A stretch of DNA of 64,000 nt from Arthrobacter cryoconiti. GTDB lineage: Bacteria > Actinomycetota > Actinomycetes > Actinomycetales > Micrococcaceae. A program made the translations under genes and the position numbers. Shown one piece after another: positions 1-64,000 of the stretch. Location of the stretch: positions 62,001 through 126,000 of the forward strand of contig NZ_JAJJBU010000013.1 of NCBI RefSeq assembly GCF_020905375.1. The letters are read 5' to 3'. Every line of letters starts with the position of its first letter. Positions within the stretch are counted from its first letter, which is position 1. The notes under the pieces are model-generated. The model was not told the origin of the DNA. It saw nothing but the letters and a program-made list of their open reading frames with translations, and ran no database searches.

Positions 1-2062
1 CGCCAACGTCCCAGCGGTCGCTGGAGGCGACCAGAGGGAGTAAACCGATCGCGGCGTGCTCGGCGGCATGCAAAGCTCCAGGGAACTGCGGTTCCACAAG
101 CCCGCCGTCGATCAACGTTCGGTTGTCCATCGTGAACCACACTGCTTTGGTGAACAGGTCCCGGGCACCGAGCTCTAGGGGTTCCTCGCCCAATACTTCA
201 TTGGAAATGAATGCCTTACGTTGAAAGGAGACCACTTGAGTGGTGACCTGAACTTCGCCAAAATGCATCTCCACTGGTCCCCAGGTCTCGTGTTGGAGTG
301 ATTCCAACACGGCAATCGCAGTGACGTCCCGGGCAGTGGTGTAGTAGTCGGGGCTGCCCTTGCGCACTAATGCGCAGTGGTCTTGTTCATTGAGTTCTTG
401 GACAATATATGGTTCGCCCTGATGAACGTACACGGCGCCTTGGTGCGCCTGATAGTGCGACTGGGGAGAGTCCATGGTGCCCAACAATGCGCCGGTATCA
501 GAGTCGATGATATTGATGGGCCCGCCACCATCGGCGCGTAGATTTACCATGGCGGCAGCGCTTTGTGGATGTGTCCAGAACCAGCCACCGGGGCGTTTAC
601 GAAGGTAGCCTTCCGCCACTAACTGTCCCAGTACCTTTACGGTGTTTTCGGGAAACAGGGGAAGGTCTTCTGACGTCAGTGGCAGCTCGGCAGCAGCGGC
701 GCACAAGTGCGGGCCCAAAACGTAGGGGTTGGAGGGGTCAAATACTGTGGCTTCCACCGGGACGTCAAAGATTGCCTCCGGATGGTGCACCAGATAAGTG
801 TCGAGAGGGTCATCACTGGCTATGAACGCAGCTAGGGCGTCCTGACCAGCACGCCCGGCCCTGCCAATCTGCTGGAATAAAGATGCTCGGGTTCCTGGCC
901 AGCCAGCCACCAGGACAGCGTCAAGCCCGGAGATATCGATTCCCAGCTCCAAGGCGGACGTGCTCGATACGCCAAGAAGCTCTCCAGATCGTAGAGCTTT
1001 CTCCAATGCTCGACGTTCTTCAGGCAGATATCCGGAACGGTAGGCGGCCACTCGTGCGGGCAAGCTGGAGTCCACGTCTGCCAACAACCGCCGGGTTGTA
1101 CTCGCTATTGTCTCCGCACCGCGCCGGGACTTGATAAACGCAATGGTGCGTACCCGGGCGGCAACCAGATTTGCCAGCAAGTCGGATGTTTCGGCGAGTG
1201 CGGTGCGCCGTGACTTGGCACCGTTTTCACCCTTGAAATCAGTGAGCTCTGGTTCCCAGAACGCGACCGTTGTGGCTCCGTGCGGTGAGTCGTCCTGGGT
1301 GAAAGTCACAGCGGGTGCGCCGATCAGGCGTGCAAACGATTCTCCAGGATCGCTGGACGTCGCTGAAGCCCCAATGAAAATGGGATCGGCTCCATAATGG
1401 GCGCAGATGCGCCGCAGCCGGCGCATGAGCACAGCCACATGGGAGCCAAAGACTCCCCGATAACTGTGGGCTTCGTCAATGACCACATATTTGAGCCTGC
1501 GGAAGAATCTGGCCCACCACGTGTGATTTGGCAGTACACCAAAGTGGATCATATCCGGGTTGCACAAGACAAAGTTGGCGTGATCGCGAATCCATCGGCG
1601 ATCAGCAGGGGCGGTGTCGCCGTCGTAGGTGGCAGCGCGCAATGTGGGTAGATGAAGGGACGTCAGCGCGGCCAGCTGATCAGCTGCCAACGCCTTCGTC
1701 GGGGAGAGATACAAGGCCACGGCGCCGTCGTCCTCTAGCTTGCCTGGGTTCTCCACCACACGTAGCCCGGCCCGGTGCACAGCATCAACAGCAGGCAGTT
1801 GGTAGGCCAGTGACTTCCCGGAGGCTGTCCCCGTGGCAATGACTACGTGATTGCCACAATGGGCGGCTTCCGCCGCGAGTATTTGGTGCCGCCAGGGCGT
1901 GTCGACACCCAATAAACCGTATGCTGCCACCAGATCTGGGTGAACCCAATCAGGCCATGGTGCACTTACTGCTTGGCGGGCAGGAATTCTGTGGACATGC
2001 TGCAACTGGCCCGGGGACGCGCCCCGGCCCAAGAGAGAGATGAGGGAATTATCTGCGGGCAC
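1..2062 (-). CDS. DEAD/DEAH-box superfamily 2 helicase, YprA/MrfA-like (3' end outside window)
   Basis: The gene runs off the left edge, so only about 687 N-terminal codons are visible. The conceptual translation shows an ATP-binding motif ATGTASGKS (around 1820-1846), a DEAH box in VVIDEAHSYRG (around 1465-1492), the motif GASATSSDP, and a motif VI stretch QQIGRAGRAG (around 853-880). Together these define a two-RecA-domain helicase like YprA/MrfA, which are 3'-5' DNA helicases linked to DNA repair in Bacillus. The Cys-rich DUF1998-type C-terminus expected for that family would lie outside the window. I start it at GTG 2062 because an in-frame TGA lies just upstream (2075-2077); the ribosome-binding site there is weak. 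It follows the GNAT gene on the same strand by 116 bp and may be cotranscribed with it. Confidence 0.88.
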   Translation of the reverse strand, partial: MPADNSLISLLGRGASPGQLQHVHRIPARQAVSAPWPDWVHPDLVAAYGLLGVDTPWRHQILAAEAAHCGNHVVIATGTASGKSLAYQLPAVDAVHRAGLRVVENPGKLEDDGAVALYLSPTKALAADQLAALTSLHLPTLRAATYDGDTAPADRRWIRDHANFVLCNPDMIHFGVLPNHTWWARFFRRLKYVVIDEAHSYRGVFGSHVAVLMRRLRRICAHYGADPIFIGASATSSDPGESFARLIGAPAVTFTQDDSPHGATTVAFWEPELTDFKGENGAKSRRTALAETSDLLANLVAARVRTIAFIKSRRGAETIASTTRRLLADVDSSLPARVAAYRSGYLPEERRALEKALRSGELLGVSSTSALELGIDISGLDAVLVAGWPGTRASLFQQIGRAGRAGQDALAAFIASDDPLDTYLVHHPEAIFDVPVEATVFDPSNPYVLGPHLCAAAAELPLTSEDLPLFPENTVKVLGQLVAEGYLRKRPGGWFWTHPQSAAAMVNLRADGGGPINIIDSDTGALLGTMDSPQSHYQAHQGAVYVHQGEPYIVQELNEQDHCALVRKGSPDYYTTARDVTAIAVLESLQHETWGPVEMHFGEVQVTTQVVSFQRKAFISNEVLGEEPLELGARDLFTKAVWFTMDNRTLIDGGLVEPQFPGALHAAEHAAIGLLPLVASSDRWDVG

Positions 2063-2178
2063 AACTTCATTGTGTCACCGCGCTCAGACGGCTCGCTGTG
2101 CCAAGGCCCTCATCGGACCGGGGCCGCTCATTGCTCAGGCGGCTGGCTGCGCCGTGATGCTCGAGAGTCCAACGCCTA

Positions 2179-2895
2179 TCACCGGTCAGCGGCCATCTTC
2201 GCTAGTCGTGCGCGGGGGACTAACACGGTGACGGAAGTGGTGCTGCGCCAGCCCATCTTGTAGTACAGCCGCTGCCCGTCTGTGCTTGCCAGGAGCAGGC
2301 CTGTCGTCACAGGGAACTCCTTGGCGCGGGCCGTCAGGGATTGCATGAGAGCCCGGCCATAACCGAGGCGCCGATGAGAGGGGTGTGTTTCAATTTGGTC
2401 AAAAACTGCATAGTCGCCGTAGACGGCTACTTTGCCACTGGCCAGGACCGTCTTACCCCGGACTATGGAACCGGCAAAGCGAGCACGGCAGGAGGAGGCC
2501 ACGCGCTTACCTCCCAGTGGACTGACATTGAGCACAAGCTCAGGATCTCCCAGAAAAGCATCTTGACTGTCCTGACTGTCCATCCGCACAGTCATCAACT
2601 GCTCGGAAGTGGAGAGCAAGCCTAGCCCGGCCGCGTGTGCTTGCTTGACGTAACGGTGGATGTCCGGCCCTAGAACGCACAGTGCACGCTGCTCGGCGAG
2701 GACTACTTCAGCGGCCAAAATGGCGAAAGGGGCGGGCGCGGGATCGCAGATAAAGTACTCCCAGTCCCCGCTGCGGTCCGTGCGCAAGGCGGCGTGGTAC
2801 CCGGTGTCAAAGGAAGTCCGGTAACTTCTCAGCGCGGTCCAACCGGCAAACCACGCGTCCAAAAGTTCCGTCAGCTCCGTAGAACCAGATGTCAT
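2179..2895 (-). CDS. GNAT-family N-acetyltransferase
   Basis: This 238-residue protein carries an acetyl-CoA-binding GNAT signature near its C-terminus, with [19 protein letters not shown] matching the motif A pattern Q/RxxGxG/A. The N-terminal 130 residues match no domain I know. It presumably transfers an acetyl group to a small molecule or protein in the cytoplasm; the substrate cannot be read from the sequence. The ATG at 2895 sits six bases downstream of a TAGGCT -10 element, and GGAGG lies immediately before it, so translation may be leaderless. The gene is divergent from trhO and upstream of the helicase gene. Confidence 0.8.
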
Positions 2896-2901
2896 GCCTC
2901 C

Positions 2902-2907
2902 AGCCTA
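2902..2907 (-). promoter_or_regulatory. -10 element of a leaderless promoter (GNAT gene)
   Basis: Reading on the minus strand, TAGGCT is followed by six bases and the ATG at 2895, placing the predicted transcript start at the start codon. No clear -35 box is visible. The same spacing recurs before many genes in this window. Confidence 0.55.
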
Positions 2908-3035
2908 TGCTGAACAGCGCTCTACCGCTTCCTGGCCCGGCGCCAAAGCTATACCTAAATACCCATAATTATTTTTGTTGTGGTGCGACTGGAACGGAAT
3001 GTGAGTATTTGGACAGTGCCCGTACGCTTAAATAC

Positions 3036-3929
3036 GTGGCGTTGAACAAAATTGTGCTCTTTTACGGCTTTACCCCAGTACTGGATCCGGACGCGGTGCG
3101 GCTGTGGCAGCGCGCCCTCTGCGAGAAACTGAACCTCAGGGGGAGAATCCTCCTGTCCAAGGACGGCATTAATGCCACCGTGGGAGGGGACATCAAGGAT
3201 CTCAAGCAGTACCTGAAAACCACGCGCGAGTACGCCGGGTTCAAAAACATTGACATCAAATGGTCCGACGGCACAGGTGAGGACTTTCCCCGTCTGAGCG
3301 TGAAAGTTCGTGACGAGATTGTTAGTTTTGGTGCTCCCGGTGAGCTGAAAGTCGATGAAAACGGTGTAGTAGGCGGCGGCACGCATCTCAAACCAGAAGA
3401 ACTTCACGAGCTCGTGGCCAACAAAAAATCTGCCGGCGAAGAGGTCGTCTTCTTTGACGGACGCAATGCCTTCGAAGCTCAGATCGGCAAGTTCAAGAAC
3501 GCAGTGGTCCCCGACGTTGCCACCACGCATGACTTCATCAAGGAACTGGACTCCGGCAAATATGATGACCTCAAAGATAAACCGGTGGTCACCTATTGCA
3601 CCGGCGGGATCCGCTGTGAGGTACTGAGTTCCTTGATGGTGAACCGGGGTTTCAAAGAGGTCTACCAAATGGACGGTGGGATCGTCCGTTATGGAGAAAC
3701 CTTCAAGGACAAGGGCCTATGGGAGGGATCGCTCTACGTCTTCGACAAACGCATGCATATGGAATTTAGCGAGGACGCCACAACAGTGGGCCGCTGCATT
3801 CGCTGCAATAATCCCAGCAACAAATTTGAAAACTGTTCCAACCCCAGCTGCCGCAACCTGAACTTGTACTGCACCGAGTGCTCCGCGCATCCGTCCACCC
3901 TGCAATGCCCGCAGGGCTGTACGGACTGA
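3036..3929 (+). CDS. trhO: tRNA uridine(34) hydroxylase / rhodanese-related protein TrhO
   Basis: The 297-residue protein belongs to the TrhO (YceA/YbfQ) family, which makes 5-hydroxyuridine at the tRNA wobble position. It has the N-terminal acylphosphatase-like domain with the family phrase [10 protein letters not shown], a rhodanese domain with active-site Cys188 in YCTGGIRCE, and a C-terminal Cys-rich tail (CIRC, CSNPSC, CTEC, CPQGC) typical of the long actinobacterial and gamma-proteobacterial forms. The open frame extends upstream to 2889, but family alignment from memory favours GTG 3036 (then [13 protein letters not shown]). The upstream 49 codons overlap the divergent GNAT start and look non-coding. 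A weak ribosome-binding site leaves the start uncertain by a few codons. Confidence 0.9.
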
Positions 3930-4010
3930 TCCAGTACGTCAAGGCTCGACGTCGGCCCTGCCGCGGGTGCCAGAGCCAGGCTCGAGCGGTGCGCCGGGGA
4001 ACCGACTCGA

Positions 4011-4016
4011 TAGGCT
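4011..4016 (+). promoter_or_regulatory. -10 element of a leaderless promoter (methyltransferase gene)
   Basis: TAGGCT is followed by six bases and the ATG at 4023. There is no Shine-Dalgarno sequence in between, so a leaderless transcript is predicted. Confidence 0.6.
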
Positions 4017-4022
4017 GGTCCA

Positions 4023-5717
4023 ATGAATGACTTCGCCACTGTTCCCGACGCTCCGCAAAGCGACTCGATGGCTCTCCTGAACGCACTTGCCGCTGACCTT
4101 ACGGCCTTGAAATACACTGTGGACGGCGTTTCGGCATTGCTAGGTTCTGAAGCCAGCGATGCCCTAGGCCGGGACCAGATCGTCCCGGCGCTGCTGGCCC
4201 TGCAATTTAGTACCAACCCCCTGGCTACGGTCGTGCGGCTTTGGCTGCTGGCCGAAGATGTCACAGCCGACGCGCTGGCGGCCGCGTTGCCAGGGATTTC
4301 GCTGGCGCAGTTGATCGCCCTTGGGCTGATTGTTCCCGTCCCCGGCGGTGCCAGTCTCCCCGACCCAGCGAATCTCTCCGGCGCCGCCACCATCCGCGCC
4401 GTCGTTGACCTTCGCCCCTACGGGTGGCCGGGAGAAACAAGCGAGCTGGCTGGAACCGATCTGTGGGTAGCCAGCGACCTCGGAGCCCACCAGCGTCCCG
4501 GCGTTCTGCGACGAGATCATGTGCTCGGAATCGGCCAAGCATCGCTGACGCTGGCGCAGTGCACTATTCGGCGGGTGGTCGGCCGGGCATTGGACTTGGG
4601 AACCGGCTGCGGCATCCAGCTCTTCCATCTGCTCCACCACGCCAGCACCGTGGTCGCCACAGACATCTCCGTCCGCGCGCTCGCCTTCACACGCTTCAAC
4701 CTGCTCCTAAACGCCGCAGCATTGGGTCTCTCAGAAACCGACCTTGACGCAGGGAACCCGAACGCGCGGGTCTCCCTTCGCCTGGGAAGCCTCCTAGCGC
4801 CCGTGGTTGGGGAAAAGTTTGATCTGGTGGTTTCCAACCCCCCATTTGTTATCACCCCGCGCCACCTGGGCGAACAGTCCGTAGACCAGTTCACGTACCG
4901 AGACGGTGGACTCGCTGGCGACGCGATTGTGGAAACCCTCGTGAGGGAGTTGCCTGCCGTCCTGGCACCCGGCGGAATTGCGCAGATGTTGGGTAACTGG
5001 GAAGTGGTGGAACAGGAGAACTCTGCGGGAGAGAAAGAAGCGGTGTGGCGCACCCGCCCTATGCAGTGGTCCCCGGATGGCGTCCAGGCATGGTTTATCC
5101 AACGCGAACAGGTCAGTCCGCCCGCCTATGCGGAGACTTGGTTGCAGGATGCCTCACAGGGACGTCAGCAAAACGACTACCTGCGTGCTTACACCGACTA
5201 TATGCACGATTTTGCCTCCCGTCAGGTTGTCGGGATCGGCTTTGGCTACATCCTCTTACGCCGGTCCGAGCGTCAGGGAGGTCTGCCGACCGAAAGCCAC
5301 TTCGAGGAGATTCTCTACCCCATTGAACAGCCGATCGGGTCTTACTTGGCTGCGACCCTTGACCGTGAACAGTGGCTTTCGGCCCATGAATCGCTCTGGT
5401 TGGAGCGGCTGGTAGTGGCGGAGGACGTGACCGAGGAACGCCACCAAAAGCCAGGTGCCGAACACCCCGGAGTGATCTTGCTACGTCAAGGCGCCGGACT
5501 ACGGCGCACCAACTTGATGAGTACCGAATTGGCCGGCTTTGTCTCTGCCAGCGATGGCGAACTGTCGGCAGGCCAGCTGATAACCGCGCTCGCAGCTTTA
5601 CTAGAACGCGACGACGCCGCCTTTGCCCACTCGCTGGAAGCTGAAGTACGCAATCTTGTCCGGGATGGGTTCCTGTTACCAGCGGACCCGTTCTACACGA
5701 GCGGACACGTGTCATGA
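4023..5717 (+). CDS. SAM-dependent methyltransferase, HemK/PrmC-like core (DUF7059-type)
   Basis: The 564-residue protein has a class I methyltransferase core in its middle, with SAM-binding motif I ALDLGTGCGI (about residues 191-200) and the motif IV catalytic signature VVSNPPF (about residue 270). NPPF-type motifs are typical of enzymes that methylate nitrogen atoms in glutamine or nucleic-acid bases. It is flanked by a roughly 180-residue N-terminal region and a roughly 230-residue C-terminal region. This is a common actinobacterial architecture whose substrate I do not know. It overlaps the next gene by 4 bp (ATGA), so the two are probably translationally coupled. It is not the prfA-linked PrmC, because no release-factor gene is nearby. 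Confidence 0.8.
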   Translation: MNDFATVPDAPQSDSMALLNALAADLTALKYTVDGVSALLGSEASDALGRDQIVPALLALQFSTNPLATVVRLWLLAEDVTADALAAALPGISLAQLIALGLIVPVPGGASLPDPANLSGAATIRAVVDLRPYGWPGETSELAGTDLWVASDLGAHQRPGVLRRDHVLGIGQASLTLAQCTIRRVVGRALDLGTGCGIQLFHLLHHASTVVATDISVRALAFTRFNLLLNAAALGLSETDLDAGNPNARVSLRLGSLLAPVVGEKFDLVVSNPPFVITPRHLGEQSVDQFTYRDGGLAGDAIVETLVRELPAVLAPGGIAQMLGNWEVVEQENSAGEKEAVWRTRPMQWSPDGVQAWFIQREQVSPPAYAETWLQDASQGRQQNDYLRAYTDYMHDFASRQVVGIGFGYILLRRSERQGGLPTESHFEEILYPIEQPIGSYLAATLDREQWLSAHESLWLERLVVAEDVTEERHQKPGAEHPGVILLRQGAGLRRTNLMSTELAGFVSASDGELSAGQLITALAALLERDDAAFAHSLEAEVRNLVRDGFLLPADPFYTSGHVS

Positions 5718-6463
5718 TCCTCTCTCACAACGCACCATGGTGGGCCATCCTGCTTTGCCTTGCGGCCGCCGTCGTACTTCCGACTTTAATTGGTTTGGAA
5801 CGACAGATTAACAATAAATCTGCCGGAATGCGCACACATGCCCTCGTCGGTCTGGGCGCGGCACTGTTCATGGTGGTGAGCAAATATGGATTTTCCGATG
5901 TGCTTGAGGTAGACATTGTCCGGCTTGACCCGTCACGGGTGGCTGCACAGATTGTGACGGGCATCGGTTTCATCGGTGCCGGGTTGGTGTTTGTGCGCAG
6001 AAACAAGGTGCGCGGACTGACTACGGCCTCCTCCATCTGGCTCACGGCCGCCGTGGGTTCTGCTGCCGGCGCAGGGCTGGTGCTGCCGGCGGCGTTTGCT
6101 ACCGGCGCTTATTTCCTGGTGGTGGTGGTGTACGCCAAGGTGATAGCGCGGCTTCGAGTGTCAGGACGGCGCTATCACGCTCTGCAAGTCACTTACGAGG
6201 ATGGGACGGGGGCGTTGCGGGAAATTTTACAACGCTGCACGAGCCTTGGATTTCAGATTCAGGGCTTTACCACCAGTCCGCTGGAACACCGGGACAGTGG
6301 CTTGTTGGGTCGCGGATTGAAGGATCATGCCGAAGTCAACGGGGCAAATCTAATTGAAGTTGAGCTGGAAATCGAAGGCCTTGCACCACGCAGCACGCTC
6401 TTGGCGGAACTCTCCGCACTACCCACCGTCAAGGCCATTTCCCTTGATGATGAGAACGAATAG
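5714..6463 (+). CDS. MgtC/SapB-family membrane protein
   Basis: The 249-residue protein has the MgtC signature region near its N-terminus: a first hydrophobic helix, then GLERQINNKSAGMRTHALV and several further hydrophobic segments to about residue 145, followed by a roughly 100-residue soluble C-terminal domain. MgtC-like proteins sit in the inner membrane and help survival under low magnesium or in macrophages; their direct activity is debated. The ATG at 5714 overlaps the stop of the methyltransferase gene. A 137-bp gap with no clear hairpin separates it from topA. Confidence 0.88.
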   Translation: MILSHNAPWWAILLCLAAAVVLPTLIGLERQINNKSAGMRTHALVGLGAALFMVVSKYGFSDVLEVDIVRLDPSRVAAQIVTGIGFIGAGLVFVRRNKVRGLTTASSIWLTAAVGSAAGAGLVLPAAFATGAYFLVVVVYAKVIARLRVSGRRYHALQVTYEDGTGALREILQRCTSLGFQIQGFTTSPLEHRDSGLLGRGLKDHAEVNGANLIEVELEIEGLAPRSTLLAELSALPTVKAISLDDENE

Positions 6464-6600
6464 ACAGGGCCCCTAAGCCCGTGAAGAACAGGCCCAACTA
6501 GTGCCCGGTTTCCCTCCTAATACATGTTCAGGGTAAATATATGGTGAACTAGGCACATGGGGGCGCCGTTCGCCCACCGTCCATTTTCTGTAGGAGTACC

Positions 6601-9375
6601 GTGCCAAGCAAGGCAGCCAGCAAGCCAAAGACAGGCAAAAAGCTCGTCATCGTAGAGTCACCGGCCAAGAGCAAAACTATTGCGAAATACTTGGGCGAGG
6701 GCTTTGTTGTGGAAGCTTCCATTGGACACATACGTGACCTGCCTCAGCCCTCAGACCTGCCCGCGGAACTGAAAAAGTCACCGATCGGCAAGTTTGCGGT
6801 GGACCTAGAAAACGGTTTCAAACCGTACTACGTCATCTCCCCGGACAAGAAAAAGACGGTAGCCCAGCTCAAGGCGCAGCTCAAAGATGCCGACGAACTC
6901 TACCTCGCAACTGATGGGGACCGTGAAGGCGAAGCCATCGCGTGGCACCTGTTGGAGGTACTTAAACCCAAAGTGCCCGTGCACCGGATGACCTTTGCTG
7001 AAATCACCAAGGAGTCCCTCCAGCGTGCCTTGGGAAATCTGCGCGAGTTGGACACCGACTTGGTCGATGCCCAGGAAACCCGCCGTGTTCTGGACCGCTT
7101 GTACGGATATGAGATTTCTCCAGTGCTGTGGCGGAAGGTTTCTCGCGGGCTTTCAGCTGGCCGAGTCCAATCTGTTGTGACTCGCATGGTGGTGGAGCGT
7201 GAGCGCGAACGTATGGCGTTCCGTTCTGCCGGATACTGGGATTTGGCGGGAACTTTCATTCCGGACGCCGCCGCGGGGGAGAAGTTCAGTGCCAAACTGG
7301 CTTCCCTGGACGGGTTGCGCGTAGCCTCCGGACGGGACTTCAACGACAAGGGCGAGCTCACTGGAAAGAACGTTGCGCACCTGGACGAAGCCAGGGCTAG
7401 GGCTCTAGCACAGGGTCTGGCGCAGGCAGACTTTGCCGTGCGGGCCGTAGAACACAAACCGTATACACGCCGGCCTGCCGCTCCGTTCACGACTTCCACA
7501 CTTCAGCAGGAGGCCGGGCGCAAGCTGCGCTTCTCCTCAAAGTCGACCATGCAGACGGCTCAGCGCCTGTATGAAAACGGTTACATCACGTATATGCGTA
7601 CCGATTCCTCCGCCTTGAGTGAGGAAGCGGTCAGCGCCGCTCGCCGTCAGGCGTCGGAACTATATGGGCCCGAATTCATCCCAGCTGCCAAGCGCGTCTA
7701 CGCCAACAAGAGTTCAAATGCCCAAGAAGCGCACGAGGCCATCCGCCCCGCAGGTGATTCTTTCCGCACTCCGGCTCAAGTGGCTAGTGCCCTGCGCGGG
7801 GACGAATTTAAGCTCTACGAGCTGATTTGGAAGCGTACGGTTGCCTCGCAGATGGCGGATGCCAAGGGTTCAACGGCGACCATCAAGTTAGGTGCCACAG
7901 CGGAAGATGGAGCGGATGCTGAATTTTCCGCCTCCGGGACCGTCATCACGTTCCGAGGCTTTATGGCAGCCTACGAGGAAGGCCGTGACGAGTCACGCGA
8001 GGACTCTGAGGACTCCAGCCGCCGTCTGCCTAACGTCAAGGCGAAGGACGCGCTGACGGCCGCCGAGGTCACAGCCAACGGGCACGAGACGTCTCCGCCG
8101 CCACGCTTCACCGAGGCGTCGCTGACCAAGGAGATGGAAGAACGGGATATCGGACGCCCGTCCACGTATGCGTCTACGTTGTCCACGATCATGGATCGCG
8201 GCTATGTTCGCAAACAAGGTTCGGCGCTGATCCCCACTTGGATCGCGTTCTCCGTCATTCGCCTGCTGGAGCAGCATTTCACCTCCTACGTGGATTACGA
8301 GTTCACGGCGGGCATGGAGACAGGCTTGGACCGGATCGCTCACGGCGAGGACAAGGGTTCTGACTGGCTGCGCCATTTCTACTTTGGCGACGGTGCTGAC
8401 GGGGGCGACGACGGCCTCTTCGGAATTGTGAACAACTTGGGTGAAATCGATGCCCGGGACATCAACTCCATCGCCATCACGGACACTTTGATGCTGCGCG
8501 TGGGCAAATTTGGTCCGTACCTTGAGTCCACTGTCCCCACAGTTGACCCGAAGACCGGGGAGATTATTGAAGCCGCTCGAGCCAACGTCCCTGAAGATCT
8601 GGCCCCAGATGAGCTAACGCCCGCCAAGGCACAAGAGCTGATGGAAACGGCCGCACCCGAGGAACGGGTGCTGGGTGTGGACCCCGGCACGAACCGCACG
8701 GTGGTGGCCAAGAACGGGCGCTATGGCCCGTATGTTACCGAAGTAATCCCCGAGCTGACCGAGGAAGAGATCGCTAACCAGCCGGTGGAGTACTACAAGA
8801 ACGGCAAGCCTAAACCGCCGAAAAAGCCAGTGAAGGAGAAGCCGCGAACAGGGTCGCTCTTTAAAACCATGAGCGTGGACACGGTTACGCTGGAGCAGGC
8901 TCTAGATATCATGAGCCTGCCCCGGGTATTGGGAGCAGATGCGGACGGTGCGGAGATCACCGTACAGAATGGACGGTTTGGTCCCTACCTAAAGAAAGGT
9001 TCGGATTCACGTTCCATTGCCAGCGAGGACGAAATCTTCACGATCACCCTCGATGCCGCACTGGAAATCTACTCCCAGCCCAAGCAGCGTGGGGCCCGAG
9101 CCGCGGTGGCACCTCTTGCGGAGTTTGGCGACGACCCCGTGTCAGAGAAGAAGATCGTGGTGAAAGAAGGTCGCTTTGGCCCCTACATCACCGACGGTAT
9201 TACGAACATCACTGTGCCCCGGGGCACAGACGTTGAAGAACTGACACGGGAAATCGCGATCGAGCTGCTGGCGGACAAGCGTGAACGCGGTCCAATCAAG
9301 CGAACAGCCAAAACGGCCGCTAAGAAGGCTCCAGCTAAGAAGCCGGCGGCGAAGAAGAAAGTTAGCGCTAAGTAA
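6601..9375 (+). CDS. topA: DNA topoisomerase I
   Basis: The 924-residue type IA topoisomerase relaxes negatively supercoiled DNA. It has the N-terminal TOPRIM domain (KKLVIVESPAKSKTI, then TDGDREGEAIAWH), and the catalytic tyrosine is Tyr331 in YITYMRTDSSA. Instead of the zinc fingers of the E. coli enzyme, it has several C-terminal repeats containing GRFGPY or GRYGPY, followed by a strongly basic Lys/Ala tail, as in mycobacterial TopA. The start is GTG 6601, with an AGGAG ribosome-binding site at about 6591-6595. The gene lies apart from its neighbours and probably has its own promoter in 6464-6600. Confidence 0.97.
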   Translation: MPSKAASKPKTGKKLVIVESPAKSKTIAKYLGEGFVVEASIGHIRDLPQPSDLPAELKKSPIGKFAVDLENGFKPYYVISPDKKKTVAQLKAQLKDADELYLATDGDREGEAIAWHLLEVLKPKVPVHRMTFAEITKESLQRALGNLRELDTDLVDAQETRRVLDRLYGYEISPVLWRKVSRGLSAGRVQSVVTRMVVERERERMAFRSAGYWDLAGTFIPDAAAGEKFSAKLASLDGLRVASGRDFNDKGELTGKNVAHLDEARARALAQGLAQADFAVRAVEHKPYTRRPAAPFTTSTLQQEAGRKLRFSSKSTMQTAQRLYENGYITYMRTDSSALSEEAVSAARRQASELYGPEFIPAAKRVYANKSSNAQEAHEAIRPAGDSFRTPAQVASALRGDEFKLYELIWKRTVASQMADAKGSTATIKLGATAEDGADAEFSASGTVITFRGFMAAYEEGRDESREDSEDSSRRLPNVKAKDALTAAEVTANGHETSPPPRFTEASLTKEMEERDIGRPSTYASTLSTIMDRGYVRKQGSALIPTWIAFSVIRLLEQHFTSYVDYEFTAGMETGLDRIAHGEDKGSDWLRHFYFGDGADGGDDGLFGIVNNLGEIDARDINSIAITDTLMLRVGKFGPYLESTVPTVDPKTGEIIEAARANVPEDLAPDELTPAKAQELMETAAPEERVLGVDPGTNRTVVAKNGRYGPYVTEVIPELTEEEIANQPVEYYKNGKPKPPKKPVKEKPRTGSLFKTMSVDTVTLEQALDIMSLPRVLGADADGAEITVQNGRFGPYLKKGSDSRSIASEDEIFTITLDAALEIYSQPKQRGARAAVAPLAEFGDDPVSEKKIVVKEGRFGPYITDGITNITVPRGTDVEELTREIAIELLADKRERGPIKRTAKTAAKKAPAKKPAAKKKVSAK

Positions 9376-9451
9376 TCGTTGCTCAACGGCCCAGATTTCT
9401 CGGGTGCGGGCCCGTGGTGTGTGTGGGCCCGCAACAGGCAATAATAGGCTT

Positions 9452-10438
9452 ATGAGATTAGGCGTCCTTGATATTGGTTCCAACACGGTTCATCTGTTGC
9501 TGGTCGATGCCCGCCCCGGAGCGAAGCCGGAAGCCTATGCCTCGCATAAGCGGGCCTTGAGTCTGGTGGCGTACCTCGACGGCGACGGTAACATCACCGA
9601 CGAGGGTCAAGTTGAGCTGATCGAATTCATTTTGGAGGCATGGGAATTCGCCGCCAAGCACAAAGCCAAGGACCTGCTGGCTTTTTGTACCTCGGCCATC
9701 CGCGAATCCACCAACGGCGCCGCAGTGCTCCAGCGCGTTCAGCACGAAACAACTATCCGACTCACCGAGCTTACGGGCGACGAGGAATCCGCCATGACTT
9801 TCTTCGCTGTCCGGCGTTGGCACGGCTGGGATGCTGGCACCATCTTGAACCTTGACATTGGCGGTGGCTCCTTTGAAATTGCTCAGGGCACAAATGAACT
9901 TCCTGACGTGGCTCATTCCGTGCCACTAGGGGCTGGCAGGCTCACGCGGGACTGGTTGACCGAAGATCCGCCTACGGCCAAGAGTGTCAAGGAACTGCGC
10001 AAGCACATCAAAGCAACACTCAAGGCGCCGGTGGCCACCACACAGGCACTCGGAGCGCCCAACATTGTCACTGGCTCCTCCAAAACCTTCCGGGCGCTGG
10101 CCCGTATTACCGGGGCAGCGCCGTCGGCCATGGGGCCCTACGTCAAGCGAGAACTGCACCTCACGGATTTGGGTCTGTGGAGCCAGCGGCTCTCGGCAAT
10201 GTCCTCCGCGGATCGTCTGCATCTGCCAGGGGTGTCCATGGCGCGCGCCAAGCAGGTGCTGGCCGGCGCCCTGGTCGCGCAAAGTGCCTTGGAGATGTTC
10301 AAAGTCCAGTCCATGCAGATTAGCCCCTGGGCGCTGCGTGAGGGACTGATTTTGCGAAGGCTGGACCAACTGGTCTTTGACGGCCCCCTGGATCCGCCCG
10401 CGCACGTGGGAAAACTTACCAACTCGGCAGCAAGCTAG
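9452..10438 (+). CDS. Ppx/GppA-family exopolyphosphatase/pppGpp phosphohydrolase
   Basis: The 328-residue protein starts with the ASKHA-fold phosphate motif LGVLDIGSNTVHLLLVDA, then has FCTSAIRES and the second phosphate motif NLDIGGGSFEIA, which identify the Ppx/GppA family. At about 330 residues it is the short actinobacterial form (like Ppx1 of Mycobacterium) that lacks the C-terminal HD-like domain. It acts on inorganic polyphosphate or related substrates in the cytoplasm. The start is ATG 9452: the upstream open frame overlaps the end of topA, and an AATAAT -10-like element six bases upstream suggests a leaderless transcript. The next gene begins directly after its stop. Confidence 0.92.
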   Translation: MRLGVLDIGSNTVHLLLVDARPGAKPEAYASHKRALSLVAYLDGDGNITDEGQVELIEFILEAWEFAAKHKAKDLLAFCTSAIRESTNGAAVLQRVQHETTIRLTELTGDEESAMTFFAVRRWHGWDAGTILNLDIGGGSFEIAQGTNELPDVAHSVPLGAGRLTRDWLTEDPPTAKSVKELRKHIKATLKAPVATTQALGAPNIVTGSSKTFRALARITGAAPSAMGPYVKRELHLTDLGLWSQRLSAMSSADRLHLPGVSMARAKQVLAGALVAQSALEMFKVQSMQISPWALREGLILRRLDQLVFDGPLDPPAHVGKLTNSAAS

Positions 10439-10444
10439 GTGAAT

Positions 10445-11320
10445 ATGGATAACTCAGAAACCAGTTCCGGCCAGAACCAAGAACCTGGATCGAAAAATGA
10501 TCCGCTTCCGAAGCCCTCTGATGGACCCAAACGCCACATTCCAGTGGCCTTGTCCACGGCCTCCGTCTACCCGCTATCCGTGCACGATGGTTTTGCGGTG
10601 GCTGCAGACCTGGGCTACGACGGCGTCGAGGTTTTAGTGACGCACAACGGTGACAGTCAGGATTCCCGGGCCCTGAACCAGCTGGCCGAACGCTACAACC
10701 AGCCGATTTTAGCGATCCATGCCCCTACACTGCTGCTCACCCAGCAGGTCTGGGGCAGCGCCTGGAACAAAGTCCAGCGTTCGGCGCAAATGGCCGTGGA
10801 CGTAGGCGCTGACGTGGTGGTGGTGCATCCACCATTCCGCTGGCAAAACGACTATGCGGAAACTTTTGCCCAAGGCGTGCGTGACATTGCCGATGCCTTC
10901 GAAATCCGCATTGCCGTGGAGAACATGTACCCGTGGAGGTTGCGCGGGCGTGAAGCCTTGGCCTACCTGCCACACTGGGACCCGGTGCCACAGGATTACA
11001 AAGATGTCACCTGGGACTTTTCCCATGCGGCCACAGCTGACGCGTCCAGTTTGGACGCCGTGAAGGCGCTGGGGTCCCGGCTACGGCACATCCACCTCAC
11101 CGATGGCACCTCACCATCCACTAAGGATCAGCATTTGATCCCTGGGCACGGAACTCAAGAATGCGTAGAAGTGCTCCAACACGTGGCTAATAGTGGCTTT
11201 GACGGGGCCGTGGTAGCTGAGATTTCAACGCGCAAGGCCAAGGGGGCCGGACAGCGCGAGGAATGGCTCGCCGAGACCCTTGAGTTTGCTCGAGTGCATT
11301 TGGGGCAGACGGTCAGCTAA
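10445..11320 (+). CDS. Sugar phosphate isomerase/epimerase-like TIM-barrel protein
   Basis: The roughly 291-residue protein resembles the xylose isomerase-like/AP endonuclease 2 TIM-barrel family. Visible features are the first strand VALSTASVYPLSVHDGF, the segment GYDGVEVLVTHNGDSQD, metal-ligand-type residues in VVVHPPFRW, AVENMYPW and WDFSHAATAD, and the late motif RHIHLTDGT. The first 30 residues are polar and low-complexity. The physiological substrate is unknown. In actinobacteria this gene commonly sits between ppx and proC, as here. The start is ambiguous between GTG 10439, which directly follows the Ppx stop, and ATG 10445, which has AGGTG just before it. Confidence 0.85.
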   Translation: MDNSETSSGQNQEPGSKNDPLPKPSDGPKRHIPVALSTASVYPLSVHDGFAVAADLGYDGVEVLVTHNGDSQDSRALNQLAERYNQPILAIHAPTLLLTQQVWGSAWNKVQRSAQMAVDVGADVVVVHPPFRWQNDYAETFAQGVRDIADAFEIRIAVENMYPWRLRGREALAYLPHWDPVPQDYKDVTWDFSHAATADASSLDAVKALGSRLRHIHLTDGTSPSTKDQHLIPGHGTQECVEVLQHVANSGFDGAVVAEISTRKAKGAGQREEWLAETLEFARVHLGQTVS

Positions 11321-11364
11321 GGGCTTTTCTTTTCTAAGTGCTTGTCTTCACGTCGCGGAGTGAT

Positions 11365-11485
11365 TAAATGCGAAACCGCCGGAGGTAGCTGCCAGCGGAT
11401 GGGGGATCACTGGCGAGTTCTCCGACGGTTTGACTGGTCTTCAGGACAAGACCAGTCCGATCATCACTCGCACCCTTATGAGGTA
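11365..11485 (-). ncRNA. Candidate small RNA A with C-rich terminator loop
   Basis: On the minus strand a TAGTAT -10 element (11492-11497) is followed six bases later by a predicted start at 11485. The 5' end contains TACCTCAT, three variable bases, then GGTGCGAGTGATGA. A perfect 10-bp hairpin follows (11432-11457), and then a long terminator-like hairpin (11376-11428) whose loop carries CCCCC, ending in a T-containing tail. The total is about 121 nt. The same order of elements recurs in candidate B, 221 bp away. An in-frame ATG (11464) would encode only seven residues. No long ORF explains the conservation between the two copies. Confidence 0.5.
11376..11428 (-). terminator. Terminator-like hairpin of candidate RNA A
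   Basis: The outer arms 11376-11384 and 11420-11428 pair with one mismatch. The inner arms GCCAG (11391-11395) and CTGGC (11410-11414) pair perfectly. The loop on the RNA sense contains CCCCC. On the minus strand the hairpin is followed by TTTCGCATTT, a weak U tract. It could also act as the convergent terminator for the isomerase-like gene upstream. Confidence 0.45.
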
Positions 11486-11491
11486 CTTAAA

Positions 11492-11497
11492 ATACTA
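11492..11497 (-). promoter_or_regulatory. -10 element of candidate RNA A
   Basis: TAGTAT on the minus strand lies exactly six bases before the conserved TACCTCAT start. The matching element in copy B is TAGAGT at the same distance. No convincing -35 box is visible. Confidence 0.4.
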
Positions 11498-11586
11498 AGA
11501 CCTTTATGTGGGAAGAGCCGGGGTGTTAGCTGTGCGTTTGCTGTTAGATTGTGCGGCGGCTTCCACAGCTGGAAAGAAAAGGCCCG

Positions 11587-11706
11587 AAAACGAGAAACGC
11601 CGGAAGCAATACCAGGCGTTGGGGGGAATGCCTGGCGTGCTTCCGGCGTCTGGCTAGGCGTTGTCACCAACTCCTAAGCCTTCATCACTCGCACCTCCAT
11701 GAGGTA
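11587..11706 (-). ncRNA. Candidate small RNA B with C-rich terminator loop
   Basis: This second copy has the same architecture as candidate A. TAGAGT (11713-11718) stands six bases before a predicted start at 11706, then TACCTCAT, GGAGGTGCGAGTGATGA, and a short hairpin with a GTGA tetraloop (GTTG/CAAC plus AGGC/GCCT arms). A strong terminator hairpin (11597-11649) follows, with CCCCCC in its loop and a TTTCTCGTTTTC tail. It is about 120 nt long. The perfect Shine-Dalgarno-like GGAGGTG is followed by ATG-AAG-GCT-TAG, a three-residue ORF. The C-rich loop recalls the actinobacterial 6C RNA family, but only one such loop is present here. Confidence 0.55.
11597..11649 (-). terminator. Rho-independent terminator of candidate RNA B
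   Basis: A perfect 12-bp outer stem (11597-11608 with 11638-11649) and an inner stem CCAGGC/GCCTGG enclose a loop with six C residues in the minus-strand sense. A T-rich tail follows on the minus strand only, which gives the direction. It is the clearest intrinsic terminator in this gap. Confidence 0.65.
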
Positions 11707-11712
11707 GTTATG

Positions 11713-11718
11713 ACTCTA
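11713..11718 (-). promoter_or_regulatory. -10 element of candidate RNA B
   Basis: TAGAGT on the minus strand lies six bases before the conserved TACCTCAT block. Its spacing matches the TAGTAT element of copy A. Confidence 0.4.
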
Positions 11719-11861
11719 GGGGGACACTCTGGACATAGGCCCCGGTCCTGCTGGGAAATAGCTGACAACCCTGTCCCGTGCGGTACTGCACGTGTTCTTC
11801 TGCTGGCATCGTGTTCTCTTCGCAGCTTGCATGCGCAGGCTCGGGGAAGAAAGATAGGGGC

Positions 11862-12698
11862 ATGAGCAAAAAAACTGTATTTCTAGGTTGCGGGTCAATG
11901 GGTGAGGCTATTTTGACTGGCTTATTGGCTGCTGGGACCCCGCCGCAAAGTGTGTACGTTACCGTGCGCAGGGCCGAACGGGCACAAGAACTGGCCCAAC
12001 GGCACGGTGTTACGGCACTGGCCCAGAACGAGGACAGCAACTCCAATACGGATGCGGTAATGGGCGCTGACGTTGTCATCCTCGGGGTCAAGCCTGTGGG
12101 CATTGCGGGGCTGTGCCGAGAAATTGCCGACCATCTAGAACCGACGGCCGTGGTGATCAGCGTTGCGGCGGCAGTTTCACTGGCGCAGCTAGAAGGCGCT
12201 CTCAAACCGGGTCAGGCGGTGGTGCGCTCAATGCCGAACACGCCGTTGAAAGTCGGCCGTGGTGTGGTGGCTCTCTCTGGAGGCAGTCATGTTGACGAGT
12301 CGGCGCTTTCTGCAGCACACCAGGTTTTTGATGGTTCCGGAGTGGTACTGGACGTGCCCGAAGAACAGCAGAATGCCGTCTCGGCAATCAGTGGATCCGG
12401 TCCTGCTTATGTGTTTTATTTGGCAGAAGCCATGGCTGCCGCGGCCCGAGACTTTGGCCTCTCGCCGGAAGTTGCTGGCGTGCTGGCCCGGGAAACCGTT
12501 GCTGGTGCGGGACTTATGCTTGCCGAACCGGGTGCAGATCCTGCAAACTTGCGTCGGGCCGTGACGAGTCCCCATGGCACGACCGAGCAGGCAATTGCCA
12601 GCTTCGAACATCAAGGATTGCCAAACATGGTGCTGGTAGCGGCCAAAGCTGCCGCGTCGAGGGCCGCCGAGATGACGGGCGAGCTCGCCTCAGCCTAA
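11862..12698 (+). CDS. proC: Pyrroline-5-carboxylate reductase
   Basis: The 278-residue protein catalyses the last step of proline synthesis, NAD(P)H-dependent reduction of pyrroline-5-carboxylate. It has the N-terminal Rossmann motif VFLGCGSMGEAI, the family phrase RSMPNTPLKVGRGV, and the C-terminal signature SAISGSGPAYVFYLAEAM with VAGAGLML. Length is normal for ProC. I use ATG 11862 although the frame stays open to 11778, because the family starts a few residues before the Rossmann strand. The gene ends convergently with the alkyltransferase operon, 49 bp apart. Confidence 0.95.
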   Translation: MSKKTVFLGCGSMGEAILTGLLAAGTPPQSVYVTVRRAERAQELAQRHGVTALAQNEDSNSNTDAVMGADVVILGVKPVGIAGLCREIADHLEPTAVVISVAAAVSLAQLEGALKPGQAVVRSMPNTPLKVGRGVVALSGGSHVDESALSAAHQVFDGSGVVLDVPEEQQNAVSAISGSGPAYVFYLAEAMAAAARDFGLSPEVAGVLARETVAGAGLMLAEPGADPANLRRAVTSPHGTTEQAIASFEHQGLPNMVLVAAKAAASRAAEMTGELASA

Positions 12699-12747
12699 CG
12701 GGCAACCCTAACTTGCAAGCCAAACCTGCAACCGGAGGCGCCAGGGC

Positions 12748-13386
12748 TCAGACTGCTTCCAAGCTCAGCAATAGCGCCTTTGCCTCCGGGCCACCCAAAT
12801 ATGCTCCCTGCGACCCGTCTGAGCGGATGACGCGATGGCACGGGACCACTACCGGTAGGGGGTTACGAGCGCAAGCTGTCCCCACGGCACGCACTGCCCG
12901 TGGGCTACTCGTTAAGGCTGCGACGGCGGAGTAACTGGCTGTGGAGCCGTATTCAATCTCGTGCAAGTGGGTGAGGACCTCATACCGAAAGCCGCTGGCC
13001 AGCCGGAAGTCCAATGGCAGGTCAAAAGTGTGTCGTGTATGGGCGAAATACTCCTCGAATTCCCGGGCCGCGGCATCCAGCCGTGCGGGCGCGTGCAGGA
13101 TCCGTGGACTGATGGACTCGGCAAGTTCGGCTAGTACGGTGTCGTGCCCTTCCACGGAGAAGGCCACCCGCACCAGCCCCACCTCCGTGGCGACCAGCAG
13201 CAGCGGTCCAACAGGGGAATCGATCGATCTATACGCCACGTCCACCAATCCATGAGCTTGCGCCGCGCCGCGCAGCACGCCGCTTAGGCGCACGAGTGTT
13301 GCGGCCTCATCCGCGGCGACGGCTTCTAAGCCGGCGTTCAGGGGCTGCAGCGCGTGCATGCTTCGTTCAGCTCTTGTCATCATCAT
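12748..13386 (-). CDS. Methylated-DNA-protein cysteine methyltransferase (Ogt-like) with N-terminal extension
   Basis: The 212-residue protein has a C-terminal Ogt/MGMT domain with the alkyl-acceptor Cys183 in VVVPCHRVIRSDGS and the GSTASYSAVAAL helix-turn-helix region. It should remove O6-alkyl groups from guanine by a suicidal transfer to the cysteine. The first ~45 residues, before VDVAYRSIDSPVGPLL where Ogt proteins usually begin, are an alpha-helix-prone extension of unknown function. Translation begins within the end of the sigma-factor gene (20-bp overlap, three consecutive ATG codons), so the two are coupled. It is the third gene of the alkyltransferase-sigma-alkyltransferase operon. 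Confidence 0.88.
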   Translation of the reverse strand: MMMTRAERSMHALQPLNAGLEAVAADEAATLVRLSGVLRGAAQAHGLVDVAYRSIDSPVGPLLLVATEVGLVRVAFSVEGHDTVLAELAESISPRILHAPARLDAAAREFEEYFAHTRHTFDLPLDFRLASGFRYEVLTHLHEIEYGSTASYSAVAALTSSPRAVRAVGTACARNPLPVVVPCHRVIRSDGSQGAYLGGPEAKALLLSLEAV

Positions 13387-13903
13387 CGAACCCCTTCCAG
13401 GGTGCTAAAAGGGTGCGCAGCGATTTCATGCCATCTGCACCAGCTCTGCGCGCGGCGGCCTCGGTGCCGCCCAGCAGTTCTGCCACGTCGGCATACGGCA
13501 ACCCTGCCAAGTGGTGGTAAGCCACAGCGTGCCGGCGCTTGTTCGGCAGCAGAGCCAGCGCGGCCCATACCGCCTGGGCCATTTCCGCGCTTTCGACAGC
13601 GCCTATCACCGCGTCGGTGCCCGAGGCGGTGTGGTTCGGGAGAAGATCCGCAACGCCGCCCACTGGAACGGGGAGCGTTGCGATGCGGCGGTGATGGTCC
13701 ATGGCCTTATTCCGGGTGATCGTAATGAGCCATGCCTGGACGTTTTTGACGTCGGTGCGTGGGTATGCGCGAAGGGCCGCCAGAAACGTTTCCTGCCAGA
13801 CGTCGTCGGCGTCTTGGACTCCTACCAGAGCGCGGGCGACCCGCAGCACTGATGCGCCATGACGGGAAATAAGTACCTCAAAGGGAAGCTTGGCAGCTGT
13901 CAC
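13367..13903 (-). CDS. ECF-type RNA polymerase sigma factor
   Basis: The 178-residue protein has a sigma-70 region 2 (RHGASVLRVARALVG, then DADDVWQETFLAALR and VQAWLITITRNKAMDHHRR) and a region 4 helix-turn-helix (LALLPNKRRHAVAYHHLAG, then YADVAELLGGTEAAARR). It lacks regions 1 and 3, as expected for ECF sigma factors. No separate anti-sigma gene is adjacent. I start at GTG 13903: upstream codons in this frame lie within the preceding ogt gene and look non-coding. It lies 8 bp after one alkyltransferase gene and overlaps the next, suggesting a role in the alkylation-damage response. That role is inferred from context only. Confidence 0.88.
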   Translation of the reverse strand: MTAAKLPFEVLISRHGASVLRVARALVGVQDADDVWQETFLAALRAYPRTDVKNVQAWLITITRNKAMDHHRRIATLPVPVGGVADLLPNHTASGTDAVIGAVESAEMAQAVWAALALLPNKRRHAVAYHHLAGLPYADVAELLGGTEAAARRAGADGMKSLRTLLAPWKGFDDDDKS

Positions 13904-13911
13904 AGTCGAAC

Positions 13912-14421
13912 CTAAAACAAAGCTTCGGTGTGGGTGCGAGTTGGGTTTTCGCGTTCGAGCAGAAATTGTTTGCGAGCAAGCGCGCCGGCATAACCCACCA
14001 GGGAACCGTCGGCGCCAACCACACGATGACACGGGACAATGATGCTGATCGGGTTGCGCGCATTGGCCGAACCTACCGCCTGGGCCATGGAACGGTCCCC
14101 TAGCATTTCTGCCAGGTCCGCATACGTGCGCAGTTCCCCATAGGGAATGCTCGTCAACGCTTTCCAAACGCGGTGCGCGAAGGCGCTACCAACTGGTGCC
14201 AGGGGGAGAGAGAAAACTTGGCGGGAACCGGCAAAGTATTCGCCTAGCTGTTCTGCTGCTGCGGTGAGCACGGCGGAAGAAGAAACATCGAGGCACTCGC
14301 CCAGAGCGTCCGAGGCTGGCCGTCGCTTGTGCTCAGCCATGTACACGGCGGCCAGCCCGGCGTCGTTCTCCACTGCTGTCAGTAAGCCAATGGGTGAGTC
14401 AAAGATGGTGTGCGCTCTCAT
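13912..14421 (-). CDS. Methylated-DNA-protein cysteine methyltransferase (Ogt)
   Basis: The 169-residue protein is a standard Ogt-type DNA repair alkyltransferase: DSPIGLLTAVENDAG near the start, PYGELRTYADLAEMLG for the DNA-binding helix-turn-helix, and the acceptor Cys131 in IIVPCHRVVGADGS. It repairs O6-alkylguanine directly. Two in-frame ATG codons exist. I prefer 14421, which has GGAG eight to nine bases upstream, over 14436. It is the first gene of a three-gene operon with an ECF sigma factor and a second, extended alkyltransferase. Confidence 0.93.
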   Translation of the reverse strand: MRAHTIFDSPIGLLTAVENDAGLAAVYMAEHKRRPASDALGECLDVSSSAVLTAAAEQLGEYFAGSRQVFSLPLAPVGSAFAHRVWKALTSIPYGELRTYADLAEMLGDRSMAQAVGSANARNPISIIVPCHRVVGADGSLVGYAGALARKQFLLERENPTRTHTEALF

Positions 14422-14486
14422 GAATTTTCTCTCCATGCCCTGTAGACGCGTACCGCCGCGTTTGTGTGAGGAACCCGGCCGTGAAA

Positions 14487-15173
14487 TCAGGGACGCGAGG
14501 CGAAGCGTTCGAGTAGATCGACGTAGCCGGAGACAATGAGCATGTCCCTGCTGGAGACGCGGGTGCCCGGTTGGGCGTAGGTGAAGTCTTCGCCCGGCGA
14601 TTTCACGCCCACCACTGTGACACCGTATTTGGAGCGCACCTTGGACTCCTCAAGGGTGAATCCCTGGGTCTCTTTCGGTGGATACATCTTTACGATGGCA
14701 AAGTCGTCGTCGAATTCGATGAAGTCCAGCATGCGACCACCCACCAGGTGAGCTGCGCGCACACCGGCGTCTGCTTCCGGGTAAATGACGTGGTTGGCAC
14801 CAATGCGGGTCAGGATTTTCCCGTGTGACTGTGTGATGGCCTTGACCCACAAATGGGCGATTCCCAAATCAACCAGATTCACCGTAATTAGCACACTGGA
14901 CTCAATGGATGTGCCCACCCCGACGACGGCGGAGCTAAAGTCCTGGGCTCCCAGTTGGCGCAGAGCGTCAATATTGGTGGCGTCTGCCTCCACCACGTGG
15001 GTCAGCACACCAGCCCACTTTTGCACCAGTGCAGGGTCACGTTCAATGGCTAACACCTCGCGTCCCTGCTTGACTAGTTGGTGCGCAGTGGCGGCACCAA
15101 AACGGCCCAGGCCAATCACCAAGACAGGCGCGTTGTGTGGTGGACGGTCGTTGGAACTCAATTTGTCAGCCAA
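14487..15173 (-). CDS. TrkA/KtrA-type potassium uptake regulatory protein
   Basis: The 228-residue protein has an RCK_N Rossmann domain beginning APVLVIGLGRFGAATAHQL and a C-terminal RCK_C/TrkA_C domain (about residues 140-220). It should form the cytoplasmic nucleotide-gated ring under the TrkH-like channel encoded just upstream. The most likely start is TTG 15173, which overlaps the end of trkH by 8 bp and has an AAGAGAGG ribosome-binding site. The longer open frame lies inside trkH. Overlap and order indicate a trkH-trkA operon. Confidence 0.92.
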   Translation of the reverse strand: MADKLSSNDRPPHNAPVLVIGLGRFGAATAHQLVKQGREVLAIERDPALVQKWAGVLTHVVEADATNIDALRQLGAQDFSSAVVGVGTSIESSVLITVNLVDLGIAHLWVKAITQSHGKILTRIGANHVIYPEADAGVRAAHLVGGRMLDFIEFDDDFAIVKMYPPKETQGFTLEESKVRSKYGVTVVGVKSPGEDFTYAQPGTRVSSRDMLIVSGYVDLLERFASRP

Positions 15174-16572
15174 TGATGGGCCTCTCTTCCGGGTAGTGGT
15201 ACAGCTGGCGGCGTTGGCGCAGGGCCAACGCCGAGGCAAGCGTGATGGAGCCCACGCGGCCCATGAACATCATGGCGCTCAGAACATAAACACCTGAGGG
15301 TGGTAATTCAGAGCTCAGCCCAGTACTCAGGCCCACTGTTGCGAAAGCAGAAATAGTATCGAAAAGGACTCTATCCAACGGCTGGCCACTGATGGCCAGC
15401 AGCAGTCCACAGGCAACGGCAACTAACGTAGCGCCCATCATGATCACGGAGATGGCCACCCGCATGGTGCCTTGGGGGATGGTACGTCCGTGAATTTTAA
15501 CGTCGTTGTCTCCGCGTGCCTCAGCCACGATCGCCAAAAACATCACAGCTAAGGTGGTGACCTTGATACCGCCGGCCGTGGATGCCGAACCGCCACCCAC
15601 AAACATCAGCGCGTCCGTGAGCAGCATCGTGGATGAATGCATGGCGTTCATATCCACCAGGTTGAAGCCCAAAGATCGGGTCATGACGGAGGCAAAAAGC
15701 GAGTGGGTGATCTTATCCCCCACGCTCATTGTGCCGATCGTGGCGGAGTTGGTCCACTCCATGGCACCCCACGCGACGGCGCCGGCGACAAGGAGCATGA
15801 GAGAAACTTCGACGGTGAGTTTGGCGTGCAGCGTCCACTTTTTGAACTTAAATCCAGTGACTAGGATCACCATCAGTACGGGGAACCCCAGACTGCCGAT
15901 GAATCCGCCAATCATGAGCGGAACCAAAATCCATAGGTCCGCCTCGTAGGGGACGACGCCGTCGGAATGGGGTGTGAAGCCGGCGTTGTTGAAAGCGGAG
16001 ATGGAATAGAACGTGGCATGCCAGATGGCCTCCGGCAGGGATTCGCCGAGGACTAAAAATCGGGGAGCCAAAGCCAGCGCAAGGATTATCTCAATTGCTA
16101 CAGAGGTACTGATGACTATCCGCAGTAGGGTACCGACTTCCCCCAGCCGGCCGGCATTCAGGGCTTCCTGGGCGATCAGCTTGCCCCGCACGCCAAGGCG
16201 CTTGCTGACCATCAAAGACATCAGGGACGCCAAGGTTAGGATGCCTAACCCGCCAACAAAGATGCCGATCAGAATGATCAGCTGACCGAAAAATGACCAG
16301 TGCAGGGCGGTGGAGACGGTAGTTAGTCCAGTGACACACACGGCAGAGGTGGCGGTGAACAGCGCATCGTGGAAGGCCGTGGCGTGGCCGTCCCGAGCCG
16401 ACATAGGCAAGGTCAGCGCCAGCGTGAAGGACAGGATTACGAGGGCGAAGACGATCAGGGCTAAGCGTGCCGGGGAGCTGTTAGCGACCTTGTCCACAAA
16501 GTCACGAGCCGTGAACGCCAGGGCTAAGGGCCAGCGATGCTCCGTGCCCGGGAGGGTATTTTTACTGGCCAA
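15166..16572 (-). CDS. TrkH/KtrB-type potassium transporter membrane subunit
   Basis: This polytopic membrane protein of about 468 residues has the four pore-loop repeats of the SKT family: SAVCVTGLTTV, SAFNNAGFTPHSDG, TRSLGFNLVDM with GGGSASTAGGIKVTT, and SAFATVGLSTGLSSEL. It mediates potassium uptake together with the adjacent TrkA-type subunit. Its start is uncertain: the frame stays open to 17130, across the divergent acuC gene. Family members begin about 20 residues before DFVDKVANSSPARLAL, which points to TTG 16572, with AGGAGG 12-16 bases upstream. Confidence 0.9.
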   Translation of the reverse strand: MASKNTLPGTEHRWPLALAFTARDFVDKVANSSPARLALIVFALVILSFTLALTLPMSARDGHATAFHDALFTATSAVCVTGLTTVSTALHWSFFGQLIILIGIFVGGLGILTLASLMSLMVSKRLGVRGKLIAQEALNAGRLGEVGTLLRIVISTSVAIEIILALALAPRFLVLGESLPEAIWHATFYSISAFNNAGFTPHSDGVVPYEADLWILVPLMIGGFIGSLGFPVLMVILVTGFKFKKWTLHAKLTVEVSLMLLVAGAVAWGAMEWTNSATIGTMSVGDKITHSLFASVMTRSLGFNLVDMNAMHSSTMLLTDALMFVGGGSASTAGGIKVTTLAVMFLAIVAEARGDNDVKIHGRTIPQGTMRVAISVIMMGATLVAVACGLLLAISGQPLDRVLFDTISAFATVGLSTGLSSELPPSGVYVLSAMMFMGRVGSITLASALALRQRRQLYHYPEERPIIG

Positions 16573-16656
16573 CGTTCGTGCTGCCCTCCTGCCCGTGATG
16601 AATGAGTCAAAATTTTGTTCCGGACTGCCGATAACGCAAAGTGGCCCCGAGTTCGA

Positions 16657-16662
16657 TAGCCT
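16657..16662 (+). promoter_or_regulatory. -10 element of a leaderless promoter (acuC-like gene)
   Basis: TAGCCT is followed by seven bases and the ATG at 16670. It lies in the intergenic region shared with the divergent trkH gene. Confidence 0.55.
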
Positions 16663-16669
16663 GTGATGG

Positions 16670-17881
16670 ATGTCATCATTTGCCAGCTCAGGGCCAGCGG
16701 CCGTCCCGACAAGCATAGTCGCCGATGCCGCCATGTCTGCGTACAATTTCGGTCCCAACCATCCGATGTCACCCAAACGCCTTGACCTGACGGCGCGCTT
16801 GGCAAAGGAGCTGGGAATTTTTGACCTTCCAAATGTTGCCGTACTCGATTCATACGTAGCCTCCGACGACGAACTCGCCACGGTCCACAGCCGTGAGTAC
16901 ATTGCAGCTGTCCGCCGGGTTGGTGCCGACCCCAGCTTGAGTGAGCCAGAGCGCGGTCTGGGTACAGAGGATGATCCAGCCTTTGCACGAATGCACGAGG
17001 CCAGCGCCCGTTTGGGGGGTGCGTCTTTGCTGTTGTCCGACGCTCTCATCGCGGGTACAGCCATCCGTGGGGTGAACTTTGGTGGCGGCATGCACCATGC
17101 TTCCCGGGAGAAAGCTGGCGGCTTTTGCATTTACAACGACGCCGCCATGGCTGTGCAGCGTCTGCTGGATTCGGGCGTTGGAAAAGTTGCCTATATCGAC
17201 ATTGATGCCCACCACGGTGACGGCACACAGAATATTTTTTTCAATGAACCCCGTGTTATGACCATTTCCCTGCATGAGTCAGGGCTCACGCTGTTCCCGG
17301 GAACCGGATTCGCCAATGAAATTGGCGGGCCGAAGGCGGAAGGGACGGCCGTGAATGTCTCTCTCCCGGCTGGGACCGGGGATGCTGGCTGGCTGCGAGC
17401 GTTCCACTCAGTGGTTCCTGCTCTTGTCGAGGCGTTCGCCCCCGATGTCATCCTCAGCCAGCACGGCTGTGATTCGCACCGTGAAGATCCGCTGGCACAC
17501 CTCAATACCAGCGTGGATGCGCAGCGCGAGGCGGCGCTGTCCATATCCGCACTAGCGGACAAAGTGTGTGGGGGACGATGGATTGCTGTGGGTGGGGGAG
17601 GTTACAACATAGTCAGTGTGGTGCCAAGGGTCTGGTCACACCTGATGGCGATTGTGGCCGGTAAGCCTATCCAGTTGCGCACTGCTGTGCCGCAGCCTTG
17701 GCGAGAATACGTGCAGGAGAATTTCGGGCAGGTGGCACCTCTCCTCATGGGTGAGGACGCAGATACTTGGTGGAGGTCGTGGGAAGTGGGATATAACCCC
17801 TCTGATGCTCTGGACCGAACGGTCATGGCCACGCGAAAGGCAGTGTTTCCGCTCTATGGACTGGATCCTTGGTTTGACTGA
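16670..17881 (+). CDS. acuC: Histone deacetylase-like acetoin utilisation protein AcuC
   Basis: The 403-residue protein belongs to the class I histone deacetylase/AcuC family of zinc hydrolases. It contains FGGGMHHASREKAGGFC, the metal-binding DIDAHHGDGTQN, and GCDSHREDPLAHL, as well as the N-terminal NFGPNHPMSPKRL found in AcuC. In Bacillus, AcuC deacetylates and activates acetyl-CoA synthetase; here the target is unknown, and no acetyl-CoA synthetase or AcuA-like gene is adjacent. The ATG at 16670 sits seven bases after a TAGCCT -10 box, so a leaderless start is likely. Confidence 0.92.
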   Translation: MSSFASSGPAAVPTSIVADAAMSAYNFGPNHPMSPKRLDLTARLAKELGIFDLPNVAVLDSYVASDDELATVHSREYIAAVRRVGADPSLSEPERGLGTEDDPAFARMHEASARLGGASLLLSDALIAGTAIRGVNFGGGMHHASREKAGGFCIYNDAAMAVQRLLDSGVGKVAYIDIDAHHGDGTQNIFFNEPRVMTISLHESGLTLFPGTGFANEIGGPKAEGTAVNVSLPAGTGDAGWLRAFHSVVPALVEAFAPDVILSQHGCDSHREDPLAHLNTSVDAQREAALSISALADKVCGGRWIAVGGGGYNIVSVVPRVWSHLMAIVAGKPIQLRTAVPQPWREYVQENFGQVAPLLMGEDADTWWRSWEVGYNPSDALDRTVMATRKAVFPLYGLDPWFD

Positions 17882-17919
17882 CAACGCATGACCAAGATGC
17901 CGATTTAGGCATATGTCGT

Positions 17920-17925
17920 TAGGGT
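17920..17925 (+). promoter_or_regulatory. -10 element of a leaderless promoter (ArsR-type gene)
   Basis: TAGGGT is followed by six bases and the ATG at 17932, without a ribosome-binding site. Confidence 0.55.
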
Positions 17926-17931
17926 AGTGGA

Positions 17932-18489
17932 ATGGTTGTAGAAGAATTGTTCTCTGTCATCGCCGAGCGCACCCGCAGGGACATTCTCGAGGCGTTGGCA
18001 AGCGAACACAAAGCCGTGGGTCAGCTTGTTGACGAGCTTGGTGTTTCCCAGCCCACAGTGTCCAAGCACTTGCGAGTATTACGCGAGGCGGGCGTGGTGA
18101 CCATGCAGGCTCAGGGACAAAAGCGTTTCTATAGCATCAACACCACACCCTTAGTCCTCGTCTCCGAATGGCTTGAAGGCCTAGGTGCCGGTGTGGGCGC
18201 CAGCACCCGGGGTGGTGCTGATGTCACAAACAGTGTCAGCCGTCCTGAAAACACCAAGGCGACAGGAGCAGCTACCTCCCTGAAGGCTCCCGCCTCGACG
18301 GCGCTGGACCCCGTGGCTGCCACGCAGGCAGTGGTCGTGCGCCAGAGCGGTGACGCGCAGAGTGCCGCAGAGGCAACTGCCCATGACGGATCGGTGCAGG
18401 CACAGTTCACCCGGAGCGTGGGCAGGGCAGCAAACAGGGCCGCCGATATCCTCTCCAACCTGCCAACATTTCGGCGTCGCAAGGACTAA
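17932..18489 (+). CDS. ArsR-family winged-helix transcriptional regulator with C-terminal tail
   Basis: Residues 1-85 of this 185-residue protein form an ArsR-type winged helix-turn-helix: FSVIAERTRRDILEAL, LVDELGVSQPTVSKHLRVL, then the wing with GQKRFYSIN. No CxC-type metal site is visible, so it is probably not an arsenic sensor. The C-terminal ~95 residues are Ala/Thr/Ser/Val-rich, look disordered and end in LPTFRRRKD; I know no domain for them. It lies between acuC and gdhA, and its target genes are not evident. Confidence 0.87.
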   Translation: MVVEELFSVIAERTRRDILEALASEHKAVGQLVDELGVSQPTVSKHLRVLREAGVVTMQAQGQKRFYSINTTPLVLVSEWLEGLGAGVGASTRGGADVTNSVSRPENTKATGAATSLKAPASTALDPVAATQAVVVRQSGDAQSAAEATAHDGSVQAQFTRSVGRAANRAADILSNLPTFRRRKD

Positions 18490-18602
18490 TAATCGGGGCT
18501 AAACCACGTTTGCCCCTTTGATAAATGCATGATCTTGCATGTCATCTTGAAAGATGGGAAAAATTCGCTTAAGTCCACGGGTGACCGGAAAATTGTAACT
18601 GA

Positions 18603-19991
<1,389 letters not shown>

Positions 19992-20020
19992 CGCGAGACT
20001 TTAGGCTACACAAGACCCTG

Positions 20021-20082
20021 GCGGCGGTTGGCGGGAGGCCATGATTTTTCGTGGGGCCTCCCCCGCCGCCGCTGGCTTTTTT
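20021..20082 (+). terminator. Rho-independent terminator after gdhA
   Basis: A GC-rich hairpin (arms around 20021-20040 and 20055-20072, including GGGAGGCC with GGCCTCCC and GGCGG with CCGCC) is followed by TTTTTT at 20077-20082. Confidence 0.85.
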
Positions 20083-20532
20083 CGATAGGATTTCGCGAAT
20101 TAAAGGTGAGTAAGAGTAAGCGACCTTTAGGCTCAAGGCCCTTTTTGCGTCATAGCACGTCATAAAGGCATGATTTTCGGTCTTTTTCTCTCGATTGCTG
20201 GTGAATGCGGTGCCGTGGATGGACTAGTCAATTCTGTCTGTGCGAAAACTGAAATTGTGCGGTCAGGGAGCCTAAATTCCGGGCTCCCACCTAATAGCGG
20301 GGACATCTTCTGGATGGAGGCTGCTGCTACGTCGTGTTTTCCCAGAGAAAACTTCTGGGCCATTTTCGAGTGCTTTAAGTGCATTGGCACAGGCATATTC
20401 GGCCAAGTTTGGGACTATGGACAACGCGAGGGGTGAAGTAGCGGATTTAGTCTGAACCGTCACCGTGAGCCATATCACGATGAGTCCCGGTGAGGACGCC
20501 GTGGGACGGCACTCCAAAAGGAAGTATCGCCA
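20083..20532 (+). other. 450-bp intergenic region upstream of the permease gene
   Basis: No convincing gene is present. Both strands have ~88-codon open frames, but neither looks like a known protein or has a good start. Visible structures are AAAGGT/ACCTTT arms near 20103-20128, a 7-bp hairpin GGGAGCC/GGCTCCC (20266-20288), and two mutually exclusive small hairpins around 20336-20358 (GTTTTC/GAAAAC versus CCAGA/TCTGG). This may be an extended 5' untranslated region of the permease mRNA. I recognise no riboswitch. Confidence 0.4.
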
Positions 20533-21945
20533 ATGCACTCAGATCAACAGCTTTCAAAAACTCTCAAACCGCGGCACCTGTCCATGATTGCCATTGCGGG
20601 GGTCATCGGTGCGGGCCTATTCGTGGGGTCGGGTGCCGCAATCCAAAAAGCGGGCCCCGGAATCCTCGTGGCGTATGCGGCGGCCGGAATCGTGGTCATC
20701 CTTGTAATGCGGATGCTGGGCGAAATGGCAGCCGCCAATCCGGAGACCGGGTCATTCTCTACTTATGCAGACAAAGCGCTGGGAAGATGGGCTGGCTTTA
20801 GCATCGGTTGGCTGTATGCCTGGTTCTGGATCATCGTCTTGGGAGTAGAGGCCACTGCTGGCGCCACTATTATGCACCGGTGGGTGCCCGGTGTTGATCA
20901 GTGGTTGTGGGCGTTGATCCTCATGGTCTTGCTGACGCTGACCAACGTTGCCTCCGTTAAGTCCTATGGCGAATTTGAGTTCTGGTTTGCCTCCGTCAAA
21001 GTGGCCGCGATTATCTTGTTCCTGCTGCTGGGCGTGGTTGCCATCCTAGGTCTCCTGCCAGGTGTGCCAGCTCCTGGCCTGAGCAACCTCACAGGTAACG
21101 GCGGGTTCTTCCCCAACGGGCCGGGCGCCGTCATGGCTGGAATTCTGGTCGTGGTCTTCTCATTCTTTGGTGCGGAGATCGCTACCATTGCTGCCGGTGA
21201 GTCTGTGGACCCTGTCGATGCCGTGAAGAAGGCTGTGAAGTCCACCGTGTGGCGTATTTTGATCTTCTACATCGGCTCGATTGCAATAGTAGTAACCCTG
21301 CTGCCTTGGAATGATGCGTCCGTGGCAAAAAGCCCATACGTGGCGGTTATTGAACTGTTCGGCATCCCGGGTGCGGGCACGATTATGGACATTGTGGTCT
21401 TGACCTCAGTGCTGTCCTGCTTGAACTCCGGCTTGTACACGGCAAGTCGCATGCTCTTTTCTCTCTCCACCCGGGGCGACGCTCCCAAATCCTGGCGCAA
21501 GATTTCAAAGCGCGGTGTACCCGCCACGGCCGTGCTGGCCTCTACGGTGGTTGGTTTCGTGACAGTAGGACTAAATTACTTGGCGCCGGGTGCAGTGTTT
21601 TTGTTCTTGGTCAACACCTCCGGGGCCATTGCTCTATTCGTGTGGCTGGTGATTGCTATTTCTCAGTTGATTCTCCGGCGTCGAATGGGGGCGGAGGCCA
21701 AGGACCTTGCCCTGAAGATGTGGCTCTTCCCCTACCTGACCTGGTTGTCAATCGTCACCATAGTGGTATTGCTGGTGGGCATGGTGATTGTTGCCGAAAC
21801 CCGGGAAGCACTATTGCTCTCACTCGGGTTGGCTGCGGCCGTAGTGGGCATCGGTATATACCGCTACCGCAAAGGCAATATTTCCAATGGAGTTGTGGTG
21901 GAGCCAGCCGAGCATGAGGAACTGGTCACCGACACGGCGCCCTAG
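20533..21945 (+). CDS. Amino acid permease, APC superfamily (GabP/AroP type)
   Basis: The 470-residue protein has twelve or so predicted membrane helices and the amino acid transporter signature near the N-terminus: LKPRHLSMIAIAGVIGAGLFVGSG is split across helix 1 and its preceding segment, with later GEMAAANPETGSFSTYADKA. These features and the FFGAEIATIAAGES motif resemble GABA, proline or aromatic amino acid permeases. The exact substrate cannot be told. The start at 20533 has AAGGAA upstream. The gene is followed by a DadA-like oxidoreductase, so the pair may import and oxidise an amino acid. A 148-bp gap lies between them. Confidence 0.9.
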   Translation: MHSDQQLSKTLKPRHLSMIAIAGVIGAGLFVGSGAAIQKAGPGILVAYAAAGIVVILVMRMLGEMAAANPETGSFSTYADKALGRWAGFSIGWLYAWFWIIVLGVEATAGATIMHRWVPGVDQWLWALILMVLLTLTNVASVKSYGEFEFWFASVKVAAIILFLLLGVVAILGLLPGVPAPGLSNLTGNGGFFPNGPGAVMAGILVVVFSFFGAEIATIAAGESVDPVDAVKKAVKSTVWRILIFYIGSIAIVVTLLPWNDASVAKSPYVAVIELFGIPGAGTIMDIVVLTSVLSCLNSGLYTASRMLFSLSTRGDAPKSWRKISKRGVPATAVLASTVVGFVTVGLNYLAPGAVFLFLVNTSGAIALFVWLVIAISQLILRRRMGAEAKDLALKMWLFPYLTWLSIVTIVVLLVGMVIVAETREALLLSLGLAAAVVGIGIYRYRKGNISNGVVVEPAEHEELVTDTAP

Positions 21946-22093
21946 TCTGGGCTGGAACAGCTACGGACAGCACTAACCATGAGTGTGCTGCGCTTGCATT
22001 ACTTCGCCGATTCCGCCACCGCAGTTACCGGGAGTTAGGCTGAGATGAGCGTCGGAGGCAAACGGCCCGGCCAACTAAATAGGAGCGTGAATC

Positions 22094-23353
22094 GTGGTCA
22101 GTGCAAAGGCGCCTGAGCATGTGGTTGTAGTCGGTGCAGGGATCATTGGATTGTCCACCGCTTGGTATTTGCAAGAGCATGGAATCGAAGTGACAGTGGT
22201 GGACCGCGGAGGGGTTGCCTCTGGGTCTTCCTGGGGGAACGCCGGGTGGCTGACACCGGCTTTGACGCTGCCACTGAGTGAGCCTTCCGTGCTGACATAT
22301 GGGCTTAAAGCCATGTTGGATCCTGCCTCTCCGCTGTATATTCCATTCTCTGCCGATCCGTCTCTGCTCAAATTTTTGGCTGGTTTTGCCCGTAACTGCA
22401 CCCCGGGGAAATGGCGTGCAGCCATGAGCGTATTTGCGGAGGTGGGGCATACCGGTCTGGACGCCTTTGACGAAATTGCTGCATCAGCCGGTCCGGACGC
22501 GGAGCCGACCCACCCGGCAGAGCCATTCTTGACCGGCTTCGCCAGCGTTGCTGATCGCGATGCTTTAGTCAAGGAATTCAACGTGATCCGCGAGACCGGT
22601 GGAAGCGTGGACTACACCTTGATGGATGGCTCCGAGCTCCGTGAGTTGGAGCCAACATTAGGGTCCGGCATGGTAGCAGGCATCAAAATCCGTGGCCAGC
22701 GCTACATTAACCCACCCTCCTTCATGGACTCTCTGGCGCAGACAGTCACCGCCCGCGGAGCGAAGATTCTCGGAGCCTTCAACGTCGTGGATATCCGGGA
22801 CTCCGGAACAGGCGTAGATGTGATCGGTTCTGAGGGCAGGTCACTTGCTGCCGACGCCGTGGTGCTCGCCACGGGCGCCTGGTTAGGGAGTCTGGCGCGC
22901 AAGTTCGGCGTCAAACGAGTGGTCCAAGCTGGTCGGGGTTACAGCTTTACCGTGGTGCCGCAGTCAATGCCCAGCCATCCCATCTATTTCCCCGCTCAGC
23001 GTGTGGCATGCACCCCGTTGGGGGATAGGTTCCGCGTGGCTGGAATGATGGAATTCCGTGATGCCGACGCACCCCTGGACCCGCGCCGCATCAAGGCAAT
23101 TGTGGAAGCCGCTGCACCCATGTTCACCGGTATCAACTGGGAAGAACGTTCCGAGGAATGGGTGGGGGCACGTCCCTGCACCACAGACGGGTTCCCCTTG
23201 ATTGGCGCGTCACGGTCGCCACGTGTCCACGTGGCTGGCGGACATGGCATGTGGGGCATAGCTCTGGGCCCACTGACCGGAAAAATGATCGCGGCCCAAA
23301 TGACCGGGAACACCCCGCCGGCGATTATGCGTCACTTCAACCCGCTGCGTTAA
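22094..23353 (+). CDS. FAD-dependent oxidoreductase, D-amino acid dehydrogenase (DadA)-like
   Basis: The 419-residue protein begins with the FAD-binding Rossmann motif HVVVVGAGIIGLSTAWYL and ends with the DAO-type motif WVGARPCTTDGFPLIGAS, then HGMWGIALGPLTGKM. This is the DadA branch of the D-amino-acid oxidase superfamily, which oxidatively deaminates D-amino acids and passes electrons to the membrane quinone pool. The start is GTG 22094, with AGGAG nine bases upstream. The nearby permease and the menaquinone genes in the window fit such a role, but the substrate is not determined. Confidence 0.87.
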   Translation: MVSAKAPEHVVVVGAGIIGLSTAWYLQEHGIEVTVVDRGGVASGSSWGNAGWLTPALTLPLSEPSVLTYGLKAMLDPASPLYIPFSADPSLLKFLAGFARNCTPGKWRAAMSVFAEVGHTGLDAFDEIAASAGPDAEPTHPAEPFLTGFASVADRDALVKEFNVIRETGGSVDYTLMDGSELRELEPTLGSGMVAGIKIRGQRYINPPSFMDSLAQTVTARGAKILGAFNVVDIRDSGTGVDVIGSEGRSLAADAVVLATGAWLGSLARKFGVKRVVQAGRGYSFTVVPQSMPSHPIYFPAQRVACTPLGDRFRVAGMMEFRDADAPLDPRRIKAIVEAAAPMFTGINWEERSEEWVGARPCTTDGFPLIGASRSPRVHVAGGHGMWGIALGPLTGKMIAAQMTGNTPPAIMRHFNPLR

Positions 23354-23379
23354 ACACATTCCGTTGCGCAATTTTTCGT

Positions 23380-23425
23380 CTTCCCACCACACGTTTCGCG
23401 GACAGAACGATCATGTGGTGGGAAG
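23380..23425. repeat. 12-bp perfect inverted repeat downstream of the DadA-like gene
   Basis: CTTCCCACCACA (23380-23391) pairs with TGTGGTGGGAAG (23414-23425) across a 22-nt loop. No T run follows on either strand, so it may be a Rho-assisted terminator for the oxidoreductase gene or a protein-binding site. Confidence 0.5.
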
Positions 23426-23497
23426 GCTTGGGGGAAACACTCCAGTCTTAGAGCGTCATATTTGGCGCGCTCGTGTGCGCAGGTTTATGGTGAGGGC

Positions 23498-23557
23498 ATG
23501 ACAAACCGTTGGTATGCGTATTTTTCGTTGGCTCTGGAGGGGCCCGCGTCGAACTGA
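23498..23557 (+). CDS. Aromatic leader peptide of the DAHP synthase gene
   Basis: This ORF of 19 residues reads MTNRWYAYFSLALEGPASN and is too short for normal gene calling. Codons 5-9 are Trp-Tyr-Ala-Tyr-Phe, so four of five consecutive residues after Arg4 are aromatic end products of the pathway. A GAGG stretch just upstream could serve as a ribosome-binding site, though the spacing is short. It lies 119 bp upstream of a DAHP synthase gene. The arm of a 10-bp stem begins inside codon 10. A Phe-rich leader (aroR) controlling a DAHP synthase gene is known in Corynebacterium glutamicum, so the principle has precedent; this sequence is different. Confidence 0.7.
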   Translation: MTNRWYAYFSLALEGPASN

Positions 23558-23611
23558 CACGCATCCAACATTCCTTCAGAGCCAACAGGACAGAGAATCT
23601 TTTCTCTGTCC
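23527..23611 (+). promoter_or_regulatory. Attenuator structures between the aromatic leader peptide and the DAHP synthase gene
   Basis: Stem 1 pairs GTTGGCTCTG (23527-23536, within the leader ORF) with CAGAGCCAAC (23577-23586), a perfect 10-bp match. Stem 2 pairs 23588-23597 with 23602-23611, again perfect over 10 bp with a TCTT loop. CAGAG of stem 1 (23577-23581) could instead pair with CTCTG of stem 2. A ribosome stalled at the Trp/Tyr/Phe codons (23510-23524) would cover the left arm of stem 1 and switch the fold. Stem 2 lacks a good U run, so control may be translational or Rho-dependent rather than by a classic terminator. Confidence 0.6.
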
Positions 23612-23676
23612 TTCGCCATTTCCGGGCGGGTTTCTGAACAGAGGCTCGCTGCGAGCACATCAAAGGACCACACCCC

Positions 23677-24840
23677 GTGACCACCACAGCAGCGCAACCC
23701 TCGAGCACCGCCTCTCACGCCACCGGCACCTCAAATCTGCGCGTCAGCTTGTTCACGGCGTTGCCGTCTCCGGATGAAGTACGCTCCGAGCTGCCGCTTG
23801 ACGCACACACTCGCTCCGTCGTCGAACGAGGCCGGGACCAGGTACGCGCCATTATGGATGGTTTAGATGACAGGCTCTTAGTGATTGTGGGTCCGTGCTC
23901 TATTCATGATCCCGTGGCGGCCCTGGACTACGCAGCGCGCTTGGCTGGTTTAGCCAAGGAGTACGAAGATGACCTGTTGATCGTGATGCGCACTTACTTC
24001 GAAAAACCACGCACCACCGTGGGCTGGAAGGGGCTGATTAACGATCCCTTGTTAGACGGTAGTCATGACGTCGCTAGCGGATTACGCATGGCGCGCTCGT
24101 TCTTGTTGGACGTAGCCCGGCTAGGTCTGCCTGCCGGGACTGAGTTCCTTGAGCCAATTAGTCCGCAGTACACGGCAGAGCTGATTTCATGGGGGGCCAT
24201 TGGTGCACGTACCACCGAGAGCCAGATTCACCGCCAGCTGACCTCTGGACTGTCCATGCCCGTGGGCTTCAAAAACGGAACCGACGGTGATCTCCAGATC
24301 GCCCTGGATGCCTGTAACGCCGCGAGCGAAGGACAGTCATTCTTAGGAATTGACGGGGGAGGACGCGCCTCGATGGTCAGCACGGCAGGGAATCAGGACA
24401 CCCATGTAATACTCCGCGGCGGACGTATGGGCCCCAACTACTCGTGCGCTGACGTCGAGGCGGCGTCCGTGAAGGCTGACGCGGCTGGCATCAACCCCAG
24501 GCTGATGGTGGACGCCAGCCATGCAAACTCCGGTAAGAGCCACCATCGGCAAACGGAGGTAGCGCTGGCTCTTGGGGCCCAGTTGGAAGCGGGTGGGGTC
24601 TGCTCCCGGATTATTGTCGGGATCATGTTAGAAAGCTTCCTGGTGGGAGGAGCGCAGAAGCTGGACGTTGCTCAGATGGCTGACGGGTCGGCAACGCTCA
24701 CGTACGGACAAAGCGTCACCGACGCCTGTATGGAATGGGATGTCACCGCCGATGTTTTGGGGCACCTGGCGCGTAGTTCGCGAAGCCGCAGAGGGCAAAT
24801 TTTGGGTAACAGCTTTCACTTTGGCACCACCAGCCCTTAG
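23677..24840 (+). CDS. aroG: 3-deoxy-7-phosphoheptulonate (DAHP) synthase, class I (AroG type)
   Basis: The 387-residue enzyme condenses phosphoenolpyruvate and erythrose 4-phosphate, the first step of the shikimate pathway. Class I motifs are visible: VIVGPCSIHDPVAALDYA, RTYFEKPRTTVGWKGLIND, GARTTESQIHR, PVGFKNGTDG, and DASHANSGKSHHRQ. Many actinobacteria carry the unrelated class II enzyme, and a second DAHP synthase may exist elsewhere in this genome. The start is GTG 23677, with AAAGGA about 10 bases upstream. Expression is probably controlled by the Trp/Tyr/Phe leader peptide described upstream. Confidence 0.95.
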   Translation: MTTTAAQPSSTASHATGTSNLRVSLFTALPSPDEVRSELPLDAHTRSVVERGRDQVRAIMDGLDDRLLVIVGPCSIHDPVAALDYAARLAGLAKEYEDDLLIVMRTYFEKPRTTVGWKGLINDPLLDGSHDVASGLRMARSFLLDVARLGLPAGTEFLEPISPQYTAELISWGAIGARTTESQIHRQLTSGLSMPVGFKNGTDGDLQIALDACNAASEGQSFLGIDGGGRASMVSTAGNQDTHVILRGGRMGPNYSCADVEAASVKADAAGINPRLMVDASHANSGKSHHRQTEVALALGAQLEAGGVCSRIIVGIMLESFLVGGAQKLDVAQMADGSATLTYGQSVTDACMEWDVTADVLGHLARSSRSRRGQILGNSFHFGTTSP

Positions 24841-24900
24841 AGTTAGCGCTACAGACTTGCCGGGTAATGTACCCGCAGCGATGACAAGAACGGAAACCAA

Positions 24901-25143
24901 GTGGCCAAGGAGTTGGGGCAAGACTTTTCCGCTGTGAACTTCTTGACTGTTCAGGAAGTCGCTTCGCTCATGCGCGTGTCGAACATGACCGTCTACCGAA
25001 TGGTTCATGCCGGTGAATTGCCAGCCGTGCGCTTTGGTAGGAGCTACCGGGTCCCCCAGAACGCCGTCGAAAGTTATTTGAAGTCTGCAGTGGTCGATGG
25101 CACAGGGACCCATGGAGCCTCCGGTTCGGCGCATACCGGCTAG
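24901..25143 (+). CDS. Excisionase-like MerR-type HTH DNA-binding protein
   Basis: The 80-residue protein contains the excisionase/BldC-like helix-turn-helix FLTVQEVASLMRVSNMTVYR followed by VHAGELPAVRFGRSYRVP. Despite the family name this is a chromosomal housekeeping-type actinobacterial regulator, found next to the bS22 gene in many genomes, and no integrase is near. I use GTG 24901; an alternative internal start at GTG 24934 would shorten the N-terminus by 11 residues. A TAATGT -10-like element lies at about 24865. Its targets are unknown. Confidence 0.88.
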   Translation: MAKELGQDFSAVNFLTVQEVASLMRVSNMTVYRMVHAGELPAVRFGRSYRVPQNAVESYLKSAVVDGTGTHGASGSAHTG

Positions 25144-25254
25144 AGGCGGTACCCTAGGAAAGATCCATTTTCGGCTTTGACCGATTCCTGCGATCGGTCG
25201 ACCTAATCATTTACGGCCCCAATCGGGGTCAACTTAGTAGTTTGTGAGGAATCC

Positions 25255-25353
25255 ATGGGTTCAGTTATCAAGAAGCGCCGCAAGCGGATGGCTAAGAAGA
25301 AGCATCGCAAGTTGCTTCGAAAGACCCGTCACCAGCGTCGTAATAAGAAGTAG
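25255..25353 (+). CDS. Small ribosomal subunit protein bS22 (AURKAIP1/COX24 domain)
   Basis: This 32-residue, extremely basic protein starts [19 protein letters not shown] and is nearly all Lys and Arg. It matches the actinobacterial bS22 protein, which binds the 30S subunit near helix 44 and carries the AURKAIP1/COX24 signature. It is missed by length-based gene finders. A good GAGGA ribosome-binding site precedes ATG 25255, and a hairpin terminator follows. Two small stem-loops (around 25180-25200 and 25215-25230) lie in its 5' untranslated region. Confidence 0.93.
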
Positions 25354-25366
25354 AACTTCTTATTTT

Positions 25367-25401
25367 ATGCGTCCGCCCACCGAATCGGTGTGCGGACGCA
25401 T
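25367..25401. terminator. Terminator hairpin between bS22 and the HAD gene
   Basis: ATGCGTCCGC (25367-25376) pairs with GCGGACGCAT (25392-25401), with an inner CACCG/CGGTG stem. A duplicated TTGCTTTAAG follows. The hairpin serves the convergent gene pair. Confidence 0.75.
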
Positions 25402-25450
25402 TGCTTTAAGTTGCTTTAAGAGCAGATGCTTTAGTTGGTGAGTTTGAGGT

Positions 25451-26263
25451 CTACTTGCGCCGCACGGATGCAATGCCCTTCCACAATCCATACACGATCC
25501 CCACGCCCGTAGCGGCCTGCAGCCCCAGTGTGGCGGCACGGCGGCCGGAACGGTAGTCGTAGATGGGCCAGTTGTTTTCCCTCGCGTGCCGTCGCAGCTT
25601 GGCATCCGGGTTGATAGCCACCGGGTTGCCGACGGCCGTCAGCAGCGGGATATCGTTGAAAGAGTCGCTGTACGCCCAGCAACGCTCCAGATCCAGTCCA
25701 TGCTCCTTGGCTAGTTCCCGCACGGCCCGTCCCTTGGCCGCACCGTGCAAGATTTCCCCCACCAACTTGCCTGTGTACAGGCCGTCCTCGATCTCCGCCA
25801 CTGTTCCCAATGCGCCCGTAAGATGCAACCGTTCGGCAATCACGGCAGCGACTTCTACCGGAGTTGCTGTCACCAGCCACACTGCCCGGCCGTTCTTGAG
25901 ATGTTCTTGGGCTAAGGCTTTGGTGCCAGGCCAGATCTTGGAGACGATCATCTCGTCATATACTTCTTCGCCTAGCTGGCGGACAAATTCAGCGCTGATA
26001 CCTGCTGCAAGCTTCTGAGCGGAATCCTGGACGGAGTGAACATCTTCCATGTTCTCCCCACGCAAGATGAATTTGGCTTGTTTCCAGGCGAATCCTGTAG
26101 CGTCTCGAAGCGTGAAAGCCTTTTTCTGGTACATTTTCCGGGCCACGTGAAAGAGACTTGCGCCTTTCATCATGGTGTTGTCGACGTCAAAAAATGCGGC
26201 CTCGCCCTGGTGTTGCACAGTAACCGAGGCGGCCTCGGAACTGGTGGTAGTCACATCGGGCAT
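25451..26263 (-). CDS. HAD-superfamily phosphatase, subfamily IB (SerB-like)
   Basis: The 270-residue protein shows HAD motif I with the nucleophile in AAFFDVDNTMMKGAS, motif II in VWLVTATPVEVA, motif III lysine in the GAAKGRAVRELAKEH region, and motif IV in CWAYSDSFNDIPLL. These place it in the IB group with phosphoserine phosphatase and CicA-like proteins. A hydrophobic C-terminal segment (ATLGLQAATGVGIVYGLW) could anchor it to the membrane. The substrate is unknown. The ATG at 26263 lies six bases from a TAGACT -10 box, indicating leaderless expression. Confidence 0.88.
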   Translation of the reverse strand: MPDVTTTSSEAASVTVQHQGEAAFFDVDNTMMKGASLFHVARKMYQKKAFTLRDATGFAWKQAKFILRGENMEDVHSVQDSAQKLAAGISAEFVRQLGEEVYDEMIVSKIWPGTKALAQEHLKNGRAVWLVTATPVEVAAVIAERLHLTGALGTVAEIEDGLYTGKLVGEILHGAAKGRAVRELAKEHGLDLERCWAYSDSFNDIPLLTAVGNPVAINPDAKLRRHARENNWPIYDYRSGRRAATLGLQAATGVGIVYGLWKGIASVRRK

Positions 26264-26269
26264 GGGACG

Positions 26270-26275
26270 AGTCTA
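26270..26275 (-). promoter_or_regulatory. -10 element of a leaderless promoter (HAD gene)
   Basis: TAGACT on the minus strand is followed by six bases and the ATG at 26263. Confidence 0.55.
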
Positions 26276-26373
26276 GTCATTCTTGCGCGGTGCCGCCTCT
26301 TGCGCCGCAGTTTAGATGGTAAACAACAGCCGAACTCTTTTTCGCCGGTGATGTATGTAGCAGAGTGGCCCGG

Positions 26374-26379
26374 TACCGT
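26374..26379 (+). promoter_or_regulatory. -10 element of a leaderless promoter (glutaredoxin gene)
   Basis: TACCGT is followed by seven bases and the ATG at 26387, with no ribosome-binding site. Confidence 0.5.
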
Positions 26380-26386
26380 TGAACGC

Positions 26387-26707
26387 ATGAATCGTACTCC
26401 GACACTTGTTTTGGTCACGAAGGCTTCCTGCCACCTGTGCGAGGACGCCCGGGACGTGGTCTCTGCCGTCGCAGCGGAACTAGGGCTGAGCTGGCATGAG
26501 ATTTCGCTTGATGGTGATGCGGAGTTGACTGCCCGCTATGGCGAGGAGATTCCGGTGGTGCTGGTGGATGGGGTACAGCGGGACTTTTGGCACATTGATC
26601 CGGTCAGGCTGCGCAGCATTCTTTCGAGTGCCACGGCCGCAGAATCTCAGAGCGCAAGCAATGAAACGGTTTTGGGTGTTGCCCAGCCACGTCCTACAGT
26701 GGGGTAG
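26387..26707 (+). CDS. Glutaredoxin-like protein
   Basis: The 106-residue protein has a thioredoxin fold of the DUF836/glutaredoxin-2-like type: LVLVTKASCHLCEDARDVV with the redox motif CHLC (about residues 14-17), and the cis-proline region EEIPVVLVDG. The C-terminal 25 residues are low-complexity. In actinobacteria this gene usually precedes rex, as here, consistent with redox homeostasis. The ORF is open upstream to 26036, but that stretch lies antisense to the HAD gene and is rejected. Confidence 0.88.
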   Translation: MNRTPTLVLVTKASCHLCEDARDVVSAVAAELGLSWHEISLDGDAELTARYGEEIPVVLVDGVQRDFWHIDPVRLRSILSSATAAESQSASNETVLGVAQPRPTVG

Positions 26708-26779
26708 GGCCAGACTGCGGGCAGCCGGTCAAGTGAACTTGCCGCCCCAGCACGGATCACCTTAGGACTTGGAGCAGTT

Positions 26780-27472
26780 TTGACGTCAGCGCAGATCCCG
26801 GAAGAGCCAGTTGGCGTTCCCGTGCGCCAATTGCCGCCCGCCACGGTATCCCGCCTGACCTTGTACCTGCGCACACTCAACGGACTGCTGGCGGAGGGCA
26901 TTGATCGTGTTTCTTCTGAATCCTTGGCAGAATCGGCGGGCGTTGGCTCAGCGAACGTCCGGAAGGATCTCTCATATCTGGGCTCTTATGGGACGCGAGG
27001 AGTCGGCTACGAGGTGGGGCACCTCAGCCGAAAAATTGCTCAAGCCCTTGGCCTGACGCACGAATGGCGTGTGGCCATTGTGGGCGCCGGAAACTTGGGT
27101 CGCGCTCTGGCCCGTTATGCAGGCTTTGAATCCAGAGGCTTTGACGTGGTGGCGCTGCTGGACGCGGACCAAATGCTAGTGGGCACAGAGATTGGCTGGC
27201 TGCGGGTCAGCGATGCCGACGATCTGGAGACAGTGCTAGCGAAGACTCGTGCCAACATGGTGGTATTGGCGCTTCCGGGTGGAGTGGCTCAGTCAGTGTG
27301 CGACCGTGTGGTGGATGCTGGGATCAGCAGTATCCTCAGCTTCGCCCCGGTCCCACTTTCGGTGCCAGAAGATGTTAACCTCCGCAAGGTCGACATGGCC
27401 ACTGAACTACAAATTCTGGCGTACCACGCACAGCGCCTGCAATTTCCCCCTCTGGACCAGACCGGCGCTTAG
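26780..27472 (+). CDS. rex: Redox-sensing transcriptional repressor Rex
   Basis: The 230-residue protein has the N-terminal winged helix of Rex (PPATVSRLTLYLRTLNGL, SSESLAESAGVGSANVRKD, LSYLGSYGTRGVGY) and an NAD-binding Rossmann domain (VAIVGAGNLGRALARY). It represses respiratory and fermentative genes when the NADH/NAD ratio is low. No Rex box (TTGTGnnnnnnnCACAA type) was seen in this window. The start appears to be TTG 26780, with GGAG about seven bases upstream. It probably lies in one transcript with the glutaredoxin gene. Confidence 0.95.
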   Translation: MTSAQIPEEPVGVPVRQLPPATVSRLTLYLRTLNGLLAEGIDRVSSESLAESAGVGSANVRKDLSYLGSYGTRGVGYEVGHLSRKIAQALGLTHEWRVAIVGAGNLGRALARYAGFESRGFDVVALLDADQMLVGTEIGWLRVSDADDLETVLAKTRANMVVLALPGGVAQSVCDRVVDAGISSILSFAPVPLSVPEDVNLRKVDMATELQILAYHAQRLQFPPLDQTGA

Positions 27473-27512
27473 ATCCGGGGGATGGATCCTCGTGGTTTAC
27501 GCGGCATGTCCC

Positions 27513-28355
27513 CTAGTATCCGCGCGGACCCTTGGCCGGTCCGGCAAAGTATTCCTTGGCGGGTGAGCGGAACAAGATTGCCACGGCAATGACTCCCAGG
27601 CCGATTTGAATGATGGCAAGATAATTGGGCTGCACCAGTCCCAGCAGGGATACCGCTGCCAGTACCAAAGCAGTAATTCTGGCCCAGTTGGCACCCTTGC
27701 GAATTTTGGCGGCAAGCCAAAAGTAGATCACTGCACCCAGCAAACTCACGATCGCAGCGATGACCAGCACGGACGTGACAAAGGCCGGCTCAGAGAGCAA
27801 TTGGGCGTATGCGGGATCGCTGGGCATGGCTGACTTGAGCGCGTCTACCACCGTCGTACGGGCGGTGGGCAAGAACAGTACAGCCATCAGAAGCAGCGCG
27901 GATACCAGCTGGAGTGCCCCGGCCGCCATGATCAGACGACTTGCCCACACCACAGGCCGGGGTGCGGCGAAGTGCACGCCGGGCGGGAGGGGGCCAGGAC
28001 CGCGATGTGACAAACCGGTGTTAGGCCCGTTGCTGCCGGCGAATCCCGGGTAGGCGGAAGCAGCTGGACGAGCCAGCGAAGAACCGGCGTCAGGGGAGCC
28101 TAGCGAAGCTGGCGGCACCCAGCCTTCGGGCGCATACTGGCCGTACCGCGGAACGCCCGGGGCAATTTCGCCATAGCTGCCGCGGCGGGTGCTGCCAGCA
28201 CTCGCTGCGTCCGCGGTCGGTGCATCGGCGATCAGCTTCCCAGAGGCGGCGCTTCCCGCTGTCGGGCTCCCTGACTGGGGCTCTTCTGGGAGGGATTCGT
28301 GCGTGGCAGGACGGGAGGGAGTCCGCTCTTGAGGAGTTTCTTCAGGAGTAGTCAT
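27513..28355 (-). CDS. Membrane protein with Pro/Ala/Ser-rich N-terminal region
   Basis: The 280-residue protein has about 135 residues of Pro/Ala/Ser/Gly-rich, probably disordered cytoplasmic sequence. This is followed by four hydrophobic segments (from about residue 137 to 265: LIMAAGALQLVSALLLMAVL, VLVIAAIVSLLGAVIYFWLA, ITALVLAAVSLLGLV, and a last one ending AILFRS). I do not recognise a family. The arrangement resembles the neighbouring 28470-29222 gene, and the two may be paralogues. ATG 28355 has an AAAGGGA ribosome-binding site. Confidence 0.75.
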   Translation of the reverse strand: MTTPEETPQERTPSRPATHESLPEEPQSGSPTAGSAASGKLIADAPTADAASAGSTRRGSYGEIAPGVPRYGQYAPEGWVPPASLGSPDAGSSLARPAASAYPGFAGSNGPNTGLSHRGPGPLPPGVHFAAPRPVVWASRLIMAAGALQLVSALLLMAVLFLPTARTTVVDALKSAMPSDPAYAQLLSEPAFVTSVLVIAAIVSLLGAVIYFWLAAKIRKGANWARITALVLAAVSLLGLVQPNYLAIIQIGLGVIAVAILFRSPAKEYFAGPAKGPRGY

Positions 28356-28390
28356 AGATGGTCCCTTTCGTCAAGGATGCAAGTTTCGCC

Positions 28391-28450
28391 CTCATGAAAC
28401 ACGTGAGGTCGCGCCGGGTCTGTTATGAACCCTACGCGACCTCTCATGAG
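28391..28450. repeat. 60-bp two-part inverted repeat between two membrane-protein genes
   Basis: GAGGTCGCG (28405-28413) pairs with CGCGACCTC (28435-28443), and CTCATGA (28391-28397) pairs with TCATGAG (28444-28450) across a one-sided 7-nt bulge. Inside is a GGGT/ACCC stem. There is no U tract, so it may be a terminator without a tail, an RNA processing site or an operator for the 28355 gene. Confidence 0.5.
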
Positions 28451-28469
28451 CACACTACTTGCTTGGCGT

Positions 28470-29222
28470 CTAGGATACGGCGCCCTTGCGCGAGTTAAGC
28501 CAAGCTGATGATTCTGGCAGCCACATCAACACAGCTGCTACCACTCCGAGGACACCTGAACCGGCGCCGAAAAACGTCAGGACAATGCTCAAGAGCGCGA
28601 TGCCGCTAAGAACGAAACGGGCCCACTGCATTCCCTCTTTGAGTTTCATGAGGCAAATGAGGAGCAATGCGATTAAAGCCAGAGAAATGATGGAGGTCAC
28701 CACACCTCGCGGACTAATGAACACTACCGAGAAGAGAAATCTAAATACAGTACCGACTAGCCATATCCCAGCCGAGACCAACCAGATGATGTAGGAGACT
28801 TTCAACAACTGAGGCAGACCGTCCACTTTGAATAAGCCAGAGAACCCGGAAGCTGGCATGACTGTGCGCATGTCCTTGGGCCAGTCCGTGGGCATCTGGA
28901 AGGAAGTGTCGCCAGCTGGCCGTTGCTGCTGGTAGGCGGGCTGCTGGTAGCCGGGGTTCGGGTTTTGCTGGCCGGGCTGTTGGTAGCCGGGCTGCTGGTA
29001 GCCGGGGTTCGGGTTTTGCTGGCCGGGCTGCTGGTAGCCGGGGGGCGGGGCTTGGTAGCCGGGCTGCTGGTAGCCGGGGGGCGGGGCTTGGTAGCCGGGC
29101 TGCTGGTAGCCGGGGTTCGGGTTTTGCTGGCCGGGCTGTTGGTAGCCAGGGGGTGGGGCTTGGTAGCCGGGCTGCTGGGGTTCAGGCTGGTCGGGACCGG
29201 GGCGCTCATTTGGAGTACTCAT
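28470..29222 (-). CDS. Membrane protein with tandem PGYQQ-type N-terminal repeats
   Basis: The 250-residue protein carries a roughly 85-residue N-terminal stretch built from PGYQAPPPGYQQ, PGQQNPNPGYQQ and related units, then four hydrophobic segments in the C-terminal half (from about residue 137). Its function is unknown. Such Pro/Gln/Tyr-rich tails in actinobacteria often occur on membrane proteins and may mediate protein contacts. The ATG at 29222 is preceded at seven bases by TAGGGT (29230-29235 on the minus strand), indicating a leaderless transcript. The longer open frame upstream is rejected. Confidence 0.8.
   Translation of the reverse strand: MSTPNERPGPDQPEPQQPGYQAPPPGYQQPGQQNPNPGYQQPGYQAPPPGYQQPGYQAPPPGYQQPGQQNPNPGYQQPGYQQPGQQNPNPGYQQPAYQQQRPAGDTSFQMPTDWPKDMRTVMPASGFSGLFKVDGLPQLLKVSYIIWLVSAGIWLVGTVFRFLFSVVFISPRGVVTSIISLALIALLLICLMKLKEGMQWARFVLSGIALLSIVLTFFGAGSGVLGVVAAVLMWLPESSAWLNSRKGAVS
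28926..29175 (-). repeat. Coding tandem repeats of a 12-codon PGYQQ/PPPGYQQ/QNPNPGYQQ unit
   Basis: The DNA shows repeated blocks such as GGTAGCCGGG and TTCGGGTTTTGCTGG at intervals of 12, 24 or 36 bases, encoding residues ~16-99 of the 28470-29222 protein. The repeats are close to identical at the DNA level, so unit number is probably variable between strains and prone to assembly collapse. Confidence 0.85.
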
Positions 29223-29229
29223 ACTTGAA

Positions 29230-29235
29230 ACCCTA
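29230..29235 (-). promoter_or_regulatory. -10 element of a leaderless promoter (repeat-containing membrane protein)
   Basis: TAGGGT on the minus strand is followed by seven bases and the ATG at 29222. Confidence 0.55.
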
Positions 29236-29278
29236 GCCGTTGGATGAACCCATTCATAGGCTGCCCATGGGTAAAACC

Positions 29279-29314
29279 GAAGTGCCGGGCAGCTCAGGGG
29301 CTGCCCGGCACTTC
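29279..29314 (-). terminator. Rho-independent terminator after the YceI gene
   Basis: A perfect 15-bp stem (29279-29293 with 29300-29314) with a 6-nt loop is followed on the minus strand by GGTTTTACC. It lies just after the YceI stop codon. Confidence 0.85.
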
Positions 29315-29333
29315 GCATGCATCCGTTGTTCTT

Positions 29334-29891
29334 CTAGCCGGCCTTCACGAAGGCAACGTCAAGGGTGATGGTGACCTTGTCTGAAACGAGTACGCCGCCA
29401 GCTTCCAGAGCGGCATTCCAGGTCAGGCCGAATTCCTTGCGGCTGATGGCGGTCTTCGCTTCGAACCCTGCGCGGGTGGCACCGAATGGATCTACTGCGA
29501 CGCCATTGAACTCACCATTGAGGGTGACGGTCTTGGTGATGCCGCGAATGGTCAGCTCGCCGGTCAATTCAAAGTCTTCGTTGCTGCCAGAGATTGAAGT
29601 TGAAGTGAAGACAAGAGTTGGGAACTGCTCGACGTCGAAGAAATCGGCGCCGCGGACGTGGCCGTCGCGGTTGGCGTCTCCGGAATCGAAGCTGTCAGCG
29701 GCGATTGTTGCGGTGACAGTGGTCTCCGCCAGGCTCGCTCCGACGGTCAGGGCACCCTCGACTTTGGTGAACTTGCCGCGGACTTTCGAGATGCCGGCGT
29801 GCCGAACTGCGAAGCCTACTTCGCTATGGCTGGTGTCTAAGGTCCAGGCTCCCTGTGTCAGACCGGTTGCTTCAAGGGTGGGTGTACTCAT
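29334..29891 (-). CDS. YceI-family lipocalin-fold protein
   Basis: The 185-residue protein has the YceI pattern: TGLTQGAWTLDTSHSEVGFAV is split over the first strand, then HAGISKVRGKFTKVEG, DANRDGHVRGADFFDVEQFP, and the LTIRGITKTVTLNGEF segment. YceI proteins form a beta-barrel that binds long polyisoprenoids. There is no signal peptide, so this copy is cytoplasmic. ATG 29891 has an AAAGGAA ribosome-binding site. It is monocistronic with its own terminator and divergent from the histidine phosphatase gene. Confidence 0.93.
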   Translation of the reverse strand: MSTPTLEATGLTQGAWTLDTSHSEVGFAVRHAGISKVRGKFTKVEGALTVGASLAETTVTATIAADSFDSGDANRDGHVRGADFFDVEQFPTLVFTSTSISGSNEDFELTGELTIRGITKTVTLNGEFNGVAVDPFGATRAGFEAKTAISRKEFGLTWNAALEAGGVLVSDKVTITLDVAFVKAG

Positions 29892-30098
29892 TGTTGATTC
29901 CTTTGGGTTGTGGTTAAACGGTGTCCAGAACTTGCCAGGGCAGGTCTTTCATCAGCTATAAGCATGCGTTTGCATCTAATATTCCCGACTTGTGAAGAGT
30001 ATTAGAAATTTATGCTTCCTACAGCCGCCGCTACGACGTCCAATGCTGGGAACTTCCTGATTAACCTCTTACTGCCTAACTTTGAGAAACTTGGACGC

Positions 30099-30761
30099 AT
30101 GTCTCAAGTCAGTGTTCATCTTTTGCGCCATGGTGAGGTTTTCAACCCTGATGGCGTCCTGTACGGCCGGCTTCCCGAGTTTCACCTCTCAGAGCTCGGG
30201 CACTCCATGGCAGCGATGGTCGCTGAGCACTTTTTGGCTCGTGCCGCCGACGGCGCTGCTCCGGTCTACTTGGTTGCCTCACCACTGACGCGCGCTCAGG
30301 AAACTGCCATGCCCACAGCGAAGGCTTTGGGACTGGACATTGTCACTGATCCACGCATCATTGAAGCTGAGAACCATTTTGAAGGCTTGGCGATGAGCAA
30401 GGCTGAGCTCCTCAAGCCCAAACACTGGCGCTACTTCATCAACCCGCTGCGCCCCTCATGGGGTGAGCCCTACCAAGCCCAGGCCGAACGCATGATGGCA
30501 GCGGCGCGGGATGCCCGGCGTCGTGCGTTCGAATTAGGCGGGGATGGCGCTCAAGCCATCTTGGTTAGCCACCAATTGCCCATCTGGTCCACAAGGCGCA
30601 GTGCCGAAGGCAAGCGGCTGTGGCACGATCCCCGCAATCGTGAGTGCTCGTTGGCCTCGCTCACAACGTTGACGTTCCAAGGCGATGACGTGGTGGATGT
30701 CTCCTACAGTGAACCAGCTGCCGTACTTTTGCCCGGCGCTGCGACAACGCCCGGAGCCTGA
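30099..30761 (+). CDS. Histidine phosphatase-family protein (phosphoglycerate mutase-like)
   Basis: The 220-residue protein has the phosphohistidine motif VHLLRHGEVFNP at its N-terminus, the acid/base region SPLTRAQETA, and the second histidine in AILVSHQLPIW. These mark the branch-2-like small phosphatases of the phosphoglycerate mutase superfamily; the substrate is unknown. I start at ATG 30099 (MSQVSVHLLRHG); an upstream in-frame ATG at 30012 would add 29 residues unlike the family. In related actinobacteria it heads the cytochrome c maturation operon, as here. Confidence 0.88.
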   Translation: MSQVSVHLLRHGEVFNPDGVLYGRLPEFHLSELGHSMAAMVAEHFLARAADGAAPVYLVASPLTRAQETAMPTAKALGLDIVTDPRIIEAENHFEGLAMSKAELLKPKHWRYFINPLRPSWGEPYQAQAERMMAAARDARRRAFELGGDGAQAILVSHQLPIWSTRRSAEGKRLWHDPRNRECSLASLTTLTFQGDDVVDVSYSEPAAVLLPGAATTPGA

Positions 30762-30873
30762 ATCTGATGCGGGTAGGCAAAAACCACCTTTTCGACGTAC
30801 TGTAGAAGTCCCGAATGAAATCACTGAGAAGTGTCTTGGAACGGGACTTACCCACCATGAAAGAGAAATTTTC

Positions 30874-31473
30874 GTGACTTCCTCAATGAGCCGCAGATCG
30901 CTGCTGGCTATTAGCGGAGCTTTTGCAACTGTGGCTCTTGCCGCTTGCACCAGCAAGGACCCGTTGGCGCAGCAGGCTAAGGCGGGAGATAACAAGAACT
31001 ATATTGCCGGCGATGGTTCAGTGACTGAATACGCACCTGCTGATCGTTCTAAGCCCGTTGAGTTCAGTGCGAAGCTCTTTGACGGCAGTGAAATCAACGC
31101 CTCAACGTTCCCCGGTCATGTCACCATTTTGAATTTCTGGTATGCGGCGTGTTCTCCGTGCAGGCTGGAGGCTCCGGATCTGCAGGCGCTTAACACCGAG
31201 TTTGGCACGCAAGGCGTGAAGTTTTACGGCGTGAATGTCCGCGATGAGAAGGCAACGGCCGAGGCATTTGAGCGTTCTTTCAGCCTGACGTATCCCAGCG
31301 TCATGGACAAAGACGGAGGCGTGCTGCTGGCCATGACGAAATATGTGCCGCCCGCGGCTGTTCCCACCACCTTGGTAATGGATAAGCAAGGACGTGTTTC
31401 CGCACGGATCTTAGGTACAGCGGATAAAAGCACCTTAAAGGCGCTCATCACCTCTGTATTGGGCGAGCAGTAA
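30874..31473 (+). CDS. TlpA/ResA-family thiol-disulfide oxidoreductase lipoprotein
   Basis: The 199-residue protein has a lipoprotein signal peptide (SRRSLLAISGAFATVALAAC, lipidated Cys25) and a thioredoxin-like domain with the redox motif CSPC (Cys93-Cys96) in FWYAACSPCRLEAPDL and a cis-Pro in VPPAAVPTTLVMD. It should reduce the heme-binding cysteines of apocytochromes c outside the membrane, receiving electrons from the CcdA protein encoded next. The start is GTG 30874, after a purine-rich AAAGAGA stretch. ATG 30886 is an alternative. Confidence 0.93.
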   Translation: MTSSMSRRSLLAISGAFATVALAACTSKDPLAQQAKAGDNKNYIAGDGSVTEYAPADRSKPVEFSAKLFDGSEINASTFPGHVTILNFWYAACSPCRLEAPDLQALNTEFGTQGVKFYGVNVRDEKATAEAFERSFSLTYPSVMDKDGGVLLAMTKYVPPAAVPTTLVMDKQGRVSARILGTADKSTLKALITSVLGEQ

Positions 31474-31489
31474 GGCCGCCGAAGATCCT

Positions 31490-32245
31490 GTGAACAATCC
31501 CTTCGCGCAAACAGTGCTCAGCGGCTCCATGCTGCTGGCCATACCGGTAGCCCTGCTCGCCGGGCTGGTCTCGTTTCTCTCGCCCTGCGTGCTGCCGTTG
31601 GTACCCGGATATTTAGGTTATGTCAGCGGGCTCAGCGGAGCCGATCTAGAAGAACGACGACGTGGGCGCATGTTTGTAGGCGTCGGCTTGTTTGTCTTGG
31701 GCTTCTCGGTGGTGTTTGTTTTGATCGGCGCCGTTTTTGGTCAACTGGGCGCGTGGCTGAAGGGTCCAGATGCCGCTTGGGTCACTCAGCTACTGGGTGT
31801 TGTGGTGATTTTGTTGGGCGTCGTGTTCTTGGGCGGCATGAGCTGGTTTCAAAATGAAGCCAAGGTTCATGCCAAACCACCTGCCGGACTGTGGGGTGCT
31901 CCTGTTCTAGGCGTAACCTTTGGTCTGGGTTGGGCGCCGTGCACGGGGCCTACATTGGGCGCCGTACAGGCGCTGGCTTTTTCGGACGGATCCAGTGCCG
32001 CTAAAGGTGCTTTCTTGACGTTTGTGTACTGCCTGGGCTTAGGTCTACCTTTCCTATTGATTGCCTTAGGCGTGCGGCGCGGAATGGGGGCTTTGGTCTT
32101 TTTTCGCAAACACAGGCGTGCGCTGCAGTGGTTTGGTGGGGGCATGTTAATAGTTTTGGGCTTATTGATGGTTACGGGGCTGTGGGGCACGTGGATCAAC
32201 CAGCTGCAATTTTGGTTTGCCAATGATGTGAGAATGCCAATCTAA
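31490..32245 (+). CDS. ccdA: Cytochrome c biogenesis protein CcdA
   Basis: The 251-residue membrane protein has six hydrophobic helices and the two CcdA/DsbD motifs: SFLSPCVLPLVPGYLGY in helix 1 and GWAPCTGPTLGAV in helix 4, each with a redox cysteine. It carries electrons across the membrane from cytoplasmic thioredoxin to the TlpA/ResA-type lipoprotein. The GTG start at 31490 lies 16 bp after the lipoprotein gene, and its stop overlaps the start of resB by one base (TAATG). Confidence 0.95.
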   Translation: MNNPFAQTVLSGSMLLAIPVALLAGLVSFLSPCVLPLVPGYLGYVSGLSGADLEERRRGRMFVGVGLFVLGFSVVFVLIGAVFGQLGAWLKGPDAAWVTQLLGVVVILLGVVFLGGMSWFQNEAKVHAKPPAGLWGAPVLGVTFGLGWAPCTGPTLGAVQALAFSDGSSAAKGAFLTFVYCLGLGLPFLLIALGVRRGMGALVFFRKHRRALQWFGGGMLIVLGLLMVTGLWGTWINQLQFWFANDVRMPI

Positions 32246-33972
32246 TGAAAGAGAAACTGGTGAAAAAGTCCCCGGGTGCAAAGCAGGAGCCTGCCAGCGC
32301 CGACGCCGTGCTACCCCGGTTGGGCTTTGTCGGCATGCTGCGATGGGCCTGGCGGCAACTGACCAGCATGCGCAACGCCCTACTCCTGCTGCTCTTGCTG
32401 GCCGTCGCCGCAGTGCCGGGCTCCCTATTTCCGCAACGTTCTTCCGCTGCCTCCAGCGTGACCCAGTACTTGGCTAACCACCCCACCTCCGGGCCTATCT
32501 TGGACTGGTTCAAGCTCTTCGATGTGTATTCCTCTCCGTGGTTTGCGGCTATCTACCTGTTGTTGTTTACCTCCTTGGTGGGTTGCGTCCTTCCGCGTGC
32601 CAAGATTCACTTCAAGGCCATGCGTTCAGCCCCACCACGCACACCCAAGCGGCTTTCGCGCCTGGCGGAATACGGCACAGTGGAGATCCCGGCGGAAAGC
32701 GGTATCAGTGCCGAGACAGCCGTCCATGACGCAGCGGCGGTTCTGAAATCGCGCGGTTACAGGGTGGATGTACGTGATCTGGACACAGATCGCCCGTCAG
32801 TAGGCGCGGAGATCGGATTTCTGAAAGAAGTCGGGAATCTGGTTTTCCACATCTCCATCCTGGGCGTTCTGGCGGCCGTTGCCTATAGCGGTCTGGCTGG
32901 CTACAGCGGGCAGCGGGTGCTGGTGGAAGGGGAAACCTTCGTAAATTCCATCGTCGGCTATGACACGTTCACCCCGGGCGCCTACTTCAACGAAAACCGG
33001 TTGAGCCCCTACTCGTTGCAACTGGACAAGCTGGCGGTCAAGTACGATCGCGAATCACCAGGGCACTACGGCCAACCGATTGACTTCACGGCAACTTTGA
33101 CCACCAAGGACGGTGCCGGAGCCGCGCCGAAGTCACAGATTTTGAAGGTCAACGACCCCGTCTCAATGGGGGGCACCAACGTCTATCTAGTTGGTAATGG
33201 CTACGCGCCAGTAGTGACGGTCAAGGACGGCAAAGGCAACGTGGCTTACCAAGGCCCGGTCGTCACAATTCCCACGGACGGCGCCTACACCTCCTTGCTG
33301 GTTATCAAGGTTCCTGACGCCAAACCGAACCAGCTTGGCTTTGTGGGGTTTTTCCTGCCCACGGCACTTGTGGACGACAAAGGCGTAGCGTACGGCTCCG
33401 ACCCGGATCCGTTCAATCCACAGCTGAACCTGAACGCTTACACGGGGGATCTCGGCCTAGATAACGGTGTTCCACGCAATGTCTACACCTTGGACACCGC
33501 CAAGCTCAAACAGATCAATGGCCGCGACATGGCTGCTGGCGGCATTGTGCTTGCGCCCGGACAAAGCTACACACTGCCGGAGGGCAACGGGACCATCAGC
33601 TTTGACGGAATCAAGCGGTTTGCCGCTCTCGACATCCGCAATGACCCGGGCCAAATCTACGTCCTAGTGTTCGCTGTACTTGCACTCGGTGGACTCATGG
33701 GTTCGTTGTTCCTGAACCGACGTCGAGTGTGGATACGAACTGGCAGCCACCCGGACGGGCGCACAATGGTTGAATTCGGGCTCCTGGCCCGTGGTGAAGA
33801 CCATCGTCTGGCTGGGGAATCGAGAGCACTGGATAAGGCTCTGCACACAAAGTGGCTGGTGCCATTGCCCTCGGCGGTGGAAGATGGAACGCAGGACAAG
33901 TCGTACAAAAAAACACGGAAAGATCAATCCGATACCGAAACAGGTATCACCATGGCAAGTAAGGACCAGTAA
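32245..33972 (+). CDS. resB: System II cytochrome c synthetase subunit ResB
   Basis: The 575-residue protein shows the ResB/Ccs1 arrangement: three N-terminal membrane helices (ALLLLLLLAVAAVPGSLFPQ; SPWFAAIYLLLFTSLVGCVLP; and a third near residue 200, LVFHISILGVLAAVAY), a large extracytoplasmic domain, and a C-terminal helix (YVLVFAVLALGGLMGSLFLN). With CcsB it exports heme and attaches it to apocytochrome c. It overlaps ccdA and ccsB by single bases, so the three are translationally coupled. Confidence 0.94.
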   Translation: MKEKLVKKSPGAKQEPASADAVLPRLGFVGMLRWAWRQLTSMRNALLLLLLLAVAAVPGSLFPQRSSAASSVTQYLANHPTSGPILDWFKLFDVYSSPWFAAIYLLLFTSLVGCVLPRAKIHFKAMRSAPPRTPKRLSRLAEYGTVEIPAESGISAETAVHDAAAVLKSRGYRVDVRDLDTDRPSVGAEIGFLKEVGNLVFHISILGVLAAVAYSGLAGYSGQRVLVEGETFVNSIVGYDTFTPGAYFNENRLSPYSLQLDKLAVKYDRESPGHYGQPIDFTATLTTKDGAGAAPKSQILKVNDPVSMGGTNVYLVGNGYAPVVTVKDGKGNVAYQGPVVTIPTDGAYTSLLVIKVPDAKPNQLGFVGFFLPTALVDDKGVAYGSDPDPFNPQLNLNAYTGDLGLDNGVPRNVYTLDTAKLKQINGRDMAAGGIVLAPGQSYTLPEGNGTISFDGIKRFAALDIRNDPGQIYVLVFAVLALGGLMGSLFLNRRRVWIRTGSHPDGRTMVEFGLLARGEDHRLAGESRALDKALHTKWLVPLPSAVEDGTQDKSYKKTRKDQSDTETGITMASKDQ

Positions 33973-35072
33973 TGCCGGCAATCAATGAGGGTCTCGGGAT
34001 GCTCAGTGAACAATTCATGCTCATGGCCGGATTGGCCTACGCCGTGGCCTTCTGTGCGTACGCCTGGGATTTGGTGACGTATAGCAAGGCTGCGAAAGCA
34101 GGCCTGGCGGCGGCAGAATCTGGCGCAGGCATGGAAGAAAACAAACATCAGCTGGTGGCTGCCGGATCGGCAGGCTTGGGCGCCTCAAATGCTGAACTTG
34201 GTTTGGGTGCGGGTCCGCAGGACCGTGCAGTGCGGCCCAGCAGCAAGACGCATACCAGCGATGACGGCATCACAGCCGGTGACTCCATGCGTTATGGCAC
34301 CGAAAAGCGTGTTGTGGCGCGCGTGGCCGTAGCTTTGACAATTGTGGCTGCCTGCGTTCATGCAATGGCCGTGGTGTTCCGCGGCATGGCCGCAGGGCGC
34401 GTGCCGTGGGGCAACATGTATGAATTCTGCACGACCGGCGGTTTGGCCGTCGCATTGGTCTTCCTCCTGGTCTTGACCCGGCGGGACCTTCGTTTCTTGG
34501 GCACCTTCGTGATCGGCCTGGTACTGGTGATGCTCACGGCGGCTTCCGTGGCGTTTTGGACTCCCGTGGGCCACTTGGTGCCAGCATTGCAGAGCTACTG
34601 GTTGGTCATTCACGTATCCATCGCCGTGCTGTCATCGGCGCTGTTCACCTTGACGTTCGCCATGTCGGTGCTCCAGCTTGTCCAAGCTCGTCGTGAGGCC
34701 TCGATCGCCTCCGGGAAAAAGGATAAGGCGCTTGTTATGCGTCTGGTTCCGAACGCACTGAGCCTTGAAAACATGTCCTACCGGATCAACGGAATTGCTT
34801 TCGTTGGCTGGACGCTGACGCTCATGTTCGGCGCTATCTGGGCTGAGAAGGCATGGGGCCGCTTTTGGGGTTGGGACACCAAGGAAGTCTGGACCTTTGT
34901 GATCTGGGTGGTCTTTGCCAGCTACCTGCACGCACGTGCCACCCGTGGCTGGACCGGTACACGCGCTGCGTGGCTGTCCATTGTTGGCTACCTATGCGTG
35001 GTCTTCAACTTCACCATTGTGAACGTGTATTTCTCAGGTCTGCACTCTTACGCGGGAGTGGGCGGCAGCTAG
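33972..35072 (+). CDS. ccsB: System II cytochrome c synthetase subunit CcsB (CcsA/ResC type)
   Basis: The 366-residue membrane protein contains the tryptophan-rich heme-handling WWD-type segment as WGRFWGWDTKEVWTFVIW, and the conserved PWGNMYEFCTTGGLAVALVF helix. Conserved histidines (HVSIAVLSSALF; SYLHARATRGW) fit external heme ligands. It completes the ResB-CcsB heme lyase. An N-terminal cytoplasmic insert (about residues 40-100) is polar and non-conserved. It converges with the GGDEF-EAL gene, overlapping by 4 bp at the stops. Confidence 0.95.
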   Translation: MPAINEGLGMLSEQFMLMAGLAYAVAFCAYAWDLVTYSKAAKAGLAAAESGAGMEENKHQLVAAGSAGLGASNAELGLGAGPQDRAVRPSSKTHTSDDGITAGDSMRYGTEKRVVARVAVALTIVAACVHAMAVVFRGMAAGRVPWGNMYEFCTTGGLAVALVFLLVLTRRDLRFLGTFVIGLVLVMLTAASVAFWTPVGHLVPALQSYWLVIHVSIAVLSSALFTLTFAMSVLQLVQARREASIASGKKDKALVMRLVPNALSLENMSYRINGIAFVGWTLTLMFGAIWAEKAWGRFWGWDTKEVWTFVIWVVFASYLHARATRGWTGTRAAWLSIVGYLCVVFNFTIVNVYFSGLHSYAGVGGS

Positions 35073-36631
35073 AAGCTGACCCCGATCGGCAAGAAGGAGC
35101 CTTCTGCGGCGGCGCGCAGTATTGACTCCAGCTGTGCCGGTGGGGCGGGCCTAGCAAAGAAAAAGCCTTGGCCGGTGGAACATCCCAGTGACCTTAGGAC
35201 TTGGGCCTGCTCCTTTGTTTCTACGCCCTCGAAGACAACGTCCATTCCGCACGATTGGATCAACTCCAAGATGGCGGCCACGAAGCGACGCTGACTGGCA
35301 TCCTCGACGACGTTCCCGATCAGCGAGCGATCCACTTTGACGACGTCGACGGGTAAGTTTCGCAGGTAGTTCAGCGAGGAATAGCCGGTGCCGAAATCGT
35401 CAATATCCAATCCGACCCCCAGTTGGCGCAGGCCCAGCAGCGAATAACGCTCTGATTCCGTTCCGGTTACCAACGTTGACTCAGTGAGCTCAAGTACCAA
35501 TTGGCTAGGACTCACTGACCAGTTTGAAAGGACGTCGCGGACCTCGTCGACGAACTCCAGGCGTTGGAGCTCGGTGACGGAGATATTGACTCTCAAGGTG
35601 AAGTCAGCTGACAGTTGTACGGACTTCGCCCAGCTGTGTAGCTGGGCGACTCCGGTGCGCAGCACCCAACGTCCCAGATCAACGATTGCACCGGATTCCT
35701 CGGCCAAGGGGATGAACTCATCCGGCATGACCAGCCCCCTGGTGGGGTGGTTCCACCGGACAAGTGCCTCGACGCCCTTGATCCTGCCGGTAGCCATATC
35801 TACCACCGGCTGGTAGTAGAGAGCCAACTGGCCCGCATCGATGGCCGTACGCAATTCGGAAACCAACTTGGTCCTCATTTGCCGTGCGTAAAGCAAGATG
35901 GGATCGAAGAGCGTAACATTCTTAGTCGCATCGCGTTTGGCGTCATACATTGCGGTGTCGGCCTTGATCAGTACATATTCGGCTGAGTCGTCCGGCTCGG
36001 CTATGGCTATGCCAACGCTGGCACCAAAGTTGAATGTGTTGTCATCAACCGTGACACTTTGATCCAATGAGTCGACGATTCGCGTGGCTATGGCCTTCGC
36101 TTGGGTGACGGTCGTGGCGGGTAGCAACACTGCAAACTCATCACCTCCGAGCCGGGCAACGACGTCGACGTCGCGCACCGTTCGAAGAATACGTTGCGCC
36201 ACAATTTTCAGGACCAGATCTCCGGCGTTATGGCCTAGAGAGTCGTTGACGCCCTTGAATGAATCCAGATCCAAGACCAGGACGGTTGGCGCACCGTCTG
36301 CTGTGGTTGTTTTAGCGATCTCATCGTCCAAGGCCTTGACCAGAGCCCGGCGGTTAAACAGATCCGTGAGGGGATCCGTCAAGGACATGCGTTCCATTTT
36401 TAGGTTGGCATGTTCCAGCAGAGCGGTTCTGGTTTTCACTCGACGTTCAAGATCTGCATTGGCGGCGCCAAGAGTCTCAGCCATCAGGTTGAACCCGGTG
36501 ATGACCGCATCTATGTCATCGCGTGCTGCGGAGGCGGAAATCCTGGTGTCTAAGTTGCCTTTGGCAAGTTCGATGATGCCTTCGATGAGGTGGGACAACC
36601 TGGGGTCTTGAGCACTAATTCTCTTTTTCAA
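35069..36631 (-). CDS. GGDEF-EAL domain cyclic di-GMP signalling protein
   Basis: The 520-residue protein has a HAMP-like/coiled-coil N-terminal segment (about 1-85), a GGDEF domain with the intact active-site motif RLGGDEFAVLL (GGDEF at residues 162-166), and an EAL domain with intact EALVRW (residues 288-290) and DDFGTGYSSLNYL. Both halves keep their key residues, so it may make, degrade, or do both to cyclic di-GMP. No membrane helix is present. The start TTG 36631 overlaps the preceding STAS-like gene. The longer open frame upstream is antisense-like and rejected. Its place behind a membrane glycosyltransferase gene suggests control of polysaccharide synthesis. Confidence 0.92.
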   Translation of the reverse strand: MKKRISAQDPRLSHLIEGIIELAKGNLDTRISASAARDDIDAVITGFNLMAETLGAANADLERRVKTRTALLEHANLKMERMSLTDPLTDLFNRRALVKALDDEIAKTTTADGAPTVLVLDLDSFKGVNDSLGHNAGDLVLKIVAQRILRTVRDVDVVARLGGDEFAVLLPATTVTQAKAIATRIVDSLDQSVTVDDNTFNFGASVGIAIAEPDDSAEYVLIKADTAMYDAKRDATKNVTLFDPILLYARQMRTKLVSELRTAIDAGQLALYYQPVVDMATGRIKGVEALVRWNHPTRGLVMPDEFIPLAEESGAIVDLGRWVLRTGVAQLHSWAKSVQLSADFTLRVNISVTELQRLEFVDEVRDVLSNWSVSPSQLVLELTESTLVTGTESERYSLLGLRQLGVGLDIDDFGTGYSSLNYLRNLPVDVVKVDRSLIGNVVEDASQRRFVAAILELIQSCGMDVVFEGVETKEQAQVLRSLGCSTGQGFFFARPAPPAQLESILRAAAEGSFLPIGVSF

Positions 36632-37043
36632 GGCGCACCAGCCACTCCAGCGCTTCGGATTCAACGGTGAAATACCGCGACGGAATGCTTCGTGTTCCCG
36701 AACCCACGAAGAAGTGGGCCAGAACACGGTCCACGGGACTTTGACCAAGCAGCGCGTAGGAAGAAACGGAGGCACCACGGAAGTAAACATCGCGAGCTTC
36801 GCGACTAACCGATGCGACCCCCGTCAAATCAAGCAGCATGGGGTAGAGGGCCCCCGCGGCGGCATCTCGCACCGCGGTTGCAGCTTCCTCAGCTTGCTCG
36901 CCGGTGATGACGGCTTGTGCTGGCAGGGCGACCCGTAATATACCTGGGTGTTGCAGCCAGACTCGAATTCCGGAGGGCGTCAGGTTACCCTCCGCTGGCA
37001 TTGCGTCCTCGGGAGAGCCGGCGTCTTCCATTAACATCGTCAT
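36615..37043 (-). CDS. Small STAS/SpoIIAA-like protein
   Basis: The 142-residue protein has an alpha/beta pattern resembling STAS or SEC14-like (DUF7793) domains: an N-terminal acidic tail, then VWLQHPGILRVALPAQAVITGEQAEEAA, split over strands and helix, followed by MLLDLTGVASVSREARDVYF. This matches the anti-sigma-antagonist fold, with a Ser-Arg after the strand. It could be a phosphorylatable partner switch or a binding partner for the adjacent GGDEF-EAL protein. It overlaps the glycosyltransferase gene by 4 bp and the GGDEF-EAL gene by 17 bp, so all three are co-expressed. Confidence 0.65.
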   Translation of the reverse strand: MTMLMEDAGSPEDAMPAEGNLTPSGIRVWLQHPGILRVALPAQAVITGEQAEEAATAVRDAAAGALYPMLLDLTGVASVSREARDVYFRGASVSSYALLGQSPVDRVLAHFFVGSGTRSIPSRYFTVESEALEWLVRLEKEN

Positions 37044-39382
37044 CGCAACGACACCCGCTTGCGGCGGTCTTCGCTACCCCGCAGGTCACGGTTGAGGCGG
37101 CGGTCCCCATGGTAGAGGATTCCTGCCCAGTCGACCTGCTCGGGAGTTGTAGGAACGACGGCGTCTTCCTTGGGTGCAGGAGTTGGCTTGGGTTTAATGT
37201 ACAACCAATTCACGAAACCAAGGGAAATATCCACGGCCGAATTGCGAAGGCCCACATAGGCGCGGATAGCCCCGGCTGCAAGGATCGCATTCAGACCGGC
37301 AAAGGCCACATTGCCCCAGTTTCCATGCAAGGTGTCACGCCACATAGTGAACAGTGAAAAAGCGACGATGGCGAATGGAACCAGCACGTAGATTGCCGGT
37401 GCTGCTGTACGGTCCTTGACCTTCGGGGTCCGTACGAACGGGATTTTCTCGCCAGTGAACGCCTGTTGAAGGGACTTGAGCACGCCCGCAAGGTTGACAG
37501 GAAGAAGCACCAGATTGAAGCCATAGATACGGAAAATGTCGCTGAAGCGATGTCCGGAGTCGTGCAAGTCGCTTCCCATGGCCAAAAAGTACGGAAGTGC
37601 GGCGATGAACACGACCGGGCTTAGGAGCCGGCTGTCATAGGGGTAGGCCAAGAGGAACAGCAGACCAAAGCTGGCCCACGCGATCGAAGCCATGTAGTTG
37701 ACCCGGAGCAACACTTCTCGCAGCATGATCTTCTCGCGCAGATGTTTGCGCGTGGTCAGCTGCGTCCAGAGCTTGGGCAAGATGAGGAGACCACCGTTGG
37801 CCCAACGCCGGCGTTGGACTACAAGAGAACCAAAGTCCGGCGGAGTAGCGCTGTAGCTAAGACGCTCCGGATAGTTGGACAACGTCCAACCATGGGTGCC
37901 CAAGTCAACGCTTGATTCTGTATCCTCAATGACGGTGCGGTCTTGAATGTATGTGCGAATCTCGAAGCCGCCCACGGTGGAAATTTCCACAATGTCTTCC
38001 AAAGCGCACTTTCGAATGACGGCATTTGCGCCGACCCAGAACGTAGCACCGTAGTACGTCATGCCTTGGTGGAGAATGTGCTGGATATCGGTTGTGGCAC
38101 CGGCCACGCGTTCAATGCGTGTAGGGGCCCCACGGAATGAGGAATAGGGCGTCTGTGTTACGGCGACGCGTTCGTTTCCCGGCGATTCAAGGAAATGGAC
38201 AAGCCGGAGGCAGTAGTCGCGCAGGAGAAGAGAGTCTGCATCCAGCGTCAACAGGTACGTGGTCTCTGGGACAAGAAGATCGCCGCTGAGCGTCTGTGCG
38301 GACTCCGCCAGCGGTCGCAGAACGAGTTGGCCAGCGGTGTCTTCAACACGCCAGTTTTGGCCCATGAGGGAGATATACGCGTTGAGGTTCATGGCCTTGT
38401 TTGCCTCATGAGACAAGCTGGCATACTTCTTGCGTTCGAATGTTTCCGTCTTAGTGTTGAAAATCCAGGTCAGACGCGCGTAGAGCTCTTCGAAGCGTGC
38501 CCTGTCTGGCTGTGCGCCCTGAGCTGCAGCGGAGGTCAACGCCAAGAGAACAAGTCGAAGTTCCCTCGCCAGACCCATGAGAACTAGGTCAACGAAAAAT
38601 TCATCGACGTGGTCCTCGACGCTTTCGGACTCCGCCATGGCTTCTAGCCACGCGGCCGCCGACTCATACTCGTCGATCAGCAGGCCTAATTCCTTAGGCT
38701 CGAGCGCTGTTGCTGTGGCAGCACGCTTCCGGAACGAGGCCAAAGCCGCGTTGGCACGTGCAGCCGGTGATGCAAGTGATGCCGCGATTTCTCCGGCGAG
38801 GGCCCGCGTGGCCTCAAGCCGGGCTAAAACGTCAGGATCTGTGGGTGCGGGCGGGTCGTCCAAGAGGAGGACAACCTTTAGATCAGGAAACTCTTGAAGT
38901 GCTGCCGACCACAACGTGGCACGGACGACGTGAGGCTCCTCGGCATAGGAGGGAACCAGCACCGTGATGCCGTCCGCGTAATTGGTGAAGTGTCGATCGA
39001 GTTCACCACGGGGGACGCGCTTGTGATCGCGGAAACGGTAGAGGGCGCCCTGCCTGGCCAACAAATACATCAACGCCGAAAAAGTCAGAAATGTTACAAC
39101 CACGACGTAAGAAACGGTTTCAAATTGGAAACGAAACCCAGAATTTGGGTTATCAGCCAATTGTTTGAAAACCGTCGAGACAAGGTAGGTCAACCAAGCC
39201 AAAATGGTGACAACAATACCGAGTCGGCCAAGAGTGATCTTCCGCTTTGACGGTTGCGGATGAACGATCGACAGCGGCTCCGAGCGCCGTTCTGACCCCC
39301 ATTGGGCGCGCCTGGAGCTAGCCTGAGCAGGCGAGTCCGATGGCATTGTGGCGCGGTCATGCACAAGAAGTTTTTCAGTCAT
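37040..39382 (-). CDS. Family 2 membrane glycosyltransferase, cellulose/hyaluronan synthase-like
   Basis: The 780-residue protein has two N-terminal helices, a GT2 catalytic domain with the expected motifs (ITVLVPSYAEEP, LLLDDPPAPTD, LTLDADSLLL, VIEDTESSVDL, QRRRWANGG) and about five C-terminal helices. These are the D, DxD, TED-like and QxxRW motifs of processive beta-glycan synthases. Between LLLDDPP and LTLDADS lies an unusually long, Ala/Glu/Leu-rich insertion of ~150 residues. No PilZ domain with RxxxR is visible, so cyclic di-GMP binding would have to be indirect. I start at ATG 39382. The gene is divergent from a chitinase-like gene. Confidence 0.9.
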   Translation of the reverse strand: MTEKLLVHDRATMPSDSPAQASSRRAQWGSERRSEPLSIVHPQPSKRKITLGRLGIVVTILAWLTYLVSTVFKQLADNPNSGFRFQFETVSYVVVVTFLTFSALMYLLARQGALYRFRDHKRVPRGELDRHFTNYADGITVLVPSYAEEPHVVRATLWSAALQEFPDLKVVLLLDDPPAPTDPDVLARLEATRALAGEIAASLASPAARANAALASFRKRAATATALEPKELGLLIDEYESAAAWLEAMAESESVEDHVDEFFVDLVLMGLARELRLVLLALTSAAAQGAQPDRARFEELYARLTWIFNTKTETFERKKYASLSHEANKAMNLNAYISLMGQNWRVEDTAGQLVLRPLAESAQTLSGDLLVPETTYLLTLDADSLLLRDYCLRLVHFLESPGNERVAVTQTPYSSFRGAPTRIERVAGATTDIQHILHQGMTYYGATFWVGANAVIRKCALEDIVEISTVGGFEIRTYIQDRTVIEDTESSVDLGTHGWTLSNYPERLSYSATPPDFGSLVVQRRRWANGGLLILPKLWTQLTTRKHLREKIMLREVLLRVNYMASIAWASFGLLFLLAYPYDSRLLSPVVFIAALPYFLAMGSDLHDSGHRFSDIFRIYGFNLVLLPVNLAGVLKSLQQAFTGEKIPFVRTPKVKDRTAAPAIYVLVPFAIVAFSLFTMWRDTLHGNWGNVAFAGLNAILAAGAIRAYVGLRNSAVDISLGFVNWLYIKPKPTPAPKEDAVVPTTPEQVDWAGILYHGDRRLNRDLRGSEDRRKRVSLR

Positions 39383-39623
39383 TTTTCCCCAGCGAGGTAA
39401 AGGTCTGGAACCGGGGTCCGCCCCAGCCCGGTTCGGGCACTTTTCCAAAGTGGATTTGTGCCAGCAATCCTGCCCTTATGCTAATGCATATAGGCGTGTG
39501 CTTACGCCAGTTCCTTTTTTGCTGACCAAAGGGCTTCCAATCCTGTCGCGCAATACGTGCCAGGCAAGGAAGTCAGAATCATTTTTCCGCTTCTCTATTA
39601 CAAACACCTTTTGGGGGTTTCGC
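39383..39623. promoter_or_regulatory. Divergent promoter region between the glycosyltransferase and chitinase-like genes
   Basis: The 241-bp region must hold promoters for both genes. It contains an 8-bp inverted repeat GAACCGGG/CCCGGTTC (39408-39434) close to the glycosyltransferase start, and an AT-rich segment TATGCTAATGCATATAGG (39478-39495). I could not assign a -10/-35 pair with confidence and see no cyclic di-GMP riboswitch. Confidence 0.4.
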
Positions 39624-41201
39624 GTGTCCAAGCGCTTTCCGGGACGAAAATTGTCCTTTGTCCGACTGACAATCATGGTGGTCGCCATCGCCGTGGTTGC
39701 CGGGGCGGGCCTCGTTGGCTGGAACCGATTCCAGGATGCGCAGGCTGCGGCTGCTTCCCCGTCGATCTTTGCCGGGTACGTCGATGTGACGGCGACGCCG
39801 ACCTACGCGTTCGAATCCCCTGTTTCTCCGCAAGCCAAGTCAGTTGTACTCTCCTTCGTCGTTGCCGATCACAGCAACCCCTGTGAGCCAAGCTGGGGAG
39901 GCGCTTACGGGCTAGATGCTGCCGCCCAGAGCCTGGACCTTGAGCGCCGGGCAGCACGCCTGGTGCAGCAGGGCGGTCACGTTGCCGTCTCATTCGGAGG
40001 GCAGGCTAACGATGAACTCGCCACTGTGTGCACCGACCCAGGCAAGCTGGCGACCGCGTATTCAGACGTAGTGCAACGTTACGATCTGGACACAATCGAC
40101 TTGGACATCGAGGGTTCTGCGCTGGAGAACGTTGCATCGATCCAGCGCCGTGCCGTAGCCATCGCCGCCCTCCAAAAGGAACGACTGCAACAAAAGAAGC
40201 CCCTAGCTGTTTGGTTGACTCTGCCAGTTGACCCGAATGGCCTCACAGCGGCAGGCAGGGCTGCCGTGGATCACACGCTGGCTGCGGGGGTTGAGCTTGC
40301 TGGGGTGAACATTATGACGATGGACTATGGATCAAGCAAGAACCCCACCGAGACGATGCTTGCGGCTTCGATCCGTGCAGCCGAGGCCGCCCAAGTGCAG
40401 GTCGGTCAAGCGTATAAGGACCATGGCACTCCACTCGGAGCTGAAAGTGTATGGCGCAAGATCGGCTTGACGCCGATGATTGGCCAAAACGACGTGAAGG
40501 ATGAAATTTTCACACTCGCAGATGCGGCTGGTCTGCAACGGTTTGCCGTGGAAAAAGGTGTGGGCAAAATGTCCATGTGGTCCCTTAATCGTGACGCAAC
40601 ATGCAGCCCCAACTATCCAGACGTGACACGCGTTTCTGATGGTTGCAGCGGGGTTGAGCAGGGATCCGCACTGTTTTCAGAGGTTCTTGGTGCTGGCCTG
40701 CTTCCCGGAACCGCTGCCAGTGCACAAGCTACGGCGGGGGAAAACTCAACCGCAAAAGCACAGATGACGCAGACTCCGGTTGTGGACGATCCAGCAACGA
40801 GCCCCTATGTGATTTGGAACGAGAGCAGTGCATACGTCGGTGGCGACCGCGTGGTGTGGCGGCGCAATGTGTATGAAGCCAAATGGTGGACCCGTGGGGA
40901 CATCCCGGATAACCCCGTACTCGCCGCTGGCAGTACCCCGTGGCAACTTATCGGTCCGGTACTCCCAGGGGATAAGCCAGCACCAACGGTGACGGTTCCT
41001 GACGGGGCATTCCCCGCGTGGGCTGAAACTACCGTCTACCACCAGGGCGACCGGGTGCTCTTTGATGGGCACGTCTTTGAAGCCAAGTGGTGGACCCGCA
41101 TGGATAGCCCGGAGGCTGCCCTCCAGGGATCGAGCAATTCACCGTGGCTGCAACTAAAGAACGACGCCGTTGAGAAACTTCTGAACGCGGCTTCCAAGTG
41201 A
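39624..41201 (+). CDS. GH18 chitinase-like protein with two CBM5/12 chitin-binding modules
   Basis: The 525-residue protein has an N-terminal membrane or uncleaved signal segment (LTIMVVAIAVVAGAGLVGW), then a GH18-type barrel with the catalytic pattern DTIDLDIEG (Asp156, Asp159, Asp161, Glu163). Two C-terminal modules of about 45 residues each have the CBM5/12 pattern: GDRVVWRRNVYEAKWWTRGD and GDRVLFDGHVFEAKWWT. It should bind and hydrolyse chitin or a related beta-1,4-GlcNAc polymer outside the cell. The GTG at 39624 follows GGGGG; the frame is open to 39348 but that part overlaps the divergent gene. Barrel similarity beyond the motif is modest. Confidence 0.88.
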   Translation: MSKRFPGRKLSFVRLTIMVVAIAVVAGAGLVGWNRFQDAQAAAASPSIFAGYVDVTATPTYAFESPVSPQAKSVVLSFVVADHSNPCEPSWGGAYGLDAAAQSLDLERRAARLVQQGGHVAVSFGGQANDELATVCTDPGKLATAYSDVVQRYDLDTIDLDIEGSALENVASIQRRAVAIAALQKERLQQKKPLAVWLTLPVDPNGLTAAGRAAVDHTLAAGVELAGVNIMTMDYGSSKNPTETMLAASIRAAEAAQVQVGQAYKDHGTPLGAESVWRKIGLTPMIGQNDVKDEIFTLADAAGLQRFAVEKGVGKMSMWSLNRDATCSPNYPDVTRVSDGCSGVEQGSALFSEVLGAGLLPGTAASAQATAGENSTAKAQMTQTPVVDDPATSPYVIWNESSAYVGGDRVVWRRNVYEAKWWTRGDIPDNPVLAAGSTPWQLIGPVLPGDKPAPTVTVPDGAFPAWAETTVYHQGDRVLFDGHVFEAKWWTRMDSPEAALQGSSNSPWLQLKNDAVEKLLNAASK

Positions 41202-41256
41202 CAGCGGCAGTGCGTAGGAATACAGAAACGCAGTAAAACCGTCCCCGAGGACGAAG

Positions 41257-41294
41257 CGAAACACTAACCGGTCATTGGATCGGTTAGTGTTTCG
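41257..41294. terminator. Bidirectional terminator with embedded stop codon
   Basis: A perfect 14-bp stem (41257-41270 with 41281-41294) and 10-nt loop separates the chitinase-like gene from the convergent PLDc_N gene. The TAA stop of the latter (41284-41286) lies inside the stem. T-rich sequence follows on the plus strand. Confidence 0.75.
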
Positions 41295-41688
41295 TTTCGT
41301 CGTTGGGGTGTTCCTCGCGGAGTTTAGCTTCACGAGCGTCCAGCTCGGCCTTGAGCTTACGTAAACGATCGGCTTCGGCTTTCTGGGCACGACTGACTTC
41401 TAGATCCCGTAAGAACGCGGGGTCGTCGTCCGGCGCCAAATACCTTTTAGGCCGTGCTGAATAAGCGGAACCCGGAAAACTCTGGGCGGGGCGAGCCTGT
41501 GTTGCTGGGGCGTACCGTGGCCGGCCAAAGAAGAACCACAAAATCACGCCGATAAGTGGCAGCAACAGGCAAACCAGGATCCAGGCGGGTTTGGGAATGC
41601 TCCGAACATCGGCGGGCTCGCTGCGGATGCAGTCTATGAGCCCGTAAATGAAGAGAACCACGCCGATGATGACTGGGATATAACGCAT
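41284..41688 (-). CDS. PLDc_N-domain small membrane protein
   Basis: The 134-residue protein has two hydrophobic helices with the PLDc_N pattern: IPVIIGVVLFIYGLIDCIRS, then IPKPAWILVCLLLPLIGVILWFFFGRPR split across the second. This domain normally precedes phospholipase D/cardiolipin synthase domains but here stands alone with a charged, coiled-coil-like C-terminal tail. Free-standing copies near menA are common in actinobacteria; their role is unknown. The ATG at 41688 lies six bases from TAGAAT, so the transcript is probably leaderless. Confidence 0.88.
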   Translation of the reverse strand: MRYIPVIIGVVLFIYGLIDCIRSEPADVRSIPKPAWILVCLLLPLIGVILWFFFGRPRYAPATQARPAQSFPGSAYSARPKRYLAPDDDPAFLRDLEVSRAQKAEADRLRKLKAELDAREAKLREEHPNDETKH

Positions 41689-41694
41689 GGATCA

Positions 41695-41700
41695 ATTCTA
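41695..41700 (-). promoter_or_regulatory. -10 element of a leaderless promoter (PLDc_N gene)
   Basis: TAGAAT on the minus strand is followed by six bases and the ATG at 41688. This is one of the best matches to the -10 consensus in the window. Confidence 0.6.
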
Positions 41701-41748
41701 CCGTTGAAGCACAAATTGGGTGCTGGGGCTACTTTCAGGAAGCCCGGG

Positions 41749-41754
41749 TAAACT
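41749..41754 (+). promoter_or_regulatory. -10 element of a leaderless promoter (DUF4229 gene)
   Basis: TAAACT is followed by six bases and the GTG at 41761. Confidence 0.55.
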
Positions 41755-41760
41755 GGGGGT

Positions 41761-42090
41761 GTGGCCTTCTTTAAATACTCTTTGATTCGTGGCGTGCTCT
41801 TCATAGCGTTCTTCCTTGCTGGCTACTACTTGCTGTCGCTGAGCTACCTCAGCGCGGCTCTGATAGCTGCCCTGTGTGCCTTCGTTATCAGCTTTTTTCT
41901 CCTACGTGGACAGCGTGATAAAGCCACGGCTGTCATCGCGGACCGCTTTGCCCCGAATGCGGTGACGACTCAATCGGCATCTGCTCTGGCCGATGCCGAT
42001 GCCGAGGATGCGTTGGTCGACGCCAACCCTGAGATCTGGGTTGACGCAGACCGTCATACGCGGGAACCACACATACAGTCGGAATCTTAG
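41761..42090 (+). CDS. DUF4229-type membrane protein
   Basis: The 109-residue protein begins with two hydrophobic helices (SLIRGVLFIAFFLAGYYLL; YLSAALIAALCAFVISFFLL) followed by a polar, acidic tail. Size and the N-terminal FFKYSLIRG pattern fit DUF4229, a family confined to actinobacteria and usually near men genes. The function is unknown. GTG is chosen as the start because it is six bases after a -10 box and no ribosome-binding site exists. Confidence 0.85.
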   Translation: MAFFKYSLIRGVLFIAFFLAGYYLLSLSYLSAALIAALCAFVISFFLLRGQRDKATAVIADRFAPNAVTTQSASALADADAEDALVDANPEIWVDADRHTREPHIQSES

Positions 42091-42134
42091 GACCAATAGG
42101 TCTGATTGGCATTTCACTTTGAAAGGACGTCTGC

Positions 42135-42776
42135 ATGCGCTGGATGGATAATGAACGGGCAGCGCTGGTTGCGACTCTCCGCGACAGCGATCCGAGTGCT
42201 CCGACGCTGTGCGCGGGCTGGGATGTTCGTCGAATGCTGGCTCACTTGGTCCAACGCGAACATTCGCCACTGAATCAGCTCCAAGATGTTCTAGCCAAAC
42301 CGCTACCCGGCCACGAACCCCGGCTTGGCGCCGTCGTTTTTGGTGCTGAAACTGCTGCCGGATATCAGGCTTTGATCACCCGTTTCGCAGCCGGTACCGG
42401 CCCATTAAATCCCATGACGTGGTTTGGGGACTCTGTTCAACTCATTGAATACGTTATCCACCACGAGGACATCCGCCGGGGAACCGGGGACATAAAACCA
42501 CGCGTCATCCCTGCGGGTCTGGGAGACGCCCTTTGGCGACGACTTCCACTGATGGCAAAGATGATGTTTCGCAGCGCCCCCGTCGGGGTAGGCATCCAGG
42601 TCCCTGGTGGGAAAATTGTGACCGTTCACAAGGGCCAAGATGCGGTGGTATTGACGGGCGATCCAGTGGAAATGGCCCTGTATGTCATGGGACGCCGTTC
42701 TGCCGCACACGTGGAGCTGGGCGGCAGCCCGCAGGCTGTGGCGGCTTTCACGCCCTGGGCGCAGAAGTCGAGCTAG
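42135..42776 (+). CDS. TIGR03085-family DinB/maleylpyruvate isomerase-like protein
   Basis: The 213-residue protein has the four-helix metal-binding pattern of the mycothiol-dependent maleylpyruvate isomerase/DinB superfamily: ERAALVATLRDSDPSAPTLCAGWDVRRML, split around the first turn, then AHLVQREHSPL and the second histidine pair in YVIHHEDIRRG. These histidines probably bind a divalent metal. Mycothiol is the likely thiol partner in actinobacteria; the reaction is unknown. ATG 42135 is not certain but follows a GAAAGGA ribosome-binding site. It ends convergently on menA, overlapping by 4 bp. Confidence 0.85.
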   Translation: MRWMDNERAALVATLRDSDPSAPTLCAGWDVRRMLAHLVQREHSPLNQLQDVLAKPLPGHEPRLGAVVFGAETAAGYQALITRFAAGTGPLNPMTWFGDSVQLIEYVIHHEDIRRGTGDIKPRVIPAGLGDALWRRLPLMAKMMFRSAPVGVGIQVPGGKIVTVHKGQDAVVLTGDPVEMALYVMGRRSAAHVELGGSPQAVAAFTPWAQKSS

Positions 42777-43651
42777 AGCCGGCCCAGCACCATAGCCACT
42801 GCGAACAGCGCGCTAAAGCCTAAGTTGAGCAGACCCGTTTGTTGCAAGACCGGGATGAGACTCTTGCGTTTCTTGCCCTTGAGCATGATCCAGCTGGGCA
42901 TGAGCATGAACGGGATCAGCAACAGCACCAACAGCAGCCACCGCTCCCCGGGAACCAGAAAGAGAGGCAGAGCCACGGCAGCCGCCAGCATCGCCACATA
43001 ACTGCGCCTGGCGTTACGGTCGCCGAGCCGGACGGCGAGTGTCCGCTTGCCTACCTGACTATCCGTGGGGATATCCCGGACGTTGTTTGCCATCAAAAGT
43101 GCGACGGCGATCAGCCCGGTTGAGATGGAGCCCAGGACGGCCGCCGGGCTCACCTGACCGGCCTGGGTGAACGTGGTCCCAAGAGTGGCCACTGGACCGA
43201 AAAAGAAGAACACAAAGACATCGCCTAGGCCCATATAGCCGTAGGGATTTTTGCCGCCGGTGTAACCCCACGCCGCCAAGACAGCGCCAGCACCCACAAG
43301 CAGCAGCCACCACGCCTGCGAAAGGATCACAAGGGCGAGCCCGGCCACCATGGCCAGACCGAGCGCACCAAAGGCCGCCATCTTCACGTGGTGTGGTTTT
43401 GCGGCTCCGGATCCCACTAAGCGAAGTGGACCCACCCGCACGGCATCTGTGCCTCGAATTCCGTCCGAATAGTCGTTGGCATAGTTCACGCCTACCTGCA
43501 TCAGGAGCGCTACCAGTGCGGCGAGGGCTGCCCGGCCCCAGTGGGCACCATCGAGTCCGTAGGCGGCAGCGGTACCGATGATCACCGGGGCAACAGCCAT
43601 CGGAAGCGTCCGCGGGCGGGCACCCTCTATCCATTGACCAACTGAGGCCAC
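42773..43651 (-). CDS. menA: 1,4-dihydroxy-2-naphthoate polyprenyltransferase
   Basis: The 292-residue UbiA-family membrane enzyme attaches the isoprenoid chain to 1,4-dihydroxy-2-naphthoate in menaquinone synthesis. It has the first Asp-rich motif in VNYANDYSDGIRGTD, the MenA phrase RVGPLRLVGSGAA, and the second Asp-rich motif in NNVRDIPTDSQVGKRTLAV. About nine hydrophobic helices are visible. The start is GTG 43651, with AAGGAG seven bases upstream. It lies 48 bp after menE on the same strand. Confidence 0.95.
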   Translation of the reverse strand: MASVGQWIEGARPRTLPMAVAPVIIGTAAAYGLDGAHWGRAALAALVALLMQVGVNYANDYSDGIRGTDAVRVGPLRLVGSGAAKPHHVKMAAFGALGLAMVAGLALVILSQAWWLLLVGAGAVLAAWGYTGGKNPYGYMGLGDVFVFFFFGPVATLGTTFTQAGQVSPAAVLGSISTGLIAVALLMANNVRDIPTDSQVGKRTLAVRLGDRNARRSYVAMLAAAVALPLFLVPGERWLLLVLLLIPFMLMPSWIMLKGKKRKSLIPVLQQTGLLNLGFSALFAVAMVLGRL

Positions 43652-43699
43652 GGCATTACTCCTTTATGGGAAAACTAGATCGAAAACATGGCTGACTTC

Positions 43700-44866
43700 T
43701 TACATTGTGCCGGGTTTGCTTGGATTGCTGGCAGTCGCCGCGTCCCTTAATCTGTTCAAAATGGCGTCCCTGTCCGGTTTTCCGGTGGAAAGCACCGGTA
43801 GCTCGGAGACGAAAACCACAGTTTTTGGCACTAGGTGTGGCTCCAAGAGCGTGCCAACCTGGCTCATGAGTTCCTCGAGTGAGCAGGCGGCAACCACCAT
43901 GGCGGCCACCTGCTGTCCCCACTCTTCCGACGGCACCGGCCCCACGAACGCCTCGCGGACGCCCTGGACCTGGTGTAGTCCAGCCATAACCGCGGCGGGC
44001 GAAATTTTTAGTCCACCGCTGATGATGACGTCATCGGCCCGGCCCAGCACACGCAAACGTCCCTCGCCATCTTGCTCGCCTAAGTCTCCGGTCTCAAACC
44101 ATCGCATGGTTTCGCCGTCGCTCTCCTCGTGGGAAAAAGCGGCGGTCGTGAGCGTGTCATCATTGAGGTAACCGGAGGCCAGAACTGCTCCACCGAGCCA
44201 TACCCGGCCATCGCGGATGGCGAGCTCTACGCCGTCGAGCGGGACGCCGTCATACACGCAACCCCCGCACGTTTCACTCATACCGTACGTGGTGACCACG
44301 TTGATGCCGGCTCCGTGCGCCGCCTGAAGGAGCGCCGGGCTGGCGGGGGCGCCGCCTAACAATACGGCATTGAAGCGGCGCAATACGCTCAGTGTTTCCG
44401 CGGTGGGGTTGGCTAACAGCCGGGTGAGTTGGGTCGGAACCAGGGAGGTGTAGCGCAGCTTGTCGGTGAGTTCGCGCGCACCTGCAGTGAACGCCTGCGC
44501 CGTAAAGCCGTCGGAGAGGTCCATGGCCCAGGGGCGCGTGCCGCCGAAGAGACTGCGGACCAGGACTTGAAGTCCGGCCACATAGTGCACGGGCAATGCC
44601 AACAGCCATTGTCCCTCGCCGCGGAGGGCCAATGCGGTGCCTACCGACGACGCCGCCAGGGCGTCAACGCTGAGCATTGTGCGTTTGGGTGTCCCGGTGC
44701 TCCCCGAGGTTTGTACGACGGCGGCAATGTCGATCTGGCTGCCCTCAGGGAGCCCCAGCTCGTCTTGGGGAATGGTGGTGAAGGTGCCGTCGGCAGCGAT
44801 CTGGACGGCTGGGCCTTCACCGACCAGCGCCTCAGAGAGTGCCTTCAGAAGAGGTTCGATGTTCAT
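43700..44866 (-). CDS. menE: o-Succinylbenzoate-CoA ligase
   Basis: The 388-residue protein is an adenylate-forming enzyme that activates o-succinylbenzoate with CoA. It has the P-loop-like motif VVQTSGSTGTPKRTML, the A5-type TYGMSETCGGCVYDG, and the ATP-binding WFETGDLGEQDGEGRLRVLGRADD, split at the hinge, followed by GGLKISPAAV. It is shorter than Bacillus MenE (~490) but normal for actinobacteria. ATG 44866 has a weak AGG upstream. It lies between menB and menA in a probable operon. Confidence 0.93.
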   Translation of the reverse strand: MNIEPLLKALSEALVGEGPAVQIAADGTFTTIPQDELGLPEGSQIDIAAVVQTSGSTGTPKRTMLSVDALAASSVGTALALRGEGQWLLALPVHYVAGLQVLVRSLFGGTRPWAMDLSDGFTAQAFTAGARELTDKLRYTSLVPTQLTRLLANPTAETLSVLRRFNAVLLGGAPASPALLQAAHGAGINVVTTYGMSETCGGCVYDGVPLDGVELAIRDGRVWLGGAVLASGYLNDDTLTTAAFSHEESDGETMRWFETGDLGEQDGEGRLRVLGRADDVIISGGLKISPAAVMAGLHQVQGVREAFVGPVPSEEWGQQVAAMVVAACSLEELMSQVGTLLEPHLVPKTVVFVSELPVLSTGKPDRDAILNRLRDAATASNPSKPGTM

Positions 44867-44887
44867 AAGTACCTAATGAATGGAGGA

Positions 44888-45847
44888 TTAGAAGTAGTAC
44901 GGGAACGCAGACCAGTCGGGGTCCCGTTTTTCCAAGAAGGCTTCTTTCCCTTCAACGGCCTCATCGGTCATGTAGGCCAAACGGGTGGCTTCCCCGGCGA
45001 AGACCTGCTGACCGGCCAGGCCGTCATCAGCTAAGTTGAAAGCAAACTTGAGCATGCGGATGGCCTGTGGGGACTGCTTGGCGATGTCCGCCGCGTACTG
45101 CAGGGCAGTATTTTCAAGTTCGGCGTGGTCAACGGCCTCGTTGACGGCGCCCATGCGTTCCATGTCCTCAGCCGAGTATTCTCTGGCCAAAAAGAATATC
45201 TCTCTCGCCTTTTTTTGACCTATCTGCCGGGCCAGCAGCGCCGAACCGTAGCCGGCGTCAAAGGAACCCACTGTGGCATCGGTTTGTTTGAATTTCCCGT
45301 GTTCCCGGGAAGCAATGGTGAGATCAGCGACCACATGAAGGGAGTGCCCTCCTCCGGCAGCCCAGCCGTTGACGACGGCGATGACCACTTTAGGCATGGT
45401 GCGGATGAGCCGCTGGACTTCCAAAATGTGCAGGCGGCCCGCCCGGGCGGGATCGATTGTTTCCTTGGTTTCTCCGTCTGCATACTTGTAGCCGTCGCGA
45501 CCGCGGATGCGCTGGTCTCCTCCGGAGCAAAAAGAATGCCCGCCGTCTTTGGGGGAGGGTCCATTGCCTGTCAGCAACACGGTTGCGACGTCCGGGCTCA
45601 TACGGGCGTGGTCCATGGCCCGGTAGAGCTCATCCACGGTGGCTGGGCGGAAGGCATTGCGAACTTCGGGCCGGTTGAAAGCGATGCGGACGGTTGGCAG
45701 ATCGCGCAGGACTTGACCACTGGCATCCCGTTCCACCTGGCGGTGGTACGTCATATCGGTGAAGTGGAAGCCTTCCACCACACGCCAGTGGGTGGGGTCA
45801 AAAATATCGGATACCTGCTCGGGAAGGTTATTGGCGTTCACCTTCAC
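44888..45847 (-). CDS. menB: 1,4-dihydroxy-2-naphthoyl-CoA synthase
   Basis: The 319-residue crotonase-family enzyme closes the second ring of the naphthoquinone. Signatures are FNRPEVRNAFRPATVDEL, GGHSFCSGGDQRIRG, NGWAAGGGHSLHVVADLTI and TVGSFDAGYGSALLARQIG. Two GTG starts are possible: 45847, or 45841, which is exactly seven bases after a TAAGAT -10 box and would be leaderless. The downstream genes menE and menA follow at 21 and 48 bp. Confidence 0.95.
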   Translation of the reverse strand: MKVNANNLPEQVSDIFDPTHWRVVEGFHFTDMTYHRQVERDASGQVLRDLPTVRIAFNRPEVRNAFRPATVDELYRAMDHARMSPDVATVLLTGNGPSPKDGGHSFCSGGDQRIRGRDGYKYADGETKETIDPARAGRLHILEVQRLIRTMPKVVIAVVNGWAAGGGHSLHVVADLTIASREHGKFKQTDATVGSFDAGYGSALLARQIGQKKAREIFFLAREYSAEDMERMGAVNEAVDHAELENTALQYAADIAKQSPQAIRMLKFAFNLADDGLAGQQVFAGEATRLAYMTDEAVEGKEAFLEKRDPDWSAFPYYF

Positions 45848-45961
45848 GATCTTAGCTGGCGGGAGAGTGGGCCTTCGCTGATGCGGAACGGATAGCTCTC
45901 GGGTCGGCTATGCCGAACCAGGCATCCAGCACCTACGGGACTTCCTGAATGGGACGAACCA

Positions 45962-46003
45962 TTGCGGGTTGTGCGCCAGGACGCTTATGCGCACAACCCG
46001 CAA
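45962..46003. repeat. 15-bp perfect inverted repeat upstream of menB
   Basis: TTGCGGGTTGTGCGC (45962-45976) pairs with its exact complement at 45989-46003 over a 12-nt loop. Next to it (46004-46018) is a partial direct copy, CGGGTTCTGCGCCAG. It lies in the non-coding region between menB and the 37-codon ORF. It has no T run, so it is more like a repeated palindrome or operator than a terminator. Confidence 0.6.
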
Positions 46004-46066
46004 CGGGTTCTGCGCCAGCCGGAACCAACCCGGGTTTTACTCCTCAGGGCACTGCCGCGCGTCGGC

Positions 46067-46072
46067 TAGTGT
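46067..46072 (+). promoter_or_regulatory. -10 element of a leaderless promoter (37-codon ORF)
   Basis: TAGTGT is followed by seven bases and the ATG at 46080. Confidence 0.45.
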
Positions 46073-46079
46073 TTTTGTC

Positions 46080-46193
46080 ATGACCTCTATTGCACCAGTG
46101 ACCTTGCATGACACAGTGGTGTCCTCGCGAGTGGCGGCAGAATGGCCCCAGACGCGCAACGGCCTGGATCAGCGGAATAGTAAAAAGTGCTGA
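46080..46193 (+). CDS. Putative small protein (37 residues) coupled to the phosphatase gene
   Basis: The ORF reads from ATG 46080 to a TGA whose last base is the A of the next ATG (46193). It starts seven bases after a TAGTGT -10 element. The product, beginning MTSIAPVTLHDTVVSSRVA, has no hydrophobic segment and resembles no family I know. It could be a small protein, or a leader ORF that couples ribosomes to the phosphatase start, which lacks its own ribosome-binding site. Confidence 0.4.
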   Translation: MTSIAPVTLHDTVVSSRVAAEWPQTRNGLDQRNSKKC

Positions 46194-46897
46194 TGGGCCA
46201 CCAACCTTCGCGGGCTCCGGAACCGCACTGGGAAGGGGCAGTCAACGCCCGTCTTCTGGCCGGAGACATCTACCGCATGGGCAGGAGCGAATGGCTGACC
46301 GAGCGCGGCTGGCAACAAATGTGCCGTGACGGCGTCCGCACGGTCATCGACCTGCGCAACCCGCACGAGCGCAAACGCAGGCCAAGTGACCCGGCGGTGA
46401 GCGAAGAAGCGATGTCCGGGTTCGACGTCGTCAATCTACCCACCGAGGACCCAGAACACCCTGGCTATGCGGAACTGATCACGCCGCATATGAACCACCC
46501 AGGGCTTTATGCGGATATTGTGCGGATGTTCCCGGATAAAGTGGCCGCAGTTTTCAAAGAGCTGGCGGCGGCCAAGGGCGCGGTAGTGATCCACTGTTCT
46601 GCAGGTCGGGACAGGACAGGGCTCGTGGCATCACTGCTGTTGGGGTTGCTGGGACAGACTGACCGAGTGGCACCGGAAGACGAGCTGGCAGCACGCGGAA
46701 TCAACGAATGGCACCTGGTGGCACCGGTCAAACACCCCTACGAGCGCTACCTTCACGAAAGCGCCATGTCCGAAGTGGTGGCTGATCGCGGGCAGGCAGT
46801 AAAAGCCTTTATAGGCGGGTTGGATCCGCGTGTTTTCCTGCTTCAAAACGGGATTAGCGCTGCCGAGATCGCTGCCATTGTGGCCCGCTGCCGGTAG
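46193..46897 (+). CDS. Tyrosine-specific protein phosphatase (dual-specificity PTP-like)
   Basis: The 234-residue protein begins NARLLAGDIYRMGRSEWLT after a short polar N-terminus, has the VRTVIDLRNPHERKRR segment, and the P-loop HCSAGRDRTGLVAS with catalytic Cys135 and Arg141. This matches the Y_phosphatase3/PtpB-like tyrosine and lipid phosphatases common in actinobacteria. The substrate is unknown. ATG 46193 overlaps the stop of the 37-codon ORF (TGATG); GTG 46187 is an alternative. Confidence 0.9.
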   Translation: MGHQPSRAPEPHWEGAVNARLLAGDIYRMGRSEWLTERGWQQMCRDGVRTVIDLRNPHERKRRPSDPAVSEEAMSGFDVVNLPTEDPEHPGYAELITPHMNHPGLYADIVRMFPDKVAAVFKELAAAKGAVVIHCSAGRDRTGLVASLLLGLLGQTDRVAPEDELAARGINEWHLVAPVKHPYERYLHESAMSEVVADRGQAVKAFIGGLDPRVFLLQNGISAAEIAAIVARCR

Positions 46898-47005
46898 CCA
46901 CTGCGGAGCATGCGGGTTCCGACGATGCCGCGGCGCGCTTTCACCAATTGCCAGAGACTTTGCGGCGCGGGTACGTTGGAGTGAGCACCGGGCGGGCCGG
47001 TCCCA

Positions 47006-49348
47006 ATGACTCGAGGTACTTTGCGTCTGACCAACAAGTTCAAGAACTGGCTGCTCAATACACCAGGCATCGCGGACACCACCAAACTGGACGGCGTTCT
47101 CGAAAGTGCCCTTAAACGGGCGCAGTTGCTAGGAGAGCGCAACGATGGGTCCGCACAGTTGGTTCGCGGACTCAGTACTAAGGAACCCCACGCAGCGTGG
47201 AGCGACGCGCAGTTGGAGGATTACCTGGTCTGCGCTTCGCTGCTGGCGACCAAGAGCTTGGATATGACTCCGTTTGACACGCAACTTTTGGCCGTGGCTA
47301 ATATGCTCCGAGGCACGGTGGTGGAGATGGATACCGGGGAAGGCAAGACGCTGGTTGGTGCGCTCGTGGCGGGAGCCCACGCGCTGACTGCACGCCGTGT
47401 CCACATCTTGACGGTCAATGATTACTTAGCCCGACGTGACGCCCACTGGATGGGCCCGTTCTATGCCGCCCTTGGCGTGAGCTGCGCGTTTATCACCACG
47501 GAATCCACCCCTGAGCAACGCAAAGGCGCTTATGCCTGCGACGTCGTCTACGTTTCTGTCAATGAGCTCGGCTTCGACGTCCTGCGTGACCGCACGTGTA
47601 CGGCACCAGAGCAAACAGTTTTGGCGTCCTTCGATGTGTGCATCGTTGACGAGATCGACTCCGTGCTGGTGGATGAGGCCATTGTTCCGTTGGTTCTGGC
47701 CGGCCGTGCCCGTAGCGAACTGCAGAGCGTTGACGTGGCAGAGTTTGTCCGCGGGCTCCTCCCCGAGCGGGACTTTGCTGTTGCGGCTGACAAACGCAAT
47801 GTGTCCCTGACTGACGGTGGGATCGACCGCGCTGAAGCGAGGTGGCCCGGCGTCGAACTGTACTCAGCTGAGGGAACCCCGCTCTTCTCCTCCATCAACA
47901 CGGCATTACACGCGCAGGTCCTGCTCCAGCGCGACGTCGATTACATCGTTCGTGATGGAGCGGCCCAGATAGTTTCCGATTCCCGTGGCCGGGTTGCCAC
48001 CAGCCAGCGTTGGCCAGATGGGCTGCAGGCTGCCGTCGAAATCAAGGAAGGGCTGACCCAAACCGAGCAGGGGGAGGTCTTGGATCAACTCTTGATCAGA
48101 GACCTCATTAAGTCGTTCGCTGCCGTGACCGGCATGAGTGGGACCGCCGTGGCTGTTGCCGAATACTTGCGCACCAACTACGAGTTGGACGCAGGCCGCA
48201 TCCCGCCGCACAAAGCCTGTGTTCGTCGCGACCTTCCCGAGCAGATCTACGCGAAATCGGTCAAGCGGGACGCCGCCGTCATCGAGGCTGCGCTCATCGA
48301 GCACGCCACCGGACGGCCCGTTCTGATTGGCACGCATGACGTCGCCACCTCCGAACGCCTCGGTGCCACGCTCGCCGCACAAGGCGTGGTATGCCAAGTT
48401 CTCAACGCCCGCAACGACTCTCTGGAAGCGCAGATCATCGCTCAGGCAGGCGAGTTTGGGGCCGTAACAGTCTCCACCCAAATGGCCGGCCGCGGCACCG
48501 ATATTCTACTCGGCGGCAAGGGTTCGGGCCCTGCGGAGCACGCGAAGGTGACCGAACTGGGTGGGTTGCTGGTGATGATAGTTGGGCGTTTCTACTCGCC
48601 CCGCCTGGATGCGCAGTTGCGCGGGCGGGCCGGGCGCCAGGGTGACCCCGGCGCCAGCGTGATTTACTCCAGCATGGAAGATCCCAGCGAGAACGGTGAG
48701 CCGGCGCTCGGCTTGGAGCTGGTAGCTTCGGTTGCGCCGGACGCGGACGACGCCGGTCTGCTCACCAGGGAGGGGCTGTCCGGGTTGTTGGACCGCGCCC
48801 AGCGCATGGCTGAACAAGAGCGCTTCACGACGCAGGAAAATTCATGGAAATACAACGAACTCATTGCCTTTCAGCGCCGCGTAGTACTCTCCCAACGGGA
48901 TCGGATTTTGCAAGATGACGACGCCGCGCTGCAAGAATTTTCCGGGCACACCAGAATGAGCGAACTCCGCGATGCGCTCGGGGAATCGGGACTTACAGAG
49001 CTTTGCCGCCAAATCATGTTGTTCACGATCGACGCGCACTGGAGTGACCACTTGGCTTTGTTGTCAGAACAGCGGGCGGCCATTCATTTGCGTGCCTTGG
49101 GGCGGCAGAATCCCGTGGACGAGTACCGGCGTGAGAGCATCCGGGCCTTTGAAGGGCTCTTGGAGCGTGCTGGCGAGGAGGCCCAAGAAATGATCTCCGC
49201 AGTAGTGGTGACGGACGGCGTGGCGGACATAGAAGCGGTGGGCGTCCGTCGGGCGTCGTCGACCTGGACTTATGTGGTGGACGAAAACCCATTTGGTAAC
49301 CCGGGGGACACCGCCATGAAGTGGTTACTCAAAAAGTTGGGTAGATAA
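47006..49348 (+). CDS. secA2: Accessory Sec translocase ATPase SecA2
   Basis: The 780-residue protein has SecA architecture: Walker A MDTGEGKT (Lys114 in the P loop), HILTVNDYLARRDAHWMGP, Walker B VCIVDEIDSVLVDEA, motif VI QLRGRAGRQGDPGAS, and STQMAGRGTDILLGG. It lacks the Cys-rich C-terminal zinc/SecB-binding region and is shorter than housekeeping SecA (~900), matching actinobacterial SecA2. It powers export of a small set of proteins; no substrate or SecY2 gene lies nearby. The start is ATG 47006. Confidence 0.93.
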   Translation: MTRGTLRLTNKFKNWLLNTPGIADTTKLDGVLESALKRAQLLGERNDGSAQLVRGLSTKEPHAAWSDAQLEDYLVCASLLATKSLDMTPFDTQLLAVANMLRGTVVEMDTGEGKTLVGALVAGAHALTARRVHILTVNDYLARRDAHWMGPFYAALGVSCAFITTESTPEQRKGAYACDVVYVSVNELGFDVLRDRTCTAPEQTVLASFDVCIVDEIDSVLVDEAIVPLVLAGRARSELQSVDVAEFVRGLLPERDFAVAADKRNVSLTDGGIDRAEARWPGVELYSAEGTPLFSSINTALHAQVLLQRDVDYIVRDGAAQIVSDSRGRVATSQRWPDGLQAAVEIKEGLTQTEQGEVLDQLLIRDLIKSFAAVTGMSGTAVAVAEYLRTNYELDAGRIPPHKACVRRDLPEQIYAKSVKRDAAVIEAALIEHATGRPVLIGTHDVATSERLGATLAAQGVVCQVLNARNDSLEAQIIAQAGEFGAVTVSTQMAGRGTDILLGGKGSGPAEHAKVTELGGLLVMIVGRFYSPRLDAQLRGRAGRQGDPGASVIYSSMEDPSENGEPALGLELVASVAPDADDAGLLTREGLSGLLDRAQRMAEQERFTTQENSWKYNELIAFQRRVVLSQRDRILQDDDAALQEFSGHTRMSELRDALGESGLTELCRQIMLFTIDAHWSDHLALLSEQRAAIHLRALGRQNPVDEYRRESIRAFEGLLERAGEEAQEMISAVVVTDGVADIEAVGVRRASSTWTYVVDENPFGNPGDTAMKWLLKKLGR

Positions 49349-49372
49349 CCGCCCTCGAGGATTTGTCTAGCG

Positions 49373-50128
49373 TCATGATATGAGTCCGAACAAAAGCCGG
49401 CCGGAGACAAAAGCAGCTGTGGCGATGACCACGGCGAAACCGGTAAGCCAGACGAAGGACGGCGCCCCGGTGGAACGGGACAGAATATAGGCGTCGGAGC
49501 TGGCAAGATGTTCCCTGCGGCGGGTATGAACGGCCGCGACCTTGAAAAAGTCACGCACCGAGCCCACACCCAAGGCGATGCCCAAGGTCAGCACCACCCA
49601 ACTGACAACTTCCACGCTAGCGAACAGGACAAGGGCTTGCGCCACGGCGGCACTCGCCACCGCGACGAGGATTCCCGTGAAGTTGCGCAGGAAGAGCAGG
49701 GCCAGCAACAAGATCAGGGCCCCGACGGACAACGCAGCTCCCGCCCACCCTGTGGATACCGACCAGACGAGTGCAAGCCCCACTACGGCCGGCGTCGGAT
49801 AACCCCAAAAACCCGACCAAGTGGCGCTGAAACCGCGACGACCACTGCTGACCAATTGCCCAGAATGATCGAGCCCAATCTTCAAACCATGGATGAAGCG
49901 CCCCGTCATCAAGGCGGCAAATGCGTGGCCGAGTTCGTGGACGAACGTCACGTAGAGTCCAAACCAGCGCCACGTTGCCCGCGGCACGCTAAGAACGACG
50001 GCTACCGCAATGATGGCCAGCAATATGGCGGGAGGGAATGCTGGCGCATCAGTCCTCGTGAAGCCGCCCAATACCGCATGCCACCAATCCGTCACGCCGT
50101 TTTCCGTCTGTCCCGCTGCTTCTTCCAT
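49373..50128 (-). CDS. M50B-like integral membrane zinc metalloprotease
   Basis: The 251-residue membrane protein has the zinc-binding HExxH motif in TFVHELGHAFAALMTG (about residues 61-77), followed by several hydrophobic helices and GYPTPAVVGLALV, which provides the Pro-rich second part of the M50 fold. Such proteins resemble site-2 proteases or SpoIVFB, although many actinobacterial members (M50B) have no known substrate. It converges with secA2. Confidence 0.85.
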   Translation of the reverse strand: MEEAAGQTENGVTDWWHAVLGGFTRTDAPAFPPAILLAIIAVAVVLSVPRATWRWFGLYVTFVHELGHAFAALMTGRFIHGLKIGLDHSGQLVSSGRRGFSATWSGFWGYPTPAVVGLALVWSVSTGWAGAALSVGALILLLALLFLRNFTGILVAVASAAVAQALVLFASVEVVSWVVLTLGIALGVGSVRDFFKVAAVHTRRREHLASSDAYILSRSTGAPSFVWLTGFAVVIATAAFVSGRLLFGLIS

Positions 50129-50178
50129 GAATTCAGGCTAGTGGACTCTAGCCGATCGAAGAACCAGGGCTAGTTCCG

Positions 50179-50382
50179 TTAGGTGAGCTCCGGGGAGGGG
50201 ATAAACAGTTCTTCGATACCACGCTCGAGAACGGCAGAAAGTTTGAAGGCTAGAGCCAGACTGGGATCGTATTTGCCTTTTTCGATGGAGATAATGCTCT
50301 GGCGCGAAACTCCAACGCGATTGGCGAGATCCTGTTGGGTGATGCGAAGTTCCTCTCTGCACTCCCTGACGGAATTCTTCAT
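50179..50382 (-). CDS. Small XRE-family HTH regulator
   Basis: The 67-residue protein is almost entirely an HTH_3 domain: VRECREELRITQQDLANRVG then VSRQSIISIEKGKYDPSLAL. This type (YozG/YgzD-like) is usually encoded next to a small membrane protein, as here, and represses its own operon. ATG 50382 is used; a longer frame would overlap the upstream membrane gene. The gap to that gene is 22 bp. Two GTAAAGTT direct repeats upstream of the operon are candidate binding sites. Confidence 0.92.
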   Translation of the reverse strand: MKNSVRECREELRITQQDLANRVGVSRQSIISIEKGKYDPSLALAFKLSAVLERGIEELFIPSPELT

Positions 50383-50404
50383 CGAAATATCCGTGGGCAG
50401 CTCA

Positions 50405-50833
50405 TTATGCGCCCGCGAATCTGCGCCACAAGATTCGGTACCGGATCCCAACGTCCGCTAAGGCCAATAAAACCACCGCGAGCGCTGCATACCCGGGCGA
50501 AAACGCGTTGGGGAAAACAATCAGAAACGCCGCGAACATGGCCGTGGAGCTAATGACGTCCACGAACGCTTTTGAGGATGCGAGGAGAAAGATTTTCCTT
50601 TCGACGGAGTCATCTTCAGTGATTGCGGCGACTCCGATGGCCGCAGGGGTCCTGGCGTCCAGAGTGTGAAAAAAGAATGTGAGACTAGCCGCTACCCCAA
50701 TAATCAGCCCATCGAGAGCGTCTTTGAGGATTCCTCCGCTCGCAGTCCCTAGAGAGCCAAGGAAGGCGTAGAAGGCAACTGACGCGAGCAGTGTGATGAC
50801 GATCCTTCGTATCAATCGTCGATAAATATACAT
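50405..50833 (-). CDS. Small membrane protein cotranscribed with the XRE regulator
   Basis: The protein of about 142 residues has four hydrophobic segments (IVITLLASVAFYAFLGSL; LIIGVAASLTFFF; AMFAAFLIVFPNAF; AALAVVLLALADVGIRY). I do not recognise a named family. Membrane proteins of this layout (DUF2178-like) are common partners of small XRE regulators. The start is ATG 50833, six bases after a TACTTT -10 element, so the transcript is leaderless. Upstream lies a TTGACA -35 box. Confidence 0.75.
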   Translation of the reverse strand: MYIYRRLIRRIVITLLASVAFYAFLGSLGTASGGILKDALDGLIIGVAASLTFFFHTLDARTPAAIGVAAITEDDSVERKIFLLASSKAFVDVISSTAMFAAFLIVFPNAFSPGYAALAVVLLALADVGIRYRILWRRFAGA

Positions 50834-50839
50834 GGCCAA

Positions 50840-50880
50840 AAAGTACAGCTAACTTTACTTCAATGTCAAATAAACTTTAC
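50840..50880 (-). promoter_or_regulatory. Promoter and direct-repeat operator of the membrane protein/XRE operon
   Basis: Reading on the minus strand: TTGACA (50864-50869), an 18-bp spacer, TACTTT (50840-50845), six bases, then ATG. Two copies of GTAAAGTT (50873-50880 and 50851-50858) lie 22 bp apart, on either side of the -35 box, about two helical turns. They would place bound repressor on one face of the DNA over the promoter. Confidence 0.6.
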
Positions 50881-50998
50881 ATACCAACCCCTGCCAGCTG
50901 GCGCTGATGCATCGATGGCGTAGCTTTGAGACCAGTACCCGGTTACCGCTCCCAGCAGCCGCACTTGGCCGACGCCAGCAATACTGGGCTTGCCCCGG

Positions 50999-51004
50999 TA
51001 GGGT
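50999..51004 (+). promoter_or_regulatory. -10 element of a leaderless promoter (98-residue hypothetical)
   Basis: TAGGGT is followed by seven bases and the ATG at 51012. Confidence 0.5.
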
Positions 51005-51011
51005 GGGCGAA

Positions 51012-51308
51012 ATGACACCTGCCGCAGCTTCGACCCGCCGTTTTGAACTTACGCTGCACAAACCGTTGCTTGGCTGGTTCCCCAAGCCAACCGTCGTCGT
51101 CAATGGACAGGCCCAGCCCACCCAGTGGGGGACGCGGAATTGGAAGGTCCCAGAGGGCATCCCAGCAAACGTGAACATCTTTTTGTATAACCGGATGTGG
51201 AAGTTTGGTGGCGTGGAATTCACGGTAGACGCCAACGACGGACAAAAATTTCTTTATCGTGCGCCCTGGCTGCCACTCGGACCGGGCAAGATCAGGTGTA
51301 TCCCCTAA
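51012..51308 (+). CDS. Hypothetical protein, 98 residues
   Basis: The protein is Trp- and Pro-rich and predicted to be mostly beta strand (RFELTLHKPLLGWFPKPTVV; WKVPEGIPANVNIFLYNRMW). It has no membrane segment and no signal peptide. I know no family. ATG 51012 is supported by the TAGGGT -10 box seven bases upstream; the frame is open to 50907 but without support. It overlaps the convergent membrane gene by 4 bp. Confidence 0.6.
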   Translation: MTPAAASTRRFELTLHKPLLGWFPKPTVVVNGQAQPTQWGTRNWKVPEGIPANVNIFLYNRMWKFGGVEFTVDANDGQKFLYRAPWLPLGPGKIRCIP

Positions 51309-52021
51309 GCGTTGCTTTTCTGCTTTGATAGCCGTCCCCAAGCAACACAGCCGAACATTGCCAGAACCGCTTGAGTCAAATATAGGAAGATCAGCACCGA
51401 ACCTTGTGCGGACGCCGCCGTGCCGAGCAGCGATACAAGGGCTGCTGGAACAAACAGGAACCATCCCCACCTCGACCCGTGAGCAAGAGCCACGAGTCCG
51501 CCCACGGCAAGTCCAGTCAGGAATCCGGTGGCAAAAAGGACGCCGAAACTAAAAGACTGGACGACGCCGGATTGCGTCAATGCGGAAATGTAAATAAACA
51601 AGGACGCCATCGATCCAACACCGTAGACGGCCGCCACGCCAATGGGTGCCACAAGATGAACGGGATGGAAGCGACGTAGCCGGATGTTTCTGGTGCCTGA
51701 GGAGGCCAATGCACTTTTCTGAAAACAAGCTCTTCCGTACAGCCCTGCGGCAATGCCAAGCGCAGCAGGGATGACGGAAATGATGAGGAACACGATGACG
51801 GTGAGTGGTCCGCTCCACCGGCCTGTTCCCAACTGTAAAAAGACTGACGGAATAGTGCTGGCATAGGAGGCAACCGCCATCCACCAACCGGCTTCTTGGC
51901 GTCGGTTGAGAAAAATTAGAGCCCCGCACAGCAGTAAGGCTGAAAGAATACGCAAAGCGATCGAAGCGATGAGTGCGAAGCTACCCAGGGTGCCAAACAA
52001 GTTCTCGCTAAGTCCGTCCAT
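51305..52021 (-). CDS. Polytopic membrane protein of unknown function
   Basis: The 238-residue protein contains six or seven hydrophobic segments and few charged residues. Short basic loops (FLNRRQEAG; GTRNIRLRRFH) mark cytoplasmic sides. No known transporter motif is visible. ATG 52021 is seven bases after a TAGGGT -10 box (52029-52034), giving a leaderless transcript. The frame is open to 52063 but that extension lies over the promoter. Confidence 0.65.
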   Translation of the reverse strand: MDGLSENLFGTLGSFALIASIALRILSALLLCGALIFLNRRQEAGWWMAVASYASTIPSVFLQLGTGRWSGPLTVIVFLIISVIPAALGIAAGLYGRACFQKSALASSGTRNIRLRRFHPVHLVAPIGVAAVYGVGSMASLFIYISALTQSGVVQSFSFGVLFATGFLTGLAVGGLVALAHGSRWGWFLFVPAALVSLLGTAASAQGSVLIFLYLTQAVLAMFGCVAWGRLSKQKSNA

Positions 52022-52028
52022 GGATTCA

Positions 52029-52034
52029 ACCCTA
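52029..52034 (-). promoter_or_regulatory. -10 element of a leaderless promoter (polytopic membrane protein)
   Basis: TAGGGT on the minus strand is followed by seven bases and the ATG at 52021. Confidence 0.5.
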
Positions 52035-52154
52035 ACCGGACAAAAGGAGAGCACGTGAGGCACGTCTAAGGTATGCGTGATTCCGGCCCCAATTCGCCCC
52101 CATATGGTGGTGAGCGTGCTTGGATTGAGTCAACATGCCCGAAAGGCGGTTCCC

Positions 52155-54254
52155 ATGACCCGTGGAATTTACGTCAGTGCCACCACCCCTGGCTCCGGCA
52201 AGACTCTCGTATCGTTGGGTGTCGCCGACGCCCTGCACAGGCATGCGGATAGGATCGGGTTCTTCCGCCCCATCAGCTCCGCCGCCGATCCGCAAGCGGA
52301 CCCGACGGTGTCCATGCTCCGGCGTATGTATGACCTCTCACCCGAGGTGTGCCGCAGTGCGATGTCCAGCGCCGAGGCCCGGGTCCTGCTGGCGGCTGGC
52401 CTACGTGAGGAGATCGACTCCCGTTGCGTGGAAATGTACAGCGAAATTGCGAGGAATTGCGACGTCGTCATTGTGGAAGGTACTGACCTCTCTGGACAGA
52501 ACGCCGCCGTCGAATTTGACCTCAATGCCCGCCTGGCCAATAACCTTGGCCTTCCCATGCTGGCTGTGATCGGTGCCCGCGGGCTCAGTGTTAGTGAGAC
52601 GGCCGATGCCGTAGACGTGGCCCGGAAAGAACTGGTGGCTGCGCATTGCTCTCTGCTGGCCATGATGGTTAACCGCGCCGATCCTGACGCCGTGGCGGAC
52701 ATCGTTGCCGCCGTGCGTCCGGGTGCCAGTGGAAAACCGGTCTATGTGCTGCCAGAGATCGAGGAGATTTCCCGACCCACAGTGGGCGAAGTGGCGGCAG
52801 CACTATCACTGCGACAAATGGCGGGCAGCCCCGAACTGGAGCGTGACGTCCACGCCGTCAAGGTGGCCGCGATGACCGTCGGGAATTTCTTGCATCTACT
52901 GGACCCCAACGATCTGGTGATCGTCCCCGGTGACCGGGCCGACGTCATGGTGGCCTCACTTGCCTCCGCTTTTTCGCCCGAGTTTCCTGTGCCCAGCGGC
53001 ATGGTCCTTACCGGGGGGCTGGCACCGGATCCGCATGTGCTGCCGTTTTTGGCACACGCACCGTTCCCCGTCTTCGCCTCCGATGCCGATACTTTCATCA
53101 CGGCTCGCGCCGTCAGCGAGGTGCGCAGCGAAATTCACTCAGGCCAGCGTCGCAAAATCGCTTCCGCATTAGGGGCCTGGGCGCGCAATGTGGACGAAGC
53201 CGAGCTCCTGGAACGCCTCTCCCTGCCGCGCCCGGCCACCATGACGCCGCTGCGTTTCCTGCACGAGTTAATCGAGCGTGCGCGTAGCGAACGCAAGCAC
53301 ATCGTCCTTGCCGAAGGGAATGACCCGCGCGTCCTGCGAGCTGCCGAAATTCTCCATCGCCGTGACGTATGTGAATTGACCATTCTGGGCAAGCCGGCCG
53401 CCGTGGAGGAATTGGCCGCTGCACACGGTGTAGGGCTGAAAGGACTTACGATTGTTGACCCGGAAACGTCTGCGCTACGGGAACGTTTTGCCGTGGAATA
53501 CCAGCGGTTGCGCGCCCACAAAGGCGTGGACTTGGCACGCGCCCGGGAAGTCATGACGGATGGCTCCTATTTCGGCACCATGATGGTCCAACTGGGCGTA
53601 GTGGACGGCATGGTCTCCGGCGCCGCGCACACTACCGCCAATACGATTCGGCCTGCCCTGGAATTCGTCAAAACGCGCGAGGGCGTGCGGATTGTCTCCT
53701 CAGTGTTCTTGATGCTGCTCTCCGACAGGGTGCTGGTGTACGGCGATTGTGCTGTAAATCCAGAGCCCAATGAGGAGCAGCTCGCCGACATCGCCATTGC
53801 CTCGGCAGCCACAGCCGCTCAATTCGGTGTGGAACCGCGGGTGGCGATGCTCTCCTACTCCACCGGAGGTTCCGGTTCAGGTGCGGCAGTTGACCAGGTC
53901 CGTCGCGCCACCGAACTGGTGCGGGGTGCCCGCCCCGACCTGCCCGTTGAAGGCCCCATCCAGTACGACGCCGCCGTGGATGCCTCGATCGCGGCATCCA
54001 AGCTGCCCACATCAGAGGTAGCAGGACAGGCTACGGTGTTTATTTTCCCGGACCTGAATACTGGCAACAACACCTACAAGGCGGTCCAGCAGTCGTCCGG
54101 TGCTGTCGCCGTCGGTCCCGTCTTGCAGGGATTGAACAAACCCATCAACGACCTCTCCCGAGGGTGCACTGTGGAGGACATCGTCAACACCGTCGCCATC
54201 ACAGCCATTCAGGCACAAACACCGTCCGCAGCCGCTGAATCGAAGGAACTCTAA
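52155..54254 (+). CDS. pta: Phosphate acetyltransferase
   Basis: The 699-residue enzyme interconverts acetyl-CoA and acetyl phosphate. It is the long, three-domain form: an N-terminal P-loop dethiobiotin synthetase-like domain (YVSATTPGSGKTLVSLG), a middle DRTGG domain (about residues 215-325), and the C-terminal PTA_PTB catalytic domain (about 370-690: HIVLAEGNDPRVLRAAEIL, then SYSTGGSGSGAAVDQV and FPDLNTGNNTYKAVQ). I start at ATG 52155, with AAAGG upstream. It shares the TAATG junction with ackA. Confidence 0.96.
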   Translation: MTRGIYVSATTPGSGKTLVSLGVADALHRHADRIGFFRPISSAADPQADPTVSMLRRMYDLSPEVCRSAMSSAEARVLLAAGLREEIDSRCVEMYSEIARNCDVVIVEGTDLSGQNAAVEFDLNARLANNLGLPMLAVIGARGLSVSETADAVDVARKELVAAHCSLLAMMVNRADPDAVADIVAAVRPGASGKPVYVLPEIEEISRPTVGEVAAALSLRQMAGSPELERDVHAVKVAAMTVGNFLHLLDPNDLVIVPGDRADVMVASLASAFSPEFPVPSGMVLTGGLAPDPHVLPFLAHAPFPVFASDADTFITARAVSEVRSEIHSGQRRKIASALGAWARNVDEAELLERLSLPRPATMTPLRFLHELIERARSERKHIVLAEGNDPRVLRAAEILHRRDVCELTILGKPAAVEELAAAHGVGLKGLTIVDPETSALRERFAVEYQRLRAHKGVDLARAREVMTDGSYFGTMMVQLGVVDGMVSGAAHTTANTIRPALEFVKTREGVRIVSSVFLMLLSDRVLVYGDCAVNPEPNEEQLADIAIASAATAAQFGVEPRVAMLSYSTGGSGSGAAVDQVRRATELVRGARPDLPVEGPIQYDAAVDASIAASKLPTSEVAGQATVFIFPDLNTGNNTYKAVQQSSGAVAVGPVLQGLNKPINDLSRGCTVEDIVNTVAITAIQAQTPSAAAESKEL

Positions 54255-55393
54255 TGCGCGTCCTCGTCATCAACTCAGGTTCGTCGTCCCTGAAATACCA
54301 GGTTCGGGACACCACCACCGACGAGGTCCAAGCCAACGGCTTGATCGAGCGCATCGGTGAGGGTAACGGCGGGCCGCTCGATCACGGCGCTGCCATGGAT
54401 CTTGTGGCGACCGAGCTAGAAGGTGTACTAGCCCGCAGACCTCTGGACGCCGTCGGCCACCGCGTAGTTCATGGTGGGGAACGCTTTAGCGAACCGGTGC
54501 TGATCAACAACGAAATCACCCGTGCCATAGAGCGGCTAAACCCGTTGGCGCCGCTGCATAACCCCGCCAACGTGCTGGGAATCCGCGCGATCACAGCCAA
54601 ATGGCCCGAACTGCCACAGGTGGCCGTCTTTGACACCGCGTTTCACCGTACCCTTCCCGAGCACGCCTGGCGCTATGCCATACCTGATTCCCTGTACCGC
54701 AAATACGGGATCCGTCGCTACGGTTTCCATGGCACTTCGCATGAGTTTGTCACCGGACGGGCCGCGCAACTGCTCGGTATCCCGGTGTCCGAATTCAATG
54801 CCGTGGTGGCGCATTTGGGCAACGGTGTCTCGCTCACCGCAGTCCAAAGCGGGGCGAGCATCGATACTTCTATGGGTTTCACACCGTTGGAGGGCCTGGT
54901 CATGGGGACCCGCAGTGGTGATTTAGACCCATCGATTCTTGTCTTCCTCCAGCGGCAGGGAATGTCTGCCGATGAGATCGACAAGCTGCTGAACCGCGAT
55001 TCTGGACTCAAGGCGTTAGCAGGGGATAACGATATGCGCGCAATCGTGGACGCAGCGCAATCCGGTGATCAGCGCGCGGCGATGGCGCTCGCCGTCACGT
55101 CGTACCGTCTTGCTAAATACATTGGCGGCTACCATGTGGCGGTCGGCGGGGCGCAAGCGATTGTGTTCACCGCAGGAATTGGTGAGAATTCCTCCGCGTT
55201 CCGCCAACTCGTGGCAGATCGTTTGGGCGCTCTCGGCATTAGCCTCGATTCCGACGCGAACAAGGTGCGTTCGAAGCAGGCGAGGGTGATTAGTGCCCCC
55301 GACTCCGCTATCCCGGTTCTGGTGGTGCCTACGGATGAGGAGGCGGCCATCGCAGAGGCTACGCTCAAGGTGATTCAGGCGGTGCCGAGGTAG
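54254..55393 (+). CDS. ackA: Acetate kinase
   Basis: The 379-residue ASKHA-fold kinase converts acetyl phosphate and ADP to acetate and ATP. Motifs include VLVINSGSSSLKYQV, VGHRVVHGGERF, FDTAFHRTLPEHAWRYAIP (split at the turn), GFHGTSHEFV, and FTAGIGENSSAFRQLV. Together with the overlapping pta gene it forms the overflow acetate pathway, operable in either direction. Its stop codon TAG (55391-55393) is also the start of the next gene's -10 element. Confidence 0.97.
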   Translation: MRVLVINSGSSSLKYQVRDTTTDEVQANGLIERIGEGNGGPLDHGAAMDLVATELEGVLARRPLDAVGHRVVHGGERFSEPVLINNEITRAIERLNPLAPLHNPANVLGIRAITAKWPELPQVAVFDTAFHRTLPEHAWRYAIPDSLYRKYGIRRYGFHGTSHEFVTGRAAQLLGIPVSEFNAVVAHLGNGVSLTAVQSGASIDTSMGFTPLEGLVMGTRSGDLDPSILVFLQRQGMSADEIDKLLNRDSGLKALAGDNDMRAIVDAAQSGDQRAAMALAVTSYRLAKYIGGYHVAVGGAQAIVFTAGIGENSSAFRQLVADRLGALGISLDSDANKVRSKQARVISAPDSAIPVLVVPTDEEAAIAEATLKVIQAVPR

Positions 55394-55396
55394 GCT
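55391..55396 (+). promoter_or_regulatory. -10 element overlapping the ackA stop codon
   Basis: TAGGCT, whose TAG ends ackA, is followed by six bases and the ATG at 55403. Confidence 0.5.
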
Positions 55397-55402
55397 CGGT
55401 CC

Positions 55403-55957
55403 ATGGTTGAAATTACATACCCGCTGCTCACTGAACGCCTAGTTCTACGGCGTTTTGTGGCGGCAGATCTGCCGGCCTACTATGACCACCAACGCCTACC
55501 CGAGACGGTGCGTTACTTGCTGTGCGGACCTAGAAGCTACACGGAATGCATGACGCGCGTTGGCATGTTTGCTGACTCCAAGTTTGAAAAGGAGGGCGAC
55601 TGGGCAACCTTCGCCATCCAGCTCAAGGACAATTCCGAACTTTTAGGACAGATTGCGCTGAAGTGGGGCAGCGGCGGAGGGGAATCGGCTCGTCAACTTG
55701 TGGGTGAACTCGGTTGGAGCTTGGCTCCTGGCGCCCAAGGTCGCGGCTACGCGACGGAGGCCGCGGCAGCGGTCCTGGAACTGGCCGTTCATACCCTAGG
55801 ATTCCACCGTTTGGAAGCAAGACTAGATGTCCGCAACGACGCGTCCGCTGCCGTCTGTGAACGCTTGGGCATGCAGCGTGAGGGCGTGCTGCGGGACAAC
55901 ATGTATCTCAAGGGGGAGTGGACGTCGGAGGCGATTTACGCGGTGGTGCGCGACTGA
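55403..55957 (+). CDS. RimJ/RimL-type GNAT acetyltransferase
   Basis: The 184-residue protein begins with the typical LLTERLVLRRFVAADLPAYY of RimJ/RimL-like acetyltransferases and has the acetyl-CoA motif LAPGAQGRGYATEAAAAVLE, then HRLEARLDVRNDASAAVCERLG. It may acetylate a protein N-terminus or a small molecule. The ATG at 55403 is preceded at six bases by TAGGCT, so it can be transcribed separately from ackA. Confidence 0.92.
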   Translation: MVEITYPLLTERLVLRRFVAADLPAYYDHQRLPETVRYLLCGPRSYTECMTRVGMFADSKFEKEGDWATFAIQLKDNSELLGQIALKWGSGGGESARQLVGELGWSLAPGAQGRGYATEAAAAVLELAVHTLGFHRLEARLDVRNDASAAVCERLGMQREGVLRDNMYLKGEWTSEAIYAVVRD

Positions 55958-55967
55958 CCCCACCCCG

Positions 55968-56042
55968 GCAACTGACCCGCAGAAAACGTCGAAAATAGTC
56001 CTTGGTAAGCGGTTTCCACTGCGTTTTCTGCGGGTCAGTTGC
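55968..56042. terminator. 21-bp perfect inverted repeat between convergent genes (terminator or REP-like)
   Basis: Positions 55968-55988 are the exact complement of 56022-56042, separated by a 33-nt loop. The repeat abuts the stop of oligopeptidase B (56043) and starts 10 bp after the GNAT stop. TTTT within the right arm gives partial terminator character. The core TGCGGGT also appears in the menB-upstream palindrome. Confidence 0.6.
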
Positions 56043-58250
56043 TTAGCGCAGCTCCGTGGCTCCTATGGCGTCAGCGAGGAACGCGTAGTCCCAGGCCCGG
56101 GTCTTCCACCCTTCATAGCGTCCGGATGCTCCGCCATGGCCACCGTCCATCTCAATCTTGAGCACAATGGGCTCCTTGCCGGTGGAAACCGAGCGTAGCT
56201 CCTGAACCCATTTGGCTGGTTCCACGTAGAGCACGCGGGTGTCATTGAAGCTCGTGATCGCAGCGATCTTCGGGTACGCCACAGCCCGTACGTTCTCATA
56301 CGGGGTGTAGTCCTTCATGTACTGGTAAACAGCGGGATCGGTGATCGGGTTGCCCCATTCTTCCCACTCCAAGGCGGAGAGTGGCAGCTCTGGGTCCAAA
56401 ATGGTGGTCAATGCGTCCACGAACGGCACCTGCGCCACGATGGCTGCATACTTTTCTGGCGCCAGGTTTGCCACGGCGCCCATCAGAAGTCCACCTGCCG
56501 AACCGCCCATGGCGCCGATGCGAGCAGGGTCAACCCAGCCGGATTGTGCCAACCAGTCCGTTGCAGCCACAAAATCGCTGAACGTGTTCTTCTTATTGAG
56601 CTTCTTGCCGTCCTCGTACCAGTGCCGACCCATCTCGCCGCCGCCACGCACGTGCGCAATTACAAACACCACACCGCGGTCCAACAATGACAGGCGCGGC
56701 ACGCCAAAACCGGGATCGATGCTCACTTCATACGAACCATATCCGTACACCACGCCGGCATTCGAACCGTCGCGGGCCAGGTCAGCGCGGCGCAAAACTG
56801 ATAGCGGGACCCGCGTGCCGTCCTCGGCCACGGCCCATTCGCGCGTTGCCACATAATCTTGTGCGCGGTAACCGCCCAGGACAGGTGTTTCTTTGCGAAG
56901 CAGTAACTCGCCTTCGGCGTGGGTGCGAGCGTGGGTGCCAGCGTGGGTTTGCGGCAGTGCGTAATCATAAACGCGCGACGGCGTGAAATCGGACGTGTAG
57001 ATCAGCCGGATCACGGGGGACTCAAACTCGCTCCCGCCCATCGAGGTTGTGTAGAGCTCCTCGTCAAAGCCGGGCTCGACGGCGGCCACCTGGCTGGGCG
57101 TGCCCAGGCCGTCCAGGGCTGTCACCTGTATGCGCTCAATGGTGTCCTTGCGCAGCGAAACAACCATGTGGGTGGCCGTGACGGTGGCCCCATTGATACG
57201 CACGGCATCTTCGTGCGGGACTACAGTATCCCAGTGCTGTTCCGTGAGGGGTTTGATGAACTCGGCAGCATCCACGAGGGAAATCATGGAGTTCACGGCA
57301 TCGCGGTTGTGGGTCAGGAGAACCTTTTCCTGACCCTCCCAAAGGAACGGTTCGGCGTCGTAAAGGATGTGTTCACTGCGCGGGATGAGGGTCTGTAACC
57401 CTTTTTCTGGAGCGTCGAAGTCAAGGAGAAGAGTTTCGCTGAATTCTGAACAGCCGATGCTGATGGCCAGGTGGCGGCGGTCCGCGGAGAGGTCAAAGCC
57501 CGTCCACATGGCGACGTCGTCCTCTTGGTAAAGAACGGCGTCTTCGGTCACCGGGGTACCCAAGACATGGGTCTTTACCTGGAAGGGACGCCACGAGTCA
57601 TCAGCGATCATGTAGTACAGGGTGCGCCCGTCAGGGGAGAACGTCAGACCATAAAAAGTGTTCTCAATGTGCTCTTCCAATAGTTCCCCGGTGCGCAAGT
57701 CCTTGATCCGGATCGTGAACAGTTCGTCTCCGGCATTGTCCACGGAGTACGCGTACAGCATGCCGTCGCGGGAGACAGCGGCGCCGCCCAAGGAGAAGAA
57801 CGGCTGGTCCTTGGCCTCGACATTGCCATCTAGCAAGACGACTTCACCGTGGACCGCAACCCCTGGCTCAACCAGCGGGGGAGTCCAGTCATCCACTGCG
57901 CTGCCGTCGCCGTCGGCCTTCACCCGGCACTGGATGGAATAGGGGCTGCCTTCCACCATGCGCGAGTAGTACCACCAGCCATCTTTGCGGCTGGGGACGG
58001 AGAGATCGGTCTCCTGGGTGCGGTTCTTGATCTCGTTAAAAATATCGGTGCGAAGCTTTTCTTGCCCGGCGGTAACGGTATCCGTGTAGGCCTGCTCGGC
58101 ATGTAGATGCGCCAGAACGTCGGGGTTCTCCTTTTCGCGCAGCCACTCGTAGTGGTCTGTGAACGTCTCACCGTGGTGGGTGCGCGCTACCGGAACCTTC
58201 TTGGCCACGGGAGGGGCGGACAGGACTGAATCAGAGGCGGAAGTCATCAT
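56043..58250 (-). CDS. ptrB: Oligopeptidase B (S9A prolyl oligopeptidase family)
   Basis: The 735-residue protein has an N-terminal beta-propeller and a C-terminal alpha/beta-hydrolase domain with the catalytic Ser in GAMGGSAGGLLMG, Asp in SFNDTRVLYVEP and His in MDGGHGGASGRYEG. The substrate-restricting acidic residues of oligopeptidase B (EWEEWGNP) are present, consistent with cleavage after Arg/Lys in short peptides. I start at ATG 58250, with GTGGA upstream; GTG 58259 is an alternative. It is cytoplasmic, and its gene is monocistronic. Confidence 0.94.
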   Translation of the reverse strand: MMTSASDSVLSAPPVAKKVPVARTHHGETFTDHYEWLREKENPDVLAHLHAEQAYTDTVTAGQEKLRTDIFNEIKNRTQETDLSVPSRKDGWWYYSRMVEGSPYSIQCRVKADGDGSAVDDWTPPLVEPGVAVHGEVVLLDGNVEAKDQPFFSLGGAAVSRDGMLYAYSVDNAGDELFTIRIKDLRTGELLEEHIENTFYGLTFSPDGRTLYYMIADDSWRPFQVKTHVLGTPVTEDAVLYQEDDVAMWTGFDLSADRRHLAISIGCSEFSETLLLDFDAPEKGLQTLIPRSEHILYDAEPFLWEGQEKVLLTHNRDAVNSMISLVDAAEFIKPLTEQHWDTVVPHEDAVRINGATVTATHMVVSLRKDTIERIQVTALDGLGTPSQVAAVEPGFDEELYTTSMGGSEFESPVIRLIYTSDFTPSRVYDYALPQTHAGTHARTHAEGELLLRKETPVLGGYRAQDYVATREWAVAEDGTRVPLSVLRRADLARDGSNAGVVYGYGSYEVSIDPGFGVPRLSLLDRGVVFVIAHVRGGGEMGRHWYEDGKKLNKKNTFSDFVAATDWLAQSGWVDPARIGAMGGSAGGLLMGAVANLAPEKYAAIVAQVPFVDALTTILDPELPLSALEWEEWGNPITDPAVYQYMKDYTPYENVRAVAYPKIAAITSFNDTRVLYVEPAKWVQELRSVSTGKEPIVLKIEMDGGHGGASGRYEGWKTRAWDYAFLADAIGATELR

Positions 58251-58375
58251 GAAATCCACTGTATAGAGGATGCGCTGATCCCGTGCAGCGCTATGCCGAG
58301 AGCGGAGTCGTTAGTGCTTTATGACTCTCCTTGCGCGAAGTGCGGTTGACCGTGTGCCCCATCACATGGAATATT

Positions 58376-58396
58376 TATAGAACGAACGGTCGGTAA
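58376..58396 (+). promoter_or_regulatory. TetR/PaaR-like operator overlapping the paa promoter
   Basis: AACGAACGGTCGGTAA (58381-58396) contains the imperfect palindrome ACnnACnGTnnGT typical of TetR-family PaaR-type sites. A TATAGA -10-like element (58376-58381) touches it. A repressor bound here would block transcription of the downstream beta-oxidation/phenylacetate genes. The regulator gene itself is not in the window. Confidence 0.5.
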
Positions 58397-58461
58397 GTTA
58401 GCGATCGAGTTCCCGCGGACGGCAGCTGCCGCTCCGCTCGGCTCGCTGGAAGGGCGCATCC

Positions 58462-59685
58462 ATGGCAACACCAGAGGCATTTTTAGTCGGTGGCGTTCGC
58501 ACGCCGGTTGGGCGTTATGGCGGGGCACTTTCTAGCGTCAGGCCCGACGATCTCGCCGCGCTGGCCATCTCAGAGCTCTTGGCACGCACAGGGATTGACC
58601 CCGCAGCTGTGGATGAGGTCATCTTCGGCAACGCGAATGGGGCGGGCGAAGAAAACCGCAACGTTGCCCGCATGGCCTGGCTACTGGCTGGCTTCCCCGA
58701 CACCGTTCCCGGAATCACCGTCAACCGGCTGTGCGCCTCTGGAATGAGCGCCATCACGATGGCGTCCCACATGATCAAAGCTGGTGCTGCGGACATCGTG
58801 GTGGCCGGCGGGGTTGAATCGATGTCCCGAGCGCCCTGGGTGATGGCCAAGCCCGAGAAGGCTTTCTCGAAACCGGGAGCCAGCTTTGACACCTCGATCG
58901 GCTGGCGTTTTGCCAATCCAAACTTCCTGTCCGGGGAGCTCTCCCGTGACGGCAAGATGACGTTCTCCATGACCGAAACGGCGGAGGAAGTAGCCCGTCG
59001 TTTCAACACTTCCCGTGAAGACTGCGACGCTTTCGCCGTACGTTCGCACGAGCTGGCGCTCGCAGCCATTGCTGCGGGCCGCTTCGCCGAGGAGATCGTC
59101 CCGGTGACGGTTCGGGGCCGCAAGTCTGACACAGTGGTGGACACCGATGAGGGTCCCCGTGAAGGCACCACGCTGGATGTCCTTGCCGGGCTCCGCGCCG
59201 TAGTCAAGGGTGGCTCCGTGGTCACCGCTGGCAACTCTTCAACGCTTAACGACGGCTCCTCAGCCATCATCGTGGCATCTGCTGCTGCGATAAAAAAGTA
59301 TGGCCTCACCCCTCGCGCCCGGATCGTCGACGGCGCCGCAGCTGGCCTGGCCCCGGAAATCATGGGGATGGGTCCCGTGGCAGCGAGCCGCAAAGTTCTG
59401 GAGCGCCAGGGCGTGAACGCAAGCCAACTAGCCGCCGTCGAACTCAACGAGGCCTTCGCTTCGCAGTCCTTGGCCAGCATGAGGGAGCTGCGCTTGGACC
59501 CCGCGATTGTCAATAATGACGGCGGCGCGATATCTCTGGGTCACCCGCTGGGATCCTCGGGTTCGCGCATCGTGGTGACTCTGCTGGGGCGGCTGGAACG
59601 CGAGGCAGCCGCTGGGAGCTTGGGCCTGGCCACCATGTGTATCGGCGTGGGTCAGGGCGCGGCACTGCTAGTGGAGCGAATTTGA
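58462..59685 (+). CDS. Thiolase (acetyl-CoA acyltransferase, 3-oxoadipyl-CoA thiolase-like)
   Basis: The 407-residue thiolase has the nucleophilic Cys91 in NRLCASGMSA, GGVESMSRAPWVM, the catalytic His in GHPLGSSGSR and the second Cys in TMCIGVGQGAALL. Downstream genes indicate the phenylacetate pathway, in which this enzyme (PaaJ) cleaves 3-oxoadipyl-CoA and 3-oxo-dehydrosuberyl-CoA. The start has GGAAGG at about 58447-58452. It overlaps the next gene (TGATG). Confidence 0.9.
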   Translation: MATPEAFLVGGVRTPVGRYGGALSSVRPDDLAALAISELLARTGIDPAAVDEVIFGNANGAGEENRNVARMAWLLAGFPDTVPGITVNRLCASGMSAITMASHMIKAGAADIVVAGGVESMSRAPWVMAKPEKAFSKPGASFDTSIGWRFANPNFLSGELSRDGKMTFSMTETAEEVARRFNTSREDCDAFAVRSHELALAAIAAGRFAEEIVPVTVRGRKSDTVVDTDEGPREGTTLDVLAGLRAVVKGGSVVTAGNSSTLNDGSSAIIVASAAAIKKYGLTPRARIVDGAAAGLAPEIMGMGPVAASRKVLERQGVNASQLAAVELNEAFASQSLASMRELRLDPAIVNNDGGAISLGHPLGSSGSRIVVTLLGRLEREAAAGSLGLATMCIGVGQGAALLVERI

Positions 59686-60494
59686 TGACTCCCGCTGTCA
59701 TGGACGACGCCGCACACCCCCTGGATCCCGCGGCTTTCGCCACGCTGTTGGTCACCGAAAATGATGGCTGCGTGGCCGTGGCGCTGAACCGGCCCGCTGT
59801 GCGCAACGCGATCGACGCGCAGATGGTGGCCGAGCTGCATGCAGTGTGCACCCATCTTGAAAGCACACCGAAGGTGCTCATCCTTTCCGGGATCCTGGGT
59901 GAGGAGAAAACCGGGACGAAGGGTATTTTTGCCTCCGGTGCGGATATCGCAGAGCTACGCGAGCGCCGTCGCGACGATGCATTAGCCGGTATTAACTCCG
60001 GATTGTTTGACCGCATCGCCAAGCTCCCCATGCCTGTCATCGCAGCCCTGGATGGCTACGCCTTGGGCGGCGGGGCTGAGCTGGCCTATGCTGCGGATTT
60101 CAGGATTGGCACGGCAGCCCTGCGGATGGGACAGCCGGAGGCGTCTTTGGGCATCATGGCGGCGGCAGGCGCTACCTGGCGGTTGAAGGAACTCGTCGGC
60201 GAACCGATGGCGAAACAGATGCTGTTGGCTGGGAAGATTCTGACGGGCGAAGACTGCTTGAGCGCCGGACTTATCACCGAGTTGGTCGAAGCTAGCGAGT
60301 TAATGGCAGCCGCGCGCGCGCTCGCTGATCGAATCGCGCGTTTGGACCCGCTGGCCGTCCAAACCACTAAACGCGTTTTCCATATGCCGCGTGAATCCCA
60401 TCCGGAAGCAGACAATCAGGCCCAGGCCGAGCTGTTTGAATCACCAGCCAAGTTTGAGCGCATGCAAGCGTTCTTGGACAAAAGGAAGAAATGA
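59685..60494 (+). CDS. Enoyl-CoA hydratase/isomerase (PaaF/PaaG-like)
   Basis: The 269-residue crotonase-family protein has the oxyanion-hole segments IFASGADIAEL and ALDGYALGGGAELAYAADF, with Glu in the predicted catalytic position after MGQPEASLGIMAA. In the phenylacetate pathway PaaF and PaaG hydrate and isomerise the ring-opened CoA thioesters; I cannot tell which role it has. ATG 59685 overlaps the thiolase stop, and the frame extends earlier only within that gene. It overlaps the following gene by 4 bp. Confidence 0.9.
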   Translation: MTPAVMDDAAHPLDPAAFATLLVTENDGCVAVALNRPAVRNAIDAQMVAELHAVCTHLESTPKVLILSGILGEEKTGTKGIFASGADIAELRERRRDDALAGINSGLFDRIAKLPMPVIAALDGYALGGGAELAYAADFRIGTAALRMGQPEASLGIMAAAGATWRLKELVGEPMAKQMLLAGKILTGEDCLSAGLITELVEASELMAAARALADRIARLDPLAVQTTKRVFHMPRESHPEADNQAQAELFESPAKFERMQAFLDKRKK

Positions 60495-61381
60495 CTCGCA
60501 CAGACGACGCTCCCTCACCTTCGGGGGCCCTTTCCCAAACCCTCCCGCAATTCGTCGGTGTTTTGGGAGGTGGGCGCATGGGGGCTGGGATCGCCCACGC
60601 CTTCCTCACCCACGGCTGTGAGGTGCTGGTGGTGGAGAGGGACGACGACGCCGCTGCTGGCGCGCGCGATCGGGTCGCTTCCGCCGTGGCCAAGTCAGTT
60701 GAACGTGGCCTTGCCGGAACGCCCGAAGACTACTTATCCAAGCTGATGGTCTCGAGCAACTACGCAGAATTTGCGCGCTGTTCATTGGTCGTGGAGGCAG
60801 TGCCGGAGATCTGGGACCTCAAGGTTTCCTCATTGCAAAACGTTGAGAAGGAACTGGCGCCGGGGGCAGTTCTAGCGTCCAACACTTCGTCGTTATCCAT
60901 GACCGGGCTAGCTGCCGAGCTGGAGCGTGCGCAAAATTTCATTGGGCTGCACTTCTTCAACCCGGTCCCCGCGTCCACACTGATTGAAGTGGTTATCGCG
61001 CAGCACACCGATCCCGCTCTGGTGACTACTGCTAAAGGCTGGGTGGAGGCACTCGGCAAGACCGCCGTCGTGGTCAATGACGCACCGGGCTTCGCCTCCT
61101 CGCGGCTAGGCGTAATGCTGGCCCTGGAGGCCATGCGCATGGTGGAGGAAGGTGTGGCCAGCGCCGAAGACATCGATGCGGCCATGGTGCTGGGTTACAA
61201 ACACGCAACGGGTCCGCTGCGCACCACTGACGTTGTAGGCCTAGACGTGCGGCTAGAAATTGCCGAATACCTTGCCAGCACGCTGGGTGAGCGATTTGCG
61301 CCGCCACAGATTTTGCGTGACAAGGTGGCCCGGGGAGAGCTGGGCCGCAAAAGTGGCCAAGGATTTTTCGACTGGGCCTAG
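60491..61381 (+). CDS. 3-Hydroxyacyl-CoA dehydrogenase (PaaH/FadB2-like)
   Basis: The 296-residue protein has the NAD-binding motif FVGVLGGGRMGAGIAHAFL and the family phrases VVEAVPEIWDLKVSSL, SNTSSLSMTGLA, GLHFFNPVPASTLIEVV and GFASSRLGVMLALEA. It oxidises 3-hydroxyacyl-CoA, here probably 3-hydroxyadipyl-CoA (PaaH). It sits in the same operon, overlapping the hydratase gene (ATGA), and precedes paaZ by 39 bp. Confidence 0.92.
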   Translation: MTRTDDAPSPSGALSQTLPQFVGVLGGGRMGAGIAHAFLTHGCEVLVVERDDDAAAGARDRVASAVAKSVERGLAGTPEDYLSKLMVSSNYAEFARCSLVVEAVPEIWDLKVSSLQNVEKELAPGAVLASNTSSLSMTGLAAELERAQNFIGLHFFNPVPASTLIEVVIAQHTDPALVTTAKGWVEALGKTAVVVNDAPGFASSRLGVMLALEAMRMVEEGVASAEDIDAAMVLGYKHATGPLRTTDVVGLDVRLEIAEYLASTLGERFAPPQILRDKVARGELGRKSGQGFFDWA

Positions 61382-61420
61382 CTTTTCTGCACTGCCCGCA
61401 CCCACATTTCGAGTGAATGG

Positions 61421-63550
61421 ATGGACATGAAGACCGCAATTGAAATAGTTCCTAGCTACATTCAAGACGCGTGGTGGACACCCGCGGACGGAACCGAAGG
61501 AACTGATGCCCGCGACGCCAGCACCGGTGAAGTGCTGGCCCGGGTATCGGTGGAGGGGCTAGATCTAGGCGCCGCCGTTGCACATGCACGCGGTGTTGGC
61601 CAGCGTGAACTGGGGAAGCTGACCATCCACGAGCGGGCGCTGAAACTACGCGAACTGGCCGCGTACCTCAACGACCGTCGCAAGGAACTGTACGAGGTAT
61701 CTGCCCGAACCGGGGCCACGAAGATCGATTCCATGGTGGATATTGACGGCGGGATCGGAGTGCTGTTCACGTTCTCCTCCAAGGGGCGGCGCGAACTCCC
61801 CAACTCCAACGTCATCGTCGATGGTCCAGCGGAGGTGCTCTCCAAGGATGGATCATTCGTTGGCGAACATATTTATACACGCATTCCGGGTGTGGCGGTG
61901 CAGATCAACGCCTTCAACTTCCCGGTGTGGGGAATGTTGGAAAAGTTTGCACCGGCGTTCATCGCAGGTGTTCCCACGATCGTGAAGCCAGCAACGCCCA
62001 GCGGCTACTTGGCTGAGGCTGCCGTGCGCGCCATTGTGGAATCCGGGATACTCCCTGAGGGTTCCCTGCAGCTGATTTCCGGCTCCGCGCGGACACTGCT
62101 GGACGATTTGGACTACCGGGATATGGTGTCCTTCACCGGGTCCGCTACCACAGCAAATCTGCTCAAGAATCATCCCAATGTGGTCCGTGGAGGTGTCCGG
62201 TTCACCTCAGAAACGGACTCACTCAATGCCGCCATTCTGGGTCCGGACGCTGTCCCGGGGACACCCGAATTTGATGCGTTCATCAAGTCTGTGGTGACCG
62301 AGGTGACTGTTAAAGCCGGACAAAAGTGCACGTCGATCCGGCGCGTGATCGTCCCGAATGAGCTGCGCTCCGCAGTGATTGAAGCGATTGGTGCCCGCAT
62401 CACAGAACGCGTGGTGCTGGGGGATCCCCGTGCCGAAGGTGTCACCATGGGTGCGCTGGCTTCCTTGGAGCAGCTAGCAGATGTCCGCTCTGCCGTGGAG
62501 ACGATGATCGCGGCGGGCGGGGAGCTGGCCTTCGGAACTCTTGATGCCCCGGCGGTGACGCGCGCCGACGGCACCGTGGCGACCGTGGATGATGGCGCTT
62601 TCATGTCTCCGGTGCTGTTGAGCTGGGATGACGCCGAAGCGCCGGAAGTGCATGGGCTAGAAGCTTTTGGTCCGGTCACCAGTGTGATCGGCTATGACTC
62701 CCACGACGGCGACGTTTCCGAGGCGGTCAGGCTTGCGGCGCTGGGGGCCGGTTCCCTGGTGGCGACCGTGTGCACGAATGATCCGCAGACAGCACGGGCA
62801 TTGGTGACTGGTATTGCCGCCCATCACGGGCGCGTGCTGATGCTCAACCGTGAAGACGCACGCACGTCCACCGGCCACGGTTCGCCGGTGCCACATTTGG
62901 TGCACGGTGGACCAGGGCGCGCGGGTGGTGGCGAGGAACTAGGTGGTATCCGTTCGGTGAAGCACCACATGCAGCGCACTGCTATTCAGGGCTCACCCAA
63001 TATGCTCACTGCAGTTACTGGGGTCTGGCACACGGGCGCTCAGCGCATCATTGCGGGAGATCCGGAGTTCGGTGCAGTTGCCGATGCTGTGCATCCGTTC
63101 CGTAAATCGCTGGCCGAGCTGGCGATAGGCGATGCCTTTGCTTCAGGACTGCGAAAGGTGACCTTGGAGGACATCACCGCCTTCGCTAACTCCACGGGCG
63201 ATACCTTTTATGCGCACACGGATGCTGTAGCCGCCGAAAAGAATCCGTTCTTCCCGGGCATTGTGGCCCACGGCTATCTGCTGGTCTCTTGGGCAGCTGG
63301 TCTGTTCGTGGAGCCTTTGCCGGGACCGGTGCTGGCAAACTACGGCTTGGAAAGCCTGCGTTTCATCACACCAGTTCCAGCTGGGGACGCTATCCGAGTG
63401 ACGCTAACGGCTAAGAAGATCACCCCGCGCGTCACCGACGAATATGGTGAGGTGTGCTGGGATGCGATCCTGCATAACCAAGACGGTGAGATCGTTGCCA
63501 CTTACGACGTCCTGACACTCGTTGAAAAGGAGAACACTCTCTACGCCTGA
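61421..63550 (+). CDS. paaZ: Bifunctional oxepin-CoA hydrolase/3-oxo-5,6-dehydrosuberyl-CoA semialdehyde dehydrogenase
   Basis: The 709-residue protein combines an N-terminal aldehyde dehydrogenase (about residues 1-520: [21 protein letters not shown], catalytic Cys303 in [10 protein letters not shown], with [11 protein letters not shown]) and a C-terminal MaoC-like hot-dog hydratase (about 535-705: [36 protein letters not shown]). This fusion is diagnostic of PaaZ, which opens the oxepin ring in aerobic phenylacetate degradation. The start at ATG 61421 is uncertain by two codons (ATG 61427). The ring-epoxidising paaABCDE genes are not in the window. Confidence 0.96.
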
Positions 63551-63579
63551 GTAGGGCAGCCTGCCGTGCTTGAAGCAAG

Positions 63580-63615
63580 GTGGTCCAGTTCATTCATGCA
63601 AGTGAACTGGACCAC
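63580..63615. terminator. Bidirectional terminator after paaZ
   Basis: A perfect 13-bp stem (63580-63592 with 63603-63615) and 10-nt loop is followed by TCTTCTTTGA on the plus strand. It lies between the convergent paaZ and SDR genes. Confidence 0.8.
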
Positions 63616-63631
63616 TCTTCTTTGATTGACT

Positions 63632-64000
63632 CTAGCTCCGCAGATAGGAGGCGCCATTGGCGTCGAGGATCGTTCCGGAGGACCACGCGGCGTCAGCGGA
63701 GGCGAGCCAGAAGATCGCGGCGGCGATTTCTTTGGCAGTTCCAACACGTCCAAATGGACTCTGCGCGCGCAGCGAGTCTCCGGCCGGCCCCTCAAGCTTG
63801 GGTAGTTGGCGGGCGGTAGCGACAAAGCCCGGAGCTATGGAGGTCACGGCGATCCCATGCGGTGCCAGCGCAACTGCGAGCGATTGCCCCAGTGCGTGAA
63901 GGGCCGCTTTCGTGGCCGCGTAGGCGGGATAAATGGGTTCTCCCACAAATGCTCCTCGAGAGCCGACATTGACTATGGCTCCTGGAGCGTTCCGGCCGAT
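63632..64000 (-). CDS. Short-chain dehydrogenase/reductase (5' end outside window)
   Basis: Only the C-terminal ~122 codons are present. The translation shows a strand with the catalytic-Ser region NVGSRGAFVGEPIY, the active-site YxxxK as AYAATKAALHAL, then APHGIAVTSIAPGFVAT and the end SSGTILDANGASYLRS. This is a classical SDR. The cofactor-binding N-terminus and start lie beyond 64000. The Ser of the usual S-Y-K triad appears as GSR. The substrate is unknown. Confidence 0.85.
   Translation of the reverse strand: MGRNAPGAIVNVGSRGAFVGEPIYPAYAATKAALHALGQSLAVALAPHGIAVTSIAPGFVATARQLPKLEGPAGDSLRAQSPFGRVGTAKEIAAAIFWLASADAAWSSGTILDANGASYLRS

Follow-up and report, generated by a model that had tools for sequence, protein, structure and literature searches.

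The window, a 64,000-nt stretch of an Arthrobacter cryoconiti contig, contains two tandem units on the minus strand, A and B, situated between two genes of the plus strand. On one side lies the gene of a TIM-barrel (xylose isomerase-like) protein (10439–11320), which comes after a Ppx/GppA gene (within 9281–10438) and is convergent with the units; on the other side lies the divergent gene proC (11862–12698), recognized by its Pfam P5CR_dimer domain. Past proC, two O6-methylguanine-DNA methyltransferase-like genes flank an open reading frame resembling an ECF sigma factor gene (12748–14436, minus strand), the first of them being supported by Pfam and the rest by reading of the ORF list. Both units share a conserved block, TACCTCATNNNGGTGCGAGTGATGA, which is present exactly at 11682–11706 in unit A and at 11461–11485 in unit B, with 221 bp between the starts of the units, and which none of 100 shuffled versions of the window contains, even when three mismatches are allowed. 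The two minus-strand units sharing a block, as described in the original prediction, are thus confirmed, and so are the −10 hexamers, TAGAGT in unit A (11713–11718) and TAGTAT in unit B (11492–11497), each placed exactly six bases upstream of the block. A sigma-70 scan at both units found no promoter with a −35 element. Two further features escaped the original prediction, namely a small hairpin inside the block (H1; ACCTC/GAGGT in unit A, followed by GGTGCGAGTGATGA), which together with the sequence after it forms a 5′ module, and an operator of 11-bp repeats upstream.

The module is followed by hairpin H2 (11652–11680 in unit A, identified from the fold, and 11432–11457 in unit B) and by terminator hairpin H3 (11595–11651 and 11374–11430, respectively), the latter indicated by the fold in both units and additionally by covariation of the family helix in unit A and by covariation among orthologues in unit B. 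Within the loop of H3 there is a run of six C in unit A (11621–11626) and of five C in unit B (11401–11405), in agreement with the predicted order of a hairpin and a terminator-like hairpin with a C-run in its loop; the T-rich tails that were part of the same description are present, but they are modest (TTTCTCGTTTT and TTTCGCATTTAA). A simple terminator scan, limited to loops of 3–8, flagged the terminator hairpin of neither unit. The predicted transcripts of both units are approximately 115–120 nt long, and the two units have fold z-scores of −5.7 and −6.0, with none of 200 shuffles folding equally well. Both a pattern search and a covariance model search of the genome give a copy number of two, with both copies located in the window.

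The proposal that the stems are under structural selection is borne out by the abundance of compensatory changes. In an alignment of 54 copies with C-rich loops (60 were selected, and six left out), 94.2% of the cells in the named structure pair, 15 of the 21 pairs show changes on both sides, and double-change cells number 201, compared with 68 after shuffling and with at most 39 when the partners are slid; none of 500 shuffles was as high on any measure of pairing or covariation. Among eight orthologues of unit B, compensatory changes are found in H2 as well as in the terminator hairpin. The products of these units are therefore structured RNAs, as expected for the postulated pair of structurally selected small RNAs with C-rich loops. 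H1, with at least 4 bp, is kept in 74 of 75 distinct variants, while its loop differs in length and sequence and includes UUCG and GUGA, a conservation that is only partly independent because CC and GG are already prescribed by the search pattern; in the 54-copy alignment, H1 varies on one side only. A typical RNA would begin with a 5′ hairpin and the GUGYGAGUGAUG(A) element, continue in most cases with a variable hairpin, and end in an intrinsic terminator; many copies, including those of Glutamicibacter, are composed of just the module and the terminator. Pairing of the invariant element with the 3′ tail of the same RNA, hinted at by one fold, was ruled out, as it is no better than pairing with shuffled tails (mean −7.47 versus −7.50, with 186 of 189 copies usable). 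A small ORF in the block (AAGGTG, then ATG or GTG) was also rejected, judged by eye, since the ATG varies (ATT, ATC, AAG) and no frame is open throughout the copies read.

With up to three mismatches allowed, the block is found in 141 of 197 Micrococcaceae genomes, representing 27 of 32 genera, with up to seven copies per genome; a reversed control pattern gave one match. A covariance-model search, a check proposed in the original prediction, extends this range within the Micrococcaceae. Model R1, which covers 41 positions of the −10 box and the module and was built from 58 sequences, was applied to 32 genomes taken from the 56 without a pattern match and to three positive ones. Copies at E ≤ 0.001 were identified in 25 of these 32 genomes, and the seven in which the model failed belong to two genera. 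A pattern scan of named genomes yielded at least 119 stretches, and among the 80 matches listed all but two are in genera of the Micrococcaceae (Arthrobacter, Glutamicibacter, Paeniglutamicibacter, Kocuria, Micrococcus, Citricoccus, Zhihengliuella, and others) or are labelled as belonging to this family. The two exceptions (L076 and L082) are contigs recorded as Sporosarcina beigongshangi and as an Acidobacteria MAG; the proteins encoded beside their copies are Micrococcaceae-like, sharing up to 89% and 92% identity with those of other loci, and the contigs look like misassigned Micrococcaceae DNA. Within the order but outside the family, a block match with two mismatches is present in four of 273 genomes, with no operator or hairpin visible by eye in the fetched loci, and a search of the class with stricter filters (296 genomes, the whole search set) gave one match outside the Micrococcaceae, L372 (E 0.004), which is without an operator; the order and class searches thus found no convincing copies outside the Micrococcaceae.

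No family of Rfam 15 matches the two units. Among 18 other loci of these RNAs, the single match at gathering score is a TPP riboswitch elsewhere in its locus (RF00059, 62.7 bits, at 2479–2588 of L037, from genus g24), near an sRNA copy. The open-licence papers listed in our literature searches include neither one on this family nor one describing an sRNA of the Micrococcaceae. The RNAs therefore form a family that is spread through most of the Micrococcaceae and is missing from Rfam. Tandem arrangement is frequent, with 36 adjacent pairs less than 500 nt apart in the fetched loci. The gene found most often beside a copy is proC (in 39 of 152 loci, among which there is some overlap), and for this reason the position of the window copies, flanked by proC and by the Ppx/isomerase genes, looks ancestral.

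A run of at least five C in a hairpin loop is present in 91 of 189 non-redundant copies, compared with 3.8 after base shuffling, and in 34 of the 36 copies at proC-type loci; in some copies (for example L014, L015, and L354) a second hairpin also bears a C-run. The C-rich loop is a subfamily trait, shared by both copies in the window, and it is the module that marks the family. Since about half of the copies are without a long C-run in the loop, the C-loop cannot be the whole function of these RNAs. By analogy with LhrC and other sRNAs, the UCCC motifs of which pair with ribosome-binding regions (PMC4132741), the C-rich loop, typically UUCCCCC(C)AA, probably base-pairs with G-rich ribosome-binding (Shine-Dalgarno) regions and would in this way repress translation.

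Instead of a −35 element, up to four half-sites (about TTCNCAGC) precede the −10 box at 11-bp steps. The operator of unit A (11729–11769, minus strand) comprises the 11-bp-spaced half-sites TTGTCAGC and TTTCCCAGC, a degenerate third one, and TGTCCAG, with a matrix score of 19.7, and that of unit B (11508–11548, minus strand) comprises AACAGC, GCACAGC, CCCCGGC, and TCCCAC, also at 11-bp steps, with a score of 18.7; among 127,920 window positions on both strands, only these two operators reach a score of 13. When 131 non-redundant copies are aligned on the block, C-M-C-A-G maxima are seen at −58, −47, −36 (the weakest), and −25, the operator ends 10 bp before the −10 box, and the half-site logo is TTCNCAGS. 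CAG pairs 11 bp apart number 81 (1.8 ± 1.3 in shuffled sequences), those 22 bp apart 35 (1.5), and those 33 bp apart 20 (0.9). A score of at least 8 is attained by 99 of the 131 copies at the fixed register and by 127 when shifts of −12 to +3 are permitted; one of the four copies below 8 is probably a chance match to the block.

Because the matrix was trained on these 131 copies, the diverged copies identified with R1 were used as an independent test. The 15 loci that could be parsed, among 24 fetched, have scores of 9.6–24.4, while the background reaches 8 in 0 of 630 cases. Seven of the nine unparsed loci were rescored with a more permissive placement, with scores of 10.0, 10.1, 10.1, 13.4, 14.2, −5.8, and −1.9. 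L353 accounts for the score of −5.8; its repeats can be seen on inspection but stand in a shifted register because its H1 is longer. The score of −1.9 belongs to L372, the match outside the Micrococcaceae. In 2.13 Mb of DNA around sRNA, regulator, pstS, and LysM loci, 168 distinct sites score at least 16, a tally that is not genome-wide because the DNA was picked around such loci and because sRNA copies had served to train the matrix. The module follows 159 of these sites, and three more lie in sRNA copies (by eye, two in a shifted register and one with a decayed module); the remaining six are all in phoP loci, five of them at promoters in three loci and one at another position of such a locus. 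In 30 pstS loci, two of 232,758 positions reach 13, so the box is not simply a pstS box of the Micrococcaceae. One of these two sites (L232) is located on the same strand as a PstS domain match, approximately 200 bp upstream of it, and the other (L246) is on the opposite strand. The site in L232 is made of GTTCACC/GTTCACA repeats at 11-bp spacing and scores 15.5 with the sRNA matrix.

OmpR/PhoB regulators typically have their repeats just upstream of a −10 box. The sRNA operator, also in the independent copies, is characterized by direct repeats with a spacing of 11 bp, as described for such regulators in the excerpt of PMC4832192. PhoP of Mycobacterium tuberculosis contacts TCACAGC, with a 4-bp spacer and with tri- or tetra-repeats in some promoters (PMC4832192), and the best PhoR site of Corynebacterium glutamicum is CCTGTGAAaatCCTGTGAA (PMC3353115). 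The logo TTCNCAGS resembles TCACAGC and TTCACAGG, and the published PhoP and PhoR sites have the same half-site and 11-bp register as the sRNA operator, which is distinguished by its TTCNCAGS form, by having up to four half-sites, and by a nearly fixed register to the −10 box.

The genome encodes 12 Trans_reg_C proteins, and a box scoring at least 13 is located upstream of three of them (L287, 15.5; L288, 14.4; L292, 13.0), with the others scoring 8.8 or less. The nearest solved relative of L287 is M. tuberculosis PhoP (292 bits, followed by PrrA with 183), and in its recognition helix, SIVESYISYLRRK versus NVVESYVSYLRRK, four of the six residues listed as contacts in the excerpt of PMC4832192 are retained. 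A phoP orthologue of the L287 type is present in 34 of 34 genomes, including some in which no sRNA copy was found (G002, G005, and G033). The box recurs at the regulator's own promoter, with eight of 30 phoP promoters scoring at least 13 (22 are below) compared with 2.2% of 600 control segments. A precedent is provided by Mcr7, an actinobacterial small RNA that is a strong PhoP target in M. tuberculosis, its ChIP enrichment of 162 being the highest among the rows listed (PMC4038636); Mcr7 differs in having a 33-nt loop aimed at tatC, and it is likened to the present RNAs by description, not by sequence. The match to the published half-site and register, the boxes in phoP promoters, and the precedent of Mcr7 together strongly indicate control of the sRNA family by a PhoP-type regulator, although the cognate protein is not fixed by these data because L288 and L292 also have a similar box. 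The lower scores of 22 phoP promoters and the occurrence of phoP in genomes without an sRNA copy likewise count against this assignment. We infer that this PhoP-type (OmpR/PhoB family) response regulator would bind the tandem half-sites at the −35-less promoter and recruit RNA polymerase, so that the RNAs would be made when its sensor kinase is active; that it activates rather than represses these promoters is an assumption. The presence of several copies might make the response more sensitive, as has been argued for the multiple copies of LhrC (PMC4132741). The intergenic region divergent to proC (11707–11861) holds the promoter and the operator of unit A, and the regulator might therefore also affect proC.

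The part of the RNA that follows the 5′ hairpin, the GUGYGAGUGAUG(A) element, is near-invariant, whereas the sequence further downstream varies, and the element is also present in copies that are without C-loops. L153 and L168 carry a tandem duplication of AGGTGCGAGTGATGA, and L154 has more than one GTGATGA, which suggests a discrete binding module. The element should serve a purpose shared by all copies and would provide the same second contact for each of them, either as a shared seed or as a protein-binding handle. Its complement, with up to two mismatches, is found at 38 sites in the genome versus 23 for the control, two of the 38 being the RNAs themselves; it is weakly commoner than the control and is not clearly enriched.

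Inspection of 28 of the 36 non-self sites (L198–L225) revealed one in the 5′UTR of a LysM-SLT transglycosylase, with 13 of 14 positions complementary and a duplex of about −25 kcal/mol. Among 29 other LysM-SLT loci, five have a site with three mismatches, at positions −35 to −88 relative to the estimated start, whereas 24 have four or more mismatches; in all 30 loci, six sites are kept, compared with a mean of 0.37 for the permuted sites, and a control that keeps the first half of the site gave a mean of 1.2 and a maximum of 5. The transglycosylase mRNA is thus a candidate target with a partly conserved site, a lead only, because the locus was chosen for its match, the five hits may share descent, and the leaders hold TCACA repeats. 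A cell-wall enzyme as the target would suit an envelope-type stress regulator. Many of the LysM-SLT genes in L375–L404 are preceded by head-to-tail TCACA/WAACA repeats spaced by approximately 9 bp. These repeats are distinct from the 11-bp sRNA operator and may represent an MtrA-type site.

The family would work like the csRNAs of Streptococcus, controlled by CiaR, and the LhrC RNAs of Listeria monocytogenes, controlled by LisR, and it is a member of neither, nor of 6C. The csRNAs (51–202 nt; PMC3091779) also comprise several related sRNAs per genome, each with its own promoter and a terminator, and their promoters are bound by an OmpR-family regulator at direct repeats with 11-bp spacing. They differ in their streptococcal hosts, in the CiaR motif TTTAAG-N5-TTTAAG, and in an unpaired region complementary to the Shine-Dalgarno sequence and AUG, and the excerpt of PMC3091779 mentions no GGUGYGAGUGAUGA module. 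With TTCNCAGS in place of TTTAAG-N5-TTTAAG and with hosts in the Micrococcaceae, the present RNAs do not belong to the csRNAs. LhrC1–5 (PMC4132741) are likewise multicopy RNAs that depend on a two-component system (LisRK) and have UCCC loops pairing with target mRNA; unlike the present RNAs, they carry three CU-rich sites each, occur in Firmicutes, and are controlled by LisR instead of a PhoP-type regulator, and they bind Hfq. Having a single C-rich loop per window unit, and a different host, units A and B fall outside LhrC.

We regard it as quite probable that units A and B are two tandem genes of a multicopy family of trans-acting sRNAs under PhoP-type control, with repression by the C-loop in a subfamily. 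The original prediction had also raised kinship with the 6C RNA (RF01066; PMC4046766), to which the units are indeed similar in their actinobacterial host, in a length near the approximately 100 nt of 6C, and in runs of five or six C in terminator-type hairpin loops, extending to two hairpins in the three copies mentioned above. However, RF01066 gave no match at gathering score at the units or at the other copies tried, L354 included, none at the units even with relaxed thresholds, and none elsewhere in the genome; moreover, 6C has two stem-loops with about six C each according to the excerpt of PMC4046766, whereas each unit has one C-run. True 6C loci of the Micrococcaceae (L192–L195) are without the block and have no R1 match and no convincing operator (the best score being 9.8, on the minus strand of L193, with the rest at 6.5 or less), and 6C was found in four of 41 Micrococcaceae genomes, this one not among them. 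Membership in 6C is thus refuted and a close relationship to it is extremely improbable; a mechanism may be shared. These four 6C matches come from two genera (g6 and g11), with one of them above the cut-off; further C-rich loops are seen by eye beside the matches in L192–L194, and in g11 6C and the present family coexist. The layout of a promoter and a terminator upstream of coding DNA would suit a leader or attenuator acting in cis on a downstream gene. This reading was rejected from gene orientation, since in the window the units are not followed by any gene of the minus strand and the next gene (10439–11320) is a convergent one of the plus strand; the neighbours also vary among the copies, and two independent promoter–terminator units stand in tandem, so we give this explanation hardly any weight. 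It is equally hard to believe that the block acts at the level of DNA as an element of the promoter or a site of a regulator, with an RNA that has no function of its own: the block does begin where transcription is predicted to start and surpasses every other part in conservation, yet the compensatory changes in the stems and the conservation of the C-loop act on RNA, and the pairing in H1 persists across the loop changes.

A more serious competitor, although one we think unlikely, is that the response regulator induces sponge RNAs, in which GGUGYGAGUGAUGA binds a protein that is being titrated, in the manner of CsrB/RsmZ, and the C-loops are accessory. The near-invariance of the element against a variable downstream sequence, its retention in copies without C-loops, its duplication or repetition in three loci, and the lack of clear enrichment of its complement in the genome would all agree with a sponge. 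On the other hand, most of the RNAs have one element each, which is few for a sponge, and the binding protein is only hypothetical; the strong selection for the C-loop at proC-type loci and the partial conservation of the complementary 5′UTR site among relatives also speak against it.

These observations describe a widespread sRNA family, without a match in Rfam 15, tied to a conserved type of two-component regulator, in which the signature of promoter plus module makes such RNAs findable by sequence alone. They raise the question of whether actinobacterial PhoP systems act largely through RNAs, with Mcr7 as a known case. They also prompt one to ask which partner the invariant 5′ module has and whether terminator loops rich in C have arisen repeatedly as anti-Shine-Dalgarno devices. 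Actinobacteria are not known to possess Hfq. We can speculate, as a long shot, that the PhoP-type system of the Micrococcaceae works largely via dispersed, duplicating sRNAs and that GGUGYGAGUGAUGA serves as a handle for an RNA-binding protein not yet described, in which case these RNAs would be the actinobacterial counterpart of the Csr/Rsm sponge or of chaperone-dependent sRNAs.
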